From NCBI RefSeq assembly GCF_002154695.1, contig NZ_MTAV01000034.1, positions 1-64,000 on the forward strand: 64,000 bases of DNA, read 5' to 3'. Below, in pieces: positions 1 to 64,000 of the stretch (position 1 is its first letter; the number at the start of each line of letters is the position of its first letter). The position numbers and the translations under genes were made by a program. The stretch is from Nostoc sp. T09 (GTDB lineage: Bacteria > Cyanobacteriota > Cyanobacteriia > Cyanobacteriales > Nostocaceae). Below the pieces are notes generated by a model, which made no database searches, was not told where the DNA came from, and was given only the letters and a program-made list of their open reading frames with translations.

Positions 1-70
1 GCCTCAAACCTAAGCATAAAGACTGTTTTACTTCTGAATTCTGAATTCTAACTCCTGAATGCTGCTGTAT
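1..70. repeat. Dispersed intergenic repeat, copy A
   Basis: This segment is nearly identical to 39187-39256, differing at a handful of positions over 70 bases. Both copies contain a doubled GAATTCTGAATTCT-like core and end in CTGCTGTAT or TTCTGCTGTAT. Neither copy is in a gene. The repeat may extend beyond the left edge of the window. Confidence 0.8.
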
Positions 71-599
71 GTTTGATGCTTTTGTCTGATACAAGTTTTA
101 ACCTTGATAGATGGAAGCCTTAACTAGATGGCTGTAATCAGATTTGGTATAACCACAAATAGCACGCAAAATATCTCATACATCACCTCCTTAAGAATTA
201 TTTAGTGGGTGAATTTCTATTTCCTCGGATAGTATTTGCTCTGAAAAGTAGCTACAACTTCTTCCTAGATAATTCTGGAAAATCTGAGTAGATAGTAATC
301 CTAAATCTTTGATAAAATTATTCCTGGCTCTGTAACCTTTACGTCCTCGTTAGTAGCTGGCGATCGCCAGAGCCTTGTTGATATCAAAAATTACTGGTAG
401 TACGCCAATTTTCTAAATCGCTTACACAAATTACTTTTTCCTGCTTCTTTGTTCCTCTAGATTCCTATTTGGAGTATCCAGTCAGAGAAAAAGTATGACG
501 CTAATCATGTATCATTTATAAAGTATTTTCTGTAAGTATTTACCCAAAGACTTAACAGTTCTGTTCTTTATTTAAACTTTAAACGTTTCTACGTCTTTT
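1..599. other. Intergenic region, no gene recognised
   Basis: I see no convincing coding frame. The first 70 bases form a dispersed repeat that recurs near 39.2 kb. The rest is AT-rich and has one GCGATCGC site near 361. The promoter of the following DnaJ-like gene must lie here, but no clear -35/-10 pair or Shine-Dalgarno sequence stands out before the ATG at 600. Confidence 0.6.
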
Positions 600-1658
600 A
601 TGCCGCGAACAACCTCATCTACATCTGGCTCAGTCAAATCAACACCACTAGCTCTGTCTGAACTACATATCCGCTTAGAGGCTCTAGATAAAGAACATCA
701 ATCGCTACTGAAACAGATTAAGCGCAAGCGAACTGAACTGAAAAACTTTGTTGAGAAAATGCGTTCTCTAGCCACAGAAATATTTCAACGAGCTACTCCC
801 AGCCTCAACAAAATGACAGACCTCGATCGAGAAATTCATTCTCTGTTTGAGGAAATATTGGCTACAAGAAAATTTGGTAAACAAACAGAGAAAAATATCA
901 AAGCAGTTTACCGTAAACTCCAGTTAGCAGGAATCATCAGTCCAAAACGCGATCGCGAACTAGAAGAGCCAGACTTAGACGAGCTATTTGAAAATCTCCA
1001 GCAAGATAACGATTTCTCCCAAGGCGGTGAACAACGGTATCAAAATTGGGGAGGACAACAAGGATTTTCATCTGCTGCTGAAATCAACAAAGATGAATCT
1101 CGAAAAATTCGTCAGACCTTTCTTAAATTAGCTGAAATATTTCACCCGGATAAGGTAACAGACAGCGAAACGCAGATGTACCATACAGAAATCATGAAGG
1201 AAATTAATAAAGCTTACCAAGAAGGTGACTTGGCAAGGCTTTTGGAAATTGAAAAACAGCATGAATTGGGAGAATATATTGATAATAATAACGAAGATGA
1301 TTTAACTCGAAAATGTAAGACATTAGAACAGCAAAATCAAATTCTTAAAAATCAATATGAGAATTTAAAGAGGGAACTGCGTCAGGCAAAAAATACTCCT
1401 GAAGGTGCGATGGTATCTGATGCTCGTAAAGCTGCTAAACAAGGTATTGACTCTATTGATATGATGTTAGAAACAATAGAAGCACAGATGACTATAGTTA
1501 CTCAAATCCGCGATTTTGTGCAAGACTTTAAAGAAGAAAAAATAACTATTAAAGAATTTCTAGGCGGCCCAGCAGTTTTACATTCTTTGAACCAGGAAAT
1601 GATGGAAGATATTTTAGAGCAAATGTTGTCAGAATTAGATAGAGTAGTGATTTTCTAA
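600..1658 (+). CDS. DnaJ-domain protein with flanking coiled coils
   Basis: A 352-residue protein with an internal J-domain around residues 160-215. The diagnostic HPD is present as F181-H182-P183-D184-K185, followed by the helix containing EINKAYQEGD. J-domains stimulate Hsp70 (DnaK) ATPase through HPD. The N-terminal 120 residues and residues about 225-350 are charged and heptad-like, suggesting long coiled coils. The G/F region, zinc-binding cysteines and substrate-binding domain of true DnaJ are absent, so this is a class III J-protein that probably recruits DnaK to one partner. It is monocistronic and convergent with the large kinase gene, whose stop lies 40 bases away. The partner is unknown. 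Confidence 0.85.
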   Translation: MPRTTSSTSGSVKSTPLALSELHIRLEALDKEHQSLLKQIKRKRTELKNFVEKMRSLATEIFQRATPSLNKMTDLDREIHSLFEEILATRKFGKQTEKNIKAVYRKLQLAGIISPKRDRELEEPDLDELFENLQQDNDFSQGGEQRYQNWGGQQGFSSAAEINKDESRKIRQTFLKLAEIFHPDKVTDSETQMYHTEIMKEINKAYQEGDLARLLEIEKQHELGEYIDNNNEDDLTRKCKTLEQQNQILKNQYENLKRELRQAKNTPEGAMVSDARKAAKQGIDSIDMMLETIEAQMTIVTQIRDFVQDFKEEKITIKEFLGGPAVLHSLNQEMMEDILEQMLSELDRVVIF

Positions 1659-1698
1659 AGTATGGATATTTGCAGATATTTCCTAATACCTGAAACAT

Positions 1699-4600
1699 TT
1701 AACGTCGAATCGGTAAGGTAATAATAAACTCTGCGCCTTTACCTGGTGTAGACTGACATTCTAACTTTCCTTGGTGCTTGTCTACAATGATTTGGTAACT
1801 AATAGATAATCCTAAACCCGTGCCTTGACCAACTTGTTTGGTAGTAAAGAATGGGTTAAATATATAAGGCTTAGTACTGGCGCTAATGCCAATACCATTA
1901 TCAGCAATGCAAATTCTAATTTCATTGGAATTGCAGATTTCTGTACGGATGAAAATTTGGAGTTTGTTAGCAGCTTTTCCCCGAATAATTGACTGTTCCA
2001 AAGCCTCAATTGCATTTATTAGTAAATTTAAAAATACTTGATTGAGTTCTCCTGCATAACATTCAATAGCTGGAAGTTGGCTGTATTGTTTAATAACCAA
2101 AATTTCTGGATGTTCTGGTTTTGCTTGCAGGAGATTTTGCAAAATCATCAACGTGCTATCAATACCTTCATGAATATCAACGGCTTTGATTTCTGCTTCA
2201 TCAAGACGTGAGAAATTTCGCAGTGACATGACAATATCTCGAATTCTTTCAGCACCAACTTGCATGGAATTGAGAAGTTTAGGCAAGTCTGCGGTGATGA
2301 AATCAAGTTCAATTTTGGCAATTTCGGCTTGTAGTTGTGGTGTAGGGCTGGGATAGTGTCGGCGATAGGTTTGTAATACAAACATTAAATCATCAATGTA
2401 TTCAGTGGCTGGTGTGAGATTACCATAGATAAAGCTGATAGGATTATTGATTTCGTGAGCAATTCCTGCTACTAGTTGCCCTAAAGAAGACATTTTTTCA
2501 TTTTGAATTAGTTGAGATTGAGCGGTTTGTAAATTTTTGAATGCTTCTTCTAATTGCTGTGTTTGTGCGTTTAATTGCGATGTCCGCTCGGCAACTTTTT
2601 CTTCTAAAGTATGGGAATATTCTGCTAATTGAAAGTTTGCCTGTTTTAGTTCTGCTGTTGTTTTCGATAAATTAGTGTAGAGTTGAGCATTTTGTAAAGA
2701 GATGGCGGCTTGCGCTGTTAATAGTTGCACAACTTCTAAACGATCGCGCGTGAAAACTCCTGCTGTCAGTTGATTTTCTAAATACAGCAAACCTATCCAC
2801 TCACCTTGATTGATAATCGGAGTACACAACACGCTTCTCGGTTGATGTTGGGTAATGTAGGGATCGCTAGCAAATCGAGATTGTGTGGCAATATCATCAA
2901 TTACTAAGGGTTCTAAGGTACGCTTAACGTAATTGATCACGGTAAGCGGTATCTCCTGACTTTCTTCTAAAGGTATAGCTGAGACATCTGTATGAGCGAA
3001 AATTTTACCTTCATCAAAACTCGCTATAGACGCGATCGCTAACTGATTATTTTTGGGCAACAAAAGTACAGATTTTTTCGCTCCAGCATTCTCCAGCATG
3101 ACTTGCATGAAAATTGACAGGAGTTGTTCGAGTTGAATTTCTCCAGCGATCGCTTGTGAGGCTTTTAAAAATGCTGCAAAGTCTAATTGGGCTGAAAAAT
3201 TGACGTTACTGCTAGAGAGAGTTGTTTGTTGATGATACTCTATGTCCAGCTGCGATGCAGCTTGATTTTGCTGCAACAGTTGGGGGTAAAGTGCTTCTAA
3301 TCGCTTAACTTGTGCTGTAGCTCCCCACTGAGTATAGGCATTAACCGCCTCAGTTAAATAAAGTTGGGCAATATGAGTTTTATTTTTTGTCAGCCAAAAC
3401 TTTGCGGCTAATTCATTAGCTAGCGCTAAATTTTGCGTAAATCCATTGACTTGGGCAGATGCGATCGCGCGATCGTAAAGATCCATCGCCTCTAATTCTT
3501 GTTTGCTAATCCGAGCCATCTCAGCTTGAATTAACAAATATTGATGTTCAAAGTTCTCTGGGCAATTATCTGCCCAAATTTTCAGCTGGTTTTGATGGGT
3601 AATTAGGCTTTGCCAATATTGGCGTTGTTTGGATGGTGAAACTTGACGATAAAGCGCAGCTAAAATCAAAGAATGGTTAAAGGGATAACTAGCCGAGGTT
3701 GTAAAACCTAAAATTGCTGGGAGATAGGCTTCTGCCTGGGTTATATGCTTCAAAGCCAGCTGATACTGTTCTTGCAAATAAGTCAATTGGGCTTGCAAAA
3801 TGTGGGCGATCGCTATTGCCATTGGTGTGTGGCTAACATGATGGCGTTCTGAAGCATCTTGATAATTGCAGGAGCCAATTAAACCATCTATTACCTTTTG
3901 TACTTCCAATAAAATTTCAGATAATAAAGTGTTTTGCGTTTGTTGTGCAAATGGCAGAAATTTATCAATTTCCAAGCGAATACTATTTAGGTTAGTTCCC
4001 TGGAAATACTGATTGCATATATTCCCAAAAATATTGTAGCCAGCAAATTGTAACTCTCCAGATTCCAGTCCAGCTTGATACCCGTCATTATTGGTAGAAA
4101 TTGCTAAATGAGTTGGCTTCATCCAATTATTTAACCAACTACCTAATAACAAATTAACTTGAGATTTCTGACCTTTATGATGAAATTTTTCGGCTATTTG
4201 AGTAGCGATCTCTCCAAACTCGTACCCTGTACGATAATCTCCAAAGAAAGAACCAAGAATTAAACCATAATTAGCATAAGCTTTGGCGGATTCGGCAACA
4301 TTGCCGTATTGAATAGAGAGATTGACAGCCTTCACTGTAATTAAGATATATAAATCAAGTGTGGAAGTAATATAAGTAGGGGGATCTAAATTAATCAATA
4401 ATTTAATTGCGTAACAATAATTGGGATTTAGATTTTCCGGCAAATCTAAAATAGCAGTTATTTTTTGATTTTCTAAATGGGCTTGAATTGCCGCAATTTC
4501 TGCATCGATAGCAGCGTTAAGATTATCTTCTGGTAAATTAATGTCTAATAGTGATAAAGCTTCTTTACCCGCTTGAATAGCTACAGAGTAATCGGCTTGA

Positions 4601-7302
4601 AGTGTACGCTGTACAATTAATAAGTTATATAATTCAGCTTTTTCTAGTGCTGATTGTGCCTGGAATAATGCTTGTTGAATAAATGCATATGACTGTTCAA
4701 AATTGCTGTTAAGATACTCAACTTCTGAACGCTCTTTGTAAAGGGCAAAAGTTAATTCATACTGTTGTAACCAGCTATCTTCAGCCAAGAACTGCATAGC
4801 GATCGCTAAATATTGTGATGCTGTAGCGTAAGCTGTAGAGGCTTTAGCTTTACGCCCCGCTTGTAAATTTAATTGAGTAACTTGCTCTTGCTCCTTGGGT
4901 TCAGTGAGCAATTGCCAGCCCATATTTAAGTGATTGGCAATCTCAAAAATATGCTCTTCCTGTTCTGCTATCGGAACATTTTGCAGCAGTAATTTTCCAA
5001 TCTGCAAATGAGTGATTTGTTTTTGTGCATCGTCAATTAGAGAATAAGCTGCTTGTTGGACGCGATCGTGAAGGAATTCGTATACATAATCTTGCGAAGG
5101 CAGAACATCTTCTTCAGAAATAGATGCAGACCACTGCTGAATGTCAACTACTAAATGAAGTTCAGTCTTAGTTAAATTTAAGCTTGTATTTTCAGCAGAA
5201 AGTTTAGCCTCTGCCTGTATCTGCTCATTTTCTTGTTGAAAAAGTTTATATGTGTGACTAGTTGGAATAATTAACCCTTCAGCTAAAGCCGACCACAAAT
5301 CACTTGCAGTTTTCTCTAGAGATTTCTCATAGACAATTGCTAGGGTTGCTAAGTCAAAGGTATTACCAATACAAGCTGCTAATTTTAAGACATTTTGTGT
5401 TGTGTGGGGTAACTTCTGCAATTGCAGAACCATAAATTCCACAACATTATCCGTTAAGTTTAAAGTCTGTACTTGATTCAAGTCATAACGCCAACTGCCA
5501 ACCTCTGGTACAAAAGTAATATGTCCCTCTGCATGAAGTGTTTTCAACATTTGAATGCTAAAAAAAGGATTCCCCTGGGTTTTTTGGTAAATTAGTTGTG
5601 TTAGTGGTAATGCTTCTTCTAGTTTGCAACTCAAGCTATCTGCAAACAGGTGATTTAGATCTGTGGCAGTGAGAGCAGTTAAAGTAATAGTCGTTATTGC
5701 TGCTTGATATTCAGAATTGCGAATTTCTTCTAACGTCAGCATTAAAGGATGGGTATCAGAAACTTCGTTATTCCGGTATGCTCCAATTAATAACAAATGA
5801 CTGATCTGCTTTTCACTGATCAGCATTTCGAGTAGCTTGAGTGATGCCATATCTGCCCACTGCAAATCATCCAAAAATATCACTAATGGATGTTCTGGGG
5901 TTGTAAAAACTTGAATAAATTTGCGAAATAAGCGATTAAATCGTTTTTGTGCTGCATTACCCAAAAGTTCTATTACTGCTGGTTGTGAACCAATAATTTT
6001 CTTAAGTTCAGGAATCACATCAATAATTACTTGAGCGTCATCCCCCAACGCAGCCAAAATTTTATTCTTCCATTGAGTAATTTGTGCATCGCTTTGGGTA
6101 AGAATCTGTGCCATTAAATCTTGCAATGCCTGTACAAAGGCAAAGAAGGGAATATTGCGTTGAAACTGTTCAAACTTACCTTCAATAAAATAGCCTCTGT
6201 GCCGGACGATGGGCTTTTGCACTTCATTAATCACAGCAGTTTTACCAATACCAGAAAAACCTGCTATGAGAATCAATTCACTTTGAAGTGATATATCGGA
6301 GTTTTGATTTATTTGCTCTTGATTGCCAGCAACTCGGTCAAATACTGCCAGTAACGTCTCTACTTCATTTTGGCGACCATAAAGTTTTTCTGGAATTAAA
6401 AAGCGATCGCTAATGTCTTTTTGCGCGAGTTGGAAGGGTGCTATCGCTCTTTTTTCTTGCCACTGACAAAAACACCACTCTAAGTCATACTTTAAACCGA
6501 CAGCACTCTGATAGCGGTCTTCAGCATTTTTCGCCATCAGTTTCAGCACAATATCTGAAATTACTTGCGGGATTTCTTCTCTTCTGCCTTCTAATAATGG
6601 TGGTTGTTTAGCAATATGACAGTAAACTAACTCCATTGGATCGGATGATTCAAAGGGTAACTGTCCAGTTAATAACTCGTAAAAAGTCACACCTAGAGAA
6701 TAAAAATCTGTGCGATAATCAATCCCCCGATTCATTCTTCCAGTTTGTTCTGGAGAAATATAAGCTAGGGTTCCTTCTAAAACATTAGGGTTTTGAAGTT
6801 GTTGGGTTTCTCGTGGTAATAAAGAAGCGATAGAAAAATCAATTAGTTTAACTTGCTTAGTTTGGGGATGAATCAAAATATTGGCAGGTTTAACATCTTT
6901 ATAAAGAATGCGTTGTCGGTGCAGTTCACCAAGAGTTGCCGTAATTGCAATGGCTATGGGAAAAAATTCTTCTAGGGTAAATTTACCTGAGGTCGTATGT
7001 TGATTAAGGTAACTAGATAAAGAGATACCGCCATAATCTTCCATTACTAAAACATAGCCATTTCCATATTCTTCGAGGCTATATGGTTTGACGATACCGC
7101 TGAGATCAAGATTTGCAGTAATAGTGTACTGGTTACGAAACTGGATAAATTCGCTGAAATTGGGGGATTCATTCTGCATCATTTTCAGAATCACAGGGTG
7201 TAAATCTTGTTCTCTGATTCCCCGGTAGACAACTGTTCTCGTTCCTACGTAGATTTGTTCATCAATCCGGTACCCTGGAATTTTCAATAATGCAGTCAGC
7301 AT
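1699..7302 (-). CDS. Hybrid Ser/Thr kinase - AAA ATPase - GAF - histidine kinase
   Basis: A 1867-residue signalling protein. Domains in order: eukaryote-type Ser/Thr kinase, residues about 13-280, with YKDVKPANIL near 136 and DFSIAS replacing DFG near 155; an AAA/NACHT-like ATPase with Walker A GFSGIGKT near 350 and hydrophobic-DD Walker B (LVIFLDDLQWAD); a long helical, TPR-like region, about 700-1370; a GAF domain, about 1400-1560; a coiled coil; and a histidine kinase with HEINNP near 1617, an N box (NLLINAIEAL) and G boxes (DNGIGI, GTGLGLS). This architecture is known from Nostoc-type cyanobacteria. It has no receiver domain, so it must phosphorylate a partner in trans. The DFG to DFS change may alter Mg binding. 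The signal is not evident. Confidence 0.93.
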   Translation of the reverse strand: MLTALLKIPGYRIDEQIYVGTRTVVYRGIREQDLHPVILKMMQNESPNFSEFIQFRNQYTITANLDLSGIVKPYSLEEYGNGYVLVMEDYGGISLSSYLNQHTTSGKFTLEEFFPIAIAITATLGELHRQRILYKDVKPANILIHPQTKQVKLIDFSIASLLPRETQQLQNPNVLEGTLAYISPEQTGRMNRGIDYRTDFYSLGVTFYELLTGQLPFESSDPMELVYCHIAKQPPLLEGRREEIPQVISDIVLKLMAKNAEDRYQSAVGLKYDLEWCFCQWQEKRAIAPFQLAQKDISDRFLIPEKLYGRQNEVETLLAVFDRVAGNQEQINQNSDISLQSELILIAGFSGIGKTAVINEVQKPIVRHRGYFIEGKFEQFQRNIPFFAFVQALQDLMAQILTQSDAQITQWKNKILAALGDDAQVIIDVIPELKKIIGSQPAVIELLGNAAQKRFNRLFRKFIQVFTTPEHPLVIFLDDLQWADMASLKLLEMLISEKQISHLLLIGAYRNNEVSDTHPLMLTLEEIRNSEYQAAITTITLTALTATDLNHLFADSLSCKLEEALPLTQLIYQKTQGNPFFSIQMLKTLHAEGHITFVPEVGSWRYDLNQVQTLNLTDNVVEFMVLQLQKLPHTTQNVLKLAACIGNTFDLATLAIVYEKSLEKTASDLWSALAEGLIIPTSHTYKLFQQENEQIQAEAKLSAENTSLNLTKTELHLVVDIQQWSASISEEDVLPSQDYVYEFLHDRVQQAAYSLIDDAQKQITHLQIGKLLLQNVPIAEQEEHIFEIANHLNMGWQLLTEPKEQEQVTQLNLQAGRKAKASTAYATASQYLAIAMQFLAEDSWLQQYELTFALYKERSEVEYLNSNFEQSYAFIQQALFQAQSALEKAELYNLLIVQRTLQADYSVAIQAGKEALSLLDINLPEDNLNAAIDAEIAAIQAHLENQKITAILDLPENLNPNYCYAIKLLINLDPPTYITSTLDLYILITVKAVNLSIQYGNVAESAKAYANYGLILGSFFGDYRTGYEFGEIATQIAEKFHHKGQKSQVNLLLGSWLNNWMKPTHLAISTNNDGYQAGLESGELQFAGYNIFGNICNQYFQGTNLNSIRLEIDKFLPFAQQTQNTLLSEILLEVQKVIDGLIGSCNYQDASERHHVSHTPMAIAIAHILQAQLTYLQEQYQLALKHITQAEAYLPAILGFTTSASYPFNHSLILAALYRQVSPSKQRQYWQSLITHQNQLKIWADNCPENFEHQYLLIQAEMARISKQELEAMDLYDRAIASAQVNGFTQNLALANELAAKFWLTKNKTHIAQLYLTEAVNAYTQWGATAQVKRLEALYPQLLQQNQAASQLDIEYHQQTTLSSSNVNFSAQLDFAAFLKASQAIAGEIQLEQLLSIFMQVMLENAGAKKSVLLLPKNNQLAIASIASFDEGKIFAHTDVSAIPLEESQEIPLTVINYVKRTLEPLVIDDIATQSRFASDPYITQHQPRSVLCTPIINQGEWIGLLYLENQLTAGVFTRDRLEVVQLLTAQAAISLQNAQLYTNLSKTTAELKQANFQLAEYSHTLEEKVAERTSQLNAQTQQLEEAFKNLQTAQSQLIQNEKMSSLGQLVAGIAHEINNPISFIYGNLTPATEYIDDLMFVLQTYRRHYPSPTPQLQAEIAKIELDFITADLPKLLNSMQVGAERIRDIVMSLRNFSRLDEAEIKAVDIHEGIDSTLMILQNLLQAKPEHPEILVIKQYSQLPAIECYAGELNQVFLNLLINAIEALEQSIIRGKAANKLQIFIRTEICNSNEIRICIADNGIGISASTKPYIFNPFFTTKQVGQGTGLGLSISYQIIVDKHQGKLECQSTPGKGAEFIITLPIRR

Positions 7303-7460
7303 ATCTATGGAACTACTATTAATAATGTTTTAGCTATCAACTAGTGTTCCCACGAGGCTATGCTGTATAACAATGAATAATTCGCCGCCCAATTAGATAC
7401 TTATCTAGTTGCGACTGTATTCCTTTATTAAGAGCAATTAGTAAATTTTACTCGCTTAAC

Positions 7461-8237
7461 TTACACAGCAGCGATCGCACAAACTTGTAAACCAACAGGC
7501 GTATGAATAATTACAGATTCCACGCCAAAGACTTGGGCGATGGTATGCGGCGTGAGAACTGCTTCTGGTGTACCAACCTCCCACAAATGACCTTGTTTTA
7601 AAAAAGCAATGCGGGAACTATAGCGGGCGGCTAAATTCAATTCGTGTAACACTGTGACGATAGTTAATTCCTGTTGCTGATTAAGGTTTTTGAGCAATTC
7701 TAATAGTTGTAGTTGATAGCTAATATCTAAATAAGTTGTTGGCTCATCTAATAATAAGACTTGCGGTTCTTGCGCCAATGCTAAAGCTAAAAAGGCACGT
7801 TGTCTCTCACCACCGGAGAGTTGTTCAACTAAGCGATCGCTCAATTTTTCCAGTTGCGTTTTTGCAATTGCTGCTTCTACTTGCTGTCTATCTTTACCTG
7901 TTAATTCCCATTGCCACCAAGGTTGATGAGGTGTACGTCCTAAACTAACTAATTGCCGCACTGTTAAGCCGACAGGAACAGTTTGTTGTTGTGGTAACAA
8001 TGCCAATTTCTGAGCAACTAAATTCGGTGGTTGCGAGTGAATCGCCTTGCCATCTAGTAGTACTGTTCCCTGTTGGGGGGAGAGAATGCGACTCAGCAAT
8101 TTCAGTAATGTAGACTTACCAGAACCATTGGCACCCACTAAACTTAACCATTCTCCTGTTTGGAGAGTGAGGTTAATGTTTTGAATAATTGGGGTTGTAG
8201 TGTAACCACCAGTCAGGTTTTGTAATTCGAGTGGCAT
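7461..8237 (-). CDS. ABC transporter ATPase, iron-siderophore/cobalamin (FecE/BtuD) type
   Basis: A 258-residue nucleotide-binding subunit of an importer for ferric siderophores, haem or cobalamin. Visible motifs are Walker A GANGSGKST near residue 38, Q-loop LLPQQ, signature LSGGERQR, Walker B VLLLDEP with catalytic Glu, and the switch His in TVLHELN. The length is normal for the family. Its probable partner is the FecCD permease at 13846-14856, also on the minus strand but 5.6 kb upstream, with two signalling genes between them. No substrate-binding protein gene is visible in the window. The cargo cannot be told from this subunit. Confidence 0.93.
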   Translation of the reverse strand: MPLELQNLTGGYTTTPIIQNINLTLQTGEWLSLVGANGSGKSTLLKLLSRILSPQQGTVLLDGKAIHSQPPNLVAQKLALLPQQQTVPVGLTVRQLVSLGRTPHQPWWQWELTGKDRQQVEAAIAKTQLEKLSDRLVEQLSGGERQRAFLALALAQEPQVLLLDEPTTYLDISYQLQLLELLKNLNQQQELTIVTVLHELNLAARYSSRIAFLKQGHLWEVGTPEAVLTPHTIAQVFGVESVIIHTPVGLQVCAIAAV

Positions 8238-8294
8238 TTGAGGAATGTATAGCAGGATAGGGAACAGGCAATACTTTTAAAAGGCTTTTGCTAC

Positions 8295-8535
8295 CTGTAT
8301 TGTATGTAATGCAGGTTTACTAATCTATCTGGTAATCGCTATAAGTAAGTCGGTGCTAATATTTAAAGCTAAGTTAAGGAATATAAATGTAGTAAATGTA
8401 GGGTGTGTTATGCCGTAGGCTAACGCACCTTGAATCCTTGATTGTGCGTCGGTGCGGCGCTTGGCGACAACACACCCTACTTCTATCTGTATTGTATGTA
8501 ATGCAGGTTTACTAATCTATCTGGCGATCGCTATA
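8295..8535. repeat. 49-bp direct repeats flanking a separate element
   Basis: Copies at 8295-8343 and 8487-8535 are almost identical. They begin CTGTATTGTATGTAATGCAG and differ mainly where one reads GGTAATCGCTATA and the other GGCGATCGCTATA. They lie 192 bases apart and enclose the 8398-8480 element. Confidence 0.85.
8398..8480. repeat. 83-bp MITE-like element with 12-bp inverted ends
   Basis: It is bounded by GTAGGGTGTGTT (8398-8409) and its exact reverse complement AACACACCCTAC (8469-8480). The interior is GC-rich and partly self-complementary (GCGTCGGTGCGGCGC). The element resembles the small GTAGGG...CCCTAC hairpin repeats of cyanobacterial intergenic DNA; a related one is at about 34970-35023. 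It is non-coding. Confidence 0.75.
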
Positions 8536-8547
8536 CTATTCAAAAAT

Positions 8548-9858
8548 TTACTGTTGAACTGGAATTTTGATCGCGAATTCCGTCCCTTTTCCTGGTGTAG
8601 ATTGGCATTCGATACTACCACCATGCTTTTCTACTATAATTTGGTGGCTGATAGATAAACCCAATCCAGTTCCTTTACCTACAGCTTTAGTCGTAAAGAA
8701 AGGATTAAACAGCTTTGCTTTTACTTCTTCACATATTCCTGGGCCATTATCAGCGATGTGAATGGCAACCCAATCATCTTCGCTCATCATCGTGCGAATT
8801 TTAATCAGGCTAGGGTTTTGTTTAATATCTTCCAATGAACGCTGTTGATTATATTCATCTAGGGCATCAATAGCATTAGCAATAATATTCATAAATACTT
8901 GATTCATTTGTCCGACATAGCATTCAACTAGCTGAAATAAATTGTAATCTTTAACTACTTCGATTCCAGGATGCTCAGGTTGTGCTTTTAGGCGATGATT
9001 CAAAATTGTCAGTGTACCATCAATACATTCATGAATATCAACCTCTGCCAAACGAACTTCATCTACATGAGAGAAAATTTGCATAGACTTGACTATTTCA
9101 CGAATGCGCCGTGCGCCAAAATTCATCGATTTGAGTAGATTTAACAAGTCATTATCAATAAATTCTATGTCGGTTACTTCTAGTTCTGCTTGAATGCGAG
9201 GGGTAGGATTTGGATATTCCTCTTGATACAGATGCAGAAGATGTAGCATTTCTTGAGTATATTCATTGGCATGGATGAGATTACCATAAATAAAATCCAC
9301 TGGGTTATTAATCTCATGAGAAATTCCAGCAAACATCTGACCTAAGCTTGACAGTTTTTCACCTTGAACTAGCTTGATTTGTAGCTGTTTTAGATCATCA
9401 TAAGCTTGATTTGCTTCGACAAATTTTTGCTCTAGCAAAGTATTTTTATGTTCTAATTCTTGTCCCAAGTTATGCAGCTTTAAATGCAATTTCACCCGTG
9501 ACAAGACTTCTTGTTGCTGAAATGGTTTAGTGATATAGTCCACAGCCCCAACTTGAAAACCTTCAACTTTATTGGTGGTGTCAGAAAGTGCTGTCATAAA
9601 AATAACAGGAATATCTTGAGTTTGTGGATTTGCCTTTAATTGCCGACAGGTCTCAAATCCATCAATTTCTGGCATCATTACATCTAATAATATTAAATTG
9701 GGTAAGGCATATTTGACTCTTTCTAAAGCTACCTTACCGGATTTCGCTACCCATACTTCAAGACCAGCTTGATCCAAGGCATCAGATAAGACACCTAAGT
9801 TAGCAGGATTATCATCAACAATTAGAACTGTCGTAGTTTGTGCAGTTGCAAAATTCAT
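8548..9858 (-). CDS. Response regulator-histidine kinase fusion
   Basis: A 436-residue protein starting with a receiver domain, residues about 9-125, with acidic pocket D15-D16, phospho-acceptor D59 in LLDVMMPE and the conserved Lys in ITKPF. A coiled coil follows, then a HisKA-type kinase with HEINNP near residue 180, an N box (NIIANAIDAL) and G boxes (DNGPGI, GTGLGLS). Such receiver-first kinases take phosphate from an upstream hybrid kinase and relay it. The hybrid kinase at 9864-13220 lies only 5 bases upstream on the same strand, so the two are almost certainly co-transcribed and in one phosphorelay. No DNA-binding domain is present. Confidence 0.93.
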   Translation of the reverse strand: MNFATAQTTTVLIVDDNPANLGVLSDALDQAGLEVWVAKSGKVALERVKYALPNLILLDVMMPEIDGFETCRQLKANPQTQDIPVIFMTALSDTTNKVEGFQVGAVDYITKPFQQQEVLSRVKLHLKLHNLGQELEHKNTLLEQKFVEANQAYDDLKQLQIKLVQGEKLSSLGQMFAGISHEINNPVDFIYGNLIHANEYTQEMLHLLHLYQEEYPNPTPRIQAELEVTDIEFIDNDLLNLLKSMNFGARRIREIVKSMQIFSHVDEVRLAEVDIHECIDGTLTILNHRLKAQPEHPGIEVVKDYNLFQLVECYVGQMNQVFMNIIANAIDALDEYNQQRSLEDIKQNPSLIKIRTMMSEDDWVAIHIADNGPGICEEVKAKLFNPFFTTKAVGKGTGLGLSISHQIIVEKHGGSIECQSTPGKGTEFAIKIPVQQ

Positions 9859-9863
9859 AACGC

Positions 9864-12800
9864 TTACTTGTGAAATTGAAGTAGGGCTAGAATTTCTTGG
9901 TCTTGAAATCCTTTTGCTAGTTGGTGCAAATGTTGTGCGAAGGGAATATATTTGTGATCCATTTGTGTAATTAATGTTGCCTGTTTTATAATTCCCTTAA
10001 AATTGCCTTTCATTACCAACTCATAGAGAATTTCTATTTCTGATTGCGGTGGTAAGACGAGTTCAGCATTTTCCAGATTTAGCTGATTTTCAGGCTTTTT
10101 CTGTTCATAAATCCAGTCTAAATTGAGATAATGCCGCAGTTTTTGAAATAGTACACTCGCTTGTATAGGTTTAGCCATAAAATCATTGCCGCCTGCTTCT
10201 ATGCTGCGATGTTGATCGCTTTCAAACACGCTCGCTGAAGAAACAATAATAGTAATGTCTTTATATGTTTCCGACTCGCGAATGCGCTTGATCAACTCGA
10301 AACCATCAAGTTCTGGCATCAGCAAGTCAGTAATTACGAGATCCGGTTGAAATTCCAAAATTTTCTGCCAACCCTCTTCGCCATCGGTGGCTTCAGTGAC
10401 ATCAAAACCGATGGGACTGAGCAAATTGTTAATTACTGAGCGATTTTCCCATTTATCATCAACAACCACAATCTTCGGTTTACGGTCTTTAATACCAATA
10501 ATTTGACCATAATCGTCAGCTTGAGAGGTTTTCACCCACTCATCAGCTTCCGGTAAGTGAACCTCAAACCAGAAAATACTGCCAACACCTAGATCGCTCT
10601 GAACTTGAATCGTGCTGCCCATCAATTCCACAATTCTTTGGCTGATTGCCAATCCCAATCCTGTGCCCTCGATCTGTCGTCGGCGATCGCCTGCTTGCTC
10701 AAAGGGTTGGAAAATCGCTTGCAGTTTTTCTGGGACGATGCCTATACCTGAATCACGGACTTCAAAGCGAATTTTGCCTTCAGAAGCATAGCTAATGGTA
10801 AAGGTGACACTGCCAGCATCGGTAAATTTGATGGCGTTGCTGAGTAGGTTGATTAATACTTGTCGCAGTCGTTTTTCATCGGCACGGATCGCAACGGGTA
10901 ATTCTAAAGCCAATTGATGACGGAACTCAATGCCTTTAAGTTCTGCACGAATGCGACACATCTCAGCTACACCTTGGAGGAATGCGGGGAAGTGGAAGTC
11001 GCTAGTCATAAGTTCCACTTTCTGGGCTTCGATTTTCGACAAATCGAGGATGTCGTTAATTAAGGTGAGCAAATGAGAACCGCACTGGTAAATTACATCA
11101 ATGCGCGATCGCTCATCTTCATTCAGGTGTTTAGAACGCTGGAGAATTTGCGCATAGCCGAGAATACCATTCAGGGGAGTGCGTAACTCATGGCTCATGT
11201 TGGCAAGAAATTCGCTTTTGGCATGACTGGCGGCTTCCGCTGCTTCTTTGGCTTGGGCGAGGGCAAGTTCAAATAGCTTGCGTTCGGTAATATCGTTGTT
11301 AATTTCCAGTTGAGTAGAAGGCTGTCCTTTGGCATCGCGCTGTAGCGTCCAGCGACTTGCTACAATGATCTGCTGACCATTACAAGTAGTGTGGTGTAGT
11401 TCGCCTTCCCAATGTCCCTGCTCTAAAAACTCGCTCAAGATTGTATCTAGTGGTTTGGGAAAGTCTGTTTGCAGGAATGTGTGAATGTACTGCCCAATCA
11501 CTTCTTCCCTTTTCCAACCGTAGAGGACTTCTGCGCCACGATTCCAGTATGTAATTCGGTCGTCTAGATCTCGAATGATGATACTGTCGCTGGCTGAGTC
11601 TAGAACTTCTAGGGTTTGACGTAGTGCATTTTCGGCTTGCTTGCGTTCAGTAATGTCAGCGTTAGATCCTACCCACTCACGAATGCTACCATCTGCTGCT
11701 AAAATTGGCACTGCCCGTGTACTCATGTAGCGGTACTCGCCATCATAACGGCGTAAACGATACTCAACTTCATACAGTATTCGATTGCTAAAGGCATTTC
11801 CCCAAACCCTGGCCGCGTGAGGTTGATCTTCAGGATGAATAGCATTTAGCCATCCCCACCCGTCTTTCATTTCTTCAAAAGTCTGTCCGGTAAATGCACT
11901 CCATTGGGGTTGCTCAGTGACAAATTTGCCTTCTGCTGTGGTATGCCAGATAATTTGGGCGGTAGCTTCAATTAGGGAACGAAATCGTTCTTCACTTTGT
12001 TGTAGTGCGCGTTCAGTTTCTTTGCGATCGCTAATATTTCGTGTGGTGGCGATGACGCCCAGGATGTTGCCATGAACATCTTGCCAAGGAGCCTTGGTAG
12101 TGAGAAAGGTGCCGCTGATTTCACCATTAGAAACATCTTCCTCATAAGTTTGAGTCACACCTGTAGCAAGAACCTGGCGGTCTTTTGCGATAATTTCACG
12201 GGCAACATCTAATGCCAGTATTTCAGTATCATCTTTGCCGATAATCTCCTCAATTGGTTTACCCATGAAGTTGGCTAAATTCGAGTTAAGAGCAACATGA
12301 CGCCCTTGACAGTCTTTGACGACAATAAAATCTGGTGTACTTTCCAAAATCGAGCGTAAAAGTGCGTTGTTCTCGCGTAGGGCAACTTCAGCTTGTTTGC
12401 GATCGTGGATGTCGTTGCAAATACCTACCCATTCGCGGACACTACCATCTGGTTCAAAAAGCGGGATACCCCGCACCTGCATATGACGATACTCGCCATC
12501 ACATCGTCGCAGACGATATTCTACTTCATATGCACTACCTGTTTTAATGGCTGTTTCCCAAGCCTCGCCAGTTGCTAGGCGATCGTCTGGATGAATTGCA
12601 TCTAGCCATCCCAGCCCCAAAAATCCCTCTACTGTTTGCCCTGTAAAATTCCTCCAGCTAGGATTATCATCAGTAACGTTGCCATCAGATGGCACTACCC
12701 AAACGACCTGAGAGGTTGCAGTAACGAGAGACCGATAGCGCTCTTCATTGTGGCGCATGGCGATTTCTGCTTGTTTGCGCTGGGTGATGTTTTCGCTAAA

Positions 12801-13220
12801 CATCATAATGCCGCCGATTTCACCGCTTGCCATATACCAAGGGCGAATTGACCAACTTACCCACTCTATCGAACCATCTGCCCGCGGGTAGGGATCTTCA
12901 TCACATTGTTCAATTGCTCCTGCTAAACAACGTTGGTGAATGGACTTCCACTCTTGGGGGATATCAGGAAATATCTCATAGTGAGAGCGTCCAATAATAT
13001 CTTTGGGTAGACTATATTCTTCCAGCCATTTGTGACTCACAGCAAGATAGCGCATTTCTTGGTCTAATATGGCGATCGCAACGGGAGCATATTCAATAGA
13101 CTGCTGCAAGTGTACTTCGCTCTGATGCAGGTTGATTCCTGCCTGATTGCGATTTGTATTAATATTCTCTTGTTGCTGGGCACTGTTTTGGGAATTTTCT
13201 GATGGTAAGAGATCGCTCAT
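9864..13220 (-). CDS. Multi-PAS hybrid sensor histidine kinase
   Basis: An 1118-residue cytoplasmic sensor with no obvious membrane segment. About five PAS/PAC repeats fill residues 30-650; several contain the EYRLRR.DGEYR motif typical of PAS3-type folds. The HisKA phospho-acceptor is in MSHELRTPLNG near residue 675. An HATPase domain follows (NLLSNAIKFT, DSGIGI, GTGLGLA), then a C-terminal receiver with aspartate near residue 966 (LVITDLLMPELDG) and a short tail. Stacked PAS domains usually sense small ligands, redox state or light through a bound cofactor; none can be named here. It is the first gene of a pair with the receiver-kinase gene, 5 bases downstream. Confidence 0.93.
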   Translation of the reverse strand: MSDLLPSENSQNSAQQQENINTNRNQAGINLHQSEVHLQQSIEYAPVAIAILDQEMRYLAVSHKWLEEYSLPKDIIGRSHYEIFPDIPQEWKSIHQRCLAGAIEQCDEDPYPRADGSIEWVSWSIRPWYMASGEIGGIMMFSENITQRKQAEIAMRHNEERYRSLVTATSQVVWVVPSDGNVTDDNPSWRNFTGQTVEGFLGLGWLDAIHPDDRLATGEAWETAIKTGSAYEVEYRLRRCDGEYRHMQVRGIPLFEPDGSVREWVGICNDIHDRKQAEVALRENNALLRSILESTPDFIVVKDCQGRHVALNSNLANFMGKPIEEIIGKDDTEILALDVAREIIAKDRQVLATGVTQTYEEDVSNGEISGTFLTTKAPWQDVHGNILGVIATTRNISDRKETERALQQSEERFRSLIEATAQIIWHTTAEGKFVTEQPQWSAFTGQTFEEMKDGWGWLNAIHPEDQPHAARVWGNAFSNRILYEVEYRLRRYDGEYRYMSTRAVPILAADGSIREWVGSNADITERKQAENALRQTLEVLDSASDSIIIRDLDDRITYWNRGAEVLYGWKREEVIGQYIHTFLQTDFPKPLDTILSEFLEQGHWEGELHHTTCNGQQIIVASRWTLQRDAKGQPSTQLEINNDITERKLFELALAQAKEAAEAASHAKSEFLANMSHELRTPLNGILGYAQILQRSKHLNEDERSRIDVIYQCGSHLLTLINDILDLSKIEAQKVELMTSDFHFPAFLQGVAEMCRIRAELKGIEFRHQLALELPVAIRADEKRLRQVLINLLSNAIKFTDAGSVTFTISYASEGKIRFEVRDSGIGIVPEKLQAIFQPFEQAGDRRRQIEGTGLGLAISQRIVELMGSTIQVQSDLGVGSIFWFEVHLPEADEWVKTSQADDYGQIIGIKDRKPKIVVVDDKWENRSVINNLLSPIGFDVTEATDGEEGWQKILEFQPDLVITDLLMPELDGFELIKRIRESETYKDITIIVSSASVFESDQHRSIEAGGNDFMAKPIQASVLFQKLRHYLNLDWIYEQKKPENQLNLENAELVLPPQSEIEILYELVMKGNFKGIIKQATLITQMDHKYIPFAQHLHQLAKGFQDQEILALLQFHK

Positions 13221-13399
13221 CTTAAACTTTGGCTCTTGCTGGAATTTAGTATTGTTACTCAGGAGTCAGATTCGTCATTTAAGATTGGTTACGTATAACC
13301 ATCAGTGTTTGCTCTCCTGTAAGATACAGAATTCCCTCTGAACGCGAACAAATAACAGAATTAAGCAAACTTAACGTGAAGCGTATTACTGTCAGGGAT

Positions 13400-13570
13400 C
13401 TCATTGTAGATGCGATGTCTTCTTTACCCTTCGGGAACGACTGCGTCGAACGAGACGCTGCGCGTAGCTTGCTTCCCCGTAGGGGTACGACAAGCCCTTC
13501 GGGTTCGGTAGTTGCTTCAAGTCGGGGAACCCGCCCAACGCACTACCTCACCGCTCCGCGTCTACGCCCC
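13400..13570. repeat. GC-rich palindromic intergenic repeat
   Basis: It is made of short hairpins, for example CCCTTCGGG, CCCCGTAGGGG and GACGCTGCGCGTAGC, in the style of repeats scattered through Nostoc-type genomes. Its composition differs sharply from the flanking AT-rich DNA. Similar pieces (TTCCCTTCGGGACGCTTC, GGCTCCGCCAACGCG) occur at 26805-26850. The boundaries are approximate. Confidence 0.6.
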
Positions 13571-13591
13571 ATAGTGAATTAAAATTGCAGG

Positions 13592-13801
13592 TCGATGCAA
13601 TCGCATTGTCACTCGATGCAATGGCATTGTTACTCGATGCAATCGCATTGTTACTCGATGCAATGGCATTGTCACTCGATGCAATCGCATTGTTACTCGA
13701 TGCAATCGCATTGTTACTCAATACAATCGCATTGCATGTCGATACAATCGCATTGTTACTCAATACAATCGCATTGCATGTCGATGCAATTGCATTGTCA
13801 A
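13592..13801. repeat. Tandem array of ten 21-bp units
   Basis: Ten consecutive units of exactly 21 bases fit the pattern TCGATGCAATCGCATTGTTA followed by C. Differences are mostly C/G at unit position 11 and T/C near position 18. Units 7 and 9 share a variant ending GCATTGCATG, so the array expanded partly by duplicating a two-unit block. Each unit contains CAATCGCATTG, a short inverted repeat. All three forward frames and one reverse frame stay open, giving repeats such as DAIALLL or NAIASSN, but no start with a ribosome-binding site supports translation. The function is unknown. Confidence 0.9.
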
Positions 13802-13845
13802 CCTCAAAATTATGGATAATCACCTGCAAACAATATTGTTCCCTG

Positions 13846-14856
13846 CTAATTCAACCCCGCAGAACGGCGATAAAGTAACCAGATAAATAACGGTGAACCC
13901 AGCAAAGCAGTGACGGAGCCTACAGGTAATTCTATGGCTCCCAATCTAGAGAGTAAATCGGCAAATATGAGTAACCATGCACCTGCTAATGCTGAAAGCG
14001 GTAAAACAAAACGGTGATCTGTGCCAACAATTAAGCGGACGCCGTGAGGAACTACAAGACCGACGAACCCAATCAAACCGCTGATGCTAACTGCACCTGC
14101 GGCGAGTAAAGTAGCAACACCACCAATTAAAAGACGCGATCGCGTTAATGATACTCCCAAACCCAAAGCCAAATCATCTCCCAAAGCCAACACGTTGAGC
14201 GATCGCGCCAGCAAACATCCGCCCAGCAATGCCACAATAATGTAAGGGCCAGTAGTGGTAATTTCTTTCCAACCTCGTCCATTTAGGCTACCAACCAGCC
14301 AGTTAAGTGCAATTTGAATTTGACCGTCTTCGGCTAACAGCAGTAATGTACTTTGTACTGCACCAAATAAAGAACTCACAGCCACTCCGCCTAAAATTAA
14401 GCGCTCAACCGCAATTCCTGACCCCGCACGGCCAAGGAAAATAACTATAGCCGAAGTCAAAATTGCTCCCACCCACGCCGCCAGAGGAATAGCAGCCGGG
14501 AAGATTTGCAACACTACCATAACTATGACAATTAACCCTGCACCTGCGGAAATACCTAAGATAAAAGGATCAGCAAGACTATTGCGCAACATTCCTTGCA
14601 GTAACGCCCCTGACATTCCCAAAGCTGCACCAACAATCAAAGCAGCAATAATCCGCGGGAGCCGCAAATCCCAGAGAATTGTCTGCTTAACCGGATCGCC
14701 TTGGTGAAGAATTGCTTGCCATAATTCACTTCCACTCAAAGGTACTGCGCCTTGCGAGAGGGAAAGCCCTAAGGTCACTACCAGTGCTGTAACTAAGAGT
14801 AAAATCGCCCAGAGTAGACGGTGTTTGGTAAAGATTGTCTGCAATGATTTATTCAT
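13846..14856 (-). CDS. FecCD-family ABC transporter permease
   Basis: A 336-residue inner-membrane permease of the iron-siderophore/cobalamin importer family. About nine or ten hydrophobic helices are visible, and the typical regions are present: LRLPRIIAALIVGAALGMSG near residue 65 and GLIGFVGLVVPHGVR, which contains the coupling helix contacting the ATPase. Length and motifs are complete. It should pair with the FecE-type ATPase at 7461-8237, but a tandem repeat array and two kinase genes separate them. No substrate-binding protein gene is adjacent. The 258 bases upstream show no recognisable cobalamin riboswitch or Fur site. They contain a 58-codon open frame on the minus strand (14904-15077) that I could not identify. 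Confidence 0.93.
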   Translation of the reverse strand: MNKSLQTIFTKHRLLWAILLLVTALVVTLGLSLSQGAVPLSGSELWQAILHQGDPVKQTILWDLRLPRIIAALIVGAALGMSGALLQGMLRNSLADPFILGISAGAGLIVIVMVVLQIFPAAIPLAAWVGAILTSAIVIFLGRAGSGIAVERLILGGVAVSSLFGAVQSTLLLLAEDGQIQIALNWLVGSLNGRGWKEITTTGPYIIVALLGGCLLARSLNVLALGDDLALGLGVSLTRSRLLIGGVATLLAAGAVSISGLIGFVGLVVPHGVRLIVGTDHRFVLPLSALAGAWLLIFADLLSRLGAIELPVGSVTALLGSPLFIWLLYRRSAGLN

Positions 14857-15114
14857 CTCAACGATTAAGGATGAGTCTAGCGCCCATTGGTGTCAACTGA
14901 AGTTTAAACCCCTATCCGAGATATATTTGACGCCAAATTTTTACTACCAAACAAAACATGGGTGGAGCGATCGGCAGTTATTGTAGCTAATTTGGGGCAA
15001 TTATCTGATAGCGTTTCTATGACCTTGGGAATGCAGACATCACCTTTTTGATAGAAAGCAGTATCAACTATTTTCAATTATGTTTCTTTCTATGGAGTGA
15101 GTGACAAAAGCAGA

Positions 15115-15801
15115 TTAAGTGTGAACTGCACCATCAGGCATAATGGCTCCACTTAAATTAGCTCCAATGAGTTTAACCAGAAGGCGCTCGCCAGAGCGAA
15201 TCCGCGCACCTGTTAAATCAGCTCCCCGCAAGTCAGCGCCACTGAGGTCTGCTCCAATTAAATTAGCAGAGCGCAAATTTGCCTCTCGGAGATCGGCTAA
15301 AAGTAGGTTAGCCCGAAATAAATTTGCCTCCGATAAATTTGCACCCCTTAAATTAACTTTGTGCATAAAAGTATCGCTGAGATTTGCGCCACTCAAGTTC
15401 GCAAAACTCAGGTTTCTTCCCGATAAATCTTTGTTGCTCAAATTAGCCCGACTAAAGTCTTGACCACTCAAATCGGAGTTTTTCTGTGTTGGTTGATGGT
15501 TTGTTTGCGGTGGCTTTTGTGGTTGAGGAGGTGATGGTGAAGAAGGCGGTGAATAAGGCTTGGAGTAAGTTTGTGAGTAAGTTGCTCCTTGATGCTTAAC
15601 TTTTAGAGAACGCAATTTATCACGTGCTTCATTAATTGCTTTAATTTTGTCTTGTGCCTTTTGTTGTAAACGGAGATTGTCTTGCGGAATGCGATCGGGG
15701 TGCCACACAAAAACCAAATCTTTATAAGCCTGGTTCACTTCCTCAAGTGTTGCACCAGGCTCTAATTCCAAGGCTCTATAATACCGTTCCAACTCGCTCA
15801 T
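15115..15801 (-). CDS. J-domain protein with C-terminal pentapeptide repeats
   Basis: A 228-residue protein. Residues 5-65 form an N-terminal J-domain (YYRALELEPGATLEEVNQAY, then VWHPDR with the HPD triad). A Ser/Pro/Gln-rich linker covers about 75-105. Residues 110-220 are pentapeptide repeats (A-N/D-L-x-x pattern: ANLSN, KDLSG, RNLSF, ANLSG and so on), which fold as a right-handed quadrilateral beta helix. J-domain plus pentapeptide fusions are common in cyanobacteria. The J-domain should recruit DnaK and the helix should bind an unknown partner. The gene stands alone. Confidence 0.9.
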   Translation of the reverse strand: MSELERYYRALELEPGATLEEVNQAYKDLVFVWHPDRIPQDNLRLQQKAQDKIKAINEARDKLRSLKVKHQGATYSQTYSKPYSPPSSPSPPQPQKPPQTNHQPTQKNSDLSGQDFSRANLSNKDLSGRNLSFANLSGANLSDTFMHKVNLRGANLSEANLFRANLLLADLREANLRSANLIGADLSGADLRGADLTGARIRSGERLLVKLIGANLSGAIMPDGAVHT

Positions 15802-16494
15802 AAGATGTTTTAGTGGACAATCAAGTTAATTATGAGTGATGCATCCCTCTATTGGCTTAATTCTTTATTAAATCTCTATTTACTTGTACTATTTAATAAC
15901 ACATATACTTTGAGTTTTTGAGCGCCAATAGAAGTAGTTTTAGCAATCTGACTAGCTCAATTAATATATTGAGCCACAGTAGCCTTCCTTTCAAAAAAAG
16001 TTATATTAATATGCTAACTGATACAGTACGGCAATTTTATCAGGTGTATTAGCTATTGTAAAAGCTACTTGTATAGTGTTTTTGTTGTATTTATCTACTC
16101 CTTTAACATTATCTAAAAATGATCGCAAATAGTTTTGTTGTTGAATTTGACGATTAGTGGTTAGTGAAACTCCTATGATTGTAAATAATCAAGCCATATA
16201 CGATCTTTGCTGAGTGCTGATTCTGAGCGTAAGCGCAGAATAGGCAAATTTGACCCTTTTGCCAAACCTGAAACGAGAGACGGGGTATTTCTGTTGCAAC
16301 TGCTTGTATAGTGAAGTCTTACAGCAGAATACTTTCACACAGTTATTATACAAGCCAATAGTGACGAACTCAGTCCATCAATAACCTTTCTGCTAGCAAA
16401 CCACTCTTAGCAGCTGGCATAATTGGGCTGTTCTGGGATTTTCCCTTTAGTCAATAGTTATAATTAATTTTTCTCTATCTTCCTATCTCTCCAT
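15802..16494. other. Intergenic region with possible gene remnants
   Basis: About 690 bases without an intact gene. On the minus strand an open frame ending at 16006 (16006-16188) reads like a protein C-terminus, ending KNTIQVAFTIANTPDKIAVL plus YQLAY. Just upstream another frame, ending near 16176, includes SALSKDRIWLDYLQS. Together they may be one decayed gene with a frameshift, but I do not recognise a family. The stretch 16200-16240 contains a common AGTGCTGATTCTGAGC-type repeat. Confidence 0.4.
16006..16188 (-). pseudogene. Possible 3' remnant of an unrecognised gene
   Basis: A 61-codon frame with coding-like composition (VSLTTNRQIQQQNYLRSFLD, then NVKGVDKYNK) and a clear stop at 16006-16008, but no plausible start. 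An adjacent frame immediately upstream also looks coding-like, as expected for a frameshifted relic. Length alone does not exclude chance, so confidence is low. Confidence 0.25.
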
Positions 16495-16995
16495 CTATCC
16501 ATTTCTCCATCGATTTATAGCTCTTAAATATGCTGCAACTGGAATTTGATAAACCTCAATAAAAATCCAAACAATAATTGCTAAATGTAACAGAAAAGTT
16601 AATATAGTCCAGATATATGGTATCCAAGTAATAAATTGATGTGGAGATGGAGGAAAATTGTAAGCCACAATGCCAATCAAAGTTGTGGGCAAGAGTATAA
16701 AAGCAATTGCTGCTAACCCATAGCCCCAACCTAATTCCACGCCTTCTAACTGGGCTTCTGTCCAACTAAAACCATTCCAAGACCAAACTAGCGGCGGTTG
16801 GCGGGAAGGCATCTTGATTTGCTGTTGTTCTAGGTTGACAGTAAAAATCTCTTGGCAGAAGTCACAAGCCATAGCTTCCATTAATGGCATCCGAGTAATC
16901 TTACCTACACGGCAGACTGGGCAAGGGTAAGCTCCTTGAGAGTCGAAAGATGTGGCTAAAATTTTAGAACGAGGCATCATAAAACCTAGTGGCAA
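16495..16995 (-). CDS. Small zinc-ribbon membrane protein, conserved hypothetical
   Basis: A 166-residue protein. Two CxxC pairs, C25-P-V-C28 and C44-D-F-C47, form a likely zinc ribbon. Two hydrophobic segments follow, about residues 88-110 (YGLAAIAFILLPTTLIGIV) and 122-147. The true start may be the second in-frame methionine cluster at M7 (MPRSKILATS); no Shine-Dalgarno sequence decides. The layout suggests an integral membrane protein with a cytoplasmic metal-binding head. The function is unknown. Codon use and HIP1-rich surroundings look native. Confidence 0.75.
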   Translation of the reverse strand: MPLGFMMPRSKILATSFDSQGAYPCPVCRVGKITRMPLMEAMACDFCQEIFTVNLEQQQIKMPSRQPPLVWSWNGFSWTEAQLEGVELGWGYGLAAIAFILLPTTLIGIVAYNFPPSPHQFITWIPYIWTILTFLLHLAIIVWIFIEVYQIPVAAYLRAINRWRNG

Positions 16996-17271
16996 TAATA
17001 ATGTGATTGGGCCGCCGCGGAATTTGACAAGAATGATGAATTGCTAGATTGTTTAGAGTTCATCAATATCCTGTTACCCATGACCCAAAAATAGTTGTAA
17101 GTTTATATAATTTCTACTGTTACAAGTCAGGAAAACGTCTTGACAGGCGCAATAGTACTGAGTTTAACCCTTTTTTAAGAGTTGTGGAGCTATTGACTCC
17201 ACCAACTGGGTCTGTTATCGTGACTTATATATAAGGATTACATCAAAATTATCTAGTTGCGTACACTAAAA

Positions 17272-17328
17272 ATGTTCAACAGCAAATCTTACTTTTATTT
17301 TTGGTTTAAGGCGGTTCACCGGCGGTGA
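17272..17328 (+). CDS. Aromatic-rich leader peptide, distal attenuator
   Basis: An 18-codon frame encodes MFNSKSYFYFWFKAVHRR then TGA. Seven residues are aromatic, six of them consecutive (Tyr-Phe-Tyr-Phe-Trp-Phe, codons at 17290-17307). It lies 404 bases upstream of the DAHP synthase gene on the same strand and runs straight into a hairpin set ending in a terminator. The last eight codons overlap the 5' arm of the antiterminator (17311-17320). No good Shine-Dalgarno sequence precedes the ATG, which is not unusual in cyanobacteria. By analogy with trp and phe leaders of other bacteria, it would act as a ribosome-stalling sensor of charged aromatic tRNAs. The frame is seen; translation is inferred. 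Confidence 0.75.
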   Translation: MFNSKSYFYFWFKAVHRR

Positions 17329-17363
17329 ATTAGTTTCCTAATGGAAACCGCCAGGTGAACCGC
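17311..17363 (+). promoter_or_regulatory. Antiterminator hairpin, distal attenuator
   Basis: GCGGTTCACC (17311-17320) pairs perfectly with GGTGAACCGC (17354-17363). Nested inside are GGCGGT (17321-17326) with ACCGCC (17347-17352) and GTTTCC with GGAAAC around a TAAT loop. The 3' arm shares bases 17358-17363 with the terminator 5' arm, so only one structure can form. A ribosome resting on the TGA at 17326-17328 would cover the 5' arm and favour the terminator. A ribosome held at the first aromatic codons would leave the arm free. Confidence 0.75.
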
Positions 17364-17384
17364 AGAGCAAACTCTGCGGTTTTT
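17358..17384 (+). terminator. Intrinsic terminator of distal attenuator
   Basis: AACCGCAGAG (17358-17367), loop CAAA, CTCTGCGGTT (17372-17381): a perfect 10-bp stem running into a T-rich tract (17380-17384, then another T run to about 17392). It lies upstream of the coding region with no gene ending before it, so it only makes sense as a leader terminator. Confidence 0.85.
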
Positions 17385-17503
17385 GTTTTTTTGGAGCAGG
17401 CGCACAGGTGGCGCGCCACCCGCTACGAATGAAATAAACAAGTTAATCCTGTTCGCTGTTCCCTGTTCGCTGTTCCCTTTTTTCTTTAAAGCATTTCATC
17501 GTC

Positions 17504-17566
17504 ATGATCTATTTCGGTAGTTGGTTTTATGGTTTTTACTTTTGGCCCAGAGCAAGTTCCGGGTAA
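17504..17566 (+). CDS. Aromatic-rich leader peptide, proximal attenuator
   Basis: A 20-codon frame encodes MIYFGSWFYGFYFWPRASSG then TAA. Nine of 20 residues are aromatic (four Phe, three Tyr, two Trp), all within codons 3-14. The stop (17564-17566) directly follows the antiterminator 5' arm (17555-17563), the same relation as in the distal leader. It lies 110 bases before the DAHP synthase start. No clear Shine-Dalgarno sequence precedes the ATG. An overlapping frame starting at 17529 (MVFTFGPEQVPGK) is much less aromatic and less likely to be the leader. The content of all three aromatic amino acids fits the first common step of their synthesis. Confidence 0.82.
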   Translation: MIYFGSWFYGFYFWPRASSG

Positions 17567-17604
17567 ATAGCGTCATGTCGATGATTTAGAACGCGCCCGG
17601 AACT
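17555..17604 (+). promoter_or_regulatory. Antiterminator hairpin, proximal attenuator
   Basis: AGTTCCGGG (17555-17563) is the exact complement of CCCGGAACT (17596-17604). The 3' arm overlaps the terminator 5' arm (17595-17602), so the pairings compete. The spacing between arms is 32 bases, close to the 33 bases in the distal module, supporting a shared design. Confidence 0.8.
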
Positions 17605-17630
17605 CTCAAGCTGAGATTCCGGGCTTTTTT
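17595..17630 (+). terminator. Intrinsic terminator of proximal attenuator
   Basis: GCCCGGAA (17595-17602) pairs with TTCCGGGC (17617-17624). Inside it TCTC pairs with GAGA around AAGCT, with one bulged C. Six Ts follow (17625-17630). This is a strong factor-independent terminator 45 bases before the DAHP synthase ATG. Confidence 0.9.
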
Positions 17631-17675
17631 GTTATCAACCTCACTCTCATAACCTCATACAAGGAGAATCTCACA

Positions 17676-18548
17676 ATGATTAATGCTCAACTCGCTGCTC
17701 AATCTCACCCTAGCCACCAAACAATCGTCAAACTCTCAGAAACAGTCAGCTTCGGAGGAGAAGAAATAGTAATTATCGGTGGTCCCTGCACAGTTGAAAG
17801 CTTAGGGCAAATGCAGACAGTCGCGCAAAAGTTAGCTGCTGCACCTGTACAAGCTTTGCGTGGCGGCGTCTACAAACCTCGCACATCTCCTTACGCTTTC
17901 CAAGGAATGGGAGAAGAAGGACTGGAAATTTTGGCAGCGGTGCGATCGCGTTACAATATCCCAGTTGTGACTGAAGTTATGTCAATTGCCCAAATTGAAA
18001 TAGTTGCCGCCCATGCTGATATGCTGCAAATTGGTAGCCGTAATATGCAAAACTTCGATTTGCTCAAAGCTTTGGGACAAGCCGGCAAGCCGATACTACT
18101 CAAGCGAGGACTGGCGGCGACAATTGAAGAATTCGTCATGGCAGCCGAATATATTTTGAGCCACGGCAATCCTCATGTGGTACTCTGCGAACGAGGCATT
18201 CGTAGCTTTGATAATTATACTCGCAATGTGCTGGACTTAGGAGCCGTAGCTGCTCTCAAGCAAATCACTCATCTACCCGTGATTGTAGACCCATCCCATG
18301 CTGTAGGTAAAAGGGAATTAGTAGCACCTATGGCTAGAGCTGCTGTTGCTTGTGGGGCAGATGGATTAATTATAGAGTGTCACCCAGAACCAGAAAAATC
18401 TGTTTCCGATGCACGTCAAGCACTATCTTTAGAAGATATGGTGAATCTAGTTAATAGTTTAAAGCCTGTAGCCGCAGCAGTTGGGCGGAATATCTCAGAA
18501 TCAATCGGGGTGGGTTTAAAACCTGCCCCGATTTTTTGTGCTGCTTAA
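17676..18548 (+). CDS. aroF: 3-deoxy-7-phosphoheptulonate (DAHP) synthase, type I beta
   Basis: A 290-residue enzyme condensing phosphoenolpyruvate and erythrose 4-phosphate, the first step of the shikimate pathway to Phe, Tyr and Trp. Motifs: GGPCTVES (metal-binding Cys) near residue 35, KPRTSPYAFQG near 67, IGSRNMQN, LLKRGL, CERGIRSF, PVIVDPSHAVGKRE (metal-binding His), IIECHPEP (Glu) and SVSDARQALS (Asp). It is the short beta form with neither an N-terminal ferredoxin-like/ACT domain nor a fused chorismate mutase, so no allosteric site is visible. AAGGAG at 17661-17666 supports the ATG at 17676. The two upstream attenuators suggest that control is by leader transcription. A weak hairpin at 18583-18612 follows the stop. 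Confidence 0.96.
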   Translation: MINAQLAAQSHPSHQTIVKLSETVSFGGEEIVIIGGPCTVESLGQMQTVAQKLAAAPVQALRGGVYKPRTSPYAFQGMGEEGLEILAAVRSRYNIPVVTEVMSIAQIEIVAAHADMLQIGSRNMQNFDLLKALGQAGKPILLKRGLAATIEEFVMAAEYILSHGNPHVVLCERGIRSFDNYTRNVLDLGAVAALKQITHLPVIVDPSHAVGKRELVAPMARAAVACGADGLIIECHPEPEKSVSDARQALSLEDMVNLVNSLKPVAAAVGRNISESIGVGLKPAPIFCAA

Positions 18549-19595
18549 ATTTTGCTGCCAAGCGATGTTTGAAAATATTAATTTTAGAGGCATAGGATGC
18601 TATGTCTCTAAATTGTGTCTAGATTTTACTGAGTATAAAGACTTAAACCACCGCTTTTCTTCATCTTGGCATTATCATCTGTTGTGCCTTTTGAAGAAAT
18701 AGTATCCTTGTGAACTTATAACTCTCAATCCTGCGCAATTTTCAATATAGCAATTGGATTATTGCGATCGCAGTCTGTATTACCAAGTAGGTATGCTAAC
18801 CGATTTCTACAGTTTGAAGAGCATGATGCTTTAGTTAACCTGCCTTTCCAAAAATTCTGCCATTAGCATTAAATCATAAAGCACAGTTCGCTTGCCTATT
18901 CCTAGCCTAGCGCCAAGATATAGCACTACGGATGAGTTTTGCTGTCTTGCATAGCCACTAAAAGATTGAAAGCGTATCAATAAAATACAAAGCAGCACTA
19001 AATACTTTGCCTTACAGGCAATTTATAGAGATTTCATCATTCTAAAGATAGGGAATTGATTTAAGCTTGGTCAAATAAACTATTCTTTATCCTAGCTTCA
19101 CAGATAATTGTAATTTTTTAATTAGCCTTTGTATAATCTAGAATTTCCTGATGATGCTTTAAATACTTGAAGTATTGAAGGGTGTATTTTATTTACTGTG
19201 CTACAACAGAATGAACGTCAGTCATGCTATTCATAGATATTGGTGTTGTAATTACCTGTATAATAGCTGCTTTTTATACTTTCAAGCTTAAAATACTGAC
19301 TTAATATTTTCTTGATAAAACCAGACATTATACTTAAAAGACTTAGTATTTGAGGTATTAGCAAGACTTTATACGAACTTTATGGACTAATGTATTGTTT
19401 TTACAATTACTTTATGTAAGTCCAGAGGAAATACTTAGATAATAAAAATATCTGAAACAATGAGGTTAACATGTCCTTGTTATTGCTAGTAATAGCAAAT
19501 ACAAATAAGCAAGTGAATGTTTACTACCACCCGAAAAGCTAATGTTTGCACCTCATTAGGACAGTTTGCAGATAGCAAAAACCTAGTAATTCTGG
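18549..19595. other. Long intergenic region, no gene seen
   Basis: About 1 kb of AT-rich sequence with stops in all frames. The only structure noted is an imperfect hairpin at 18583-18612 (TTTAGAGG-CATAG pairing with CTATG-TCTCTAAA) just after the DAHP synthase gene. It has no T tract. One GCGATCGC lies near 18766. Confidence 0.6.
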
Positions 19596-19607
19596 ATGGA
19601 GAAAATT

Positions 19608-20273
19608 ATGAATTTCAAATCAATAGGCTTAGGAATAGCTTTGACTTGTGGCACATTAACCTTAGGTAGCACTGTTGGTGTATCACAGGCTCAAGCGGCT
19701 ACAGTGGGAAGTGCAAATTTCGCGGGACTTTTGAGTTTTAAGAATCAATCTCAGGTTAATCCGGATACTGAAACACTATATTTCAGTAATCCAGGAAATG
19801 TTTTGAAAGCTAAGGGTATATTTGCTGGTTCCACTACTGTTACCATAGGCACTGGCAACCCCTATAGCCTGCTATTGAATAAAATTTCCAACTCCAGCCC
19901 TACATCAGCTCTATACACAGCAAATTTAGCTTCCATAACTGACCCATTCCTTACTTTTAGTAATGGGATAAAGTTTCAAGTAACTGGCATATCCAACTTT
20001 CTGAGAACGACCAATTCGGACACTACGAGCATTAGTAACCTTTCGATCGCTGGAAAATTCTACAATGGTGTAAATGCCATAGCTGATGGAGCTATCACTG
20101 CACAACAGAAAGATGGTGATCTGGATAATGTTGGCAGTTATTCATACAGCATAGTTGCTAAAGATGTTCCTGAACCTTTAACTATCTTAGGTTCAGCAAC
20201 GGCTTTAGGATTTGGCACTGTCTTGAAGAAGAAATACGCCAAAAAGCAGAGTAAAGAAAAGGTAATGGCTTAA
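19608..20273 (+). CDS. PEP-CTERM sorting-domain exported protein
   Basis: About 221 residues from the preferred ATG at 19608 (MNFKSIGLG); GGAG at 19598-19601 is correctly spaced for it, whereas the ATG at 19596 lies over that site. It has an N-terminal signal peptide with likely cleavage after AQA, a beta-rich Ser/Thr/Asn-rich middle, and a C-terminal PEP-CTERM tripartite signal: VPEP, a hydrophobic helix (LTILGSATALGFGTVL) and a basic tail (KKKYAKK). Such proteins are processed by exosortase and are linked to extracellular polysaccharide. No exosortase gene lies in the window. It stands alone between long non-coding stretches. Confidence 0.9.
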   Translation: MNFKSIGLGIALTCGTLTLGSTVGVSQAQAATVGSANFAGLLSFKNQSQVNPDTETLYFSNPGNVLKAKGIFAGSTTVTIGTGNPYSLLLNKISNSSPTSALYTANLASITDPFLTFSNGIKFQVTGISNFLRTTNSDTTSISNLSIAGKFYNGVNAIADGAITAQQKDGDLDNVGSYSYSIVAKDVPEPLTILGSATALGFGTVLKKKYAKKQSKEKVMA

Positions 20274-20936
20274 TCACCTTTTCAAGAACTGTCCTTAAGC
20301 ATACTGAAACGCTGGTTGAATATCTAGCTTTTTGCTTGTTGCATCTAACCATTTATTTATCTACCCAAACAAATAGTACCCTTAGTCTCTCAACAGAGCT
20401 TAAGAGTAGCGATTGAGTTCCCTATTTGGTATTAGTACAAAATTTCCCCAGATTATTATATTGTTATCAGGTTTATCCAGGTGTTACCAGCAAATGATTC
20501 AATTCTTCACAAATATGAAATGTTGTACTAAACCATCATTCAATAAATTATGAAGTACAAGGTGCATTTTTCTAAAGCTTATTCACCCAGCGTAAAAATT
20601 AGCTAAATCTAGAAGGAATTAGAAAATTTGAAGTTTGAATTATGTTAATTCATTAGACCCATCAAAAAATTAACTTAGTAAAAAAATAGAAGATAAAATT
20701 TTATTGTTATACGTCTTTGTATTTCAGCTATATAACTTTAGCGGATTGTACAGCATAATAAATCATGCTGACGCTCAAAATTTGAAAATCCTATTTTAGT
20801 TGTCTAAACCATTATCAACTTTGAAAAGACCTGATAGCTAAGTTGATTGAAGCCATATGAGCAATCTTTAAAACTCTTGTACAAACCGGGTTATAAATTT
20901 CTGGACAAGTCTATTAAGCATCTAGAATTATTGCCG
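20274..20936. other. Intergenic region, nothing recognised
   Basis: About 660 AT-rich bases between convergent genes. No coding frame, strong hairpin or repeat family was recognised. Confidence 0.55.
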
Positions 20937-21299
20937 TCATCGATGAGGCTTGCTAGCTAACGAAGCACTACCAAGAAAACTGGACAAACCCACTAGCATC
21001 CAGCCTAAACAGATATGCTTTCGTGACTGCCAATCCTCTTGCTTGCTGATTATCTCTGATTTGGTATTAGTATCGATAATTTCTAGCCCCCAACATCCCA
21101 GCGCACTTATCCCGAAAAGGCTAGCAATCAAGACAGAGGAAATTGTGATTGTTTCTAGAATGCGATCGCCCAGAGTTTGTTGTATGATAAAACGCTTGAC
21201 AGCACGGCGATTCTGAATCATAGCCAACTCAACTTTGTCTACAGGCTTTATATACTTTTGTTGAGTCGGATGAGCAGCAATTTGTTTGTTATTAACCAT
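20937..21299 (-). CDS. Small two-helix membrane protein, hypothetical
   Basis: A 120-residue protein with two hydrophobic segments, about residues 48-70 (ITISSVLIASLFGISALG) and 97-114 (LGWMLVGLSSFLGSASLA). A basic N-terminal part comes first (KVELAMIQNRRAVKRF). AAGGTGG lies about six bases before the ATG on the minus strand, supporting this start. I do not recognise a family. The order of charges suggests both termini are cytoplasmic. Confidence 0.6.
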   Translation of the reverse strand: MVNNKQIAAHPTQQKYIKPVDKVELAMIQNRRAVKRFIIQQTLGDRILETITISSVLIASLFGISALGCWGLEIIDTNTKSEIISKQEDWQSRKHICLGWMLVGLSSFLGSASLASKPHR

Positions 21300-22128
21300 T
21301 TGTTTCCACCTTTGTGTGTTTCTAGGGTTTCAATGTAAACAGCGGAATCTAACCGCTTATTTGATTTAAAGGACATGAACTCTAGATGGCTTTTATATCT
21401 TGGCTTCTGTGAACTAGAATCTGTTGAAAGCAGTACAAAGAAATACCTCTTTATTGTAAAAAAATCTTGTTATTTAAGTAAGCTTTTTATTAAGCTGCGA
21501 TGGAAATTGTAGGATAAATACTGTTATATTGTATTTCATTAAGGCTTTGAAACTTACCTAAAAATTTTATAAAGTATCAGCATAGCTGGCACTACATTCT
21601 CCAGATAGATAATTATAAATTGTTGTGCACCACTGCTATTCTTTTTTATAAAAGAAAATAAGTAGTTACACACTACCCCTAAGAGGATGTTTGAAAAGTC
21701 CTGCTGTCGGTAGCAAAACGTTTGTAGATCCCCCTAAATCCCCCTTAAAAAGGGGGACTTTGAGTCCAGTTTCCCCCCTTGAAAAGGGGGGTAGGGGGGA
21801 TCTAAATGTGCTTAAAAACACTACAAACCACTTTTCAAACAACCTCTAAATGTTTTGGTTCATTGTTTGCAAAAACCAAGCTAGTACCTCACCTAAAAGG
21901 CTTGATTTGCTCTTCCCATTGATTCATTTATGACTTTGTTTCATATTTATTCTGTAAAAGCAGCATCTGGTCACTACCTCGCATTCTTATACCAGATGAA
22001 CAGACACACATGAGTCATACCGAAGCCGTAGATTTCGGTCATGCTGCTTTGATGCTCAAGCTGTTACACTCAACAATGGCGATCGCAGTGCACAATAAAG
22101 ACAAATAAGAGCGATTTTTAGCGCCACC
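21300..22128. other. Intergenic region with a MITE-like element
   Basis: About 830 bases between divergent genes. Bases 21682-21847 are a repeat with inverted ends, listed separately. The remainder is AT-rich without coding frames. One GCGATCGC lies near 22079, just before the kinase gene. Confidence 0.65.
21682..21847. repeat. 166-bp MITE-like element
   Basis: The ends are AGAGGATGTTTGAAAAGT (21682-21699) and ACTTTTCAAACAACCTCT (21830-21847), inverted repeats with one mismatch in 18. Inside is a second inverted pair built of C and G runs (TAGATCCCCCTAAATCCCCC against GGGGGGATCTA) and a CCCCCTTAAAAAGGGGG hairpin. It has no coding frame. A single copy of one end motif (ACAAACAACCTCTAAGA) occurs near 39050. 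It would depend on a transposase elsewhere. Confidence 0.85.
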
Positions 22129-23274
22129 ATGAGCTACTGCCTTAATCCCCGTTGCCCAAAACCGGAAAATTCTGATGATGTCAAGTTTTGCCTGACTTGT
22201 GGAGCTAAGTTACTCCTTAAAGAACGTTACCGCGCTATTAAACCTATAGGGCAAGGTGGTTTTGGTAGAACTTTCTTGGCTGTAGATGAGGATAAACCCT
22301 CGAAACCGCGTTGTGTGATTAAGCAATTTTACCCCCAAGCCCAAGGCACTAATACTGTGCAAAAAGCTGTAGAGCTATTTACCCAAGAAGCCGTGCAGTT
22401 GGATGAATTAGGCAAACATCCCCAAATTCCAGAACTACTGGCATATTTTACTCAAGAAGACCGACAGTATCTTGTACAAGAATTTATCGATGGAAAAAAC
22501 TTAGCGCAGGAATCGGTAGAGCAAGGTGCTTTCAGTGAAGTACAAATACGGCAGTTGCTCAATGATTTATTGCCAGTATTGCAATTTTGCCATTCTAAAC
22601 AAGTAATTCACCGCGATATTAAACCCGAAAATATTATTTTACGTGCAAGCGATCGCAAATTAGTTTTAGTAGATTTTGGTGCTTCTAAATCTGCGACCAG
22701 CACCGCCCTTAACCGAACTGGTACAAGTATCGGTAGCCCAGAATATGTCGCCCCAGAACAAATTAGAGGACGGGCAATTTTTGCCAGTGATATCTACAGC
22801 TTGGGTGCTACTTGTATTCGGTTATTAACTGAGCGATCGCCTTTTGATTCTTATGATATTAATAATGATGCTTGGATTTGGCAGCAGTACTTAAAAACCC
22901 CTTCAGGTAATGAGTTGAGCCGCATTCTCAACAAGATGCTAGAAAGTATCCCCATTCGTCGCTATCAAACAGCCGATGAAGTTCTCAATGATCTGCAAAA
23001 GTCGCCATTAGCGTCTACACCAGCCATATCAGCCAAGCCTGTTACTATTTCGCCATCTACACCTCAACCTGCTGGAAACAGCAAATCTCACAGTCAAATT
23101 GATCAAGAATTAGAGGAGATGAAAACTCAATTTCTTGGCGGCGTTAAGCCTCAAAAAAATTCAATTAAACCGCCAAATCCAACTTCTCAAACTCCTAGTA
23201 AAAGCATCATAGATGATGAGCTAGAAGAATTAAAAGCCAAATATCTTGGAAATAATAACACACCAAATCAATGA
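22129..23274 (+). CDS. Zinc-ribbon Ser/Thr protein kinase
   Basis: A 381-residue eukaryote-type kinase. An N-terminal zinc ribbon (C4...C9 and CLTCG) covers residues 1-30. The kinase domain spans about 33-290, with glycine loop GQGGFGRTF, catalytic HRDIKPEN, DFGAS and an APE-like PEYVAPEQ. A Ser/Pro-rich tail contains two copies of a motif of the form IDxELEEMKTQFLGG / IDDELEELKAKYLGN, probably a short binding repeat. This is a common cyanobacterial architecture. No transmembrane helix is evident, so the kinase is probably soluble. The substrate is unknown. Confidence 0.93.
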   Translation: MSYCLNPRCPKPENSDDVKFCLTCGAKLLLKERYRAIKPIGQGGFGRTFLAVDEDKPSKPRCVIKQFYPQAQGTNTVQKAVELFTQEAVQLDELGKHPQIPELLAYFTQEDRQYLVQEFIDGKNLAQESVEQGAFSEVQIRQLLNDLLPVLQFCHSKQVIHRDIKPENIILRASDRKLVLVDFGASKSATSTALNRTGTSIGSPEYVAPEQIRGRAIFASDIYSLGATCIRLLTERSPFDSYDINNDAWIWQQYLKTPSGNELSRILNKMLESIPIRRYQTADEVLNDLQKSPLASTPAISAKPVTISPSTPQPAGNSKSHSQIDQELEEMKTQFLGGVKPQKNSIKPPNPTSQTPSKSIIDDELEELKAKYLGNNNTPNQ

Positions 23275-23400
23275 GAACTACAGATAAAAAAGTTTCTATT
23301 ACATCATACATCTTGAAAATCTGTTCTCGATGCTTCAAAGAAATATCATATTCCACAAACAAATTGAGAAGTTAGGAGTTTCAAATATACTAATCTAAGT

Positions 23401-23814
23401 ATGGCGCGAGATTTATTCCATGACATTGTTAGATCAGCCCTAGAAAAAGACGGGTGGACAATTACAGACGACCCGTTAAGTATTCGTTGTGGTGGTGTAG
23501 ACGTGCAAATTGATTTAGGTGCAGAACGCCTCATTGCCGCCGAAAAAGCCGGGGAGAAAATAGCAGTTGAAATCAAAAGTTTCGCTAGTGCCTCAAAAAT
23601 ATCAGAATTTCATACAGCCTTGGGGCAATTTATCAACTATCGTTTTGCCCTGCGGACAGAAGATCCAGAACGAATTTTATATTTGGCAGTCCCTTCTTTA
23701 ATTTATAACGATTTTTTTAGCTTGCCCTTTACCCAAACAGTAGTACAGGAAACTAAACTTCTACTGCTGATTTACAACATTGAAACGGAGGAAATAGTGC
23801 AATGGCTAAATTAG
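23401..23814 (+). CDS. xisH: XisH-family protein
   Basis: A 137-residue protein matching XisH, one of two accessory proteins known to be needed with XisF for excision of the fdxN element during heterocyst development in Anabaena. It has a restriction-endonuclease-like core (IDLGAERLIAAEK, then VEIKSF carrying the ExK motif). It overlaps xisI by 13 bases, the normal arrangement. No XisF-type recombinase or nif gene is in the window, so this is probably one of the many dispersed xisHI pairs rather than the fdxN locus itself. Confidence 0.9.
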   Translation: MARDLFHDIVRSALEKDGWTITDDPLSIRCGGVDVQIDLGAERLIAAEKAGEKIAVEIKSFASASKISEFHTALGQFINYRFALRTEDPERILYLAVPSLIYNDFFSLPFTQTVVQETKLLLLIYNIETEEIVQWLN

Positions 23815-24137
23815 ATCAATATCGGCTGATAATTCAGCAATTACTGGACAAATATGCACAGTATAAACCTAGTTATGGCGATGTAGACGTCGAGCCGATA
23901 TTTGATACACAACGTGACCACTACCAAATTATCAGCGTTGGTTGGAATCAACAAAAACGAGTTTATGGCCCTATCATGCACCTGGATATCAAAAATGAAA
24001 AGATCTGGATTCAGCAAAATACTACTGAAGTAGACATCGCTACGGAATTAATAGAAATGGGTGTACTTAAACAGGATATTGTCATTGGCTTTCACACACC
24101 AAAAATGCGGCAACTGACTAGTTTTGCTGTGGAATAA
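23802..24137 (+). CDS. xisI: XisI-family protein
   Basis: A 111-residue partner of XisH. Typical features are the start MAKLDQYRLIIQQLL, the central DTQRDHYQIISVGWNQQKRVYG and the C-terminal IGFHTPKMRQ. It is translationally coupled to xisH by a 13-base overlap. It may assist or restrain the XisH nuclease-like fold. The pair's role outside fdxN excision is unknown. Confidence 0.92.
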   Translation: MAKLDQYRLIIQQLLDKYAQYKPSYGDVDVEPIFDTQRDHYQIISVGWNQQKRVYGPIMHLDIKNEKIWIQQNTTEVDIATELIEMGVLKQDIVIGFHTPKMRQLTSFAVE

Positions 24138-24161
24138 TATTTGTGTCTTTATGTTTATGAC

Positions 24162-24191
24162 AAAAAAAGTGACTCTAATATCTAGAGTCAC
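24162..24191 (-). terminator. Terminator of gnd
   Basis: Read on the minus strand, GTGACTCTA-(GATAT)-TAGAGTCAC forms a 9-bp stem (24169-24191) followed by seven Ts (24162-24168 complement). It lies between the convergent xisI and gnd genes and serves gnd. The plus strand has no T tract, so xisI is not clearly terminated by it. Confidence 0.85.
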
Positions 24192-24229
24192 CAGCAAATA
24201 ATCTAAGAATTTAGAAAAGCGAAAGTTGA

Positions 24230-25660
24230 TTATTTCTCAGCTTCAGCAATGGGAACCCACTCAGTGTGGAAGCTTCCAGGCTTATCAGTACGCAGGTAGG
24301 TATGCGCGCCGAAGTAGTCGCGTTGTGCTTGAGTCAAGTTTTGAGGCAAGCGATCGCGGCGATAGCTGTCAAAATAATCTAAAGATGCACTAAATGCTGG
24401 GACTGGAATTCCCAATTTGGCGGCTGTTGCTATCACTTCCCGCCAAGCGGTTTGTCTGTCGAGAATTGTTTGCTTAAATTCCGGGGCCAATAGCAAGTTA
24501 GGCAATGCTGGATTTTCGTTAAAAGCCTTCTTAATCTTATTCAAGAAGCCAGCGCGAATAATACAGCCACCTTTCCAAATCCGCGCCATTTCGCTCAGGT
24601 TCAAATTCCAATTATATGTTTTTGAAGCTGTAGATAGCAGTGCCATCCCTTGAGCGTAAGAACAGATTTTTGAGCAATAGAGAGCATCCCGTACCTTGTT
24701 AACAAAGTCTTTGACCTGCCCATCATACTTACCACTAGGCCCTGTCAAAATCTTGGATGCGGCTACCCGTTCGTCTTTAATCGAAGAGATAATCCGGGCA
24801 TTAACTGCGGCTGTGATGGTGGGAATCGAAACACCCAATTCCAATGCAGTCTGCACAGTCCAGCGTCCGGTTCCCTTTTGGCCTGCGGCGTCAACAATTA
24901 AATCGACTAAGGGTAAATTTGTTTCTGGGTCAATGTAGGGGAAAATATTGGAGGTAATCTCAATCAAAAATGAATTGAGTTCGTCGGTGGTGTTCCATTC
25001 AGTGAACACTTCATGCAGTTGATTGTGGTCAAGTCCAGCAGCACTTTTCAGCAAATCGTAGGCTTCAGCAATTAGCTGCATATCGCCGTACTCAATGCCG
25101 TTGTGTACCATTTTGACGTAGTGACCAGAACCACCAGGTCCAATGTAGGTTACGCAAGGGCCGTCATCGACTTGAGCAGCAATTTTGTTAAAAATTGGTG
25201 ATAGATACTCATAGGAGCTTTGTGTACCTCCAGGCATTAGTGATGGGCCATTCAAAGCACCTTCTTCGCCACCACTGACGCCCATACCGAGAAACCGCAA
25301 CCCAGCGGGTTCTAATTCTTGGGTGCGTCGTTCTGTATCTTCAAACCAAGAGTTACCACCGTCGATAATGATATCGCCTTCATCTAGCAATGGTTTGAGT
25401 TGAGCAATCACCGCATCGACTGGCTTACCAGCTTGCACCATCACTAATATTTTGCGAGGACGTTCTAGTGCAGCTACGAATTCTTCCAGGGTAAAGGCGG
25501 CTTTTACATTCCGTCCTGGCGCACGTTGCGCCATAAAGGCATCGGTTTTTTCTCTGGACCGGTTGTAAACTGCAATTGGGAAGCCATTACGCTCGACGTT
25601 TAGAGCGATATTTTCGCCCATAACGGCTAAACCAATCACACCAAAGCTTTGTAGTGTCAT
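24230..25660 (-). CDS. gnd: 6-phosphogluconate dehydrogenase, decarboxylating
   Basis: A 476-residue enzyme converting 6-phosphogluconate and NADP to ribulose 5-phosphate, CO2 and NADPH in the oxidative pentose phosphate pathway. In heterocystous cyanobacteria this is a main dark and heterocyst reductant source. It shows the N-terminal Rossmann motif GLAVMGENIA, the NRS..K NADP-binding region, GVSGGEEGA, GPGGSGHYVKMVHNGIEYGD with catalytic Lys and Glu, and the C-terminal substrate-binding tail DYFGAHTYLR. Full length and single-gene unit, with its own terminator. Confidence 0.97.
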   Translation of the reverse strand: MTLQSFGVIGLAVMGENIALNVERNGFPIAVYNRSREKTDAFMAQRAPGRNVKAAFTLEEFVAALERPRKILVMVQAGKPVDAVIAQLKPLLDEGDIIIDGGNSWFEDTERRTQELEPAGLRFLGMGVSGGEEGALNGPSLMPGGTQSSYEYLSPIFNKIAAQVDDGPCVTYIGPGGSGHYVKMVHNGIEYGDMQLIAEAYDLLKSAAGLDHNQLHEVFTEWNTTDELNSFLIEITSNIFPYIDPETNLPLVDLIVDAAGQKGTGRWTVQTALELGVSIPTITAAVNARIISSIKDERVAASKILTGPSGKYDGQVKDFVNKVRDALYCSKICSYAQGMALLSTASKTYNWNLNLSEMARIWKGGCIIRAGFLNKIKKAFNENPALPNLLLAPEFKQTILDRQTAWREVIATAAKLGIPVPAFSASLDYFDSYRRDRLPQNLTQAQRDYFGAHTYLRTDKPGSFHTEWVPIAEAEK

Positions 25661-25884
25661 AAACTATGTTTGGCTAACTCTTGCAGATCCTTTTATCTTT
25701 AGGGTAGTCCGAGATTTTCGCTTCTCTTCTAAAGAAGAGATTAAGAAAGAGTGAATCTAGACTGCAAAGATACACAACTAACATAGATAATTAGTTGTAA
25801 TTTGTATCTAAATCAACAATTGACTTGCAAAATTTGCAAAATTGAAATATCTAGTCAAAGGACACAGTAAGGAGTAACCAAATA

Positions 25885-26664
25885 ATGCTGGCATATGTCC
25901 TAGCTTTGGCGGTGGGCCTTGGAAGCTTAGCCATTTATTTAGCAGCTTTCTTCTTCCCAGAGATCCATCGCAAGAATGATTTTATTTGGAGCGGTATAGG
26001 GCTATTTTATGCTCTGATGTTATGGGTTTTTGCACAACGCATTAATGGCGGTCTTTTGCTGGGTCATGTGGCTAGTGTCGCACTTTTGGGTTGGTTTGGC
26101 TGGCAAACTTTCTCATTACGTCGGCAGGTAACACCACAGGCACAACAAACACAAGTGCCCAGTTCAGAGGCTGTAAAAACTTCAATTCAGCAACAGGTTA
26201 CTAAGTTGTCTCTACCAGAACGGCTGGCCCAGTTGCAAAAGGGTGTTGGTAATACCTTTAGTGGAGTAAAAGATAAATTCCAAAAAACTCCAAAAAAAGC
26301 ACCTGCAACATCCAAATCTAAAGCTCAGTCTCTGGTAGAAATTATCGACAACACTACTGCTACAACACAAACCCCAGTAGAAGAAGTAGTTACCACCGCT
26401 GATACCAACTCTCAAACTCCCATATCAGAAAAACCAACTGATGAGGTAGTCACCACTACTATCACGGCAGCGACAACTGAGAGTATCCCAGAAGTCATTC
26501 CACCAAATCCCCCATCTCCCGAATTGGTGGAAGCAGCACAAGCACATTCTGAGACTGAGAATAAAGAACCAATTCCTGTTGAGGAAATTGCGCCGGATGC
26601 GGTACTTGCTCCCCCAGCGGAAGCCCCACCAGATCAAATACCGCCAAACGATCAGGTGAGTTGA
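25885..26664 (+). CDS. Ycf66-family protein
   Basis: A 259-residue protein. The first 80 residues hold two or three hydrophobic segments (MLAYVLALAVGLGSLAIYLA, then a segment with FYALMLWVFAQRINGG, then VASVALLGWFGW) and end at LRRQ, matching the Ycf66 family of cyanobacteria and some plastids. The remaining 170 residues are low-complexity, rich in Thr, Pro, Glu and Gln, and probably disordered. AAGGAG lies about ten bases before the ATG. A thylakoid location is likely. The function of Ycf66 is not established. Confidence 0.88.
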   Translation: MLAYVLALAVGLGSLAIYLAAFFFPEIHRKNDFIWSGIGLFYALMLWVFAQRINGGLLLGHVASVALLGWFGWQTFSLRRQVTPQAQQTQVPSSEAVKTSIQQQVTKLSLPERLAQLQKGVGNTFSGVKDKFQKTPKKAPATSKSKAQSLVEIIDNTTATTQTPVEEVVTTADTNSQTPISEKPTDEVVTTTITAATTESIPEVIPPNPPSPELVEAAQAHSETENKEPIPVEEIAPDAVLAPPAEAPPDQIPPNDQVS

Positions 26665-26739
26665 ATCGAGTGAAACCCAGCATTAACTTAAGATGATGTT
26701 GGGTCTTAGAGCCTTCCACAAAATAAATGATTCAGCATC

Positions 26740-26868
26740 TGTCATTGCGAGCGAAATGAAATAAAGTGAAGCAATCACAAAACCCTTGCGATTGCTTCAT
26801 TCTGCTTCCCTTCGGGACGCTTCTCTACGAGAGGCTCCGCCAACGCGAACGCTCCATTCGCAATGACA
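26740..26868. repeat. 129-bp repeat with 11-bp inverted ends
   Basis: It is bounded by TGTCATTGCGA (26740-26750) and TCGCAATGACA (26858-26868), exact inverted repeats. The interior contains GAAGCAATCACAAAACCCTT / GCGATTGCTTC hairpin halves and CCCTTCGGG. This is a familiar style of dispersed non-coding repeat in filamentous cyanobacteria. Confidence 0.8.
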
Positions 26869-26986
26869 AATGTATATTCAATGTTTGGCAAGTCTCTACT
26901 GCTGAGGAATGGATAAATCAAATCATGTCTATCCCATTTTGAAGTTTAGACTTAATTGAATAAGCGATCGCCTCATACAAATCCTA

Positions 26987-27213
26987 ATCATTGGTAACGA
27001 AAATCACGACATTCATAACGACAGCTTTGATGTTCGTAACGACAAGCGCGACGTTCATAACGACAGCTTCAACTTTCTTTACAAAATTACGACGTTGGTA
27101 ACGACAAGCACGACATTCATAACGACAGCTTCAACTTTCTTTACAAAATTACGACGTTGGTAACGACAAGCGCGACGTTCATAACGACAGCTTCAATTTT
27201 CTTTACAAAGTAG
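26987..27213. repeat. Tandem array built from about 21-bp units with a 62-bp higher-order period
   Basis: Clear units start at 27008 (GACATTCATAACGACAGCTTT, GATGTTCGTAACGACAAGCGC, and so on). From about 27050 a three-part block recurs with a 62-base period: a GTTGGTAACGACAAGC unit, a TTCATAACGACAGCTTC unit and an A/T-rich AACTTTCTTTACAAAATTAC spacer. About eleven sub-units are present, the first degenerate. All carry TAACGACA. It shows no coding sign. It shares its 21-base period, but not its sequence, with the array at 13592-13801. Confidence 0.85.
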
Positions 27214-27348
27214 GAGTTTTTCCTCTAGACAGCTTCTGCATTCAAAGTATCAGCGAATGATGTGATGACGACAGATGTTTGGAGAATCAAGCAGACGCTA
27301 ATCTGTGGATGTAATGCGATCGCGCTTTACAAAAAGGCATATCTCCGC

Positions 27349-27768
27349 TCATGATTTTTTAGGGCTAATTTCAAACGCCAATTCAGAACGGTAGAAACAC
27401 ACATCAAACGCTAAGAAGAAATTCATGTGACCTAAAATTAAAGGGGCATTTCTGTCTTTTGTCCAAGCAAAAGCTAACTCTACTGGAGGAAATTGCTCAA
27501 CATTTGCTCTCAAGACCAACGCCCGCGACTCAAATCTAGCTAAATTAACCCCTAAGGGAACGGACAGCCTTTGACGTTCCCAAACTGCTCCCAGCCTTAA
27601 CCCAATTTCATAAGGTAATACGTTGACAGTAGAACTAGTATCTAGCAAGCCTGACACAGTTAAAGAACGATTCTGATAAGTTCAGATTAGCGGTAAATAA
27701 GGTAGCGTACTCAATGCACCAAATTGTGGTTCTACCTCAGTGAAAGCAAATCTGACTTTATCAGCCAT
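27349..27768 (-). pseudogene. Retropepsin-like aspartyl protease gene with in-frame stop
   Basis: Reading from the ATG at 27768 gives MADKVRFAFTEVEPQFGALS then TLPYLPLI, an in-frame TGA at 27684-27682, and then TYQNRSLTVSGLLDTSSTVN in the same frame to 27349. The second part contains the retropepsin-like active-site signature LLDTSSTVNVLP (normally DTGA/DTGS; here DTSS) and a later hydrophobic-Gly motif (LILGH). The full product would be about 139 residues. A single substitution explains the stop, so this is a recent nonsense mutation, a readthrough case or a base error. The ATG overlaps the TGA of the upstream small gene, so they form a two-gene unit. The DTSS motif is degenerate even before the stop. 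Confidence 0.75.
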
Positions 27769-27979
27769 GTGTTCTTGCTTTTTCCTCTGCCAGCGCCTTT
27801 GCTAAAACAGCAGCAGCTTCAAAAGAATTATGTAAGCCTTGACTACCGACTTTGCCTTGAGCATCCAATGGGACTAAACTTGATTCCTGCAACAATTCGC
27901 CTAGCAAAAAATGTGTGAGCAAGAGTTTATCAGAGTAGGGTAATTCTTTCAGGAGGGCTATCAGTTCTGAGAGAGGCAT
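27761..27979 (-). CDS. Small conserved hypothetical upstream of protease-like gene
   Basis: A 72-residue, mostly helical protein (MPLSELIALLKELPYSDKLL; a Glu/Ala-rich C-terminus). Its stop overlaps the start of the protease-like gene by ATGGCTGA, indicating translational coupling. The pairing of a short helical protein with a small aspartyl-protease-like protein suggests one functional unit, perhaps toxin-antitoxin-like, but that is inference. No family is recognised. Confidence 0.6.
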   Translation of the reverse strand: MPLSELIALLKELPYSDKLLLTHFLLGELLQESSLVPLDAQGKVGSQGLHNSFEAAAVLAKALAEEKARTHG

Positions 27980-28090
27980 CAGATAAAGCTTTAATGAATT
28001 TGGGTTACATCAATTTTAGAGCATAGTTTTTGAACAGAAATGCTTGGGCTTACTCACCCATCCCTGTCAAGCTGAATAAAATAGCGAATT

Positions 28091-31000
28091 TTGGTCTTCA
28101 TGTCATCTTCTATAATTGATAAAACCTGGACAACTAATCTTAGGCATGAGACTGTGACAGAAGCAGGAAGTTACAAAGATACTGTAAATCTACCCAAAAC
28201 CAACTTTGATATGCGGGCGAACGCGCTCAAGCGTGAGCCGGAAATCCAAAAATTTTGGGAAGAAAATAAAATTTACGATCGCCTTTCGCAAAATAATCCC
28301 GGCGAATTATTTATACTGCACGATGGGCCTCCCTACGCTAATGGCTCACTTCATACTGGTCATGCCTTAAATAAAATTCTCAAAGATATTATTAACCGCT
28401 ACCAACTGCTACAGGGGCGTAAGGTTCGTTATGTGCCGGGTTGGGACTGCCACGGCTTGCCGATTGAACTGAAAGTTTTGCAGAATATGAAGTCAGCAGA
28501 ACGGCAAAATCTGACGCCTTTACAACTGCGGCAGAAAGCGAAGGAATTTGCCCTAGCAGCAGTAGATGCTCAACGCCAAAGTTTTAAACGTTATGGTGTT
28601 TGGGGTGATTGGGACGATCCTTATCTGACTTTGAAGCCAGAATATGAAGCGGCTCAAATTGGTGTTTTCGGTCAGATGGTGCTAAAAGGCTACATCTATC
28701 GCGGTTTGAAGCCGGTTCACTGGAGTCCCAGTTCTAAGACTGCGTTAGCTGAAGCTGAATTAGAATACCCAGAAGGGCACACTTCCCGCAGTATTTACGC
28801 TGCTTTTCCTGTAACGGGTTTGTCTGAGGCGCTAAAACAAACTCTGGGAGAATACTTACCGAATTTGGATGTCGCTATCTGGACAACCACACCTTGGACA
28901 ATTCCAGGTAACTTGGCTGTAGCGGTGAACGCAGACCTCAACTATGCTGTGGTGGAAGTGGAACCCCACCCCCCAACCCCCTCCCCGCAAGCAGGGAGAG
29001 GGAGTGAGGAATTACTTTCCCCCTCTCCGTTAACGGAGAGGGGGACTGAGGGGGTGAGGTTCCGCTACCTGATTGTGGCGGCTGATTTGGTGGAACGTTT
29101 ATCTTCTACTTTAGGAGTTGAGCTAACTGTAAAAGCCACATTCAAAGGGAAAGATTTAGAACATATCACCTACCGTCATCCTTTATTTGATCGTGAAAGT
29201 CCGGTGGTTGTGGGTGGCGATTATATTACCACTGAGTCCGGTACAGGATTGGTACATACTGCGCCTGGTCATGGTCAAGAAGACTACATTGTTGGTCAGC
29301 GCTATGGTTTGCCTATCCTTGCACCAGTGGATGATAACGGTAACTTCACCCAAGAGGCGGGACAGTTCGCTGGGTTGAATGTGCTGGGTGATGGTAATCA
29401 GGCGGTAATTGATGCGTTGGCTGCGGCTGGTTCTTTGTTGAAGGAAGAACCCTATCAGCACAAATATCCTTACGACTGGCGGACGAAAAAGCCAACGATT
29501 TTCCGTGCGACTGAACAATGGTTTGCTTCTGTAGAAGGATTTAGAGAAGAAGCACTAAAAGCGATCGCCTCGGTAAAATGGATTCCAGCCCAAGGTGAAA
29601 ATCGCATCACGCCAATGGTGGCGGAACGTTCTGATTGGTGTATCTCGCGTCAGCGGGCTTGGGGTGTACCAATTCCTGTTTTCTACGATGAAGAAACTGG
29701 GGAACCACTGCTGACTGAAGAAACCATCAACCACGTCCAAGCAATTATCGCCGAAAAAGGTTCTGATGCTTGGTGGGAATTGCCGGTAGAGGAATTGTTA
29801 CCAGAACAATACCGCAATAATGGTCGGTCGTACCGCCGAGGTACAGACACAATGGATGTCTGGTTTGATTCTGGTTCATCTTGGGCAGCTGTTACCAAGC
29901 AGCGTCCAGAATTGCGCTACCCCGCAGATATGTATTTGGAAGGTTCCGACCAACATCGCGGCTGGTTCCAGTCAAGTTTGCTCACCAGTGTAGCGGTGAA
30001 TGGCATTGCACCTTACAAAACTGTGTTGACTCACGGCTTTGTTTTGGATGAACAAGGGCGAAAGATGAGTAAGTCACTAGGGAATGTGGTCGATCCTCAG
30101 GTGATGATTGTCGGTGGTAAAGACCAGAAAAAAGAACCCCCCTATGGTGCTGACGTGTTGCGGTTGTGGGTGTCGTCGGTAGATTACACCTCAGATGTGC
30201 GTATAGGTAACAACATCATCAAGCAGCTAAATGATGTCAGAGGTAAGATTCGCAATACAGCGCGGTTCTTATTGGGTAGCTTGCATGACTTCGACCCCCA
30301 AAAGGATGCAGTAGCTTTTGAGGAATTGCCAGAACTCGACAAATATATGCTGCACCGCATCACCGAGGTGTTTGGTGAAGTAACAGAAGCCTTTGAAAGT
30401 TTCCAATTCTTCCGCTTTTTCCAAACAGTGCAGAATTTCTGCGTTGTGGATTTATCCAACTTCTATTTAGATGCTGCCAAAGATAGACTGTACATCAGTA
30501 CGCCTGATGGTTTCCGCCGTCGCAGTTGTCAAACAGTGCTGAAGATAGCTTTAGAGAATTTAGCACGAGCGATTGCTCCTGTTTTATGTCACACGGCCGA
30601 AGATATTTGGCAACATCTCCCTTACAAAACACCTTACAAATCGGTGTTTGAAGCCGGTTGGGTGCAGATAGACCAGAAGTGGCACAATCCCGGAATCGCA
30701 GAATTTTGGCAACAAATCCGGCAACTGCGTACTGAAGTGAACAAGGTGCTAGAGCAAGCTAGGATAGAAAAATTGATTGGTTCTTCTCTAGAGTCGAAAG
30801 TACTGCTGTATATCAATAACGAGCAGTTACGTTCCTCTGTAAAAGCACTTAATCCAGATAAGGGTAACGGTATTGATGAACTCCGCTATCTGTTTATCAC
30901 CTCCCAAGTAGAAGTATTGGATACTCCCGAAGCACTGCAAGGGTTGAAATACAACCTACAGTCAGATAGCTGGGGAATTGGTGTAGTAAATGCAGATGGT

Positions 31001-31105
31001 GAAAAGTGCGATCGCTGTTGGAACTACTCCATCCACGTGGGAGAATCAAAAGCACATCCCCTACTTTGCGAACGTTGTGTTGCAGCCTTAGCAGGGACGT
31101 TTTAA
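28091..31105 (+). CDS. ileS: Isoleucyl-tRNA synthetase
   Basis: Charges tRNA-Ile. It shows class I signatures PYANGSLHTGHALNK (HIGH-like) and KMSKS in GRKMSKSLGN, CP1 editing-domain motif TTTPWTIPGN, WCISRQRAWGVPIP, and the C-terminal zinc site CDRCWNY...CERC. The upstream ATG gives 1004 residues. A GTG at 28154 (VTEAGSYKDTVNLPKTNFDM), giving 983, may be the real start because conserved sequence begins there. A 102-bp repeat is inserted in frame around residue 290, adding about 34 Pro/Ser/Gly-rich residues to the editing domain. The rest is intact, so the enzyme is probably functional. Confidence 0.96.
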   Translation: MVFMSSSIIDKTWTTNLRHETVTEAGSYKDTVNLPKTNFDMRANALKREPEIQKFWEENKIYDRLSQNNPGELFILHDGPPYANGSLHTGHALNKILKDIINRYQLLQGRKVRYVPGWDCHGLPIELKVLQNMKSAERQNLTPLQLRQKAKEFALAAVDAQRQSFKRYGVWGDWDDPYLTLKPEYEAAQIGVFGQMVLKGYIYRGLKPVHWSPSSKTALAEAELEYPEGHTSRSIYAAFPVTGLSEALKQTLGEYLPNLDVAIWTTTPWTIPGNLAVAVNADLNYAVVEVEPHPPTPSPQAGRGSEELLSPSPLTERGTEGVRFRYLIVAADLVERLSSTLGVELTVKATFKGKDLEHITYRHPLFDRESPVVVGGDYITTESGTGLVHTAPGHGQEDYIVGQRYGLPILAPVDDNGNFTQEAGQFAGLNVLGDGNQAVIDALAAAGSLLKEEPYQHKYPYDWRTKKPTIFRATEQWFASVEGFREEALKAIASVKWIPAQGENRITPMVAERSDWCISRQRAWGVPIPVFYDEETGEPLLTEETINHVQAIIAEKGSDAWWELPVEELLPEQYRNNGRSYRRGTDTMDVWFDSGSSWAAVTKQRPELRYPADMYLEGSDQHRGWFQSSLLTSVAVNGIAPYKTVLTHGFVLDEQGRKMSKSLGNVVDPQVMIVGGKDQKKEPPYGADVLRLWVSSVDYTSDVRIGNNIIKQLNDVRGKIRNTARFLLGSLHDFDPQKDAVAFEELPELDKYMLHRITEVFGEVTEAFESFQFFRFFQTVQNFCVVDLSNFYLDAAKDRLYISTPDGFRRRSCQTVLKIALENLARAIAPVLCHTAEDIWQHLPYKTPYKSVFEAGWVQIDQKWHNPGIAEFWQQIRQLRTEVNKVLEQARIEKLIGSSLESKVLLYINNEQLRSSVKALNPDKGNGIDELRYLFITSQVEVLDTPEALQGLKYNLQSDSWGIGVVNADGEKCDRCWNYSIHVGESKAHPLLCERCVAALAGTF
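28961..29062. repeat. 102-bp palindromic repeat inserted in frame within ileS
   Basis: The ends are GAACCCCACCCC (28961-28972) and GGGGTGAGGTTC (29051-29062), inverted with one mismatch. Inside is a perfect 22-bp palindrome at 29021-29042 centred on GTTAAC, plus a CTCCC...GGGAG stem. Its length is 34 codons exactly, with no stop in the frame used. It encodes a PPTPSP-rich segment foreign to IleRS. This style of repeat is usually intergenic in filamentous cyanobacteria. Confidence 0.85.
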
Positions 31106-31116
31106 AAATTAGCCGT

Positions 31117-31155
31117 GAGTGAGGAGTGAAGAATATAACTCTTAACTCCTCACTC
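31117..31155. terminator. Hairpin between convergent ileS and parA genes
   Basis: GAGTGAGGAGT (31117-31127) and ACTCCTCACTC (31145-31155) form an 11-bp perfect stem with a 17-base loop. There is no T tract on either side, so termination is a guess. The sequence also resembles a common short intergenic repeat. Confidence 0.4.
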
Positions 31156-31177
31156 CTGACTCAGCACTCAGCACTGA

Positions 31178-32062
31178 CTATAGCTTTTGCAACAACTCTT
31201 GAGTTAACTGAAGAAATGCTTTAGAACCAGGTGATTGGGGACTCATTAAAACAGCCGGCATAAAGCTATCAACAGCCTTAGCCACATTGACATCAATTGG
31301 GATTTGGTTCTTACAAATTTTTTCTACACCAAAATCTTCAACAACCCGATGCATGACTTGTTTATAGTATCTGCCAGTGAGGAGATTTGCACTCGACATA
31401 CTGAAGACAATACCCAGCATTTTTATATTGATTTTTGCTTCATGTTCGTGGCTGTCTTTTAATTGCCCAATGCGTCTTTCCAACAATTGAATACCTACTA
31501 CAGATAAAGGTTCTGGTTTAGCAGGTAAAATATAGAAATCGCTGCAAGCTAAAGCACTACGAGTTAAGAGATTATAGCCAGGGGCACAATCCAAAATGAT
31601 AAAATCATACTCTTCACGAACTGGCTTTAAGATGTTATTAATCAACACCCTTTCAAAGCGATTCCAAATATTTTCAAAGTCCTGTTCACCCAAAGCAACA
31701 GATTGTTGATGCAGCATTTCTGAAACAACAAACTCATCGTATAAATCGATATCTCCTGGCAATAAATCCAACCCTGGCAAATTACAAACCTGGGTGTGAA
31801 CGATATCCTGAATCGTCAACTTCGCATTCGGTTCCGGAGTGATAACTTGATCTATCAGATATCGAAACGTCTTTCTGTTTTTACGACGCTTGGCAAATTC
31901 CAAAGGCGACATCAGGCTAAGTGTCGCACTAATTTGACTATCTAAATCTAAAACCAGTACCCGCTTGCCATGATATTTAGCTAAACAAGTAGCTAAATTG
32001 ACTGTAATGGTGGTTTTGCCGACACCACCTTTCATATTTGCAGTTGCAATTACATATCCCAT
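31178..32062 (-). CDS. ParA/MinD-family ATPase
   Basis: A 294-residue P-loop ATPase with deviant Walker A KGGVGKTT near residue 11, switch I DLDSQISAT, and Walker B FIILDCAPGYN. Such proteins form dynamic gradients that partition DNA or large complexes. There is no N-terminal helix-turn-helix extension and no ParB gene beside it on its strand, so cargo is uncertain. AAAGGA about eight bases before the ATG supports the start. It is divergent from the nuclease-ParA fusion, 577 bases away. Similar orphan ParAs are widespread in cyanobacterial chromosomes. Confidence 0.9.
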   Translation of the reverse strand: MGYVIATANMKGGVGKTTITVNLATCLAKYHGKRVLVLDLDSQISATLSLMSPLEFAKRRKNRKTFRYLIDQVITPEPNAKLTIQDIVHTQVCNLPGLDLLPGDIDLYDEFVVSEMLHQQSVALGEQDFENIWNRFERVLINNILKPVREEYDFIILDCAPGYNLLTRSALACSDFYILPAKPEPLSVVGIQLLERRIGQLKDSHEHEAKINIKMLGIVFSMSSANLLTGRYYKQVMHRVVEDFGVEKICKNQIPIDVNVAKAVDSFMPAVLMSPQSPGSKAFLQLTQELLQKL

Positions 32063-32639
32063 TGGTTAAGTCCTTTGATGCTGCATCCCCATGTAGGTAG
32101 CGTACATCTCTCCTGATATATGGAAATTTTCGTTAAATTTAATATTTCTGGAATACACAAAGTGATTCCAGTGACATGACTGTGATTGAGGCAGTCAGAA
32201 TTATATAGCAAGCCGACTTAAGTTGCAGAATCTTCGCAAATATTAAGTAAATACTTATAAGTTCACATTCGTCAGCCAAGAGACGAGTTAAAACTTTCTT
32301 CAGGACAAAAAACTTTTTTTACAGATGAGACTTAAGTAAGAATAGCCTAATTTCGTAATTACGAGCGTAAAGCCTTCCGCATAGCTACCCTGCGGGTTCT
32401 CCGAAGGAGTACGTTTAGCCCTGACAATGTTCCAGTAGGCTAGGGCAACAATCACAAAGCTTTGTTTCTGCTTGCAATTGCTGTAAGCCCTAACAATCTA
32501 AGGCTAACTGTTGATAAATATAACTTATAAAATCCCAATAATAGTCTGTCATTATTTTTTACATTTAATCAACGATTTTTTTACTTAAAACTACTGAGTT
32601 GATGCCATAATCAAGCAGGTATGAGCATCTTTACCATGA
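32063..32639. other. Divergent intergenic region between two ParA-type genes
   Basis: About 580 bases. It contains a short palindromic repeat near 32371-32420 (TACCCTGCGGGTTCTCCGAA style) and otherwise AT-rich DNA with poly-T runs. Promoters for both genes and any partition-site repeats would lie here, but I could not find a convincing parS-like inverted repeat. Confidence 0.5.
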
Positions 32640-34145
32640 TTGCAATTTTCTAGATGGAGTAAGAGATTGCCTTTTAATCCTGAACTGTGCCGCAATGAAA
32701 GCGAAGTTGAAAGTAAACTCATCGTTCAATATTTGTTACCACAGCTAGGGTATACTCCTGACACCTGGCATCAAGAAGTTATCCTTGGTAGCATCCGCTT
32801 GGATTTCTTAGCATTTGCAGCGCAAGTGGTTCCCTTTGTTTTAGATGCGAACTCGCCGCTGAGTGTTGTGATGGAGGCAAAGCATCCAAAGCACAATTTA
32901 AATAATCACGTTCTCCGACTTAGGCATTATTTAACCAGCTTAAATGTGCGCTATGGATTGCTAACTAATGGTAAGGAGATCAGAATTTATGAGAAATCGC
33001 AATATGATATTGAGCTAGTTTTTCAGTGTGCTGGCAAAGACATTGAGACAAATCTAGAGACAATTATCAACTTAATTGGTAGAGAAAGTCTGAAAGAAAG
33101 ACATTTGATAAATAATTCAGCAAATCAAATATCTGACAATAGTTTTCCGAGCGCTCAATCTAATGTCGGTTACAGCCAAGTTAATTTAAAACCAGAACTA
33201 CCGATAATTAAACCACAAGTTATTCAAGTAGATTCTCAAGTCATTTCTGAAATTAAGAGGCAAGATACAATGAAAACAATTGCAATTTATCATCATAAGG
33301 GCGGTGTTGGTAAAACTACAGTTGCCATTAACTTAGCAGCAGCATTTAGTAAGAAAGGGAAAAGAGTACTTTTAATTGATATAGATGCTCAGGCAAATAC
33401 AACCTTTGCCACAGGCTTAATAAAGTTTCAATTTGAAGAAGATGATGATTTAAAAGATTGTAATGTTTCTCATTTGTTAGAAAAGACAGACTTTAACTTC
33501 ATTCCAGATATTGTTCGTAAATCTAAATTTTTTAATGATCCAGAAGTTGATATTATACCTTCACACATTACTTTAATTGCAAAACAAAATAATCTAGTCC
33601 AATATGGAGCTAGTCGAAATAGGCTAGCTAAAAAATTAGAGAAAGTAAAGAATGAATATGATATTGTAATCATTGATACTCCTCCATCATTAGACTTATA
33701 TGCACAAGCTGCCTTAACTGCTGCTGATTACTTAATAATTCCTTCAGACTTAAAGCCATTTTCAAATCAAGGTTTGCCCAGTGTTCAAAGCTTTATTAAA
33801 CAAGAAATTAATGAAAATAAAGAAGGTTTAGGAAAACCACCTCTTATTATTATGGGTGTTCTTCCATCTAAAATTTCTACTAATGCTCAGTATCTGAAAT
33901 ATACTTTTGCAAAACATAAAAGTGTAATTACTGATCGTTACAATATGCCAATTATGGATAGTATTATTTCAGAAAGAACAGCTTTATCAGCTTGTGTTAA
34001 CAGAACTATATCTGTAGGCAATATGGAGATTCCTGATCCTAAATCTATTCTTGACTTTGCTATTAATGAACCTTCGGCTAATCAAGCTGCTGCTGAGTTT
34101 GAGTTTCTGGCTATAGAAGTTTTAAGAAAAATGGAGATGAAATAA
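32640..34145 (+). CDS. HsdR_N-type nuclease domain fused to ParA ATPase
   Basis: A 501-residue fusion starting at TTG 32640; no ATG lies between the preceding in-frame stop and the conserved region. Residues about 15-150 resemble the type I restriction HsdR N-terminal domain, a PD-(D/E)XK fold: E24, D55 in RLDFLAF, E79-x-K81 in VVMEAKHP, then YGLLTNGKEIRIYE. After a linker rich in Asn/Ser/Gln, residues 211-500 are a full ParA ATPase (KGGVGKTT at 220-227; DIDAQANTT; IVIIDTPPSLD). An internal ATG at 33270 with AAGAGG upstream could also yield ParA alone. It overlaps the next gene by one base (TAATG). The locus is AT-rich and lacks GCGATCGC, suggesting acquisition. Role inferred: DNA partition or defence. 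Confidence 0.85.
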   Translation: MQFSRWSKRLPFNPELCRNESEVESKLIVQYLLPQLGYTPDTWHQEVILGSIRLDFLAFAAQVVPFVLDANSPLSVVMEAKHPKHNLNNHVLRLRHYLTSLNVRYGLLTNGKEIRIYEKSQYDIELVFQCAGKDIETNLETIINLIGRESLKERHLINNSANQISDNSFPSAQSNVGYSQVNLKPELPIIKPQVIQVDSQVISEIKRQDTMKTIAIYHHKGGVGKTTVAINLAAAFSKKGKRVLLIDIDAQANTTFATGLIKFQFEEDDDLKDCNVSHLLEKTDFNFIPDIVRKSKFFNDPEVDIIPSHITLIAKQNNLVQYGASRNRLAKKLEKVKNEYDIVIIDTPPSLDLYAQAALTAADYLIIPSDLKPFSNQGLPSVQSFIKQEINENKEGLGKPPLIIMGVLPSKISTNAQYLKYTFAKHKSVITDRYNMPIMDSIISERTALSACVNRTISVGNMEIPDPKSILDFAINEPSANQAAAEFEFLAIEVLRKMEMK

Positions 34146-34870
34146 TGACTGAGTTTTTTATGTTAGATGTTTCAAGCATTACGTCTAGTGTTTCTCGTTC
34201 AAATTTCCAAGAAGCTGACTTAGAAAATCTTGCAGACATGATATTAGAGTCTGGAGGAATTCTCAAACCTCTAGTTTTAAAAAAAATAGGATTTGAAAAA
34301 TATGAAGTAATTGATGGACATTTTGAATACTATGCATCTGTAAGAGCTAAAGAAAAAAACCCTAATGAAGGTGAAATGGTCAATGCCTTAATTATCTCGC
34401 CTGAAAAGGAAGAAAAAGTATTAAAGCAAGCCTCAGCTCTTAGAGGGATCGAATCTAATGATAAAACAGTAAAAAGTTTAACTGAACCAACTCAGTCAAC
34501 TCAGCCAGAATCATTGCGTCTAGCAAATCTGGAATTACGCCTTGAAAAACAACTCAATGAATTAAAATCAGGAATGGCACAAGAAAGGCAAAGAATAGAT
34601 GATAAGTTTAAGAAAATTGAAAATCTAATTCCCCAACAAACTGATCCGCTAAACTTACTTAACACTTTAGACAAAGATCAGTTATATGTGAAGTTACAAC
34701 GCTCTCGAATTACTGGAGCAGAAACCCTGGCTAAAGCTATAGTCGATGCTCGTCTTAGTAAAAAGAATAAGCAAGGTTTTGATGATTATCGTGATGTTGT
34801 TCAATCAGTTAAAGGATTGGGTGAAAAGAAAATTTTGATCATTATTGATGAATGGTCAAGAAATAAATAA
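34145..34870 (+). CDS. ParB/sulfiredoxin-like protein with coiled coil
   Basis: A 241-residue protein translationally coupled to the nuclease-ParA gene. Residues 1-95 resemble the ParB N-terminal (ParB/Srx) domain: an ADMILESGGILKPLVLKK helix-strand and D57-G58-H59-FEYYASVRA in place of the usual G-x-R-R motif. Residues about 120-160 are a charged coiled coil (RLANLELRLEKQLNELKSG). The C-terminus (residues 185-241) includes a helix-hairpin-helix-like VKGLGEKKILI. The DGH form differs from CTP-binding ParB boxes and is more like phage ParB-like nuclease variants. It probably acts with the fusion ATPase. Exact activity is unknown. Confidence 0.7.
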   Translation: MTEFFMLDVSSITSSVSRSNFQEADLENLADMILESGGILKPLVLKKIGFEKYEVIDGHFEYYASVRAKEKNPNEGEMVNALIISPEKEEKVLKQASALRGIESNDKTVKSLTEPTQSTQPESLRLANLELRLEKQLNELKSGMAQERQRIDDKFKKIENLIPQQTDPLNLLNTLDKDQLYVKLQRSRITGAETLAKAIVDARLSKKNKQGFDDYRDVVQSVKGLGEKKILIIIDEWSRNK

Positions 34871-34969
34871 TTAATCAAATAGTTGATACACACAATAATT
34901 CTTGAAGCACACACATACTACTATCTTAGGTACATATAGGATTCATACTTGATTTTTGAAATATACGTA

Positions 34970-35030
34970 GGGTGGTCACTGCCCACCAGATGAAGGTTTT
35001 GGTGGGCGATGCCCACCCTACATATACGTA
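34970..35030. repeat. Small hairpin repeat, GTAGGGTGG...CCCACCCTAC type
   Basis: TATACGTAGGGTGGTCACTG at the left is mirrored by GGCGATGCCCACCCTACATA at the right, with inner TGCCCACC/GGTGGGC arms. It belongs to the same general class as the element at 8398-8480. It is non-coding and lies between convergent genes, where it could also slow transcription from the parB-like gene. Confidence 0.7.
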
Positions 35031-35111
35031 TATTTTTTCAATAATCAAATCGGATTTCTCTATCAGAATAAACTTTAGAGAGCAGATTTACGGCTCTACT
35101 TGTGAAACACT

Positions 35112-36059
35112 CTAACCTCGCACTTTTCGCAGTGCTTTAAATCCTTTACTACGCAACCTACTTGGTAATAACGACAACCCTAACCCAGTCCAGGCTTTAG
35201 TATTGGAAAAAGACTTACCAGCTAAAACTAGTTCTCTACCAGTTTGCATTTCACCTTTTTCAATTAAACGCAAACCTAATATTAACTGAGCTTCAGTAAG
35301 CCGAGTTTTTCTGATTGTCTCTAATTTTTCAGACTCAAACTTATAACTTTCTAAATACCGAATCTTATCAAATAAATAAGGAATAGCTCGATTAATGCCT
35401 TGCTGTTCTGCATGACAGCGATATTCCATCAATAATTCTGGCAGATAATAACCTTTTTTTCCAGCCAAAGCTAACCGTACAAATAAATCATTATCTTCAC
35501 AATTTTGCATATTGGGAAGCATAAATCCTAATTCTTGCAATGTCTGACGCCGAAATAATGTTGCGCCAACTTGGAAGCTTTGGTAAATAAAAACAACCTC
35601 TAGTAAATTCTCGACAACACCAGCAGATAATTTTTTCCTACCCCAACGACGAGAATTTTCCTGCGTTACCTTATCATCTCGGACATTATCAATATCAATG
35701 ATCCAATGATCAGTGCCCACAAAATCTATGCTAGAGTCTTGCTCAAGAATGGCAACAGTACGTGCTAGAAAATCAGGCGTAAGTCGATCATCGTCATCAA
35801 ATTTTATAAAATATTTGCCACTAGCTGCATTAAAGCCAGAGCGCATATTATTACTTTTACCAATATTTTGCTGATGACGTATATACTGAATGCGGTTATC
35901 TGTGTACTGTGACATCAATTCAGGCGTACCATCGCTAGAACCGTCATCACAAATAATTAATTCAAAGTCCTGGTAACTCTGCTTGATTACGCTCTCAATA
36001 GCGTAAGGTAATAGATTAACTCTATTAAAGGTAGGAATACAAACACTAACTTTAGCCAC
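35112..36059 (-). CDS. Family 2 glycosyltransferase
   Basis: A 315-residue GT-A enzyme transferring a sugar from a nucleotide donor, probably in surface polysaccharide or glycoprotein synthesis. Motifs: VSVCIPTFNR at the start, DDGSSDGT near residue 38, the metal-binding DDDD at about 92-95 (FIKFDDDDRL) and a later NCEDNDLFVRLA acceptor/base region. There is no membrane helix, so it is cytosolic. It is divergent from the GT4 gene, 551 bases away; both may serve one polysaccharide pathway. Donor and acceptor are unknown. Confidence 0.92.
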   Translation of the reverse strand: MAKVSVCIPTFNRVNLLPYAIESVIKQSYQDFELIICDDGSSDGTPELMSQYTDNRIQYIRHQQNIGKSNNMRSGFNAASGKYFIKFDDDDRLTPDFLARTVAILEQDSSIDFVGTDHWIIDIDNVRDDKVTQENSRRWGRKKLSAGVVENLLEVVFIYQSFQVGATLFRRQTLQELGFMLPNMQNCEDNDLFVRLALAGKKGYYLPELLMEYRCHAEQQGINRAIPYLFDKIRYLESYKFESEKLETIRKTRLTEAQLILGLRLIEKGEMQTGRELVLAGKSFSNTKAWTGLGLSLLPSRLRSKGFKALRKVRG

Positions 36060-36610
36060 AATGATAATAAGTATTGTTTAATTAGAAGTAATTACACGAA
36101 TCAATAAGTTTAGTCTATTTAATATGATTTGTATCTTAACACGCGAATGTAATATTTTACCCTAAGAATATCTCTCAAGTGGAAAAACACTTAGTAAAGT
36201 CCATAAAATAACTTGTAACCCAGGATTGCTAACATACCTTGGTAAGTATATTTAATTAACAAGACTCATTAGATTTATATATTGCCATAAAATTTTCCGT
36301 ATATACAACACTTTCAATGGTGATATACAGTAAATTCATCATATTGCTAGGCAATCGGGAATTAGCTTTTTATGATCTTTAATTTACTAAAGTTTCACAA
36401 AAAATATAGCAATCCTATTTCATTTGTGGAAAAACAAAGTACATTTATTCCCTGTTCCCTGTTCCCTGTTCCCTGCCTCAAGGAGTAATTTCACAACTCC
36501 TACACGGATTGCTATATCTAAGGGATATTCATGATGACAATCAGCAATGATTGAGGTCATTGTATATATATATGATTATGTTTCTTAGTGTTATTACAGA
36601 CATTAGTTAG
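36060..36610. other. Divergent intergenic region between glycosyltransferase genes
   Basis: About 550 AT-rich bases containing one MITE-like element (36405-36516). No gene was seen. Promoters for both glycosyltransferase genes must lie here. Confidence 0.6.
36405..36516. repeat. 112-bp MITE-like element with 11-bp inverted ends
   Basis: The ends are TATAGCAATCC (36405-36415) and GGATTGCTATA (36506-36516), exact inverted repeats; the similarity extends inward imperfectly. The interior carries four TTCCCTG heptamers in tandem (about 36449-36475). It has no coding frame. Confidence 0.8.
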
Positions 36611-37825
36611 ATGAATATCCTAATGCTATCTTCTACGTTTCCCTATCCACCAACGCGGGGGGGAACCCAAGTCAGGACATTTAATTTACTCAAGTATCTG
36701 AGTCAAGGCCATAGTATTACTCTTGTAACTCAACGCGATCGCTCTGTCACAGATGCAGAAATAGCAGGATTAGAAGATTGTGTGGATCGTCTAGTGGTTT
36801 TTGAACGTCCCCCAGAACCGGGAACATCCGCAGGGATACTAAAGAAAGTCCAGCGCTTTAGCTCATTTTTGCAACAGGGGACACCGCCGAGTGTACTCAA
36901 CCGCTACTCAATTGAAATGCAAGAGTGGATTGATAACGTTGTACAAGCAGGAAAATATGATGTTATTACTTGCGAACATAGCGTCAATGAGATTTATGTG
37001 CGATCGCATTTTCAAAAAGAGCTAAGAACTGTAGTCAATATTCATAGTTCTCTCTACGGTAGCTGTCATAACCAACTCGCAACTGGGATTTCCGAAAATA
37101 CATTGAGGGATAAAATTAATCTGCCACTTTTACGTCGTTACGAACAAAGCTACTGCTCTAAGTTTTCCGCCCTTGTGGTGACTACAGAAGAAGACAAAAT
37201 TCAATTGCAAGAATTAAACCCTAATAGTGAAATTACAGTTATTCCTAATGGGGTTGATTTAGTTTCCTTTCCTTATAGAATCGCCGATCCAGGAGGACAT
37301 CGCTTAATTTTTATCGGTGCAATGGATAATTTAGCAAATATTGATGCGGTGTGCTTCTTCAGCCAAGAAGTATTACCAGAAATCCAGAAACATTACCCCG
37401 ATACAACTTTTGAGATTGTTGGTGCTCATCCTACACCAGAGGTTTTAGCACTGAAAAAACAACCAGGAATTACCGTGACTGGGCGTGTACCCTCAATGGT
37501 GGAATATTTACATAAATCAACCGTCTGCATCGTGCCAATGCGGACGGGTTTTGGGATTAAAAATAAAACTTTAGAAGCAATGGCAGCTGGGGTGCCAATA
37601 GTAGCAAGCGATCGCGGTTTAGAAGGACTAGCGGTAGATGGTGCTGGTACACCTCTACGAGCGCTAAGAGCAAATGTACCAGCCGAGTATATCACAGCTA
37701 TTATTCAACTATTCGATCATCCGCAACTACGATATGAATTGTCTTGCTCTGGCAGACAACTGGTAGAAACAGAATTTACCTGGGAAATTGCTGGTCAACA
37801 CTATGAACAAGTATGTTGTGGGTAG
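36611..37825 (+). CDS. Family 4 (GT-B) glycosyltransferase
   Basis: A 404-residue retaining glycosyltransferase. The N-terminal domain starts MNILMLSSTFPYPPTRGGTQ with the GGT acceptor loop. The C-terminal domain has VIPNGVDL, IFIGAMDNLANIDAV, ITVTGRV and the EX7E-type donor site GFGIKNKTLEAMAAGVPIVA. It is typical of sugar transferases in exopolysaccharide assembly. Length and motifs are complete. Neighbours are the divergent GT2 gene and a secreted small protein. Donor unknown. Confidence 0.93.
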   Translation: MNILMLSSTFPYPPTRGGTQVRTFNLLKYLSQGHSITLVTQRDRSVTDAEIAGLEDCVDRLVVFERPPEPGTSAGILKKVQRFSSFLQQGTPPSVLNRYSIEMQEWIDNVVQAGKYDVITCEHSVNEIYVRSHFQKELRTVVNIHSSLYGSCHNQLATGISENTLRDKINLPLLRRYEQSYCSKFSALVVTTEEDKIQLQELNPNSEITVIPNGVDLVSFPYRIADPGGHRLIFIGAMDNLANIDAVCFFSQEVLPEIQKHYPDTTFEIVGAHPTPEVLALKKQPGITVTGRVPSMVEYLHKSTVCIVPMRTGFGIKNKTLEAMAAGVPIVASDRGLEGLAVDGAGTPLRALRANVPAEYITAIIQLFDHPQLRYELSCSGRQLVETEFTWEIAGQHYEQVCCG

Positions 37826-37910
37826 CGCTCATAAGGACAAGATGAAGTGTGAAGTATAAACTTTAAACCTTCATTATTCATCATTTTTCACTTGCTCATT
37901 CATAATCTAA

Positions 37911-38243
37911 TTACTGTTGCATCGAAGGTACAGCAAAAATTCGGCTGGATATTGGAACACGTAAATTAGAAGTTTTAGCTGTTGTAGTTAGAGCAGCAGT
38001 GGTAGAGGAAGTATTAGAATTTTCAGACAAGATATCTGCTTTGTTATTTGTAGAACTCTTCAAATCACTTGGTTGAGATGGCACGGTTTTATCTATGCCA
38101 GTAGCTAGCTCTGAAGATATAGGGCTAATATTCTGACCATTGCTGTTATTTGATTCTGGCTGGCTTTGTGCTTGACATGGAGTTAAAATGAAAGCAGAAG
38201 TTGATGCTAAAAGTAGGGCTATCAGGTGGCAAGATTGATGCAT
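37911..38243 (-). CDS. Small secreted Ser/Thr/Asn-rich protein, hypothetical
   Basis: A 110-residue protein with an N-terminal signal peptide (LIALLLASTSAFILTPC, likely cleavage after AQA near residue 26). The rest is low-complexity, rich in Ser, Thr and Asn, ending RVPISSRIFAVPSMQQ. No domain is recognised. The start context is weak. It is convergent with the GT4 gene. The signal peptide is the main reason to believe it is real. Confidence 0.5.
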   Translation of the reverse strand: MHQSCHLIALLLASTSAFILTPCQAQSQPESNNSNGQNISPISSELATGIDKTVPSQPSDLKSSTNNKADILSENSNTSSTTAALTTTAKTSNLRVPISSRIFAVPSMQQ

Positions 38244-39302
38244 TTGTTTAAATGACGCGATAAAAAATTAAGGATTGAAAAGTAGAATCACACTTCCTAA
38301 AAGAGCCAACTTATCTGGGCAGCAATTGTAAATTGATAAAAATACATACGAAAATGCCAGGAAAATTGTTATTCCTGATTTTCATGTTTTTTATTGATTT
38401 GGTTTAAAAATTGCTGCGCTCAAAAATCAAACATGAGATTAAATCTCTCAAATTCATTAACAACTAGGCTATAAAGCAGTAATTGCTGAGTTGTTAATTG
38501 AAGAGCAACTTTGTAAATGACAACACCCGTTGGTCACATATAGTGTTTTGTCAGTTAGGCTGGTGTAACTGTAGATAATATACTTGTATAGTCACTTTAT
38601 ATAAAAGAGAAATTTTACTGATTTTTATCTTTGTAAGTATTTAGTTAGAATGACCAACAAATTTATATATTTAATGAAGTAAAGAAGAAAATATATAAGT
38701 TTTTGAATAAGAAATTCTCCAACAAGCGTTGGAAAATATTATTCGCTACGATAGAAACTAAGTTTGCTAGCACTGACTATAGTAAAAAAAGCCAAAAAAA
38801 TGTATGTAAAATTTTCATCTACAATCTTCAAACAATTGTAAAAAGTTCAGTATTTTCGCCGCTTTAGCCTCACTAGAAATTATGGATTTACCACTAATCT
38901 AAATTAGATATTTAAAACTCTGTAAGCAAATGTTTATAAAGAAGTGTAAAGAGTTGGAATGCTGTGAGCGCATCATTGGCAGCATGGTTTATTTAATGTT
39001 GAAACACCTCAGAACACCTCAATTTGGAGGTTCATAATCGTTTACAAACAACCTCTAAGATGTTGCCATAGTAAAGGTAAAGGTAATCCTAACTTTAAAC
39101 TTATTGCTCTTGGTGGTGCTTAAGTAAATACTTGAGCTTTTTCTTCATATACAGCAAATTTCAAGTTAGTGAAGTAGAGATCCTAAGCCTCAAACCCTAG
39201 CATAAAGACTGTTTTACTTCTGAATTCTGAATTCTAACTCTTGAATTCTGCTGTATTTTAGAGTGGGTGGTCAATAGCGATCGCATTTATCAAATCTGGA
39301 GA
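38244..39302. other. Long AT-rich intergenic region
   Basis: About 1.06 kb with stops in all frames. It contains one copy of the 21682-element end motif near 39048-39060, a TTTCAAGTTAGTGAAGTAGA segment, and copy B of the window-start repeat (39187-39256). Nothing else was recognised. Confidence 0.6.
39187..39256. repeat. Dispersed intergenic repeat, copy B
   Basis: A near-identical partner of bases 1-70 (GCCTCAAACC, CATAAAGACTGTTTTACTTC and the doubled GAATTCT core are shared). It lies downstream of the deoR-type gene. Confidence 0.8.
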
Positions 39303-40067
39303 TTATTCGTACTCGTCACGGATAATGGTCAAACCTAAAGCTTTGTAAGCAGACAGCATTTGGTTAGATACTGTCGGTGCAGTTACAAGGTAAGTCAGTG
39401 CATGAATCGATTCGACTACATAGGGAGCAGCTGTGTCTAATTTTTCTGTTGTCACTAATCCTACTACCTCAGCCGATCCAGCAATCATCGCTCGTTTAAC
39501 ATGAGCTTCGTCCAAGTTCGGTACACTAATCCCCACCTCCGGATGCAAACTACACACCCCTAACATGCACAAATCTGCACGAATCATCCGTAATGACTCA
39601 ATTGTGACAGTACCGACATTCACTAAAGCTTTTTTATAGAGTTTGCCACCTAACATCACAACTTCTATATGAGGATGTTCGGCTAATGCGATCGCAATTG
39701 GCGGACTATTAGTCACGACTGTAGCTTGCAAATCTAGAGGCAAATGACGGGTTACTTGTAGAGTTGTCGTTCCTCCATCTAATATTACTACCTGTCCTGG
39801 ACAGACTAATTTTGCGGCTGTGCGCGCGATCGCGTCCTTTTCTTTTGGTGCTTGCTTTTGGCGATCGGCATAACTCGCGGTAGCTGGCGAAGTCAGCAGT
39901 GCGCCACCATGCACGCGTTGCAATAGTCCTGCTTCTGCTAGTTCTCGCAAGTCCCGACGAATCGTATCCTCGGAAACCTTAAGCACAGCGCTGAGTTCCG
40001 TTGACAGTACCTTTTTATCACGACGCAGAATTTCCAAAATGAATTGTCGGCGTTCCGCAGTTAACAT
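39303..40067 (-). CDS. DeoR-family transcriptional regulator
   Basis: A 254-residue repressor-type regulator. The N-terminal winged helix-turn-helix covers residues 4-58 (RRQFILEILRRD, then LKVSEDTIRRDLRELAEAGL and the RVHGGA signature). The C-terminal sugar-phosphate-binding domain contains VILDGGTTT, VTNSPPIA and MLGGKLYKK. DeoR regulators respond to phosphorylated sugars. It is divergent from the transketolase-like gene across a 413-base region, so that gene is the likeliest target, together with itself. Length and motifs are normal. Confidence 0.94.
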   Translation of the reverse strand: MLTAERRQFILEILRRDKKVLSTELSAVLKVSEDTIRRDLRELAEAGLLQRVHGGALLTSPATASYADRQKQAPKEKDAIARTAAKLVCPGQVVILDGGTTTLQVTRHLPLDLQATVVTNSPPIAIALAEHPHIEVVMLGGKLYKKALVNVGTVTIESLRMIRADLCMLGVCSLHPEVGISVPNLDEAHVKRAMIAGSAEVVGLVTTEKLDTAAPYVVESIHALTYLVTAPTVSNQMLSAYKALGLTIIRDEYE

Positions 40068-40480
40068 AATTATTTTTCCTGAAATTGCGTTTTTGGGCTT
40101 GAAACTGCACGTTTGTGAGTTTATACTTATTACATCAGATTCAATTTAGTAGATTACAAGAAATAGACCTAATCCCCAATCTTTTACTTACAAGGAAAAG
40201 GGATCAATTAGCCTATCTATTTTCTGGTCAATTCACTTAAAAATAGCGGTAATGTGCAGTTTTTTGTACGTTTATCCGTAACTTCAATTGAATTCAAGCA
40301 CATTCAGGCACAGTTAAATGTATTAATTTTGGCACTTGCGCGCGTGTCAGCTTAAGCCACATGGTTCAATAATGGTTCCTAGTGGGCTGCTTTTGCTTGG
40401 GAAACAATTGGATATTTATTTTTCGTGATTTGCTCATGCGGTTGGTCTGTCCAAATTAGTCCCTATTTCAGAAATAAGCC
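40068..40480. promoter_or_regulatory. Divergent promoter region of deoR-type and transketolase-like genes
   Basis: 413 bases. AAACTGCAC (40102-40110) and its inverse GTGCAGTTT (40254-40262) are 9-bp inverted repeats 143 bases apart, each near a GTTTRT-like tail (CACGTTTGTG; GTACGTTTAT). One lies close to each gene's start side. They could be paired operators for the DeoR-type protein acting by looping; this is inference. No coding frame was seen. Confidence 0.4.
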
Positions 40481-42400
40481 ATGACTATTGCTAAAACCCA
40501 ATTTCCTATTGATCTCGGTGCTTATAAATATTTGGCATTGAATCCAGCGAATGCCACACTGACGGCGGAACAGCGACAAACACTCAAAGCAAACATTCAA
40601 CTCTGCCGGGATGCAATCGTCTTTTTTACAGCAACAGGTGCGGCTAGAGGAGTAGGTGGTCATACTGGCGGGCCATACGATACAGTCCCAGAGGTAACGA
40701 TCCTTGATGCTTTCTTCCGGGGAGCATCAGAGCAATTTGTACCAATTTTCTTTGATGAAGCTGGACATCGGGTTGCAACCCAATATTTGATGGCAACGCT
40801 GCACGGTGAATTACCAGCAGAGCAACTCCTACGCTATCGGGAGGCAAATTCCCATTTACCAGGACATCCAGAATTAGGACTGACTCCAGGTGTGAAATTT
40901 AGTTCTGGACGACTGGGACATGTATGGCCCTACGTCAATGGTGTAGCAATGGCTAATCCTGGCAAAGTGGTTTTCTGCCTGGGTTCTGATGGCTCTCAGC
41001 AAGAAGGTAACGATGCGGAAGCTGCCCGTTTAGCTATTGCCCAGCATCTCAACGTCAAGCTAATTATTGATGATAATGATGTAACGATCGCCGGACATCC
41101 TTCTAAATATTTACCTGGTTTCACCGTCGCCAAAACCCTAGAAGGTCACGGGTTGAAGGTGCTGCAAGGAGACGGGGAAGATTTGGATGATTTATACCGC
41201 CGCCTGTGCGAAGCCGTGAATACACCCGGCGCGATCGCTGTGATCAACAAACGCCCCATGTGCCCCGGTATTGAAGGCTTAGAAGGTTCAACTCACGGTC
41301 ATGATGTGATTTCCGTAGATTTGGCAATTAAATATCTCGAATCTCGCGGACAAACTGCGGCTGTTGAATACCTGAAGAGCATCCAGAAACCCAAGCAAAC
41401 CTATACATTTCTGGGTTCCAGCGACAAATGGGGAGCTAACCGCAATGTTTTTGGTGAAGCTGTAGTAGGTGTCCTCAGTCGCATGAGTGAAACAGAACGC
41501 AAAGAAAAAGTCTTGGTTATTGATAGCGATTTAGAAGGCTCCTGCGGTCTGAAGAAAATCCATGATACATACCCCGAAGTCTTTATTCCCTCTGGCATTA
41601 TGGAACGGGGTAACTTCTCGGCTGCGGCTGGATTTGGGATGACCCAGGGCAAGCAAGGTATTTTTGCCACTTTCAGCGCCTTTCTGGAAATGTGCATTTC
41701 CGAAATCACGATGGCGCGGTTGAATTACTCCAACGTTCTGTGTCACTTTTCTCACGCAGGTATTGATGACATGGCAGATAACACCTGTCATTTCGGTTTA
41801 AATAATATGTTTGCCGATAATGGCTTGGATGATGGCTATGAAACAAGGCTGTACTTCCCCGCAGATGTCAACCAAATGACAGCCTGTGTAGAAACTGTGT
41901 TCTCTGAACCTGGATTGCGGTTTATTTTCTCCACCCGTTCCAAAGTGCCTAATATTTTGAATAGTAACGGTAATGACTTCTTTAGCAATGGTTACAAATT
42001 TGTCCCTGGTAAAGATGAAGTTATCCGGGAAGGAACACAAGGCTACATCGTGAGTTTTGGTGATGCTTTATACCGTTCTCTTGATGCGGTAGAACGTCTG
42101 AAGCAGGAAGGATTAGATGTAGGTTTGATTAACAAGCCGACTTTGAATGTAGTTGATGAAGAAGCGATCGCCAAAATCGGGAAAGCACCTTTTGTTCTGG
42201 TTGTAGAAGCCTTCAACCGCCGGACTGGCCTAGGTAGCCGTTTCGGTTCTTGGTTGTTAGAGCGCGGATTGACTCCTAAATATGCTTATCTTGGCACTCA
42301 TCAAGAAGGTTGTGGTGGTCTATGGGAACAGTACCCACATCAAGGAATCGATCCAGTAAGCATTATCAACAAGGTAAAGGAGCTAGTCGGGACAAAGTAA
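40481..42400 (+). CDS. Transketolase-like thiamine-diphosphate enzyme
   Basis: A 639-residue protein with the full transketolase layout: N-terminal ThDP-binding motif GSDGSQQEGN...IIDDNDVT near residues 168-205, GHVWPYVNG, then a pyrimidine domain with E-containing IMERGNFSAAAG and a C-terminal domain (VLVVEAFNRR). Transketolase moves two-carbon units between sugar phosphates in the pentose phosphate and Calvin cycles. The sequence differs noticeably from the housekeeping type (for example ARGVGGHTGGPYDTVPE), so it may be a paralogue with another donor specificity. The divergent DeoR-type gene suggests sugar-phosphate control. Confidence 0.88.
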   Translation: MTIAKTQFPIDLGAYKYLALNPANATLTAEQRQTLKANIQLCRDAIVFFTATGAARGVGGHTGGPYDTVPEVTILDAFFRGASEQFVPIFFDEAGHRVATQYLMATLHGELPAEQLLRYREANSHLPGHPELGLTPGVKFSSGRLGHVWPYVNGVAMANPGKVVFCLGSDGSQQEGNDAEAARLAIAQHLNVKLIIDDNDVTIAGHPSKYLPGFTVAKTLEGHGLKVLQGDGEDLDDLYRRLCEAVNTPGAIAVINKRPMCPGIEGLEGSTHGHDVISVDLAIKYLESRGQTAAVEYLKSIQKPKQTYTFLGSSDKWGANRNVFGEAVVGVLSRMSETERKEKVLVIDSDLEGSCGLKKIHDTYPEVFIPSGIMERGNFSAAAGFGMTQGKQGIFATFSAFLEMCISEITMARLNYSNVLCHFSHAGIDDMADNTCHFGLNNMFADNGLDDGYETRLYFPADVNQMTACVETVFSEPGLRFIFSTRSKVPNILNSNGNDFFSNGYKFVPGKDEVIREGTQGYIVSFGDALYRSLDAVERLKQEGLDVGLINKPTLNVVDEEAIAKIGKAPFVLVVEAFNRRTGLGSRFGSWLLERGLTPKYAYLGTHQEGCGGLWEQYPHQGIDPVSIINKVKELVGTK

Positions 42401-42795
42401 TCGTTGGGTTGAATCACACTTAACTTAAGCGATCGCGAAATCACAGAGCATAGGCTAAGAAAGTCTCCAAGACCTGACTATAAACAGATAGCAGACTTGG
42501 AGATCTGACTGAATTTGCATCTGAGACTATCTGCAAGTGCAGACATCTCTATGCACTGATGCTTGCCAAAAGTAGCGATCGCATTGAGGTTTCTTACACC
42601 ATCACTCTTGTTAAACAGTGCATCCACATTTGCTGTCATCCCACGCAAGAATAAGGGTTTGGAAATTCGATTTGAGAGCGATCGCTATTTAGAGAAAAAT
42701 CTTTTTAATGACAAGGCTTCTAGCCTGCGGGCGTTTAAAAATATAAGTATTGGCAGCAAAATTAGAGTGTTGTAGCACAGGACGATAAGACACTT
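42401..42795. other. Intergenic region with a hairpin
   Basis: About 395 bases. TCTCCAAG (42464-42471) and CTTGGAGA (42496-42503) form an 8-bp stem that may end the transketolase transcript, without a T tract. A 70-codon open frame at 42563-42775 has two HIP1-like sites and no support as a gene. Confidence 0.5.
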
Positions 42796-43332
42796 ATGTA
42801 CCTATTTATAGAAAACCTGCTCTTTTTTATAGTAGCTACATTTTTTACTGTGGTTGTGGGCTGGCTATGGAGGAATGCCAAGCCTATGATTTTACTTAAA
42901 CCACTGCCAGGGTGGTATAAAATTTGGTTTTCTACAGTGCAAATTGGTGGAATTGTTCTACCCCTAATAGTAATGCTGTTGTGGGGTGTGGTATGGAGCT
43001 ACGGCAGTGTATTAACTGTATTGCTTTGGTATTTTATTATGCTAGGGTTACAAATTCTCTCTGAAAGCATAACACTAAGGCAGTTTCAATCAGTCACTTG
43101 GGTAATGGTTCCTTACTTATACTTGCCTTATCGCATCTGGCAGCTTTATGAAGGCTTGACACTCGTGGGTTCGGAACCTGAACTGATGTGGGTACGAAAT
43201 TTATTGCTGTTAGAAATTGTGCTCTGGACAGCCAACTATGCTTTAGATGTGTCCCAGATGCCAAGATTGTTTAATTGGCCCATCAAAGATAATTCTGAGG
43301 TTAATATTAACGCCGAAGCTGAAGTTGATTGA
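42796..43332 (+). CDS. Integral membrane protein, conserved hypothetical
   Basis: A 178-residue protein with four or five hydrophobic helices: residues 4-26, 48-66, 70-92 (SYGSVLTVLLWYFIMLGLQI), about 103-125 and 135-152. It has a short acidic C-terminal tail. Tryptophan and tyrosine residues sit at helix ends, as in inner-membrane proteins. No transporter or enzyme motif is seen and I do not recognise the family. It stands alone. Confidence 0.7.
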   Translation: MYLFIENLLFFIVATFFTVVVGWLWRNAKPMILLKPLPGWYKIWFSTVQIGGIVLPLIVMLLWGVVWSYGSVLTVLLWYFIMLGLQILSESITLRQFQSVTWVMVPYLYLPYRIWQLYEGLTLVGSEPELMWVRNLLLLEIVLWTANYALDVSQMPRLFNWPIKDNSEVNINAEAEVD

Positions 43333-43482
43333 TATACCAATTCACCGTAACTCAGCTACAGTTCAAAGGAACTAGGTATTAGTGGTTAGAAGGGAAATAA
43401 GAAAGAAACAATAACCAATGCCCATTCTCCAGTTCAAGTAAGATAGAAATATCCGCAATGGCTAGCCAAAACCTTAAAAGCC

Positions 43483-44298
43483 ATGTCAGAAACCCTAGCA
43501 GCACCAGATGTAAAATTCCCGCCTACCCAAGCGGAACTACCATATGACGACGGTATCCCGATGGAAAGCCAACGACATAAAATGCAAATGGAATTGTTAA
43601 TTGATGTCGTAGAGACTTGGCTGGAACAACGGGAAGATGGATATGCAAGTGGCAATATGTTTGTCTACTTCAGCTTGGCACAGTTAAAAAACCAAGATTT
43701 CAGAGGCCCAGATTTTTTTGCTGTATTGGGAGTCCCCAAGGGAGAACGTCGCAGTTGGGTTGTTTGGGAAGAAGGTAAAGGCCCGGACGTAGTGATTGAA
43801 TTGCTCTCTCCAGCTACCGCAGCCACAGATAAAGATGAGAAAAAGCTAATTTATCAAAATCAGATGCGTGTCCCAGAATACTTCTGGTTTGATCCCTTCA
43901 ATCCTGATGATTGGGCTGGTTTTTCTCTTGGTAGTGGAGTATATCAACCAATAGTAGCTAATGCAGAGAATAAATTGGTGAGTCAAGCATTAGGATTAGC
44001 ATTACTACGTTGGCAAGGGACTTACAAAGGTGTGAATACAACTTGGTTACGTTGGGCAACTTTGGATGGGGAGTTATTACCAACAGCAGAGGAAAAGGCA
44101 CGCCAATGGGCTGAACAGGAACGCCAACGGGCTGAACAGGAAACTCAACGAGCTGAACAGGAACGCCAACGAGCTGAACGCGCTGAATTGCAGTTGCAGC
44201 AAACAGCAAGAAATTTACTGCGATCGGGTATGACAGCAGCACAGGTAGCTCAGATCACGAGTTTGTCTGAATCGGAAATTGAAGAACTGAGTATTTAG
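43483..44298 (+). CDS. Uma2-family (DUF820) putative endonuclease
   Basis: A 271-residue protein. Residues 1-185 are the Uma2 domain, a PD-(D/E)XK-like fold very abundant in filamentous cyanobacteria. Its marks are GPDFFAVLGV, PDVVIELLSP and the DEKKLIYQNQMRVPEYFWFD run. Residues 200-240 are repeats of a heptad (ERQRAEQ) forming a highly charged coiled coil, and a short C-terminal helical unit follows (LLRSGMTAAQVAQITSLS), common in transposon-linked and Uma2 proteins. The function is not established. It overlaps the convergent hydrolase gene by 4 bases. Confidence 0.88.
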   Translation: MSETLAAPDVKFPPTQAELPYDDGIPMESQRHKMQMELLIDVVETWLEQREDGYASGNMFVYFSLAQLKNQDFRGPDFFAVLGVPKGERRSWVVWEEGKGPDVVIELLSPATAATDKDEKKLIYQNQMRVPEYFWFDPFNPDDWAGFSLGSGVYQPIVANAENKLVSQALGLALLRWQGTYKGVNTTWLRWATLDGELLPTAEEKARQWAEQERQRAEQETQRAEQERQRAERAELQLQQTARNLLRSGMTAAQVAQITSLSESEIEELSI

Positions 44299-45194
44299 GG
44301 GTTTGCGGATTTTAAATACTTTTGTAACAGAGCAATTACTACCTCTGGCATTTCTAGATGAGGTAATATTCCTGTATTGGCGATCGCATAAAAATCTTGA
44401 ATCACCCTTGGATTTAAATTTGCTAACCTTCTGCCCAATTTGATGCTAGTAAATTGTGCTTTTTCTCCCCAAAAAAACACAGTCGGAATTTTGAGTTGCT
44501 GAAGATATAAACTCAAGTCAAAGTAAAGGTCGCCCCGCAAAAATGCTAAGGCTGCAAACTTGGCATTGGGCTGTTGTGCAGAAGTTAAATAAGCTTGCAC
44601 CATTTCTCTTGAAACTTTTTCTGGTTTAGCAAACAGAAAATTTTGGAGAAAGTTACGCACTGCAAATTCATTTTCTGCACCAAGGGCATAGATTAAATTA
44701 TCCAACAATGGTGTATTGATCAGTGGCAGGGGCAATCTCCGTCCAGAACCTTGCCCAAAATCATCAAAACCAGAGGGAGAAACTAGAAACAATGCATCAA
44801 ATAAATCTGGTTGGGTAATAGCCAAGCGAATAGTGAAAGCCGCTGTCAAGGATGAAGCGACAACTGTCACAGGTTGGCGACAAGTCTTGATAATAAATTC
44901 TGCGATCGCACTCAGATAATCCCTAATTTGATAATCCCAGACTGGATGCGCAGATTCTCCCCAACCAATTAAGTCTGGGGCTAATATGCGGTAACTAGAA
45001 GCAAATGCTGGATAAACTTTAGACCATTCGTATGCAGACGCACCGCCTCCAAAGTTGTGCAGAAACACTAAAGTGGGTAAATCTTCAGTGTCAGCAATCG
45101 ACCAGGGTGCAGTCGTTTGGGTATAGTAAACCATTGCTCCCAATGAGGTATTGATGACTTTGTGCCCAAAGCCAGGAGGTTGAAACTGAAGCAT
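44295..45194 (-). CDS. Alpha/beta-fold hydrolase
   Basis: A 299-residue protein with oxyanion-region FLHNFGGGASAYEWS, then DLIGWGESAHP, the nucleophile elbow VVASSLTAAF (A-S-S-L-T instead of the usual G-x-S-x-G) and a late acid/His region (GILPHLEMPE). The fold is clear; the unusual elbow leaves open whether it is active. It lies 47 bases downstream of the HugZ-like gene on the same strand, so the two are probably co-transcribed. Substrate unknown. Confidence 0.88.
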   Translation of the reverse strand: MLQFQPPGFGHKVINTSLGAMVYYTQTTAPWSIADTEDLPTLVFLHNFGGGASAYEWSKVYPAFASSYRILAPDLIGWGESAHPVWDYQIRDYLSAIAEFIIKTCRQPVTVVASSLTAAFTIRLAITQPDLFDALFLVSPSGFDDFGQGSGRRLPLPLINTPLLDNLIYALGAENEFAVRNFLQNFLFAKPEKVSREMVQAYLTSAQQPNAKFAALAFLRGDLYFDLSLYLQQLKIPTVFFWGEKAQFTSIKLGRRLANLNPRVIQDFYAIANTGILPHLEMPEVVIALLQKYLKSANP

Positions 45195-45241
45195 AAAATT
45201 ATGTGTGCGGTATCAAGTTATAAATTACAAAGGACGAAATT

Positions 45242-45739
45242 CTAGCCTTTATCTCCTGTAATCTGAACAAGTTGCTGGAGGTTATCACCACTGATGTGAT
45301 AAGCTGCTCCAAAACCAACTATAAAACGGCCTTCACTCGGAGTTAACTGGAAAATCCGAAAGTCAGATAAACCGCGTAAAACTTCGACAATTTCACCAAA
45401 ACGTTCTTGAAATTGCTCAACAATTTTATTCCATTGGTCAGTTTCGCGTTCTATCACAGTAGCCGTACAATCAAAACTTAACCGGCGACGAGCAAAAATT
45501 TGATTAGTCTGAGCTTCATTCTCAATAAATAAAACACAAACATGAGGATTGGCAGAGATATTTTTGGTGTGAGTGGAAAGACCGCTGACGTAGATATAAA
45601 TATTTTGGGAATTATCCATCACAAAGGGAGCATAACTAGCGTTGGGTATTCCCTGGGCGTTAACGGTGCTAATAATTACACTCTGAAATTGTTCAGTAAA
45701 CTTTTCGTACTCAGCTTGAACTTTTTCCAGTTGGCTCAT
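45242..45739 (-). CDS. HugZ/pyridoxamine-phosphate-oxidase-like protein
   Basis: About 165 residues from the preferred start MSQLEKVQAEYEKF at 45739; an upstream methionine at 45772 would add 11 unconserved residues. It has a split-barrel flavin-binding fold of the PNPOx-like class: VIISTVNAQGIPNASYAPFV, IYIYVSGLSTHTKNISANPH and the C-terminal EGRFIVGFGAAYHI typical of HugZ-type haem-degrading or haem-binding proteins. It could help free iron from haem, but PNPOx-like proteins are diverse. First gene of a pair with the alpha/beta hydrolase. Confidence 0.85.
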   Translation of the reverse strand: MSQLEKVQAEYEKFTEQFQSVIISTVNAQGIPNASYAPFVMDNSQNIYIYVSGLSTHTKNISANPHVCVLFIENEAQTNQIFARRRLSFDCTATVIERETDQWNKIVEQFQERFGEIVEVLRGLSDFRIFQLTPSEGRFIVGFGAAYHISGDNLQQLVQITGDKG

Positions 45740-45951
45740 AAGGAAATTACCGTTGGATGAGTAACAATTCATTCAGTATCCTAACGTTCTTCAGCGCTAG
45801 AAAGGAATGCATAAAGATTTGGCTTAATTGTAGCTATATCCCAAAGCAGTGAGAACACAGGCTGTAGCAACACTTTAATACTAAGTGATAGCAACTATTC
45901 CGTTATCATGTAGCAAGATCATGTTATCAAAACACTTGTGTTAGCCACACC

Positions 45952-47277
45952 ATGCTAGGAAAGCTATTAGATGGGCGTTACAAAGTTATCCAAGTTTTAA
46001 GTGCTGGAGGATTTGGAGAAACATACATTGTGGAAGATACCCGCCGACCGGGTAACCCGAAGTGTGTTCTTAAGCTATTAAAACCTGCCACTTCTGATCC
46101 CAATTACTTGCAAATTGCCAGACGCCTGTTTAATAGCGAAGCAGAAATCCTAGAGCAGTTGGGTAATCATGACCAAATTCCGCGTCTTTTGGCTTACTTT
46201 GAAGAAAATGAAGAATTTTGCTTGGTGCAAGAGTTGATTGTGGGACATCCACTCAGCGCGGAAATGCAACTTGGTAAATGTTGGCATGAAAGCCAAGTTA
46301 TCCAGATGCTACAAGATGTTTTAGGAATTTTAGAGTTTGTTCATAGCTACGGAGTGATTCATCGCGATCTCAAGCCTGATAACTTAATTAGGCGAGACTC
46401 TGATGGCAAATTAGTGTTAATTGATTTCGGCGCGGTCAAACAGATGCAAACGCAAATAGCAGCATCACCTAGCCAAACAGCCGCTACTGTAGCTATTGGC
46501 ACTCCTGGTTATATGCCAGCAGAACAGGCCCAAGGGAAACCACGCCACAACAGTGATATTTATGCCGTCGGGATGGTTGCTATCCAAGCCTTAACAGGAA
46601 TGTCACCAAGACAATTACCCGAAAATCCAGAAACGGGTGAGATTGTCTGGCAAAACTATACACAGGTTTCGCTACGACTGGCAGATTTTGTGCAAAAGAT
46701 GGTACGTTACCATTACCGCGATCGCTATCAGTCTGCTACAGAAGTCTTACAAGATCTTCGGGAATTAGTAAACTTTTCTGCGCCAACTCAACCTTTAACT
46801 TCACCACCTGTTAGCGCCTCTGCACCAACTCAACCAGTAAATTCTCCACCTGTAAGTCACTCTTTACCTACACAACCGCCAACAACTGCCATACCTGTTG
46901 GCGATCGTGGAGAAGCCTTGCAACCAGCATCTCAAGTTACAGCCGTAAGTTCTCTTAATCAAGCACTAGCTGTAATTAGATTTATACCTTTTGTAGGCGC
47001 GGCTGGATTATTTTTCTTTAAGTCAACTACCTGGATTGTTTTGTTAGGTGTTGGTCTGGCAGCTTTTGGCGCAGGGTTATTTTTTCTGCGTTCTTGGTAT
47101 TCTAAGGTTGCACGAGACTATGACGCTGTCTTTGCTGTTATTTTCTGCATTTGTGGCATACTGCTGTTATTTCAAAATCAATATGTCAAGCCAGAAATCC
47201 AAATGAGTCAATTTTTATTAGCAGGAATCGGTATTTTCTCACTAGCAGAATGTATCCGCCTGCGAGGACTTAGGTAA
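45952..47277 (+). CDS. Membrane-anchored Ser/Thr protein kinase
   Basis: A 441-residue kinase: domain at residues 1-270 with glycine loop SAGGFGETY, Lys in CVLKLLKP, HRDLKPDN, DFGAVK and GTPGYMPAEQ. A Pro/Thr/Ser-rich linker with repeated PTQP motifs covers about 275-330. C-terminal hydrophobic segments at about 343-440 anchor it in the membrane, ending in ECIRLRGLR. The final 50 residues are related to the small protein encoded next (47301-47561). No extracellular sensor domain is present. It may sense membrane state or a partner. Confidence 0.92.
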   Translation: MLGKLLDGRYKVIQVLSAGGFGETYIVEDTRRPGNPKCVLKLLKPATSDPNYLQIARRLFNSEAEILEQLGNHDQIPRLLAYFEENEEFCLVQELIVGHPLSAEMQLGKCWHESQVIQMLQDVLGILEFVHSYGVIHRDLKPDNLIRRDSDGKLVLIDFGAVKQMQTQIAASPSQTAATVAIGTPGYMPAEQAQGKPRHNSDIYAVGMVAIQALTGMSPRQLPENPETGEIVWQNYTQVSLRLADFVQKMVRYHYRDRYQSATEVLQDLRELVNFSAPTQPLTSPPVSASAPTQPVNSPPVSHSLPTQPPTTAIPVGDRGEALQPASQVTAVSSLNQALAVIRFIPFVGAAGLFFFKSTTWIVLLGVGLAAFGAGLFFLRSWYSKVARDYDAVFAVIFCICGILLLFQNQYVKPEIQMSQFLLAGIGIFSLAECIRLRGLR

Positions 47278-47300
47278 AAAAGACCGATTGATACTAAATT

Positions 47301-47561
47301 ATGAAGGATTCAACCAATTTCATCGGCAGTATCTTAATACTTGCAGCAATGGCTTTATCTGCTGTCCCTTTTGTGAAACCTAAAATCTTTAAACGTCAAG
47401 ATGTTTTGTTAATTATAGGCTTCTTAATTGCCGGAATAAATCTTCTACTGCAAGGCAAATATTTAGATGAATTACCGCAGTTTAGTTTAGTTCTGCTAGC
47501 AATTTCTGCTTTATTTTACACAGTTGAAAGTTTTAGATTGCGGTTGAGAAATCCGAAATAA
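47301..47561 (+). CDS. Small membrane protein related to the kinase C-terminus
   Basis: An 86-residue protein with three hydrophobic segments. It aligns by eye with the membrane tail of the kinase 23 bases upstream: a shared spacing of a G-I-x-L-L-x-Q-x-x-Y core, then Q-F-x-L, then E-x-x-R-L-R near the C-terminus. It probably arose by partial duplication or by fission, and may pair with the kinase in the membrane. The two genes are likely co-transcribed. Confidence 0.7.
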   Translation: MKDSTNFIGSILILAAMALSAVPFVKPKIFKRQDVLLIIGFLIAGINLLLQGKYLDELPQFSLVLLAISALFYTVESFRLRLRNPK

Positions 47562-47706
47562 TCATCAGCCTTTATGAGTAAATATTCAATAGGGTGCATT
47601 ACAAGCTGCTTTAATCCAGTCTACAATCTAAAGCATAAAAAATGTCTATACTTATTCTTCAGTCTTCTTCTTAAGCTAGACTTAAGAAAGTTATGAGGAC
47701 GCGATC

Positions 47707-49191
47707 GTGGCTGACAAAAATCGTTCTCAATGGGACTTAGGCAGGTTCATTGAAACTTTGACATATTTCGAGGTCATTCCTTTCCTGAACTGGGTACAAC
47801 AGTTAATCCAAGGTCGTCCCAAGGATGAGAAATATCAACCCAATGGAGGAAGAACTGTGGGTGCAATATTAGTAGCAGGCGCAACAGGTGGTTTAGGTAA
47901 ACGCGTCGTGCGGCGATTATTAGAACGTGGTTATCAAGTGCGATCGCTTGTTCGCGACATCGACAAAGCTAGGTCAATTTTGGGTAATGATGTTGACTTA
48001 GTAGTTGCAGATATTACTCAACCAGAAACTTTGACTTCTGTTGTTATGGCTAATATCCAAGCTGTGATATGTTGCACGGCGGTGCGGGTGCAACCAGTAG
48101 AAGGAGATACAGAAGATAGAGCTAAATATTATCAAGGCATCAAATTTTATCAACCAGAAATCGTTGGTGATACACCTGAAAATGTAGAATATCTAGGTGT
48201 AAAAAACTTGGTAGAAGCAGCAAAAAAATATCTCAATAAATCTCATGAAAAACTAATATATGATTTTACCAATCCATCAGATGAATTACGAAATATCTGG
48301 GGAGCTTTGGATGATGTTGTGATGGGTGGCGTGAGTGCGAGTAATATGCAATTTGTAGAAAATACAGCTTTGTTTGCTGGTAATGTTTCTACCGCCAACT
48401 CTGGAGGATTTGCTTCTGTTAGAACTAAAAATTTTGACCCAGCCTTCAATTTAGCTGGGTACGACGGTGTAGAACTGCGCGTTAGAGGTGATGGTAAACG
48501 CTATAAATTATTTCTGCGGACAGACACGAAATGGGATGGACTTGGTTATAGTTATTCTTTTGACACCGTAGCTAATACCTGGATAGATGTTCGCATTCCT
48601 TTTGCCGAGTTAATTCCTGTATTTCGCGCCAAAATTGTCAATGATGCACCAGCAATCGACTCTAGCAGAGTTTGCTCATTGCAACTGATGTTAAGCAAAT
48701 TTGAATATGATGGCGCATTAAATCCTCATTTTGCACCTGGTGGCTTCAGTTTGCAAGTGGAATCAATTAAAGCTTATGGTAGAGCAAATTTACCAAAGTT
48801 TGTATTAGTTAGTTCTGCGGGTGTAACTCGTCCCGGACGCCCAGGTATTAATCTAGATGAAGAACCTCCAGCAGTCAAATTAAATGACCAATTGGGAGGA
48901 ATTTTAACTTGGAAATTAAAGGGAGAAGATAGTTTAAGAGAAAGTGGAATTCCTTACACAATTATCCGACCTTGTGCTTTGACAGAGGAAGCAGGCGGTA
49001 AAGAATTAATCTTTGAGCAAGGTGATAATATTAGGGGCAAAATCAGCCGTGAGGATGTTGCCGAAATCTGCCTGGAAGCGTTATTACAACCAAAAGCTTG
49101 CAACCTCACATTTGAAGTTAAAGAGGGAGAAAATAGCAATAACTCTATCGATTGGCAGAGGCTATTTTCTAACTTAGAACATGATAAATAA
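47707..49191 (+). CDS. SDR (NmrA-like) protein with inserted CIA30 domain
   Basis: A 494-residue protein from a GTG start. Residues 50-180 are a Rossmann domain with GATGGLGKRVVRRLLERG and R-S-L-V-R-D. Residues about 185-355 are a CIA30-like domain (complex I intermediate-associated protein 30: WGALDDVVMGGVSAS, FAGNVSTANSGGFASVR, a beta-sandwich). Residues 360-490 complete the SDR fold (PYTIIRPCALTEE). CIA30 helps complex I assembly in mitochondria. In cyanobacteria this fused form is common and might act on NDH-1 or thylakoid complexes, which is inference. The HIP1 site at 47701 adjoins the start codon. Confidence 0.9.
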   Translation: MADKNRSQWDLGRFIETLTYFEVIPFLNWVQQLIQGRPKDEKYQPNGGRTVGAILVAGATGGLGKRVVRRLLERGYQVRSLVRDIDKARSILGNDVDLVVADITQPETLTSVVMANIQAVICCTAVRVQPVEGDTEDRAKYYQGIKFYQPEIVGDTPENVEYLGVKNLVEAAKKYLNKSHEKLIYDFTNPSDELRNIWGALDDVVMGGVSASNMQFVENTALFAGNVSTANSGGFASVRTKNFDPAFNLAGYDGVELRVRGDGKRYKLFLRTDTKWDGLGYSYSFDTVANTWIDVRIPFAELIPVFRAKIVNDAPAIDSSRVCSLQLMLSKFEYDGALNPHFAPGGFSLQVESIKAYGRANLPKFVLVSSAGVTRPGRPGINLDEEPPAVKLNDQLGGILTWKLKGEDSLRESGIPYTIIRPCALTEEAGGKELIFEQGDNIRGKISREDVAEICLEALLQPKACNLTFEVKEGENSNNSIDWQRLFSNLEHDK

Positions 49192-49288
49192 ATCAAGACA
49201 AAGGGGAGAATTAAGATAAGAAAATCAAAAGAAGCTAGTAGATAGTGATATTTTTCCTCTATCTACTTAGCTAAAGGAGTAAATGATA

Positions 49289-49642
49289 ATGTTTAAAATT
49301 AAAAAATTATTATTTGCCGCAATTTTTGCAATTGTTCTTTGGATGGGGCTATTATCGAATACTGCTTCATCACAACAAATAGATTCTCGCATTTATAATT
49401 TGGAAGCAGACTTGCGTCGTGTTGAGTCGCAGGTAAGCCAGATACAGTCTCAACTAGGGCAAACTCGTTTGTCTCCATCCCCAAGAACCACACTTACCCC
49501 TCGACAGCCAACTGGCTCTAGAGGCAACGTATCACAAACAGAACGCGACCGCATGTTTGATCGCCTCGCAACTTTAGTGGTTGAACTGAAGCAACAAGTC
49601 AACAAATTAGAGACACGAGTCTCAAAGCTAGAGTCACGTTAA
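49289..49642 (+). CDS. Secreted coiled-coil protein, hypothetical
   Basis: About 117 residues from the preferred ATG at 49289, which is well spaced from AAAGGAG at 49273-49279; the ATG at 49283 is too close. A signal peptide (MFKIKKLLFAAIFAIVLWMG, cleavage near ASS-QQ) is followed by heptad coiled coil (LEADLRRVESQVSQIQSQL), a Pro/Thr/Arg linker and a second coiled coil (VVELKQQVNKLETRVSKLES). It is probably a periplasmic oligomer. No family is recognised. Confidence 0.75.
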   Translation: MFKIKKLLFAAIFAIVLWMGLLSNTASSQQIDSRIYNLEADLRRVESQVSQIQSQLGQTRLSPSPRTTLTPRQPTGSRGNVSQTERDRMFDRLATLVVELKQQVNKLETRVSKLESR

Positions 49643-49698
49643 AGAATTTTATAGAGAGGCTGGGGATGGACTCGCTATGCAAAGTTACATTGTTTAAC

Positions 49699-50751
49699 TC
49701 AAATTGTTTTTTTATAAATAACAGGAGTTAAATTCTCCGCTATACCATGTAATTGAATTTCGGTACAGCCAAACTTGTAAGCTTTCTCTATTGAACGATT
49801 AGCACCTAGTGCTTTGTAAAAACCAACAGAAAATGCGATCGCGGCTTGATCGCCAATTAAATGGTTCATCCCAATTACAAACGGAATGTATTTAGCAATA
49901 GCTTCCGCCTGAGTTTGGGAATAACAAGCATTCAAGACTACACAATTTACTTGGTCTTCTACAAGTTCAAATAATGAAGCTAGAGCATCAGGCTTGAGAG
50001 GTTGAATTTTACCTAACTCATTTTCTACATACAATTCACCAGTATTGATGCCATGCCCAGAAAAATGTACGATATGAGGCTCAATATCCAGTAACGCCTG
50101 ACTAATATCGCCTGGACGTACTGATAGACGTTGTTCTAGCAAAAATCTCCCTCTTTGTTTAGCTAGTTGCAATCTTTGTTGAATCTCTCGTAACTCCTCT
50201 CCTAAGCGTAATCTAGCAGTATCTGTGGGATCGGATGCTAAAAACAAGATTTTTAGCGGATTAGCTGTAATTACAAATTGTTTATCATCAACAGTTGAAC
50301 TATTTAAAATTTCGTTATGATTTGATGATTTTTGGAGTTCATTATGCAAAATATTCTGAACTTTATTGATAAACTTTTTGCTGTCAAAATCACGTTTGCT
50401 AAAGAAATCATACGCTTTATATTCCATCAATAAATCACGAACATCCTGCGTATTTACTACGGGTGTTCCACTGACGGCAATAGCTGGTATCTGCCGAGAG
50501 TAAGCAAGTTCAACTAAATGTATTCCTAGCTTCTGACGGCGAGCAATGGATGAATCTCCCAAACCAATGTCAGTAATCAGCAAATGCCAATCGCTATCTC
50601 TAAAAGCTTTAGAAGCTTCATCAAAAGTCCGGACAATCTGAATAATATCTTTAGGATGACCAATATTGCTTAAAGCTGTACGAATCTTGCCTTCAAGGAT
50701 ATCTTGCCAATCTGAGTCATCTTCAACCAGAAGAACTTTGAAAAATATCAT
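49699..50751 (-). CDS. Receiver domain fused to CHAT caspase-like protease
   Basis: A 350-residue protein. The receiver spans residues 4-135, with acidic pocket E10-D11-D12, phospho-acceptor D61 in LLITDIGLGD and Lys 119 in FFSKRDF. Residues 165-350 are a CHAT domain, the caspase/separase-like peptidase clan. Catalytic His lies in HFSGHG (H233) and Cys in VVLNAC (C276), both intact. AGGAGG seven bases before the ATG is a strong ribosome-binding site. It lies 47 bases downstream of the GAF histidine kinase on the same strand, so phosphorylation by that kinase plausibly switches the protease. The target is unknown. Confidence 0.9.
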   Translation of the reverse strand: MIFFKVLLVEDDSDWQDILEGKIRTALSNIGHPKDIIQIVRTFDEASKAFRDSDWHLLITDIGLGDSSIARRQKLGIHLVELAYSRQIPAIAVSGTPVVNTQDVRDLLMEYKAYDFFSKRDFDSKKFINKVQNILHNELQKSSNHNEILNSSTVDDKQFVITANPLKILFLASDPTDTARLRLGEELREIQQRLQLAKQRGRFLLEQRLSVRPGDISQALLDIEPHIVHFSGHGINTGELYVENELGKIQPLKPDALASLFELVEDQVNCVVLNACYSQTQAEAIAKYIPFVIGMNHLIGDQAAIAFSVGFYKALGANRSIEKAYKFGCTEIQLHGIAENLTPVIYKKTI

Positions 50752-50798
50752 CGGTTCCTCCTTGCCACCACTTATGGTATTTAATGCCTAGCTTATGC

Positions 50799-53630
50799 TT
50801 AAGTTTCTGGTTTGTAGATTGGCAAGAGCATAGTAAAATTAGTCCCTTGAGTCAGTACACTATTCACATTTAAATAACCTCCTAAACGTTCCACATACAA
50901 TTTTGTCCACCAAAGTCCAAAACCCATACCTCTCCTCGCTGTTTTCGTGGTGTAATCAGGCTGGAAAATTTTTTCCAGGTTTTCGACGGCGATGCCTACG
51001 CCAGTATCACATATTCGCACTTCTACCCAACACTGTATTTCTCTTTGCACATTAGTGCCAATAATTGAAACCCTACCGCCTTGGGGCATAGCTTCTACGG
51101 CATTTTGAATTAGGTTATCAAAAACATATATTAATTGTTGTTCACCACCTAAGACCTTTGGTAAGTCAGTTGGTACCTCAATATTTTGAGTAATGTTCGC
51201 AGGTATGGACATTCTAGCCAGTGCATTTACCACTATCTCGGATACATCGATGGCATGAGGCCTTTCCTGTATCCAAATTTTCATGCGATCGGCACCTTGC
51301 AAAACCCTATCTGCTCTTGATACAATTCGCTGCGCTTTACTCTTGCTGTTCTCATCACCCTCATCCAGAATATCTTGTGCCCAGACTCGGATCGCACCAA
51401 CATCATTATTCATACGATGCACTAATGGGCCAGCCAAATCACCCAGAGTAACCATTGTTTCCATATTCACCAGTTGCCTTTTGTTTTCTAAGTTCTGGAT
51501 ACCAATCACTGCTTGGTCTGCTAAGGCTTCTAACATTCGCTGATGTCTCTGGTTGAAAGCTGAAATATACTGGCTTTCCACATTCAGTACACCTAATAAG
51601 TGCTTATCTTTGTCTAGAAGTGGCACACATAACTCGGAATGAATATTGGCAAAGTAAGCTTGGTAACGCGAATCAGTTTGGACGTTATTTACCAATGCCG
51701 ATCGGCGATTTCTTGCCACCCAACCTGTAATCCCTTCGTCTATGCTATTTCTTCTTTCGATAGGGTCAATAGTTAAATTCACAGCATACTTGGCTTTAGT
51801 AACTAGCTCCTGCTGGCTAGGATCTAGTAAGCGAATATTTCCGACATCAGCCCCACAAATCTGCACTGCTCGCTGTACAATCAGCTTCAGGAGTTCCTTT
51901 TGATCTAAAGTAGTGATAATTTTGCGATCGATATCGTTGAGAGTTGCTAACCACCGTTGATTTTTGATCGCGATCGCAGCTGAAGAAGCAAGAGTTTCAA
52001 TCATCTTTTTCTCATCTTCAGAAAAACTGTGAGGTCGGCGGTAATTAATAAACATTACTCCGACTATATCTTTATCAACTTCTAGCAGTACACCAGCTAC
52101 AGAATGGATTTTCTCTCTATGAGTAAAAGCTGAATTCTGAAATATCGGTTCTTTTTCCAGTTGTGGAACATAAACGTTTTCTCCCCGCTGAATCAGCAAA
52201 AATGGCACATTTTGTCCAATAATCTCATCATGCATCTTCTGCTCTTGTCTTAATCTTCCTGCTGTCTTAGGAGGAGTTGTAAATTGCCTTTCAGTCTGGA
52301 TATATTCGTAGATATTAACTACATCTGCTCCTAGGACATTTAAAGTATTCCAAGCGACACGATGTAGGAGATTATTTTCTGGTATACGACCAAGAGATTG
52401 GGTAACAGAGTAGAGTGCAGCTAGCTGGCGTGCTTCATCACGCATTTGTTCGATTCTGATGGTGTGCCAAATTGCATCAATAGCCCACCGCCGGACAAAT
52501 AGTTCTACTAAGCGTAGCTTACGTGTAGACAATATATACGTGCGCCGAAATACAACATAAAGTATTCCTTCTTTGTTCTCAACCTGCAACGGAAAAGCCG
52601 CCATTGCTTTAATCCCAGCCGAAAAGGCTTGTGGGTTAAGCTTGGCCATTTCCAGTTTGTCATGACCTTGAGATAAGTCTGGGATAAACTTGTACTTTCT
52701 TTCCAGAATTGCTTGTCGTCCCAGTCCATTATGACGCGGTGGACAGGCTTTTAGAAATTGCTTACCAATGCCGCGAGAAAATACTTCATAAGTGTAACGA
52801 CCCGGTTCTGCATTTGGCTCATATAAAAAATGCAGGGTGGCTGCATCAGCATCGAGAATTTGTTTGGCTTTCTCCGCTATCGTTTCCAAAACCCGAGGTA
52901 GTTGTGCTTGCCAAATATCCAAAGATTGCCGAGCAATATATTGCAGCAATCGCGATAATATTTGCTCCTCAATTCGTCTTTCTGGAGAACTATAACCTGC
53001 TTCTACTGTACCAATGACTATTACCTCTGGATTACGTCCCTCAGGTTGCAGGTCTGGTGGTAGACGTAATTGGTAAACCTCATGCTGTCTTTCTGTACTC
53101 TCGTCAAATTGAGGGCCTATCTTCTGCCATTTACAGCGCTCAAACCAATTTTTGAGGACTCTGCCGTTATAATCCTGAACCAGCACAATGGGCGTAAATA
53201 CCCGAACCAACCTTTCATGACCATACTCCTGATAAATCCAGCGATCAAAGCGTTTGTCCCATCCAGAAATAATCTCAGTTTGCTGAGTTTGGACTATATC
53301 TGCCTGAATATCTCTGAGTTCTGGGTCTGGTTCTAGGTAATGTTTGGCCAAATTAGCCCAAACTACTCCAGTGCCACTCCCATGTACGCCTTCAATAATA
53401 TTCTTTTCTAGAGAAATTAAAGATATGTTAGCGAAATCAAAACCCAGTGCCAGGATGTTTTGACAGACTGCTTCTAGAATATCTTCCAGCTTAAACAGTT
53501 TTGAGGTAGCTCGTTCTACCTGGTCTAAAGCCTCCAAAATAGATGTCTCAAAAGCTTTTAACTGTGATTTTCTCCGAGCACCCACCATAGCACCTCTCTT
53601 TCTTTGCCTCATGAGTATAATGCTAGACAA
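50799..53630 (-). CDS. Multi-GAF sensor histidine kinase
   Basis: 943 residues from the first ATG. An internal ATG at 53588 (MVGARRKSQ) has AGAGAGG four bases upstream and is the likelier start, giving 929. About four GAF domains fill residues 30-720 (for example GITGWVARNRRSALV and GVLNVESQYISAFNQRHQRM in the last). A histidine-kinase core follows: PLVHRMNNDVGAIRVW (phospho-acceptor His), NLIQNAVEAMPQGG, CDTGVGI and GMGFGLWWTK. There are no membrane helices. GAF domains bind cyclic nucleotides, bilins, haem or iron-sulfur groups; no bilin Cys motif is obvious. Its partner is the receiver-CHAT protein encoded next. Confidence 0.92.
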   Translation of the reverse strand: MSSIILMRQRKRGAMVGARRKSQLKAFETSILEALDQVERATSKLFKLEDILEAVCQNILALGFDFANISLISLEKNIIEGVHGSGTGVVWANLAKHYLEPDPELRDIQADIVQTQQTEIISGWDKRFDRWIYQEYGHERLVRVFTPIVLVQDYNGRVLKNWFERCKWQKIGPQFDESTERQHEVYQLRLPPDLQPEGRNPEVIVIGTVEAGYSSPERRIEEQILSRLLQYIARQSLDIWQAQLPRVLETIAEKAKQILDADAATLHFLYEPNAEPGRYTYEVFSRGIGKQFLKACPPRHNGLGRQAILERKYKFIPDLSQGHDKLEMAKLNPQAFSAGIKAMAAFPLQVENKEGILYVVFRRTYILSTRKLRLVELFVRRWAIDAIWHTIRIEQMRDEARQLAALYSVTQSLGRIPENNLLHRVAWNTLNVLGADVVNIYEYIQTERQFTTPPKTAGRLRQEQKMHDEIIGQNVPFLLIQRGENVYVPQLEKEPIFQNSAFTHREKIHSVAGVLLEVDKDIVGVMFINYRRPHSFSEDEKKMIETLASSAAIAIKNQRWLATLNDIDRKIITTLDQKELLKLIVQRAVQICGADVGNIRLLDPSQQELVTKAKYAVNLTIDPIERRNSIDEGITGWVARNRRSALVNNVQTDSRYQAYFANIHSELCVPLLDKDKHLLGVLNVESQYISAFNQRHQRMLEALADQAVIGIQNLENKRQLVNMETMVTLGDLAGPLVHRMNNDVGAIRVWAQDILDEGDENSKSKAQRIVSRADRVLQGADRMKIWIQERPHAIDVSEIVVNALARMSIPANITQNIEVPTDLPKVLGGEQQLIYVFDNLIQNAVEAMPQGGRVSIIGTNVQREIQCWVEVRICDTGVGIAVENLEKIFQPDYTTKTARRGMGFGLWWTKLYVERLGGYLNVNSVLTQGTNFTMLLPIYKPET

Positions 53631-54142
53631 TAGCTTGGTTGATTATCAAAGTTGTTGCATCTAATATCCTAAATTTACAAGCTGAGACTTTGAGAAAATA
53701 CAGGTTCGAGGCATGATTGCTTGCCTTTACGCTGGAATTTTATACTCACAAAGATTTAAGCAAGATGCTTGTTTATCAATAGGACTGGACAAAAATATTT
53801 GTAATATCCTTTCATACTTTAACTAGAGAAAAATAAGTAATCTTTGTAATCAAGGAAATTAGGAATAGTACCTCAAAATTGGTTGATAATTGCAATTAGC
53901 CTTGAAAAAGCAATCGATAAATACAAGACAGGAAAACCCTTTCATGTTTTAAAAGAAAAAGATGAAAGTTGAATAAGCAAGCAACAAATACATAAGTAAG
54001 GACGTACAGCTAGCTGTACGCCCCTATAAATGATTGATATGTTGCAAAGATGGTTTGATTTGGTAGAAATTTTTAATACCAAGTTGTAATCAAAAGTAGT
54101 ATCAGTCACTGCGATCGCAGAAAAGCAATCTCATTACCAGAC
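53631..54142. other. Intergenic region between NRPS and kinase genes
   Basis: About 510 bases, AT-rich, no gene. The perfect 18-bp palindrome CGTACAGCTAGCTGTACG lies at 54003-54020 and could form a hairpin or be a short dispersed repeat. No terminator with a T tract was found for the NRPS transcript. Confidence 0.55.
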
Positions 54143-57100
54143 TTATCTTACTGCTACAGATCGTGCCATTTCCTCCTCAATCTTGGGCGTTGATTCTGCA
54201 TCTACTTTGTCCAAGCAATTCCGCAATTTTTCCGCAACTACTTGTATATGGGGTTCATGCATGACAGTGGTGTGAACACCAGGAACGTAATGAAGTTCCA
54301 CACCACCAGCAACTAGCTTACCCCAGCCCCACTCTGGGTCAGTATCTAACCCTAAATTTTGATCCCTAGTTCGCAAGAGAGTCAATTGACCAGGATAGAT
54401 TGATGGTACATAGTTCTTACGAGCTTGATCGTTAGCCAAAGCTACATCCAAAAGTCGCAGTTCTGCAAGTGAGCGTTTAATATAACGCAGGTAAAACCTA
54501 TTTAAACTGCTCGCTTTTCCTGTCTCTAGATGCCAAGCTACTCTTGCCCATACATAATTTATTTGTTCTTTAAGATTCAGACTCAAAAGGTTACGTACAT
54601 GGAGAAACAGAGAATTACCTGAGTTTGCAGTTGGTTTAGCATAACCGGGAGCTGACATATCAAATATAGCCAGCAGAGCAATCTTTTCACCCTGTGCTTG
54701 TAGTTGTTGGGCAATTTCAAAAGTTATGATACCGCCTAAAGAATAGCCACCGAGATAATAGGGTCCATGAGGTTGAATCTTGCGAATTTCTTGAATGTAA
54801 TTAGCGGCCATTTCGGTTAAGGAAGTTACAGGTGCTTGTTGCGGATTAAGCCCCTGTGCTTGGAGACCATAAACTGGTTGTTCTGGGTCCAAACAACCCG
54901 CCAAATCTCGATAGAAGAGAACATTACCCCAAATTGCATGAGTTAAGAATAAAGGTGGTTTAGAACCACTAGGTTTAATTGCTACCAGCGATGACCAAGA
55001 ATCAGATAATTCTTCCAGTTTCTGCTCTTCGCCTGGGCTAATTATTTGAGCTAAAGCTTCAATAGTTGCTGACTGGAAAAGACTCGCTAAAGGCAAATGT
55101 TTACCAAATGTCTGTTCAATTTGCCAAAACAGTTTAACTGCTAGTAGCGAATGTCCGCCTAGCTCAAAGAAATTATCTCTAACGCCAATAGACTCCACAC
55201 CTAAAACTTGTTGCCAAATTTGCACAAGCTGACGTTCTACTTGATTGCGAGGCGCAACAAAGGTGGCTTCTGGTTCTTGTCTAGATAATTCTGGTACTGG
55301 GAGAGCACGGCGGTCTACTTTACCGTTCGGGGTCAGAGGTAAAGTGTCTAGTAAGACAAAAGCTGAAGGGATCGTGTACTGTGGTAACTTGCTGGAGAGG
55401 AAGCGCCGCACGTCGCTAATGCTAGGTGCTGCATCCTTTGCGGTAATATAAGCCACTAAGCGTTTGTCACCTGGAATATCTTCACGGGCAATGACTACAG
55501 CTTGGAATATATCTGAATGTTGAGTTAATACGCTCTCAATTTCCCCAGGTTCAATACGTATCCCGCGGAGCTTGATTTGATGATCTTGACGACCGAGAAT
55601 TTCTAGTAAGCCATCTGGACGATAGCGGCCGCGATCGCCTGTATAGTAAAGCCAGTCTTGTTCGTCATTACCAAAGGGATTTTGGACAAACCGAGCCAGG
55701 TTTTCTGCGGTAGCGTTGATGTATCCCTTACTGCGGAATGGCGTCCGAATCACAATTTCGCCCAACTCACCAATGCCACAAAGTTGATTACGGGTTGTAA
55801 ACACTAGTGCTTGGGTTTGGGGTAGCGGTAATCCGATGGGCTGCACTCCTGATGTTGGTTCCTCAGGCACTCGGTAAGAACACTTGGCTAGAGTTGTTTC
55901 TGTTGGCCCATAAAGATTGACAATTTCCCCTGATGCTGGGAATGCTTTGCGCCATTGCTGTACAAGTGTCTGTTTGAGTGGTTCTCCCGCAAAGAACAAC
56001 CAGCGTAAGTTTTGCAACGAGACATCCGCTGGGACATTCACTAACCACGATTGGGCTAGAGAAGGCACTGTATGCAGTACAGAAATTTGCTCTTGTTCCA
56101 GGTAACGCAGAATTCTTACGGGGTCTAGGTTATCCCCTGGTTCTGGCAAACACAAGGTGGCACCACTAGTTAGAGGTAAGAAGATATCTCTGAGGACAAC
56201 ATCAAAGGAAAGTCCGGTTAATTGCGCAACTCGGTCTTGCTGTCCAATGTTAAAGGTCTGCCGTTGCCAAGTGAGAAAATGTGCCAGTCCTTTATGACAC
56301 CCCAACACACCTTTGGGAATACCTGTGGTACCAGAGGTAAAGAAGATATAAGCGGCATCATCTGCTTGGATTTGTGGTAGTTCAATAATTTGATTTTCAT
56401 CTTGCGTTAGATTTATGACTGCTCCCGTCTGTGAATCCACGCAGATAAGAGTGAGAGATTGCCATAGCTCGTTAGCTTCTGGATACTCACCATCGATATA
56501 GATGAGATATTTCGCTTTCGCCGTTTGTAGCATGAGTTCTTGGCGATAGCTGGGCAGTTGCGGATCGATAGTTAAAAGCACACCACCACTCAAGAGGACG
56601 CCAATTGTACTGGCAATCAGCCCAAAGCTCTTTGTTCCAAAGACGGCGACAACATCGCCTGGCTTGACTCCAGTTGATAACATTGCTCTGGCGATAGTTG
56701 TAGCGCGATCGCCTAATTCTTGATAACTCCAATTGCTAGAGCCTTGACGCAGCGCTGTCTGTTGTGGATTTCTATCTACCCAAGAAGTAAATAGTGCTGT
56801 GACTAATTCGTAATCTGGCTGTGGCAAGATTGCACTTGGTTGTGGCAGCAAAGATTGCGATGCTGGTGTCACCAAAGAATAGGAACTGATTGGCTGCTGG
56901 GGAACTGCAACTATCTGACTCAGTAAATGCTGGAATTGCTGCAACATTTCCTGCATCCTTTCGGCATTAAACAGGTCAGCATTGTAAACTAATTGCAATT
57001 GAATTCCCTGTTGTTGTTCGAGGACATACAGAGTTAAGTCAAACTTGGAAGGAGCTTCCACTAAGGAAAGAGGTTCAACAGCCAGCCCCGGAAGTTCTAG

Positions 57101-60100
57101 ATGCATATCCCCCAAGTTGAGCATATTAAACCAAACTTGGAATAGAGGGTTGCGGCTGGTATCCCGTTCTACATGCAGTTCTTCTACTAGTTTCTCAAAG
57201 GGCATATCTTGGTGCGCATAAGCTCCTAATGCCACTTCTCGGACTTGAGCTAGTAGGTCAGCAAAACTAGGGTCTTCAGCAAATTTAGTCCGCAAGACAA
57301 CTGTATTGATAAAAAATCCAATTAGCTGTTCAATTTCCGCACGGTTGCGACCGGCAATTGGCGAACCGATGAGAATGTCTTCTTGTCCGGTGTAGCGATG
57401 CAGTAGAGTGCCAAAAGCTGCCAATAGGGTCATGAACAAAGTTACACCTTGTTGACGCGACAGGGTGGTGAGCGATGCACTCAGAGTTGAGGATAAACTC
57501 AATGCTTGACTCGCCCCACGATAAGTTTGAATTGGGGAGCGAGGTCGGTCGGCGGGTAATTCTAAGACAGTGGGCGCACCTGCTAGTTGATTTTTCCAGT
57601 AGTCTAGTTCTGTTTCCAGCAGCGTCCCAGATAAATATTGACGTTGCCAAACAGCAAAATCGGCATATTGGATCGGTAGAGGCGTGAGAGGAGAAGGTTT
57701 ACCTTGCAACAATGCTTCGTAGACTGCTGCTAACTGCTGCCAAAAAATGCCTGTAGACCAACCATCAGAGGCGAGATGATGCATGGCTAGCATCAATATC
57801 TGCTCCTGAGTGTCAATTTGTACCAAGGTAGCGCGCACCATTAAGTCTGATGCCAAGTTGAAGGGTCGTTGTGCCTCTTGATTGAGGATTTGTTCTATTG
57901 GCTGGGGATGCGATCGCAAGTCAATCATCTTGAGTTCGACTGGCCGGGGTGGGTTAATTACCTGGATAGGACTACCATCATCCCCAGGAATAAAAGTAGT
58001 TCTGAGGGCTTCGTGCTGGGCAACTACTGCATCTAAAGATTGTTGCAAGATCCCAACGTTTAGTTGACCTTGCAAGCGCTGGGCATCAGTAATGATATAC
58101 GCCGAACTATTTGGTTCTAGTTGCTCTAAAAACCAGACTCGTTGTTGCGCAAAGGATAGGGGAATTGATTCGCGGTTTGTGAGTTGGGGAATAGATTGGT
58201 GGTTGAGATCATCAGCTGTTTGCAACTGTGCGATCGCCTGGGCAAAGTTGGCAATGGTAGGATTAGCAAACAGCGATCGCAGTGATATTTCTACATTCAG
58301 GGCTTGACGTAGCCGCGAAATTACTTGAGTTGCTAGTAGTGAATGTCCCCCTAACTCAAAGAAGTTATCATCAATCCCTACTCTTTCCAAACCAAGGACT
58401 TGCGCCCAAGCTGTCGCTAATATCTCTTCTGTCGGATTCCGAGGCGCAACAAAGTTAGCCGAACTACTTACACTTGATGCGTCTGGTATAGGTAAAGCAC
58501 GCCGATCTACTTTTCCGTTAGAAGTTAATGGCAAGGCTTCCAGCATCACAAAAGCCGCAGGTATCATGTACTCAGGCAGCTTTTCTTTGAGGAAACGACG
58601 CAGTTCTTTAATCGTAATTGTTGAAGTCTTGGGGACGATATATGCTACTAAGCGCTTATCTCCAGGCACATCTTCCCGGACAATCACCACTGTCTGTTGG
58701 ACTGTGGGATGTTGATTGAGTACGGCTTCTATTTCTCCTAGCTCAATTCGGAAGCCACGAATTTTCACCTGATGATCGATGCGACCGAGGTATTCCAAGT
58801 CTCCATTCGGTAGATATCTGGCTAAATCCCCAGTTTTATAAAGCCTTGTCTGGGAGTCATCGCTAAAAGGGTTGGCAACAAAAGCTTTTGCCGTCAAGTC
58901 AGGACGGTTAAGATAACCACGAGCTAAACCCGCACCTCCCACATACATTTCCCCAGGAACCCCAATCGGTAGTAATTGCCTGTGTTGATCCAAGACATAC
59001 ACCTGCAAGTCAGGAATTGGACAACCAATTACACTACCTGCTCCCTGAATTAAATCGGCTGCTGCGATCGGGCGATAGGTAACATGAACGGTAGTTTCTG
59101 TAATCCCGTACATATTCACTAACTTGGGAGACTCATCTCCATGACGAGTGAACCAAGGCTTTAAGCTTTGTAGTTCTAATGCTTCTCCACCAAAGATCAC
59201 CCAACGCAGAGCCAATTCTCCAGGAGCAGCGATTGTCTGTTCTGTGCGGATTAATTGTTGGAAAGCTGAAGGAGTTTGATTGAGAACCGTAACTTTTTCT
59301 TGAAAGAGTAATTCATAGAAGGCTTCGGGAGAACGGCTCACCAAATAAGGCACGACAACTAACCGTCCGCCGTAAATTAAAGCACCCCAAATTTCCCACA
59401 CAGAAAAGTCAAAGGCAAAGGAGTGAAACAGCGTCCACACATCTTCTTGGTTGAAGTGATACCAATGTTCGGTGGCGTTAAATAAACGGACAACATTGGA
59501 GTGATTAATTAAGACACCTTTGGGCTTACCTGTAGAGCCAGAAGTATAAATTATGTAGGCTAGGTTTTCAGATGTTACTGAGCTTGTCGGGTTTTCTGAA
59601 CTGTATGTGGCGAGGATTTCTTGATCGCTATCAATGCACAAAACTTGCGCCTGATTTTGCGGTAGATGATTTAATAATCGCTCTTGTGTTAGCAATACTG
59701 AAACTTGAGCATCCTCTAATATGAATGCGAGGCGCTCAACTGGATAATTGGGGTCAAGAGGGACATAGGCTCCACCTGCCTTGAGAATACCCAACAATCC
59801 TACGATCATTTCTAGAGAGCGTTCTACACAGATACCAACGAGGACATCAGGTCCCACACCTAAATTCTGTAGGTAATGTGCTAATTGATTGGCTTTGATA
59901 TTTAACTCGCGGTAGGTTAACTGTTGATTGTCAAACACCACCGCTACAGCGTCAGGTGCAAGCTCTACTTGTGCCTCAAACAACTTATGGATACAGCTAT
60001 CCTGGGGAGAATCTACCTGAATATGTTGCCACTGACTGAGCAACTGCTGTTGTTCATCTATGGTGAGTAGAGGTAATTGGGAAATTTGCTGGCTAGGATG

Positions 60101-61312
60101 AGCCACAATACCCTCTAATAAATTTTGGAAATGCCCTGCGATTCGGGTAATTGTGGCAGCATCAAACAAATCAGTATTATATTCCCAGATGCCAAGGAAT
60201 GTTTCATTCTGCTGCTTTACTGTCAAACTCAAATCTAATTTTGTGAACCCGAGTTCTAAGTCTAGGGGAGTTGCTGTTACACCTGGCAGTTGTGATATTT
60301 GTTGATGCTGCTCCTGAAAGTTAAACATCACCTGGAATAGGGGATGATAACTTGGAGAAGATTCTAGTTTCAGTTCTTCTAAGAGTTTCTCGAATGGTAA
60401 ATTTTGGTGAGCATGGGCATCCAATACTACTGAACGAACTCGATCTAGCAATTCTAAAAAGCTGAGATTACCTGACAGATGGGTGCGGAAGAGCAAGGTA
60501 TTGATCGATTCCATGTGATGGCGTCCGGTGGACGAACCAACTAAGATATCTTCATGACCGCTATATCGGTATAGTAAAGTTTGGTATGCTGCCAGTAAAA
60601 CCATGAATAAGGTAACTTTTTCCCGATCGCAGAGATTTTGCAGCGATTTAGTTAATTCTTGGGGTAGCACCATCAACTCCCTCGCACCTTGGTAGGTTTG
60701 GACTGGTGGACGAGGGCGATCGCTCGGTAATTCCAGTACTGGCGCAGCACCTGCAAGCTGCTGTTTCCAATAATTTAATTGATCTTCTAGTTGCTTATTG
60801 GGTAGTAATTGGTCTTGCCAAACAGTATAGTCAGCATACTGAATAGACAATTGAGACAATGGGTTAAGCTTGCCTTCTAGAAAAGCTTGATATAGATCTG
60901 CTAACTCTTCCCAAAGAATATCCATTGACAAGGAGGCCTTGTGATGCGCAACCAACAGCAAGATTTGCTCTTGTGGAGCTAGCTGCAACAAACAAGCTCG
61001 CAACATCAAATCTGATGCTAAGTCAAAGAAACGTTGGCTTTGCTGTTGCAACAGTTGTTGTACTTGTGCCTCAGATTCAGTTTCTGGATACTTCTGCAAG
61101 TCGATCGCTATCAGTTCTACTGACTGTCCATCTTCGGAACTGAAACGCGATCGCAGTGTTTGATGATGAGATGCGATCGTATTTAAAGCCTGTTGCAGAA
61201 TATCTATTTTTAAGTCGCCTCTTAAGCGGACTGCCAAATGAACGTTATCGTAAGAATTATCTAGCTCTAGTATATTATTGCTGTTTACGAAATTTAATTT
61301 CATATGTTGCAC
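54143..61312 (-). CDS. Two-module non-ribosomal peptide synthetase with thioesterase
   Basis: A 2389-residue megasynthase with domains C1 (about 15-435), A1 (440-935), PCP1 (960-1030, GGHSL), C2 (1055-1480), A2 (1520-1995), PCP2 (2025-2095, GGHSL) and TE (2120-2360, GYSLGG). C2 has intact HHLASDG; C1 has HHKASLS, lacking the DG of HHxxxDG. Reading pocket residues by eye, A1 is D-F-W-N-I-G-M-V-H plus Lys, the known threonine code. A2 is about D-V-R-H-F-A-L-L-A (from SFDVVLRDIF, LHTVPS, FFAGEP, YGPTETTLA), which I cannot assign. Start is GTG 61312 or ATG 61303. No tailoring, export or phosphopantetheinyl transferase gene is adjacent. Predicted product: a small Thr-X peptide, or Thr-X joined to an acyl group, released by the TE. 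Confidence 0.95.
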   Translation of the reverse strand: MQHMKLNFVNSNNILELDNSYDNVHLAVRLRGDLKIDILQQALNTIASHHQTLRSRFSSEDGQSVELIAIDLQKYPETESEAQVQQLLQQQSQRFFDLASDLMLRACLLQLAPQEQILLLVAHHKASLSMDILWEELADLYQAFLEGKLNPLSQLSIQYADYTVWQDQLLPNKQLEDQLNYWKQQLAGAAPVLELPSDRPRPPVQTYQGARELMVLPQELTKSLQNLCDREKVTLFMVLLAAYQTLLYRYSGHEDILVGSSTGRHHMESINTLLFRTHLSGNLSFLELLDRVRSVVLDAHAHQNLPFEKLLEELKLESSPSYHPLFQVMFNFQEQHQQISQLPGVTATPLDLELGFTKLDLSLTVKQQNETFLGIWEYNTDLFDAATITRIAGHFQNLLEGIVAHPSQQISQLPLLTIDEQQQLLSQWQHIQVDSPQDSCIHKLFEAQVELAPDAVAVVFDNQQLTYRELNIKANQLAHYLQNLGVGPDVLVGICVERSLEMIVGLLGILKAGGAYVPLDPNYPVERLAFILEDAQVSVLLTQERLLNHLPQNQAQVLCIDSDQEILATYSSENPTSSVTSENLAYIIYTSGSTGKPKGVLINHSNVVRLFNATEHWYHFNQEDVWTLFHSFAFDFSVWEIWGALIYGGRLVVVPYLVSRSPEAFYELLFQEKVTVLNQTPSAFQQLIRTEQTIAAPGELALRWVIFGGEALELQSLKPWFTRHGDESPKLVNMYGITETTVHVTYRPIAAADLIQGAGSVIGCPIPDLQVYVLDQHRQLLPIGVPGEMYVGGAGLARGYLNRPDLTAKAFVANPFSDDSQTRLYKTGDLARYLPNGDLEYLGRIDHQVKIRGFRIELGEIEAVLNQHPTVQQTVVIVREDVPGDKRLVAYIVPKTSTITIKELRRFLKEKLPEYMIPAAFVMLEALPLTSNGKVDRRALPIPDASSVSSSANFVAPRNPTEEILATAWAQVLGLERVGIDDNFFELGGHSLLATQVISRLRQALNVEISLRSLFANPTIANFAQAIAQLQTADDLNHQSIPQLTNRESIPLSFAQQRVWFLEQLEPNSSAYIITDAQRLQGQLNVGILQQSLDAVVAQHEALRTTFIPGDDGSPIQVINPPRPVELKMIDLRSHPQPIEQILNQEAQRPFNLASDLMVRATLVQIDTQEQILMLAMHHLASDGWSTGIFWQQLAAVYEALLQGKPSPLTPLPIQYADFAVWQRQYLSGTLLETELDYWKNQLAGAPTVLELPADRPRSPIQTYRGASQALSLSSTLSASLTTLSRQQGVTLFMTLLAAFGTLLHRYTGQEDILIGSPIAGRNRAEIEQLIGFFINTVVLRTKFAEDPSFADLLAQVREVALGAYAHQDMPFEKLVEELHVERDTSRNPLFQVWFNMLNLGDMHLELPGLAVEPLSLVEAPSKFDLTLYVLEQQQGIQLQLVYNADLFNAERMQEMLQQFQHLLSQIVAVPQQPISSYSLVTPASQSLLPQPSAILPQPDYELVTALFTSWVDRNPQQTALRQGSSNWSYQELGDRATTIARAMLSTGVKPGDVVAVFGTKSFGLIASTIGVLLSGGVLLTIDPQLPSYRQELMLQTAKAKYLIYIDGEYPEANELWQSLTLICVDSQTGAVINLTQDENQIIELPQIQADDAAYIFFTSGTTGIPKGVLGCHKGLAHFLTWQRQTFNIGQQDRVAQLTGLSFDVVLRDIFLPLTSGATLCLPEPGDNLDPVRILRYLEQEQISVLHTVPSLAQSWLVNVPADVSLQNLRWLFFAGEPLKQTLVQQWRKAFPASGEIVNLYGPTETTLAKCSYRVPEEPTSGVQPIGLPLPQTQALVFTTRNQLCGIGELGEIVIRTPFRSKGYINATAENLARFVQNPFGNDEQDWLYYTGDRGRYRPDGLLEILGRQDHQIKLRGIRIEPGEIESVLTQHSDIFQAVVIAREDIPGDKRLVAYITAKDAAPSISDVRRFLSSKLPQYTIPSAFVLLDTLPLTPNGKVDRRALPVPELSRQEPEATFVAPRNQVERQLVQIWQQVLGVESIGVRDNFFELGGHSLLAVKLFWQIEQTFGKHLPLASLFQSATIEALAQIISPGEEQKLEELSDSWSSLVAIKPSGSKPPLFLTHAIWGNVLFYRDLAGCLDPEQPVYGLQAQGLNPQQAPVTSLTEMAANYIQEIRKIQPHGPYYLGGYSLGGIITFEIAQQLQAQGEKIALLAIFDMSAPGYAKPTANSGNSLFLHVRNLLSLNLKEQINYVWARVAWHLETGKASSLNRFYLRYIKRSLAELRLLDVALANDQARKNYVPSIYPGQLTLLRTRDQNLGLDTDPEWGWGKLVAGGVELHYVPGVHTTVMHEPHIQVVAEKLRNCLDKVDAESTPKIEEEMARSVAVR

Positions 61313-62222
61313 CCATGTCAGCTATTTTTCTATTTTTATACTTTTATTCCAAAAAAGTAAATTAACTAATCAATTTCTCAATTGTTAGAAATTAAGGTAT
61401 TATTTTATATTTTTTGGCTAGTTACATTGGAGTAAAAAAATATCTTTTGCTTGAGATATTTATACTAAAAGAAATCATTATAACTTATAAGTATCTTAAA
61501 AATATGAGGTACTGAACCCCACTCATCCCTACTATAGGCATCCGATTTTATTCTTGAAAAAATATAAGTATCTGTTGGGAAATCCCTCCGGGTTGGGCAG
61601 TCCACAAGGCGACAGAGGCACATGTGTGGCTGCATTCACCGCGCATGAGGGTGGCTACCCTACGTATATTTCAAAAATGCCAGTATGAATCATCTAGCAG
61701 CAATGCTTGAGTCTGCTTGTAGTTTTATAAATTTTTAAGGAATATAATCTTTAAAAACACTGGATTTTTGCTATTACTTGACAAGCAAATTCATAATTTT
61801 GGAGATTTCCAAAATACTAATTTCTAATTGTTATATAAATATTCAAACATTATTTATTGAGAATCTGCAATAAGTATCATCTCCTACAAAATAGAGTTGA
61901 ATGAGAACGATCTTATGACCTTTACTTAATATTTTGGTTCTAACTAAAGGAATATTCTTTATTAATAGAGATAATATTGTAGCCTGTATCGATACATACA
62001 GCCTTCAATAAGCAAATTAATCAAAACCATTAGTAATAAATATTACATTGATTGTCCAATAGACTAAAACAACAAACAGTGGCAAATTATTACAGGATTC
62101 TAACCGTTGGCAATTACCACATTTAGAACTATGCGATCACTCTTGCAATAAAAACTTGCCCAACAAATTTTGGTGGTCATAGTGTAATTATTTAGAGCAG
62201 TCAAGTTAATTGCTGTTTAATA
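61313..62222. other. Upstream region of the NRPS gene
   Basis: About 910 bases, strongly AT-rich, no gene. A GC-rich repeat at about 61575-61680 includes GAGGGTGGCTACCCTACGTA, related to the other GTAGGG/CCCTAC repeats. The NRPS promoter should lie here. I found no convincing Fur- or NtcA-type site. Confidence 0.55.
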
Positions 62223-62444
62223 CTACCCTTGTAACTCCAGCGAAGAAATCTCCTCAGGATTTCCAATCAGATGCCAAAAAAGTGCAATCTCGCCAACACT
62301 ATTGGCGATCATGTCCAATTCTTCTGGTGTTGCGTCGTTGTCCATTTTTGCTAAGAAGTTTTTGGCAGCAAGGATAGTGTTTTGACGTATCAATGTTTTT
62401 TGTTGTGATTGTCCAGCCATTTTTTCGACTTTAGAGCAATACAT
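62223..62444 (-). CDS. Small acidic helical protein, hypothetical
   Basis: A 73-residue protein, or 65 residues if it begins at the methionine at 62420 (MAGQSQQKTLIRQN). It is predicted all-helical, with an acidic second half (DNDATPEELDMIANSVGEIA, then LIGNPEEISSLELQG). No domain is recognised and no clear ribosome-binding site separates the two starts. The composition looks like a real protein rather than a chance frame. Confidence 0.5.
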   Translation of the reverse strand: MYCSKVEKMAGQSQQKTLIRQNTILAAKNFLAKMDNDATPEELDMIANSVGEIALFWHLIGNPEEISSLELQG

Positions 62445-62836
62445 CTATATTTGGTTTCTAGAATGACAAAAACGGTTTTTAAGTACATCAATCCCAAGAA
62501 TAGTATCTATAGATTTCAGCCTTTTGAATTTCAGTAATACTCCTAATAAATAGTCTCAACGTCTTTCAAGATAAGCGATCGCGTAGTTCCATTTCAAGTA
62601 GTCAAAGGAAGAATTGCTTTGAGCACAAAGTTAGAGCTTTTTGGCTCTACCGATGGGGAGATGTATTTATTCCCAAAGCCTTGATGATGTGAGGGAAGGG
62701 TAGAAGCAGATTTCGAGCACGCTATCAACTTCCTTTACGTAAGACATCCAGTTGAGTGCGATCGCTAAATTTTTTATGCTGAATCGCTGCAATTCTGGGC
62801 TACAAGCTACAGCTTTATCAAAGGAGAACATTGATT
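62445..62836. other. Intergenic region upstream of the DUF4142 gene
   Basis: About 390 bases between divergent genes, with two GCGATCGC sites (near 62575 and 62758). A 66-codon frame at 62752-62952 overlaps the DUF4142 gene in another phase and is not believed. No operator was recognised. Confidence 0.55.
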
Positions 62837-63469
62837 ATGCTCAACCATACAATACTGTCTGCCAGTTTGTTAGCGATCGCCTTATCTCTAGCGACTGGTT
62901 ATTCATCAACTGCTCAACAAGGCCAAAATACATCTCAAGTTCCATCTGCTAAAGTTGAGCCTGTGCAAACGGCTGAAAGTCCTTCGCCAAATCCGTCCGA
63001 GCAACCTACCCTCAGTTCTGCCGATCAACAGTTTGTTACTGAAGCTGCTCAAGGTGGTTTAGCAGAAGTCCAACTAGGACAACTGGCATCACAACGTGGA
63101 GCTAGCAATGCAGTAAAACAGTTTGGACAGCGTATGGTTCAAGATCATAGCCAAGCAAACAATCAACTTCAACAGTTAGCGACTCAAAAAGGTATGACGC
63201 TGCCAACTGGTATCGGCAACGAGCGTGAGAAAGTCAGGCAACAGTTATCCAAGCTTTCTGGTACTAGCTTTGATCGCCAATACATGAATCACATGGTTCA
63301 AGATCGTGTCAAGGATGTGTCCTTATATCAACGCCAAGCTCAGCAAGGGCAAAATCCAGACCTCAAAGCATTTGCAGCACAAACGCTGCCAATCCTGCAA
63401 CAACATCTGCAACAGGCTCGCTCTATTGCAAATCCCACGACTTCCTCCAAGCAGTACTCGATAAGTTAA
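62837..63469 (+). CDS. DUF4142-family exported protein
   Basis: About 210 residues from ATG 62837 (AAGGAG at 62821-62826 gives good spacing; the TTG at 62831 is too near). A signal peptide (LNHTILSASLLAIALSLATG) is followed by a Ser/Pro/Gln-rich linker and the DUF4142 four-helix, ferritin-like domain at about residues 60-195 (QQFVTEAAQGGLAEVQLGQL; FGQRMVQDHSQANNQLQQLA; ILQQHLQQARS). The family is periplasmic and often stress-linked, but its biochemical role is not established. Confidence 0.9.
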   Translation: MLNHTILSASLLAIALSLATGYSSTAQQGQNTSQVPSAKVEPVQTAESPSPNPSEQPTLSSADQQFVTEAAQGGLAEVQLGQLASQRGASNAVKQFGQRMVQDHSQANNQLQQLATQKGMTLPTGIGNEREKVRQQLSKLSGTSFDRQYMNHMVQDRVKDVSLYQRQAQQGQNPDLKAFAAQTLPILQQHLQQARSIANPTTSSKQYSIS

Positions 63470-63673
63470 AAATATTTTACTTATACGGAAGTTGGGTATT
63501 TCTTAACCCCAAAATAGCAGTAAGATTGGAGATACGTTCGTGACTTACCTATTCAGCTAAATACCTAGTTTTCCGAACTCACTAAATCTTCATCTACTTG
63601 AAGTGCAGTTCATTTTTTACAAGAATTGTAGTGGGAATACTAAAGTAAATTGGGTTGAGTAAGGTAGTTATTT

Positions 63674-64000
63674 ATGAGTCAAAAATCTCCTATCTCCAAG
63701 ACTTGTGCTTGTCGCAAAGTTGCACGCTGCCGGACTGGGGAAGCAGGCAGACTCTTTCTTTGGTTTCCTGTTCCCCATACTCTAAAGAAAGTAACTTCCT
63801 ATCTACAACAGTTCGCTCTTGCGTATGAATTAATGCACGAGCGACCAGGTTTGAGTTTGGATTGTGGACCCGGACAAGCCCAAGAAATTGCCCGTAACCT
63901 AGCCCAAATACTTGCACCAAGAGAACTAAAAGAAACACAAGTCCTTTTTATTCGCGGCGCTATCCAACCTCAACTCCAAGATTTTAGTGATATCGCTTCA
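63674..64000 (+). CDS. 5' part of a gene cut by the window end
   Basis: An open frame begins at ATG 63674 (MSQKSPISKTCACRKVARCR) and runs 109 codons to the edge without a stop. Recognisable stretches include GRLFLWFPVPHTLKKVTSYL, LDCGPGQAQEIARNLAQILA and KETQVLFIRGAIQPQLQDFS. A cysteine cluster (C12, C14, C19) opens the protein. The sequence resembles the N-terminal region that precedes EAL (cyclic-di-GMP phosphodiesterase) domains in some cyanobacterial proteins, but the EAL domain itself would lie outside, so this is a weak call. Confidence 0.6.
   Translation, partial: MSQKSPISKTCACRKVARCRTGEAGRLFLWFPVPHTLKKVTSYLQQFALAYELMHERPGLSLDCGPGQAQEIARNLAQILAPRELKETQVLFIRGAIQPQLQDFSDIAS

Follow-up and report, generated by a model that had tools for sequence, protein, structure and literature searches.

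The window (the whole 64-kb stretch of DNA that was analysed) carries a gene for a type I-beta DAHP synthase, preceded on the same strand by two units in tandem, each comprising a short aromatic leader ORF, an antiterminator and an intrinsic terminator (Table 1). The identical protein is present in the record of Nostoc sp. 106C, and the window comes from a Nostoc-like genome. The 290-aa protein aligns to NCBIfam PRK08673 from position 70 of the 338-position model onwards, and Pfam gave a match to the DAHP synthase domain, an overlapping one to NeuB and a third below cut-off; on these two results, no separate regulatory domain was recognised. Within the last codons of the gene (18500-18540), a GC-rich hairpin is followed by T's, so that the terminator of the gene may share sequence with the end of the reading frame. 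A region of short tandem repeats, with highly repetitive overlapping frames on both strands, lies elsewhere in the window (13548-13878).

Two further DAHP synthases (356-aa open frames) are encoded on another contig of the same genome. An upstream aromatic leader was rejected for these two genes, for three chorismate-binding genes and for one prephenate dehydratase gene of that genome: the only aromatic frames upstream were those at L217 (no terminator seen by eye) and L001 (nt 743), and L216 was without upstream DNA.

Table 1. Positions of the putative attenuator features and of the DAHP synthase gene in the window
Feature	Position	Strand	Basis or remark
Promoter-like site, TTGACT-17-TATCGT, TG before the -10	17193..17221	+	consensus scan
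Distal leader ORF, MFNSKSYFYFWFKAVHRR and stop; Tyr, Phe and Trp codons	17272..17328	+	sequence, homologues
Last Trp codon, distal leader	17302..17304	+	11 nt before antiterminator arm
Distal antiterminator 5' arm, GGTTCACC	17313..17320	+	inside last leader codons
Distal antiterminator 3' arm, GGTGAACC	17354..17361	+	overlaps base of terminator stem
Distal intrinsic terminator, GAACCGCAGAG-CAAA-CTCTGCGGTTT and T tract	17357..17392	+	consensus scan, covariation
Segment 1, around the leader start; forms the predicted protector helix with segment 2b	17495..17515	+	limits approximate
Proximal leader ORF, MIYFGSWFYGFYFWPRASSG and stop; 9/20 aromatic	17504..17566	+	ATG 17504, TAA 17564-17566
Last Trp codon, proximal leader	17543..17545	+	12 nt before antiterminator arm
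Proximal antiterminator 5' arm, AGTTCCGGG	17555..17563	+	directly before leader stop
Segment 2b, after the leader stop; predicted partner of segment 1	17567..17588	+	limits approximate
Proximal antiterminator 3' arm, CCCGGAACT	17596..17604	+	also within terminator 5' arm
Proximal intrinsic terminator	17595..17630	+	hairpin 17595-17624, six T 17625-17630
DAHP synthase, type I-beta catalytic core only, 290 aa (proposed regulated gene)	17676..18548	+	sequence, domain matches

The original prediction, made from the letters alone, described the proximal unit: a 20-residue frame with nine aromatic residues, a stop directly after the 5' arm of an antiterminator, and a 3' arm overlapping a strong terminator with six Ts. 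All these elements were confirmed when the frame was re-read to the base and the arms and hairpin were located again. The distal leader ORF with its own attenuator (17272-17392) was absent from that prediction, and the unit described there is the second of two. The presence of all three aromatic amino acids in one leader, proposed for the proximal unit, is true of both.

The proximal leader was the most aromatic of the 1414 small frames (10-45 aa) in the window, and the only one among the top eight frames listed to have 9 aromatics in 14 residues (next best, 7). The distal leader (7 in 14) was joint second with two minus-strand frames. For comparison, 60 Markov-simulated windows gave 11 ORFs with at least 8 aromatics in 14, out of 111,048. 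A simple consensus terminator scan of the window flagged the distal terminator and did not list the proximal one, the stem of which is interrupted.

The spacer that separates the distal terminator from the proximal leader (17394-17500) contains a direct repeat, ctgttcgctgttccct. The leaders start 232 nt apart in the window and about 140 nt apart in two relatives (L006, and L034 from Nostoc sp. 106C), the spacer being longer than in many relatives. The proximal leader of Nostoc sp. 106C (about 2829-2891 of its locus) ends in SSR, not in SSG as in the window, which implies an altered antiterminator 5' arm and is a possible natural weakening.

Of 137 distinct upstream regions, 116 have a sigma-70-like site (at least 8 points of 12) that starts 65-90 nt ahead of the distal leader; 50 base-composition shuffles gave 0.8 such regions on average and never more than 3. 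Because this promoter-like site is conserved, both units are probably transcribed from a start that precedes them, predicted from the site to lie near 17228 in the window. Among the outcomes named as refuting the attenuator was a transcription start beyond 17630; the position of the promoter-like site speaks against it, and no start site has been measured.

Conservation and covariation of the two units

Orthologues of the DAHP synthase were collected from 291 genomes of the window's order and from named records (best 80 kept), giving 164 loci. Some species are represented twice, the partial matches G196 and G212 were excluded, and three loci had no more than 102 nt of upstream DNA. Covariance models were built for the distal unit (R1, 50 loci and the window) and the proximal unit (R2, 62 loci and the window), and searches with them found the distal unit at 155 and the proximal unit at 159 of the 164 loci. 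Among the 161 loci with enough upstream DNA, 154 had both units, six had one (proximal only in L144, L150, L153, L163 and L167; distal only in L165) and one had none. An earlier pattern tally (both units in 124 of 159 distinct regions) was too strict and was superseded by these searches. At the single locus without either unit (L030), the protein match starts at residue 9; the adjoining sequence reads as the antisense of a mobile-element protein.

Across the phylum, 38 of 386 genomes carried an orthologue of at least 435 bits and all 38 had at least one unit; seven of them belong to the window's class and lie outside its order. R1 (E<=0.001) and R2 (E<=0.01) each matched in 37 of the 38, always upstream of the gene and on the same strand. 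No unit was found in three more genomes with a distant protein (321-333 bits). Outside the 38 orthologue genomes, R1 matched in one of 348 and R2 in none, and no unit was found before any other intact gene in the 386 genomes, with stricter filters that could miss weak relatives. The one exception (G094, contig C48, 72400-75000, locus L205) has a distal leader and a cut terminator running into internal remnants of a DAHP synthase gene and is, judged from this sequence, a relic of a decaying gene copy. In another genome (G582, contig C1, 3950326-3957522, minus strand), some 6 kb of DNA separates the two units from the 3' part (residues 73-290) of the DAHP synthase gene, a layout suggestive of a gene split by an insertion.

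The window's own genome gave a single significant match for each model; its other R2 matches (E 1.6-9.74) were taken as chance. In 46 loci, R2 gave a weak match to the distal unit as well (E 0.0002-0.01). The aromatic codons common to both units may explain these matches, and a duplication is not settled.

Loss of the aromatic run in homologous upstream regions would have refuted the original prediction; the run was instead kept. In 120 distinct distal and 130 distinct proximal leaders, the aromatic positions varied mainly to synonymous Tyr codons or to other aromatics, and the gaps within the aromatic run were mostly whole codons. The distal codon table was anchored on TGG, so that its W column is true by construction. 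The codon-level pattern and the codon-sized gaps favour translation of the leaders, an inference made without ribosome data. Six loci (L039, L040, L044, L060, L090 and L092) had no ATG nearby and an in-frame GTG after AAGGAG; a missing start codon in the proximal leaders of the first four could be excluded on these grounds.

The last Trp codon stands 11 nt from the antiterminator arm in 137 of 142 distal loci and 12 nt from it in 66 of 67 proximal loci, all pattern-found. The patterns demand TGG and a limited spacer, so the constancy of the distance is overstated. Given the size of the ribosome footprint, 11-12 nt is about the distance that lets a ribosome stalled at the last Trp codon leave the arm free.

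Covariation was assessed in a distal alignment of 51 sequences and a proximal one of 63, made up of the window plus 50 and 62 representatives, respectively, drawn from 136 pattern-found loci per unit; each structure was compared with 500 shuffles. The shuffles ignore relatedness and the orthologues are related, so the covarying cells are not independent events. In the distal antiterminator, 94.1% of the cells were paired and 6 of 11 pairs, with 26 cells, had changed on both sides; four shuffles reached this pair count, none reached the number of two-sided cells or the score, and every slid version scored lower. The distal terminator with its extended base was 99.8% paired, and its seven two-sided cells all fell at one pair; the core pairs hardly vary and thus carry little information. 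That one pair belongs to a position at which seven sequences have G for A in the shared arm: the terminator 3' arm has C for T in 7/7, and the facing base in the leader arm is U in six and C in one, with one sequence departing. As far as the alignment can tell, the distal leader arm, the shared arm and the terminator 3' arm are coupled three ways. A local distal TTCAC/GTGAA hairpin was rejected as covarying (97.6% paired, zero two-sided changes).

The proximal antiterminator was 95.0% paired, with two-sided changes in 3 pairs (8 cells) and 4 of 10 pairs invariant; 28 shuffles reached the pair count, two the cell count and none the score. Sliding it by +2 columns gave 12 two-sided cells in 3 pairs (24.5% paired, score 0.049) and by +3 columns 7 cells in 4 pairs (13.6% paired, score 0.032), against a score of 0.138 in the true register. 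Because of the slid controls and the invariant pairs, the proximal antiterminator rests mainly on conserved complementarity and less on covariation. The proximal terminator was 94.5% paired, with 30 two-sided cells, 26 of them at the closing pair; no shuffle reached its score and 20 reached its pair count. The covariation anticipated for homologous upstream regions was accordingly observed for antiterminators and terminators alike, and in these alignments the distal antiterminator has strong support from it, the proximal antiterminator less.

Predicted folding and protector helix

When the window RNA was folded, the start region of the proximal leader paired with the segment after its stop. 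Across 57 representative loci, the duplex of segments 1 and 2b had a mean of -15.7 kcal/mol, compared with -11.8 for cross-locus pairs and -9.9 for shuffles, and none of 10,000 permutations matched the loci's own duplexes, either over all 57 loci or over the 29 divergent ones. A locus's own partner was within the best tenth in 27 of 57 loci only. Six of the 29 divergent loci (L114, L118, L127, L130, L166 and L168) were no more than 1 kcal/mol from the shuffle mean, or above it. In L135, L138 and L164, strong pairing occurred in other registers, which argues for selection on pairing. A protector helix in the distal unit was rejected, as 1209 of 5000 permutations did as well; the distal antiterminator arms passed the permutation test (0/5000, 49 loci).

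Constrained folding was restricted to the window RNA, a single sequence, with assumed ribosome footprints. With the proximal RNA truncated at the antiterminator 3' arm (arm 3), the predicted probability of the antiterminator was 0.01 when no ribosome was present; it rose to 0.99 for a ribosome on the start codon and to 0.93-0.98 for stalls on the aromatic codons, and was 0.00 for a ribosome at the stop. The corresponding distal values were 1.00 with no ribosome, 0.87-1.00 for stalls as far as the last Trp codon, 0.50 for a stall one codon past it and 0.00 at the stop. The original prediction held that a ribosome at the stop masks the antiterminator and that a stalled one frees it; the geometry and the folding of truncated RNA both agree with this, within the assumed footprints. 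Since the proximal leader start pairs with the post-stop segment, folding predicts termination when that leader is untranslated, and this extra helix could serve as the equivalent of the trp 1:2 hairpin.

For full-length proximal RNA at equilibrium, the terminator was favoured in every ribosome state (terminator 0.76-0.99, antiterminator 0.00-0.22). The decision would therefore have to be kinetic, with the antiterminator forming first and persisting. Full-length distal RNA without a ribosome gave 0.85 for the antiterminator, 0.28 for the terminator base and 0.93 for its core; with a ribosome at the last Trp codon, the values were 0.68, 0.60 and 1.00, respectively. The distal terminator base was predicted at 0.17 after an early stall and 0.98 with the ribosome at the stop, and at the last Trp codon it fell from 0.60 to 0.10 if the footprint was made one base shorter. 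In this model, the distal terminator core is compatible with the antiterminator and coexists with it, the antiterminator invading only the base of the stem.

Proposed mechanism, alternatives and known systems

We propose that the two units are tandem ribosome-mediated transcription attenuators which respond to charged Phe-, Tyr- and Trp-tRNA and control the DAHP synthase gene (probability about 0.87, without any experiment). The attenuation logic of the trp/phe type, as first proposed for the proximal unit, is thus supported by the comparison of genomes, while leader translation, stalling, termination in vivo and the tRNA signal remain inferred in the absence of transcript, ribosome-profiling or reporter data. 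RNA polymerase would begin upstream of the distal leader. With Phe-, Tyr- and Trp-tRNA charged, a ribosome would reach the stop of each leader and cover the 5' arm of the antiterminator, and the terminator would form. Were any of these tRNAs short, the ribosome would halt on the aromatic run, the antiterminator would form and the polymerase would read on; even at the last Trp codon, the footprint would end just short of the arm. If the proximal leader were not translated, its start region would fold onto the post-stop segment, the antiterminator would be excluded and the polymerase would terminate. The distal unit would have no such fold-back when its leader is untranslated.

The two units may thus have opposite defaults without translation, the distal one letting the polymerase pass and the proximal one stopping it. 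Only stalling at aromatic codons would then open both, as a coincidence gate that separates aromatic starvation from a general failure of translation and keeps the basal level of a feedback-free DAHP synthase very low. This extension is tentative, and we consider the odds to be somewhat against it.

Other readings of the same features were weighed. Nascent-peptide sensing of the type named after TnaC, in which free Trp, Phe or Tyr would arrest the ribosome through the aromatic peptide and not through uncharged tRNA, would use the same RNA switch and would fit the conservation of the leader peptides. It is made improbable by the aromatic positions, which tolerate other aromatics (e.g. Y109/F11 and F104/Y12/W4), by the last Trp codon standing just before the arm in both units, and by the sign of the response, arrest by an excess of amino acid being wrong for a biosynthetic gene. 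The leaders might instead sense translation stress in general, the aromatic run serving as slow codons and any stall (antibiotic, cold) opening the gene. Any stall before the arm does free the antiterminator in the fold model; yet both leaders are dense in aromatic codons and stand ahead of the enzyme that opens aromatic synthesis, and the search of the 386 genomes, within the filters mentioned above, turned up no unit ahead of any other intact gene. We consider this no more probable than nascent-peptide sensing.

The released RNA or leader peptide could also act in trans, as a small RNA or in the manner of peTrpL, a leader peptide that reportedly does so, with the control of the downstream gene being incidental. 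Termination at either site would indeed release short RNAs and peptides. The strict linkage to one gene and the covariation of mutually exclusive structures argue for a switch in cis, although neither is a direct test, and we regard action in trans as very improbable. Least credible of all is a chance aromatic frame next to ordinary hairpins: small ORFs with 7 aromatic residues in 14 do arise by chance, but at least one unit accompanies the gene in 160 of 161 loci and the structures covary.

Attenuation through charged aromatic tRNAs remains our preferred reading. On sequence grounds, each unit has features expected of a leader-peptide attenuator: a short ORF rich in codons for the end products and an intrinsic terminator between leader and gene. 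An antiterminator sharing an arm with the terminator is also present, strongly supported in the distal unit and more weakly in the proximal one. The protector helix of trp-type attenuators has a counterpart in the proximal unit, by the 57-locus permutation test and the fold, and none in the distal unit. No Rfam family, the T-box included, matched 16500-18700 at E<=1.

The original prediction knew of no described cyanobacterial example, and none was found in our literature search, which was partial and covered subscription journals thinly. A 2016 survey, in the parts available, describes the attenuation mechanism in cyanobacteria as without reliable data (PMC4833913). The leader-peptide systems of a 2010 survey come from Proteobacteria and Actinobacteria, with hisS of Firmicutes added, and the word cyanobacteria is absent from its main text as far as this was accessible (PMC2965389). 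A 2005 paper gives database-predicted attenuators before aromatic operons, including the I-beta DAHP synthase of Thermus, Enterococcus and Thermoanaerobacter; the accessible part of its list has no cyanobacterial row among those listed (PMC1173090). The accessible portions of two further papers contain nothing on a cyanobacterial leader-peptide attenuator (PMC8632094, PMC7997468). Mechanisms of this kind are known; what is new, with priority not proven, is the occurrence in this phylum, the arrangement of two units in tandem for the same three amino acids, and a predicted protector helix in only one of them.

If the mechanism holds, it would provide a well-supported case of attenuation in cyanobacteria, covering the window's order as well as families of the same class that lie outside that order. 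The tandem attenuators would point to a means of controlling a DAHP synthase in which no regulatory domain is recognised, would make cyanobacterial leader-peptide attenuation testable with simple reporters, and would be relevant for engineering aromatic production in cyanobacteria of this kind.

Among known systems, the multivalent attenuator of ilvGMEDA in enteric bacteria (Proteobacteria) resembles the Nostoc leaders in having codons for several end products in one leader peptide; it is a single unit and serves branched-chain amino acids. The trp attenuator of E. coli is described by the segment scheme 1:2, 2:3 and 3:4. In contrast with trpL and pheL, the Nostoc units have their 5' arm within the final codons of the leader, and the predicted proximal protector helix is formed by the leader start and the post-stop segment. 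The likeness, judged from the part of the source available, is that trpL and pheL are leader peptides carrying the codons of the end product ahead of the regulated genes (PMC11802643). Closest in its target is the aroR leader (Phe-Tyr-Phe) of Corynebacterium glutamicum, an aromatic leader peptide which precedes the DAHP synthase gene aroF and acts by ribosome stalling; according to the accessible parts of the sources, this actinobacterial system has one leader and responds to limitation of Phe and not of Tyr, whereas Nostoc has two leaders with all three aromatics (PMC11802643, PMC4046766). A tandem arrangement is found in Salmonella mgtCBR, where two leader ORFs (mgtM and mgtP) lie in one leader RNA and each is part of an attenuator. 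In that system, as described in the part of the source available, the two leaders sense different signals (ATP and proline), whereas both Nostoc leaders carry the same three amino acids (PMC3641672).
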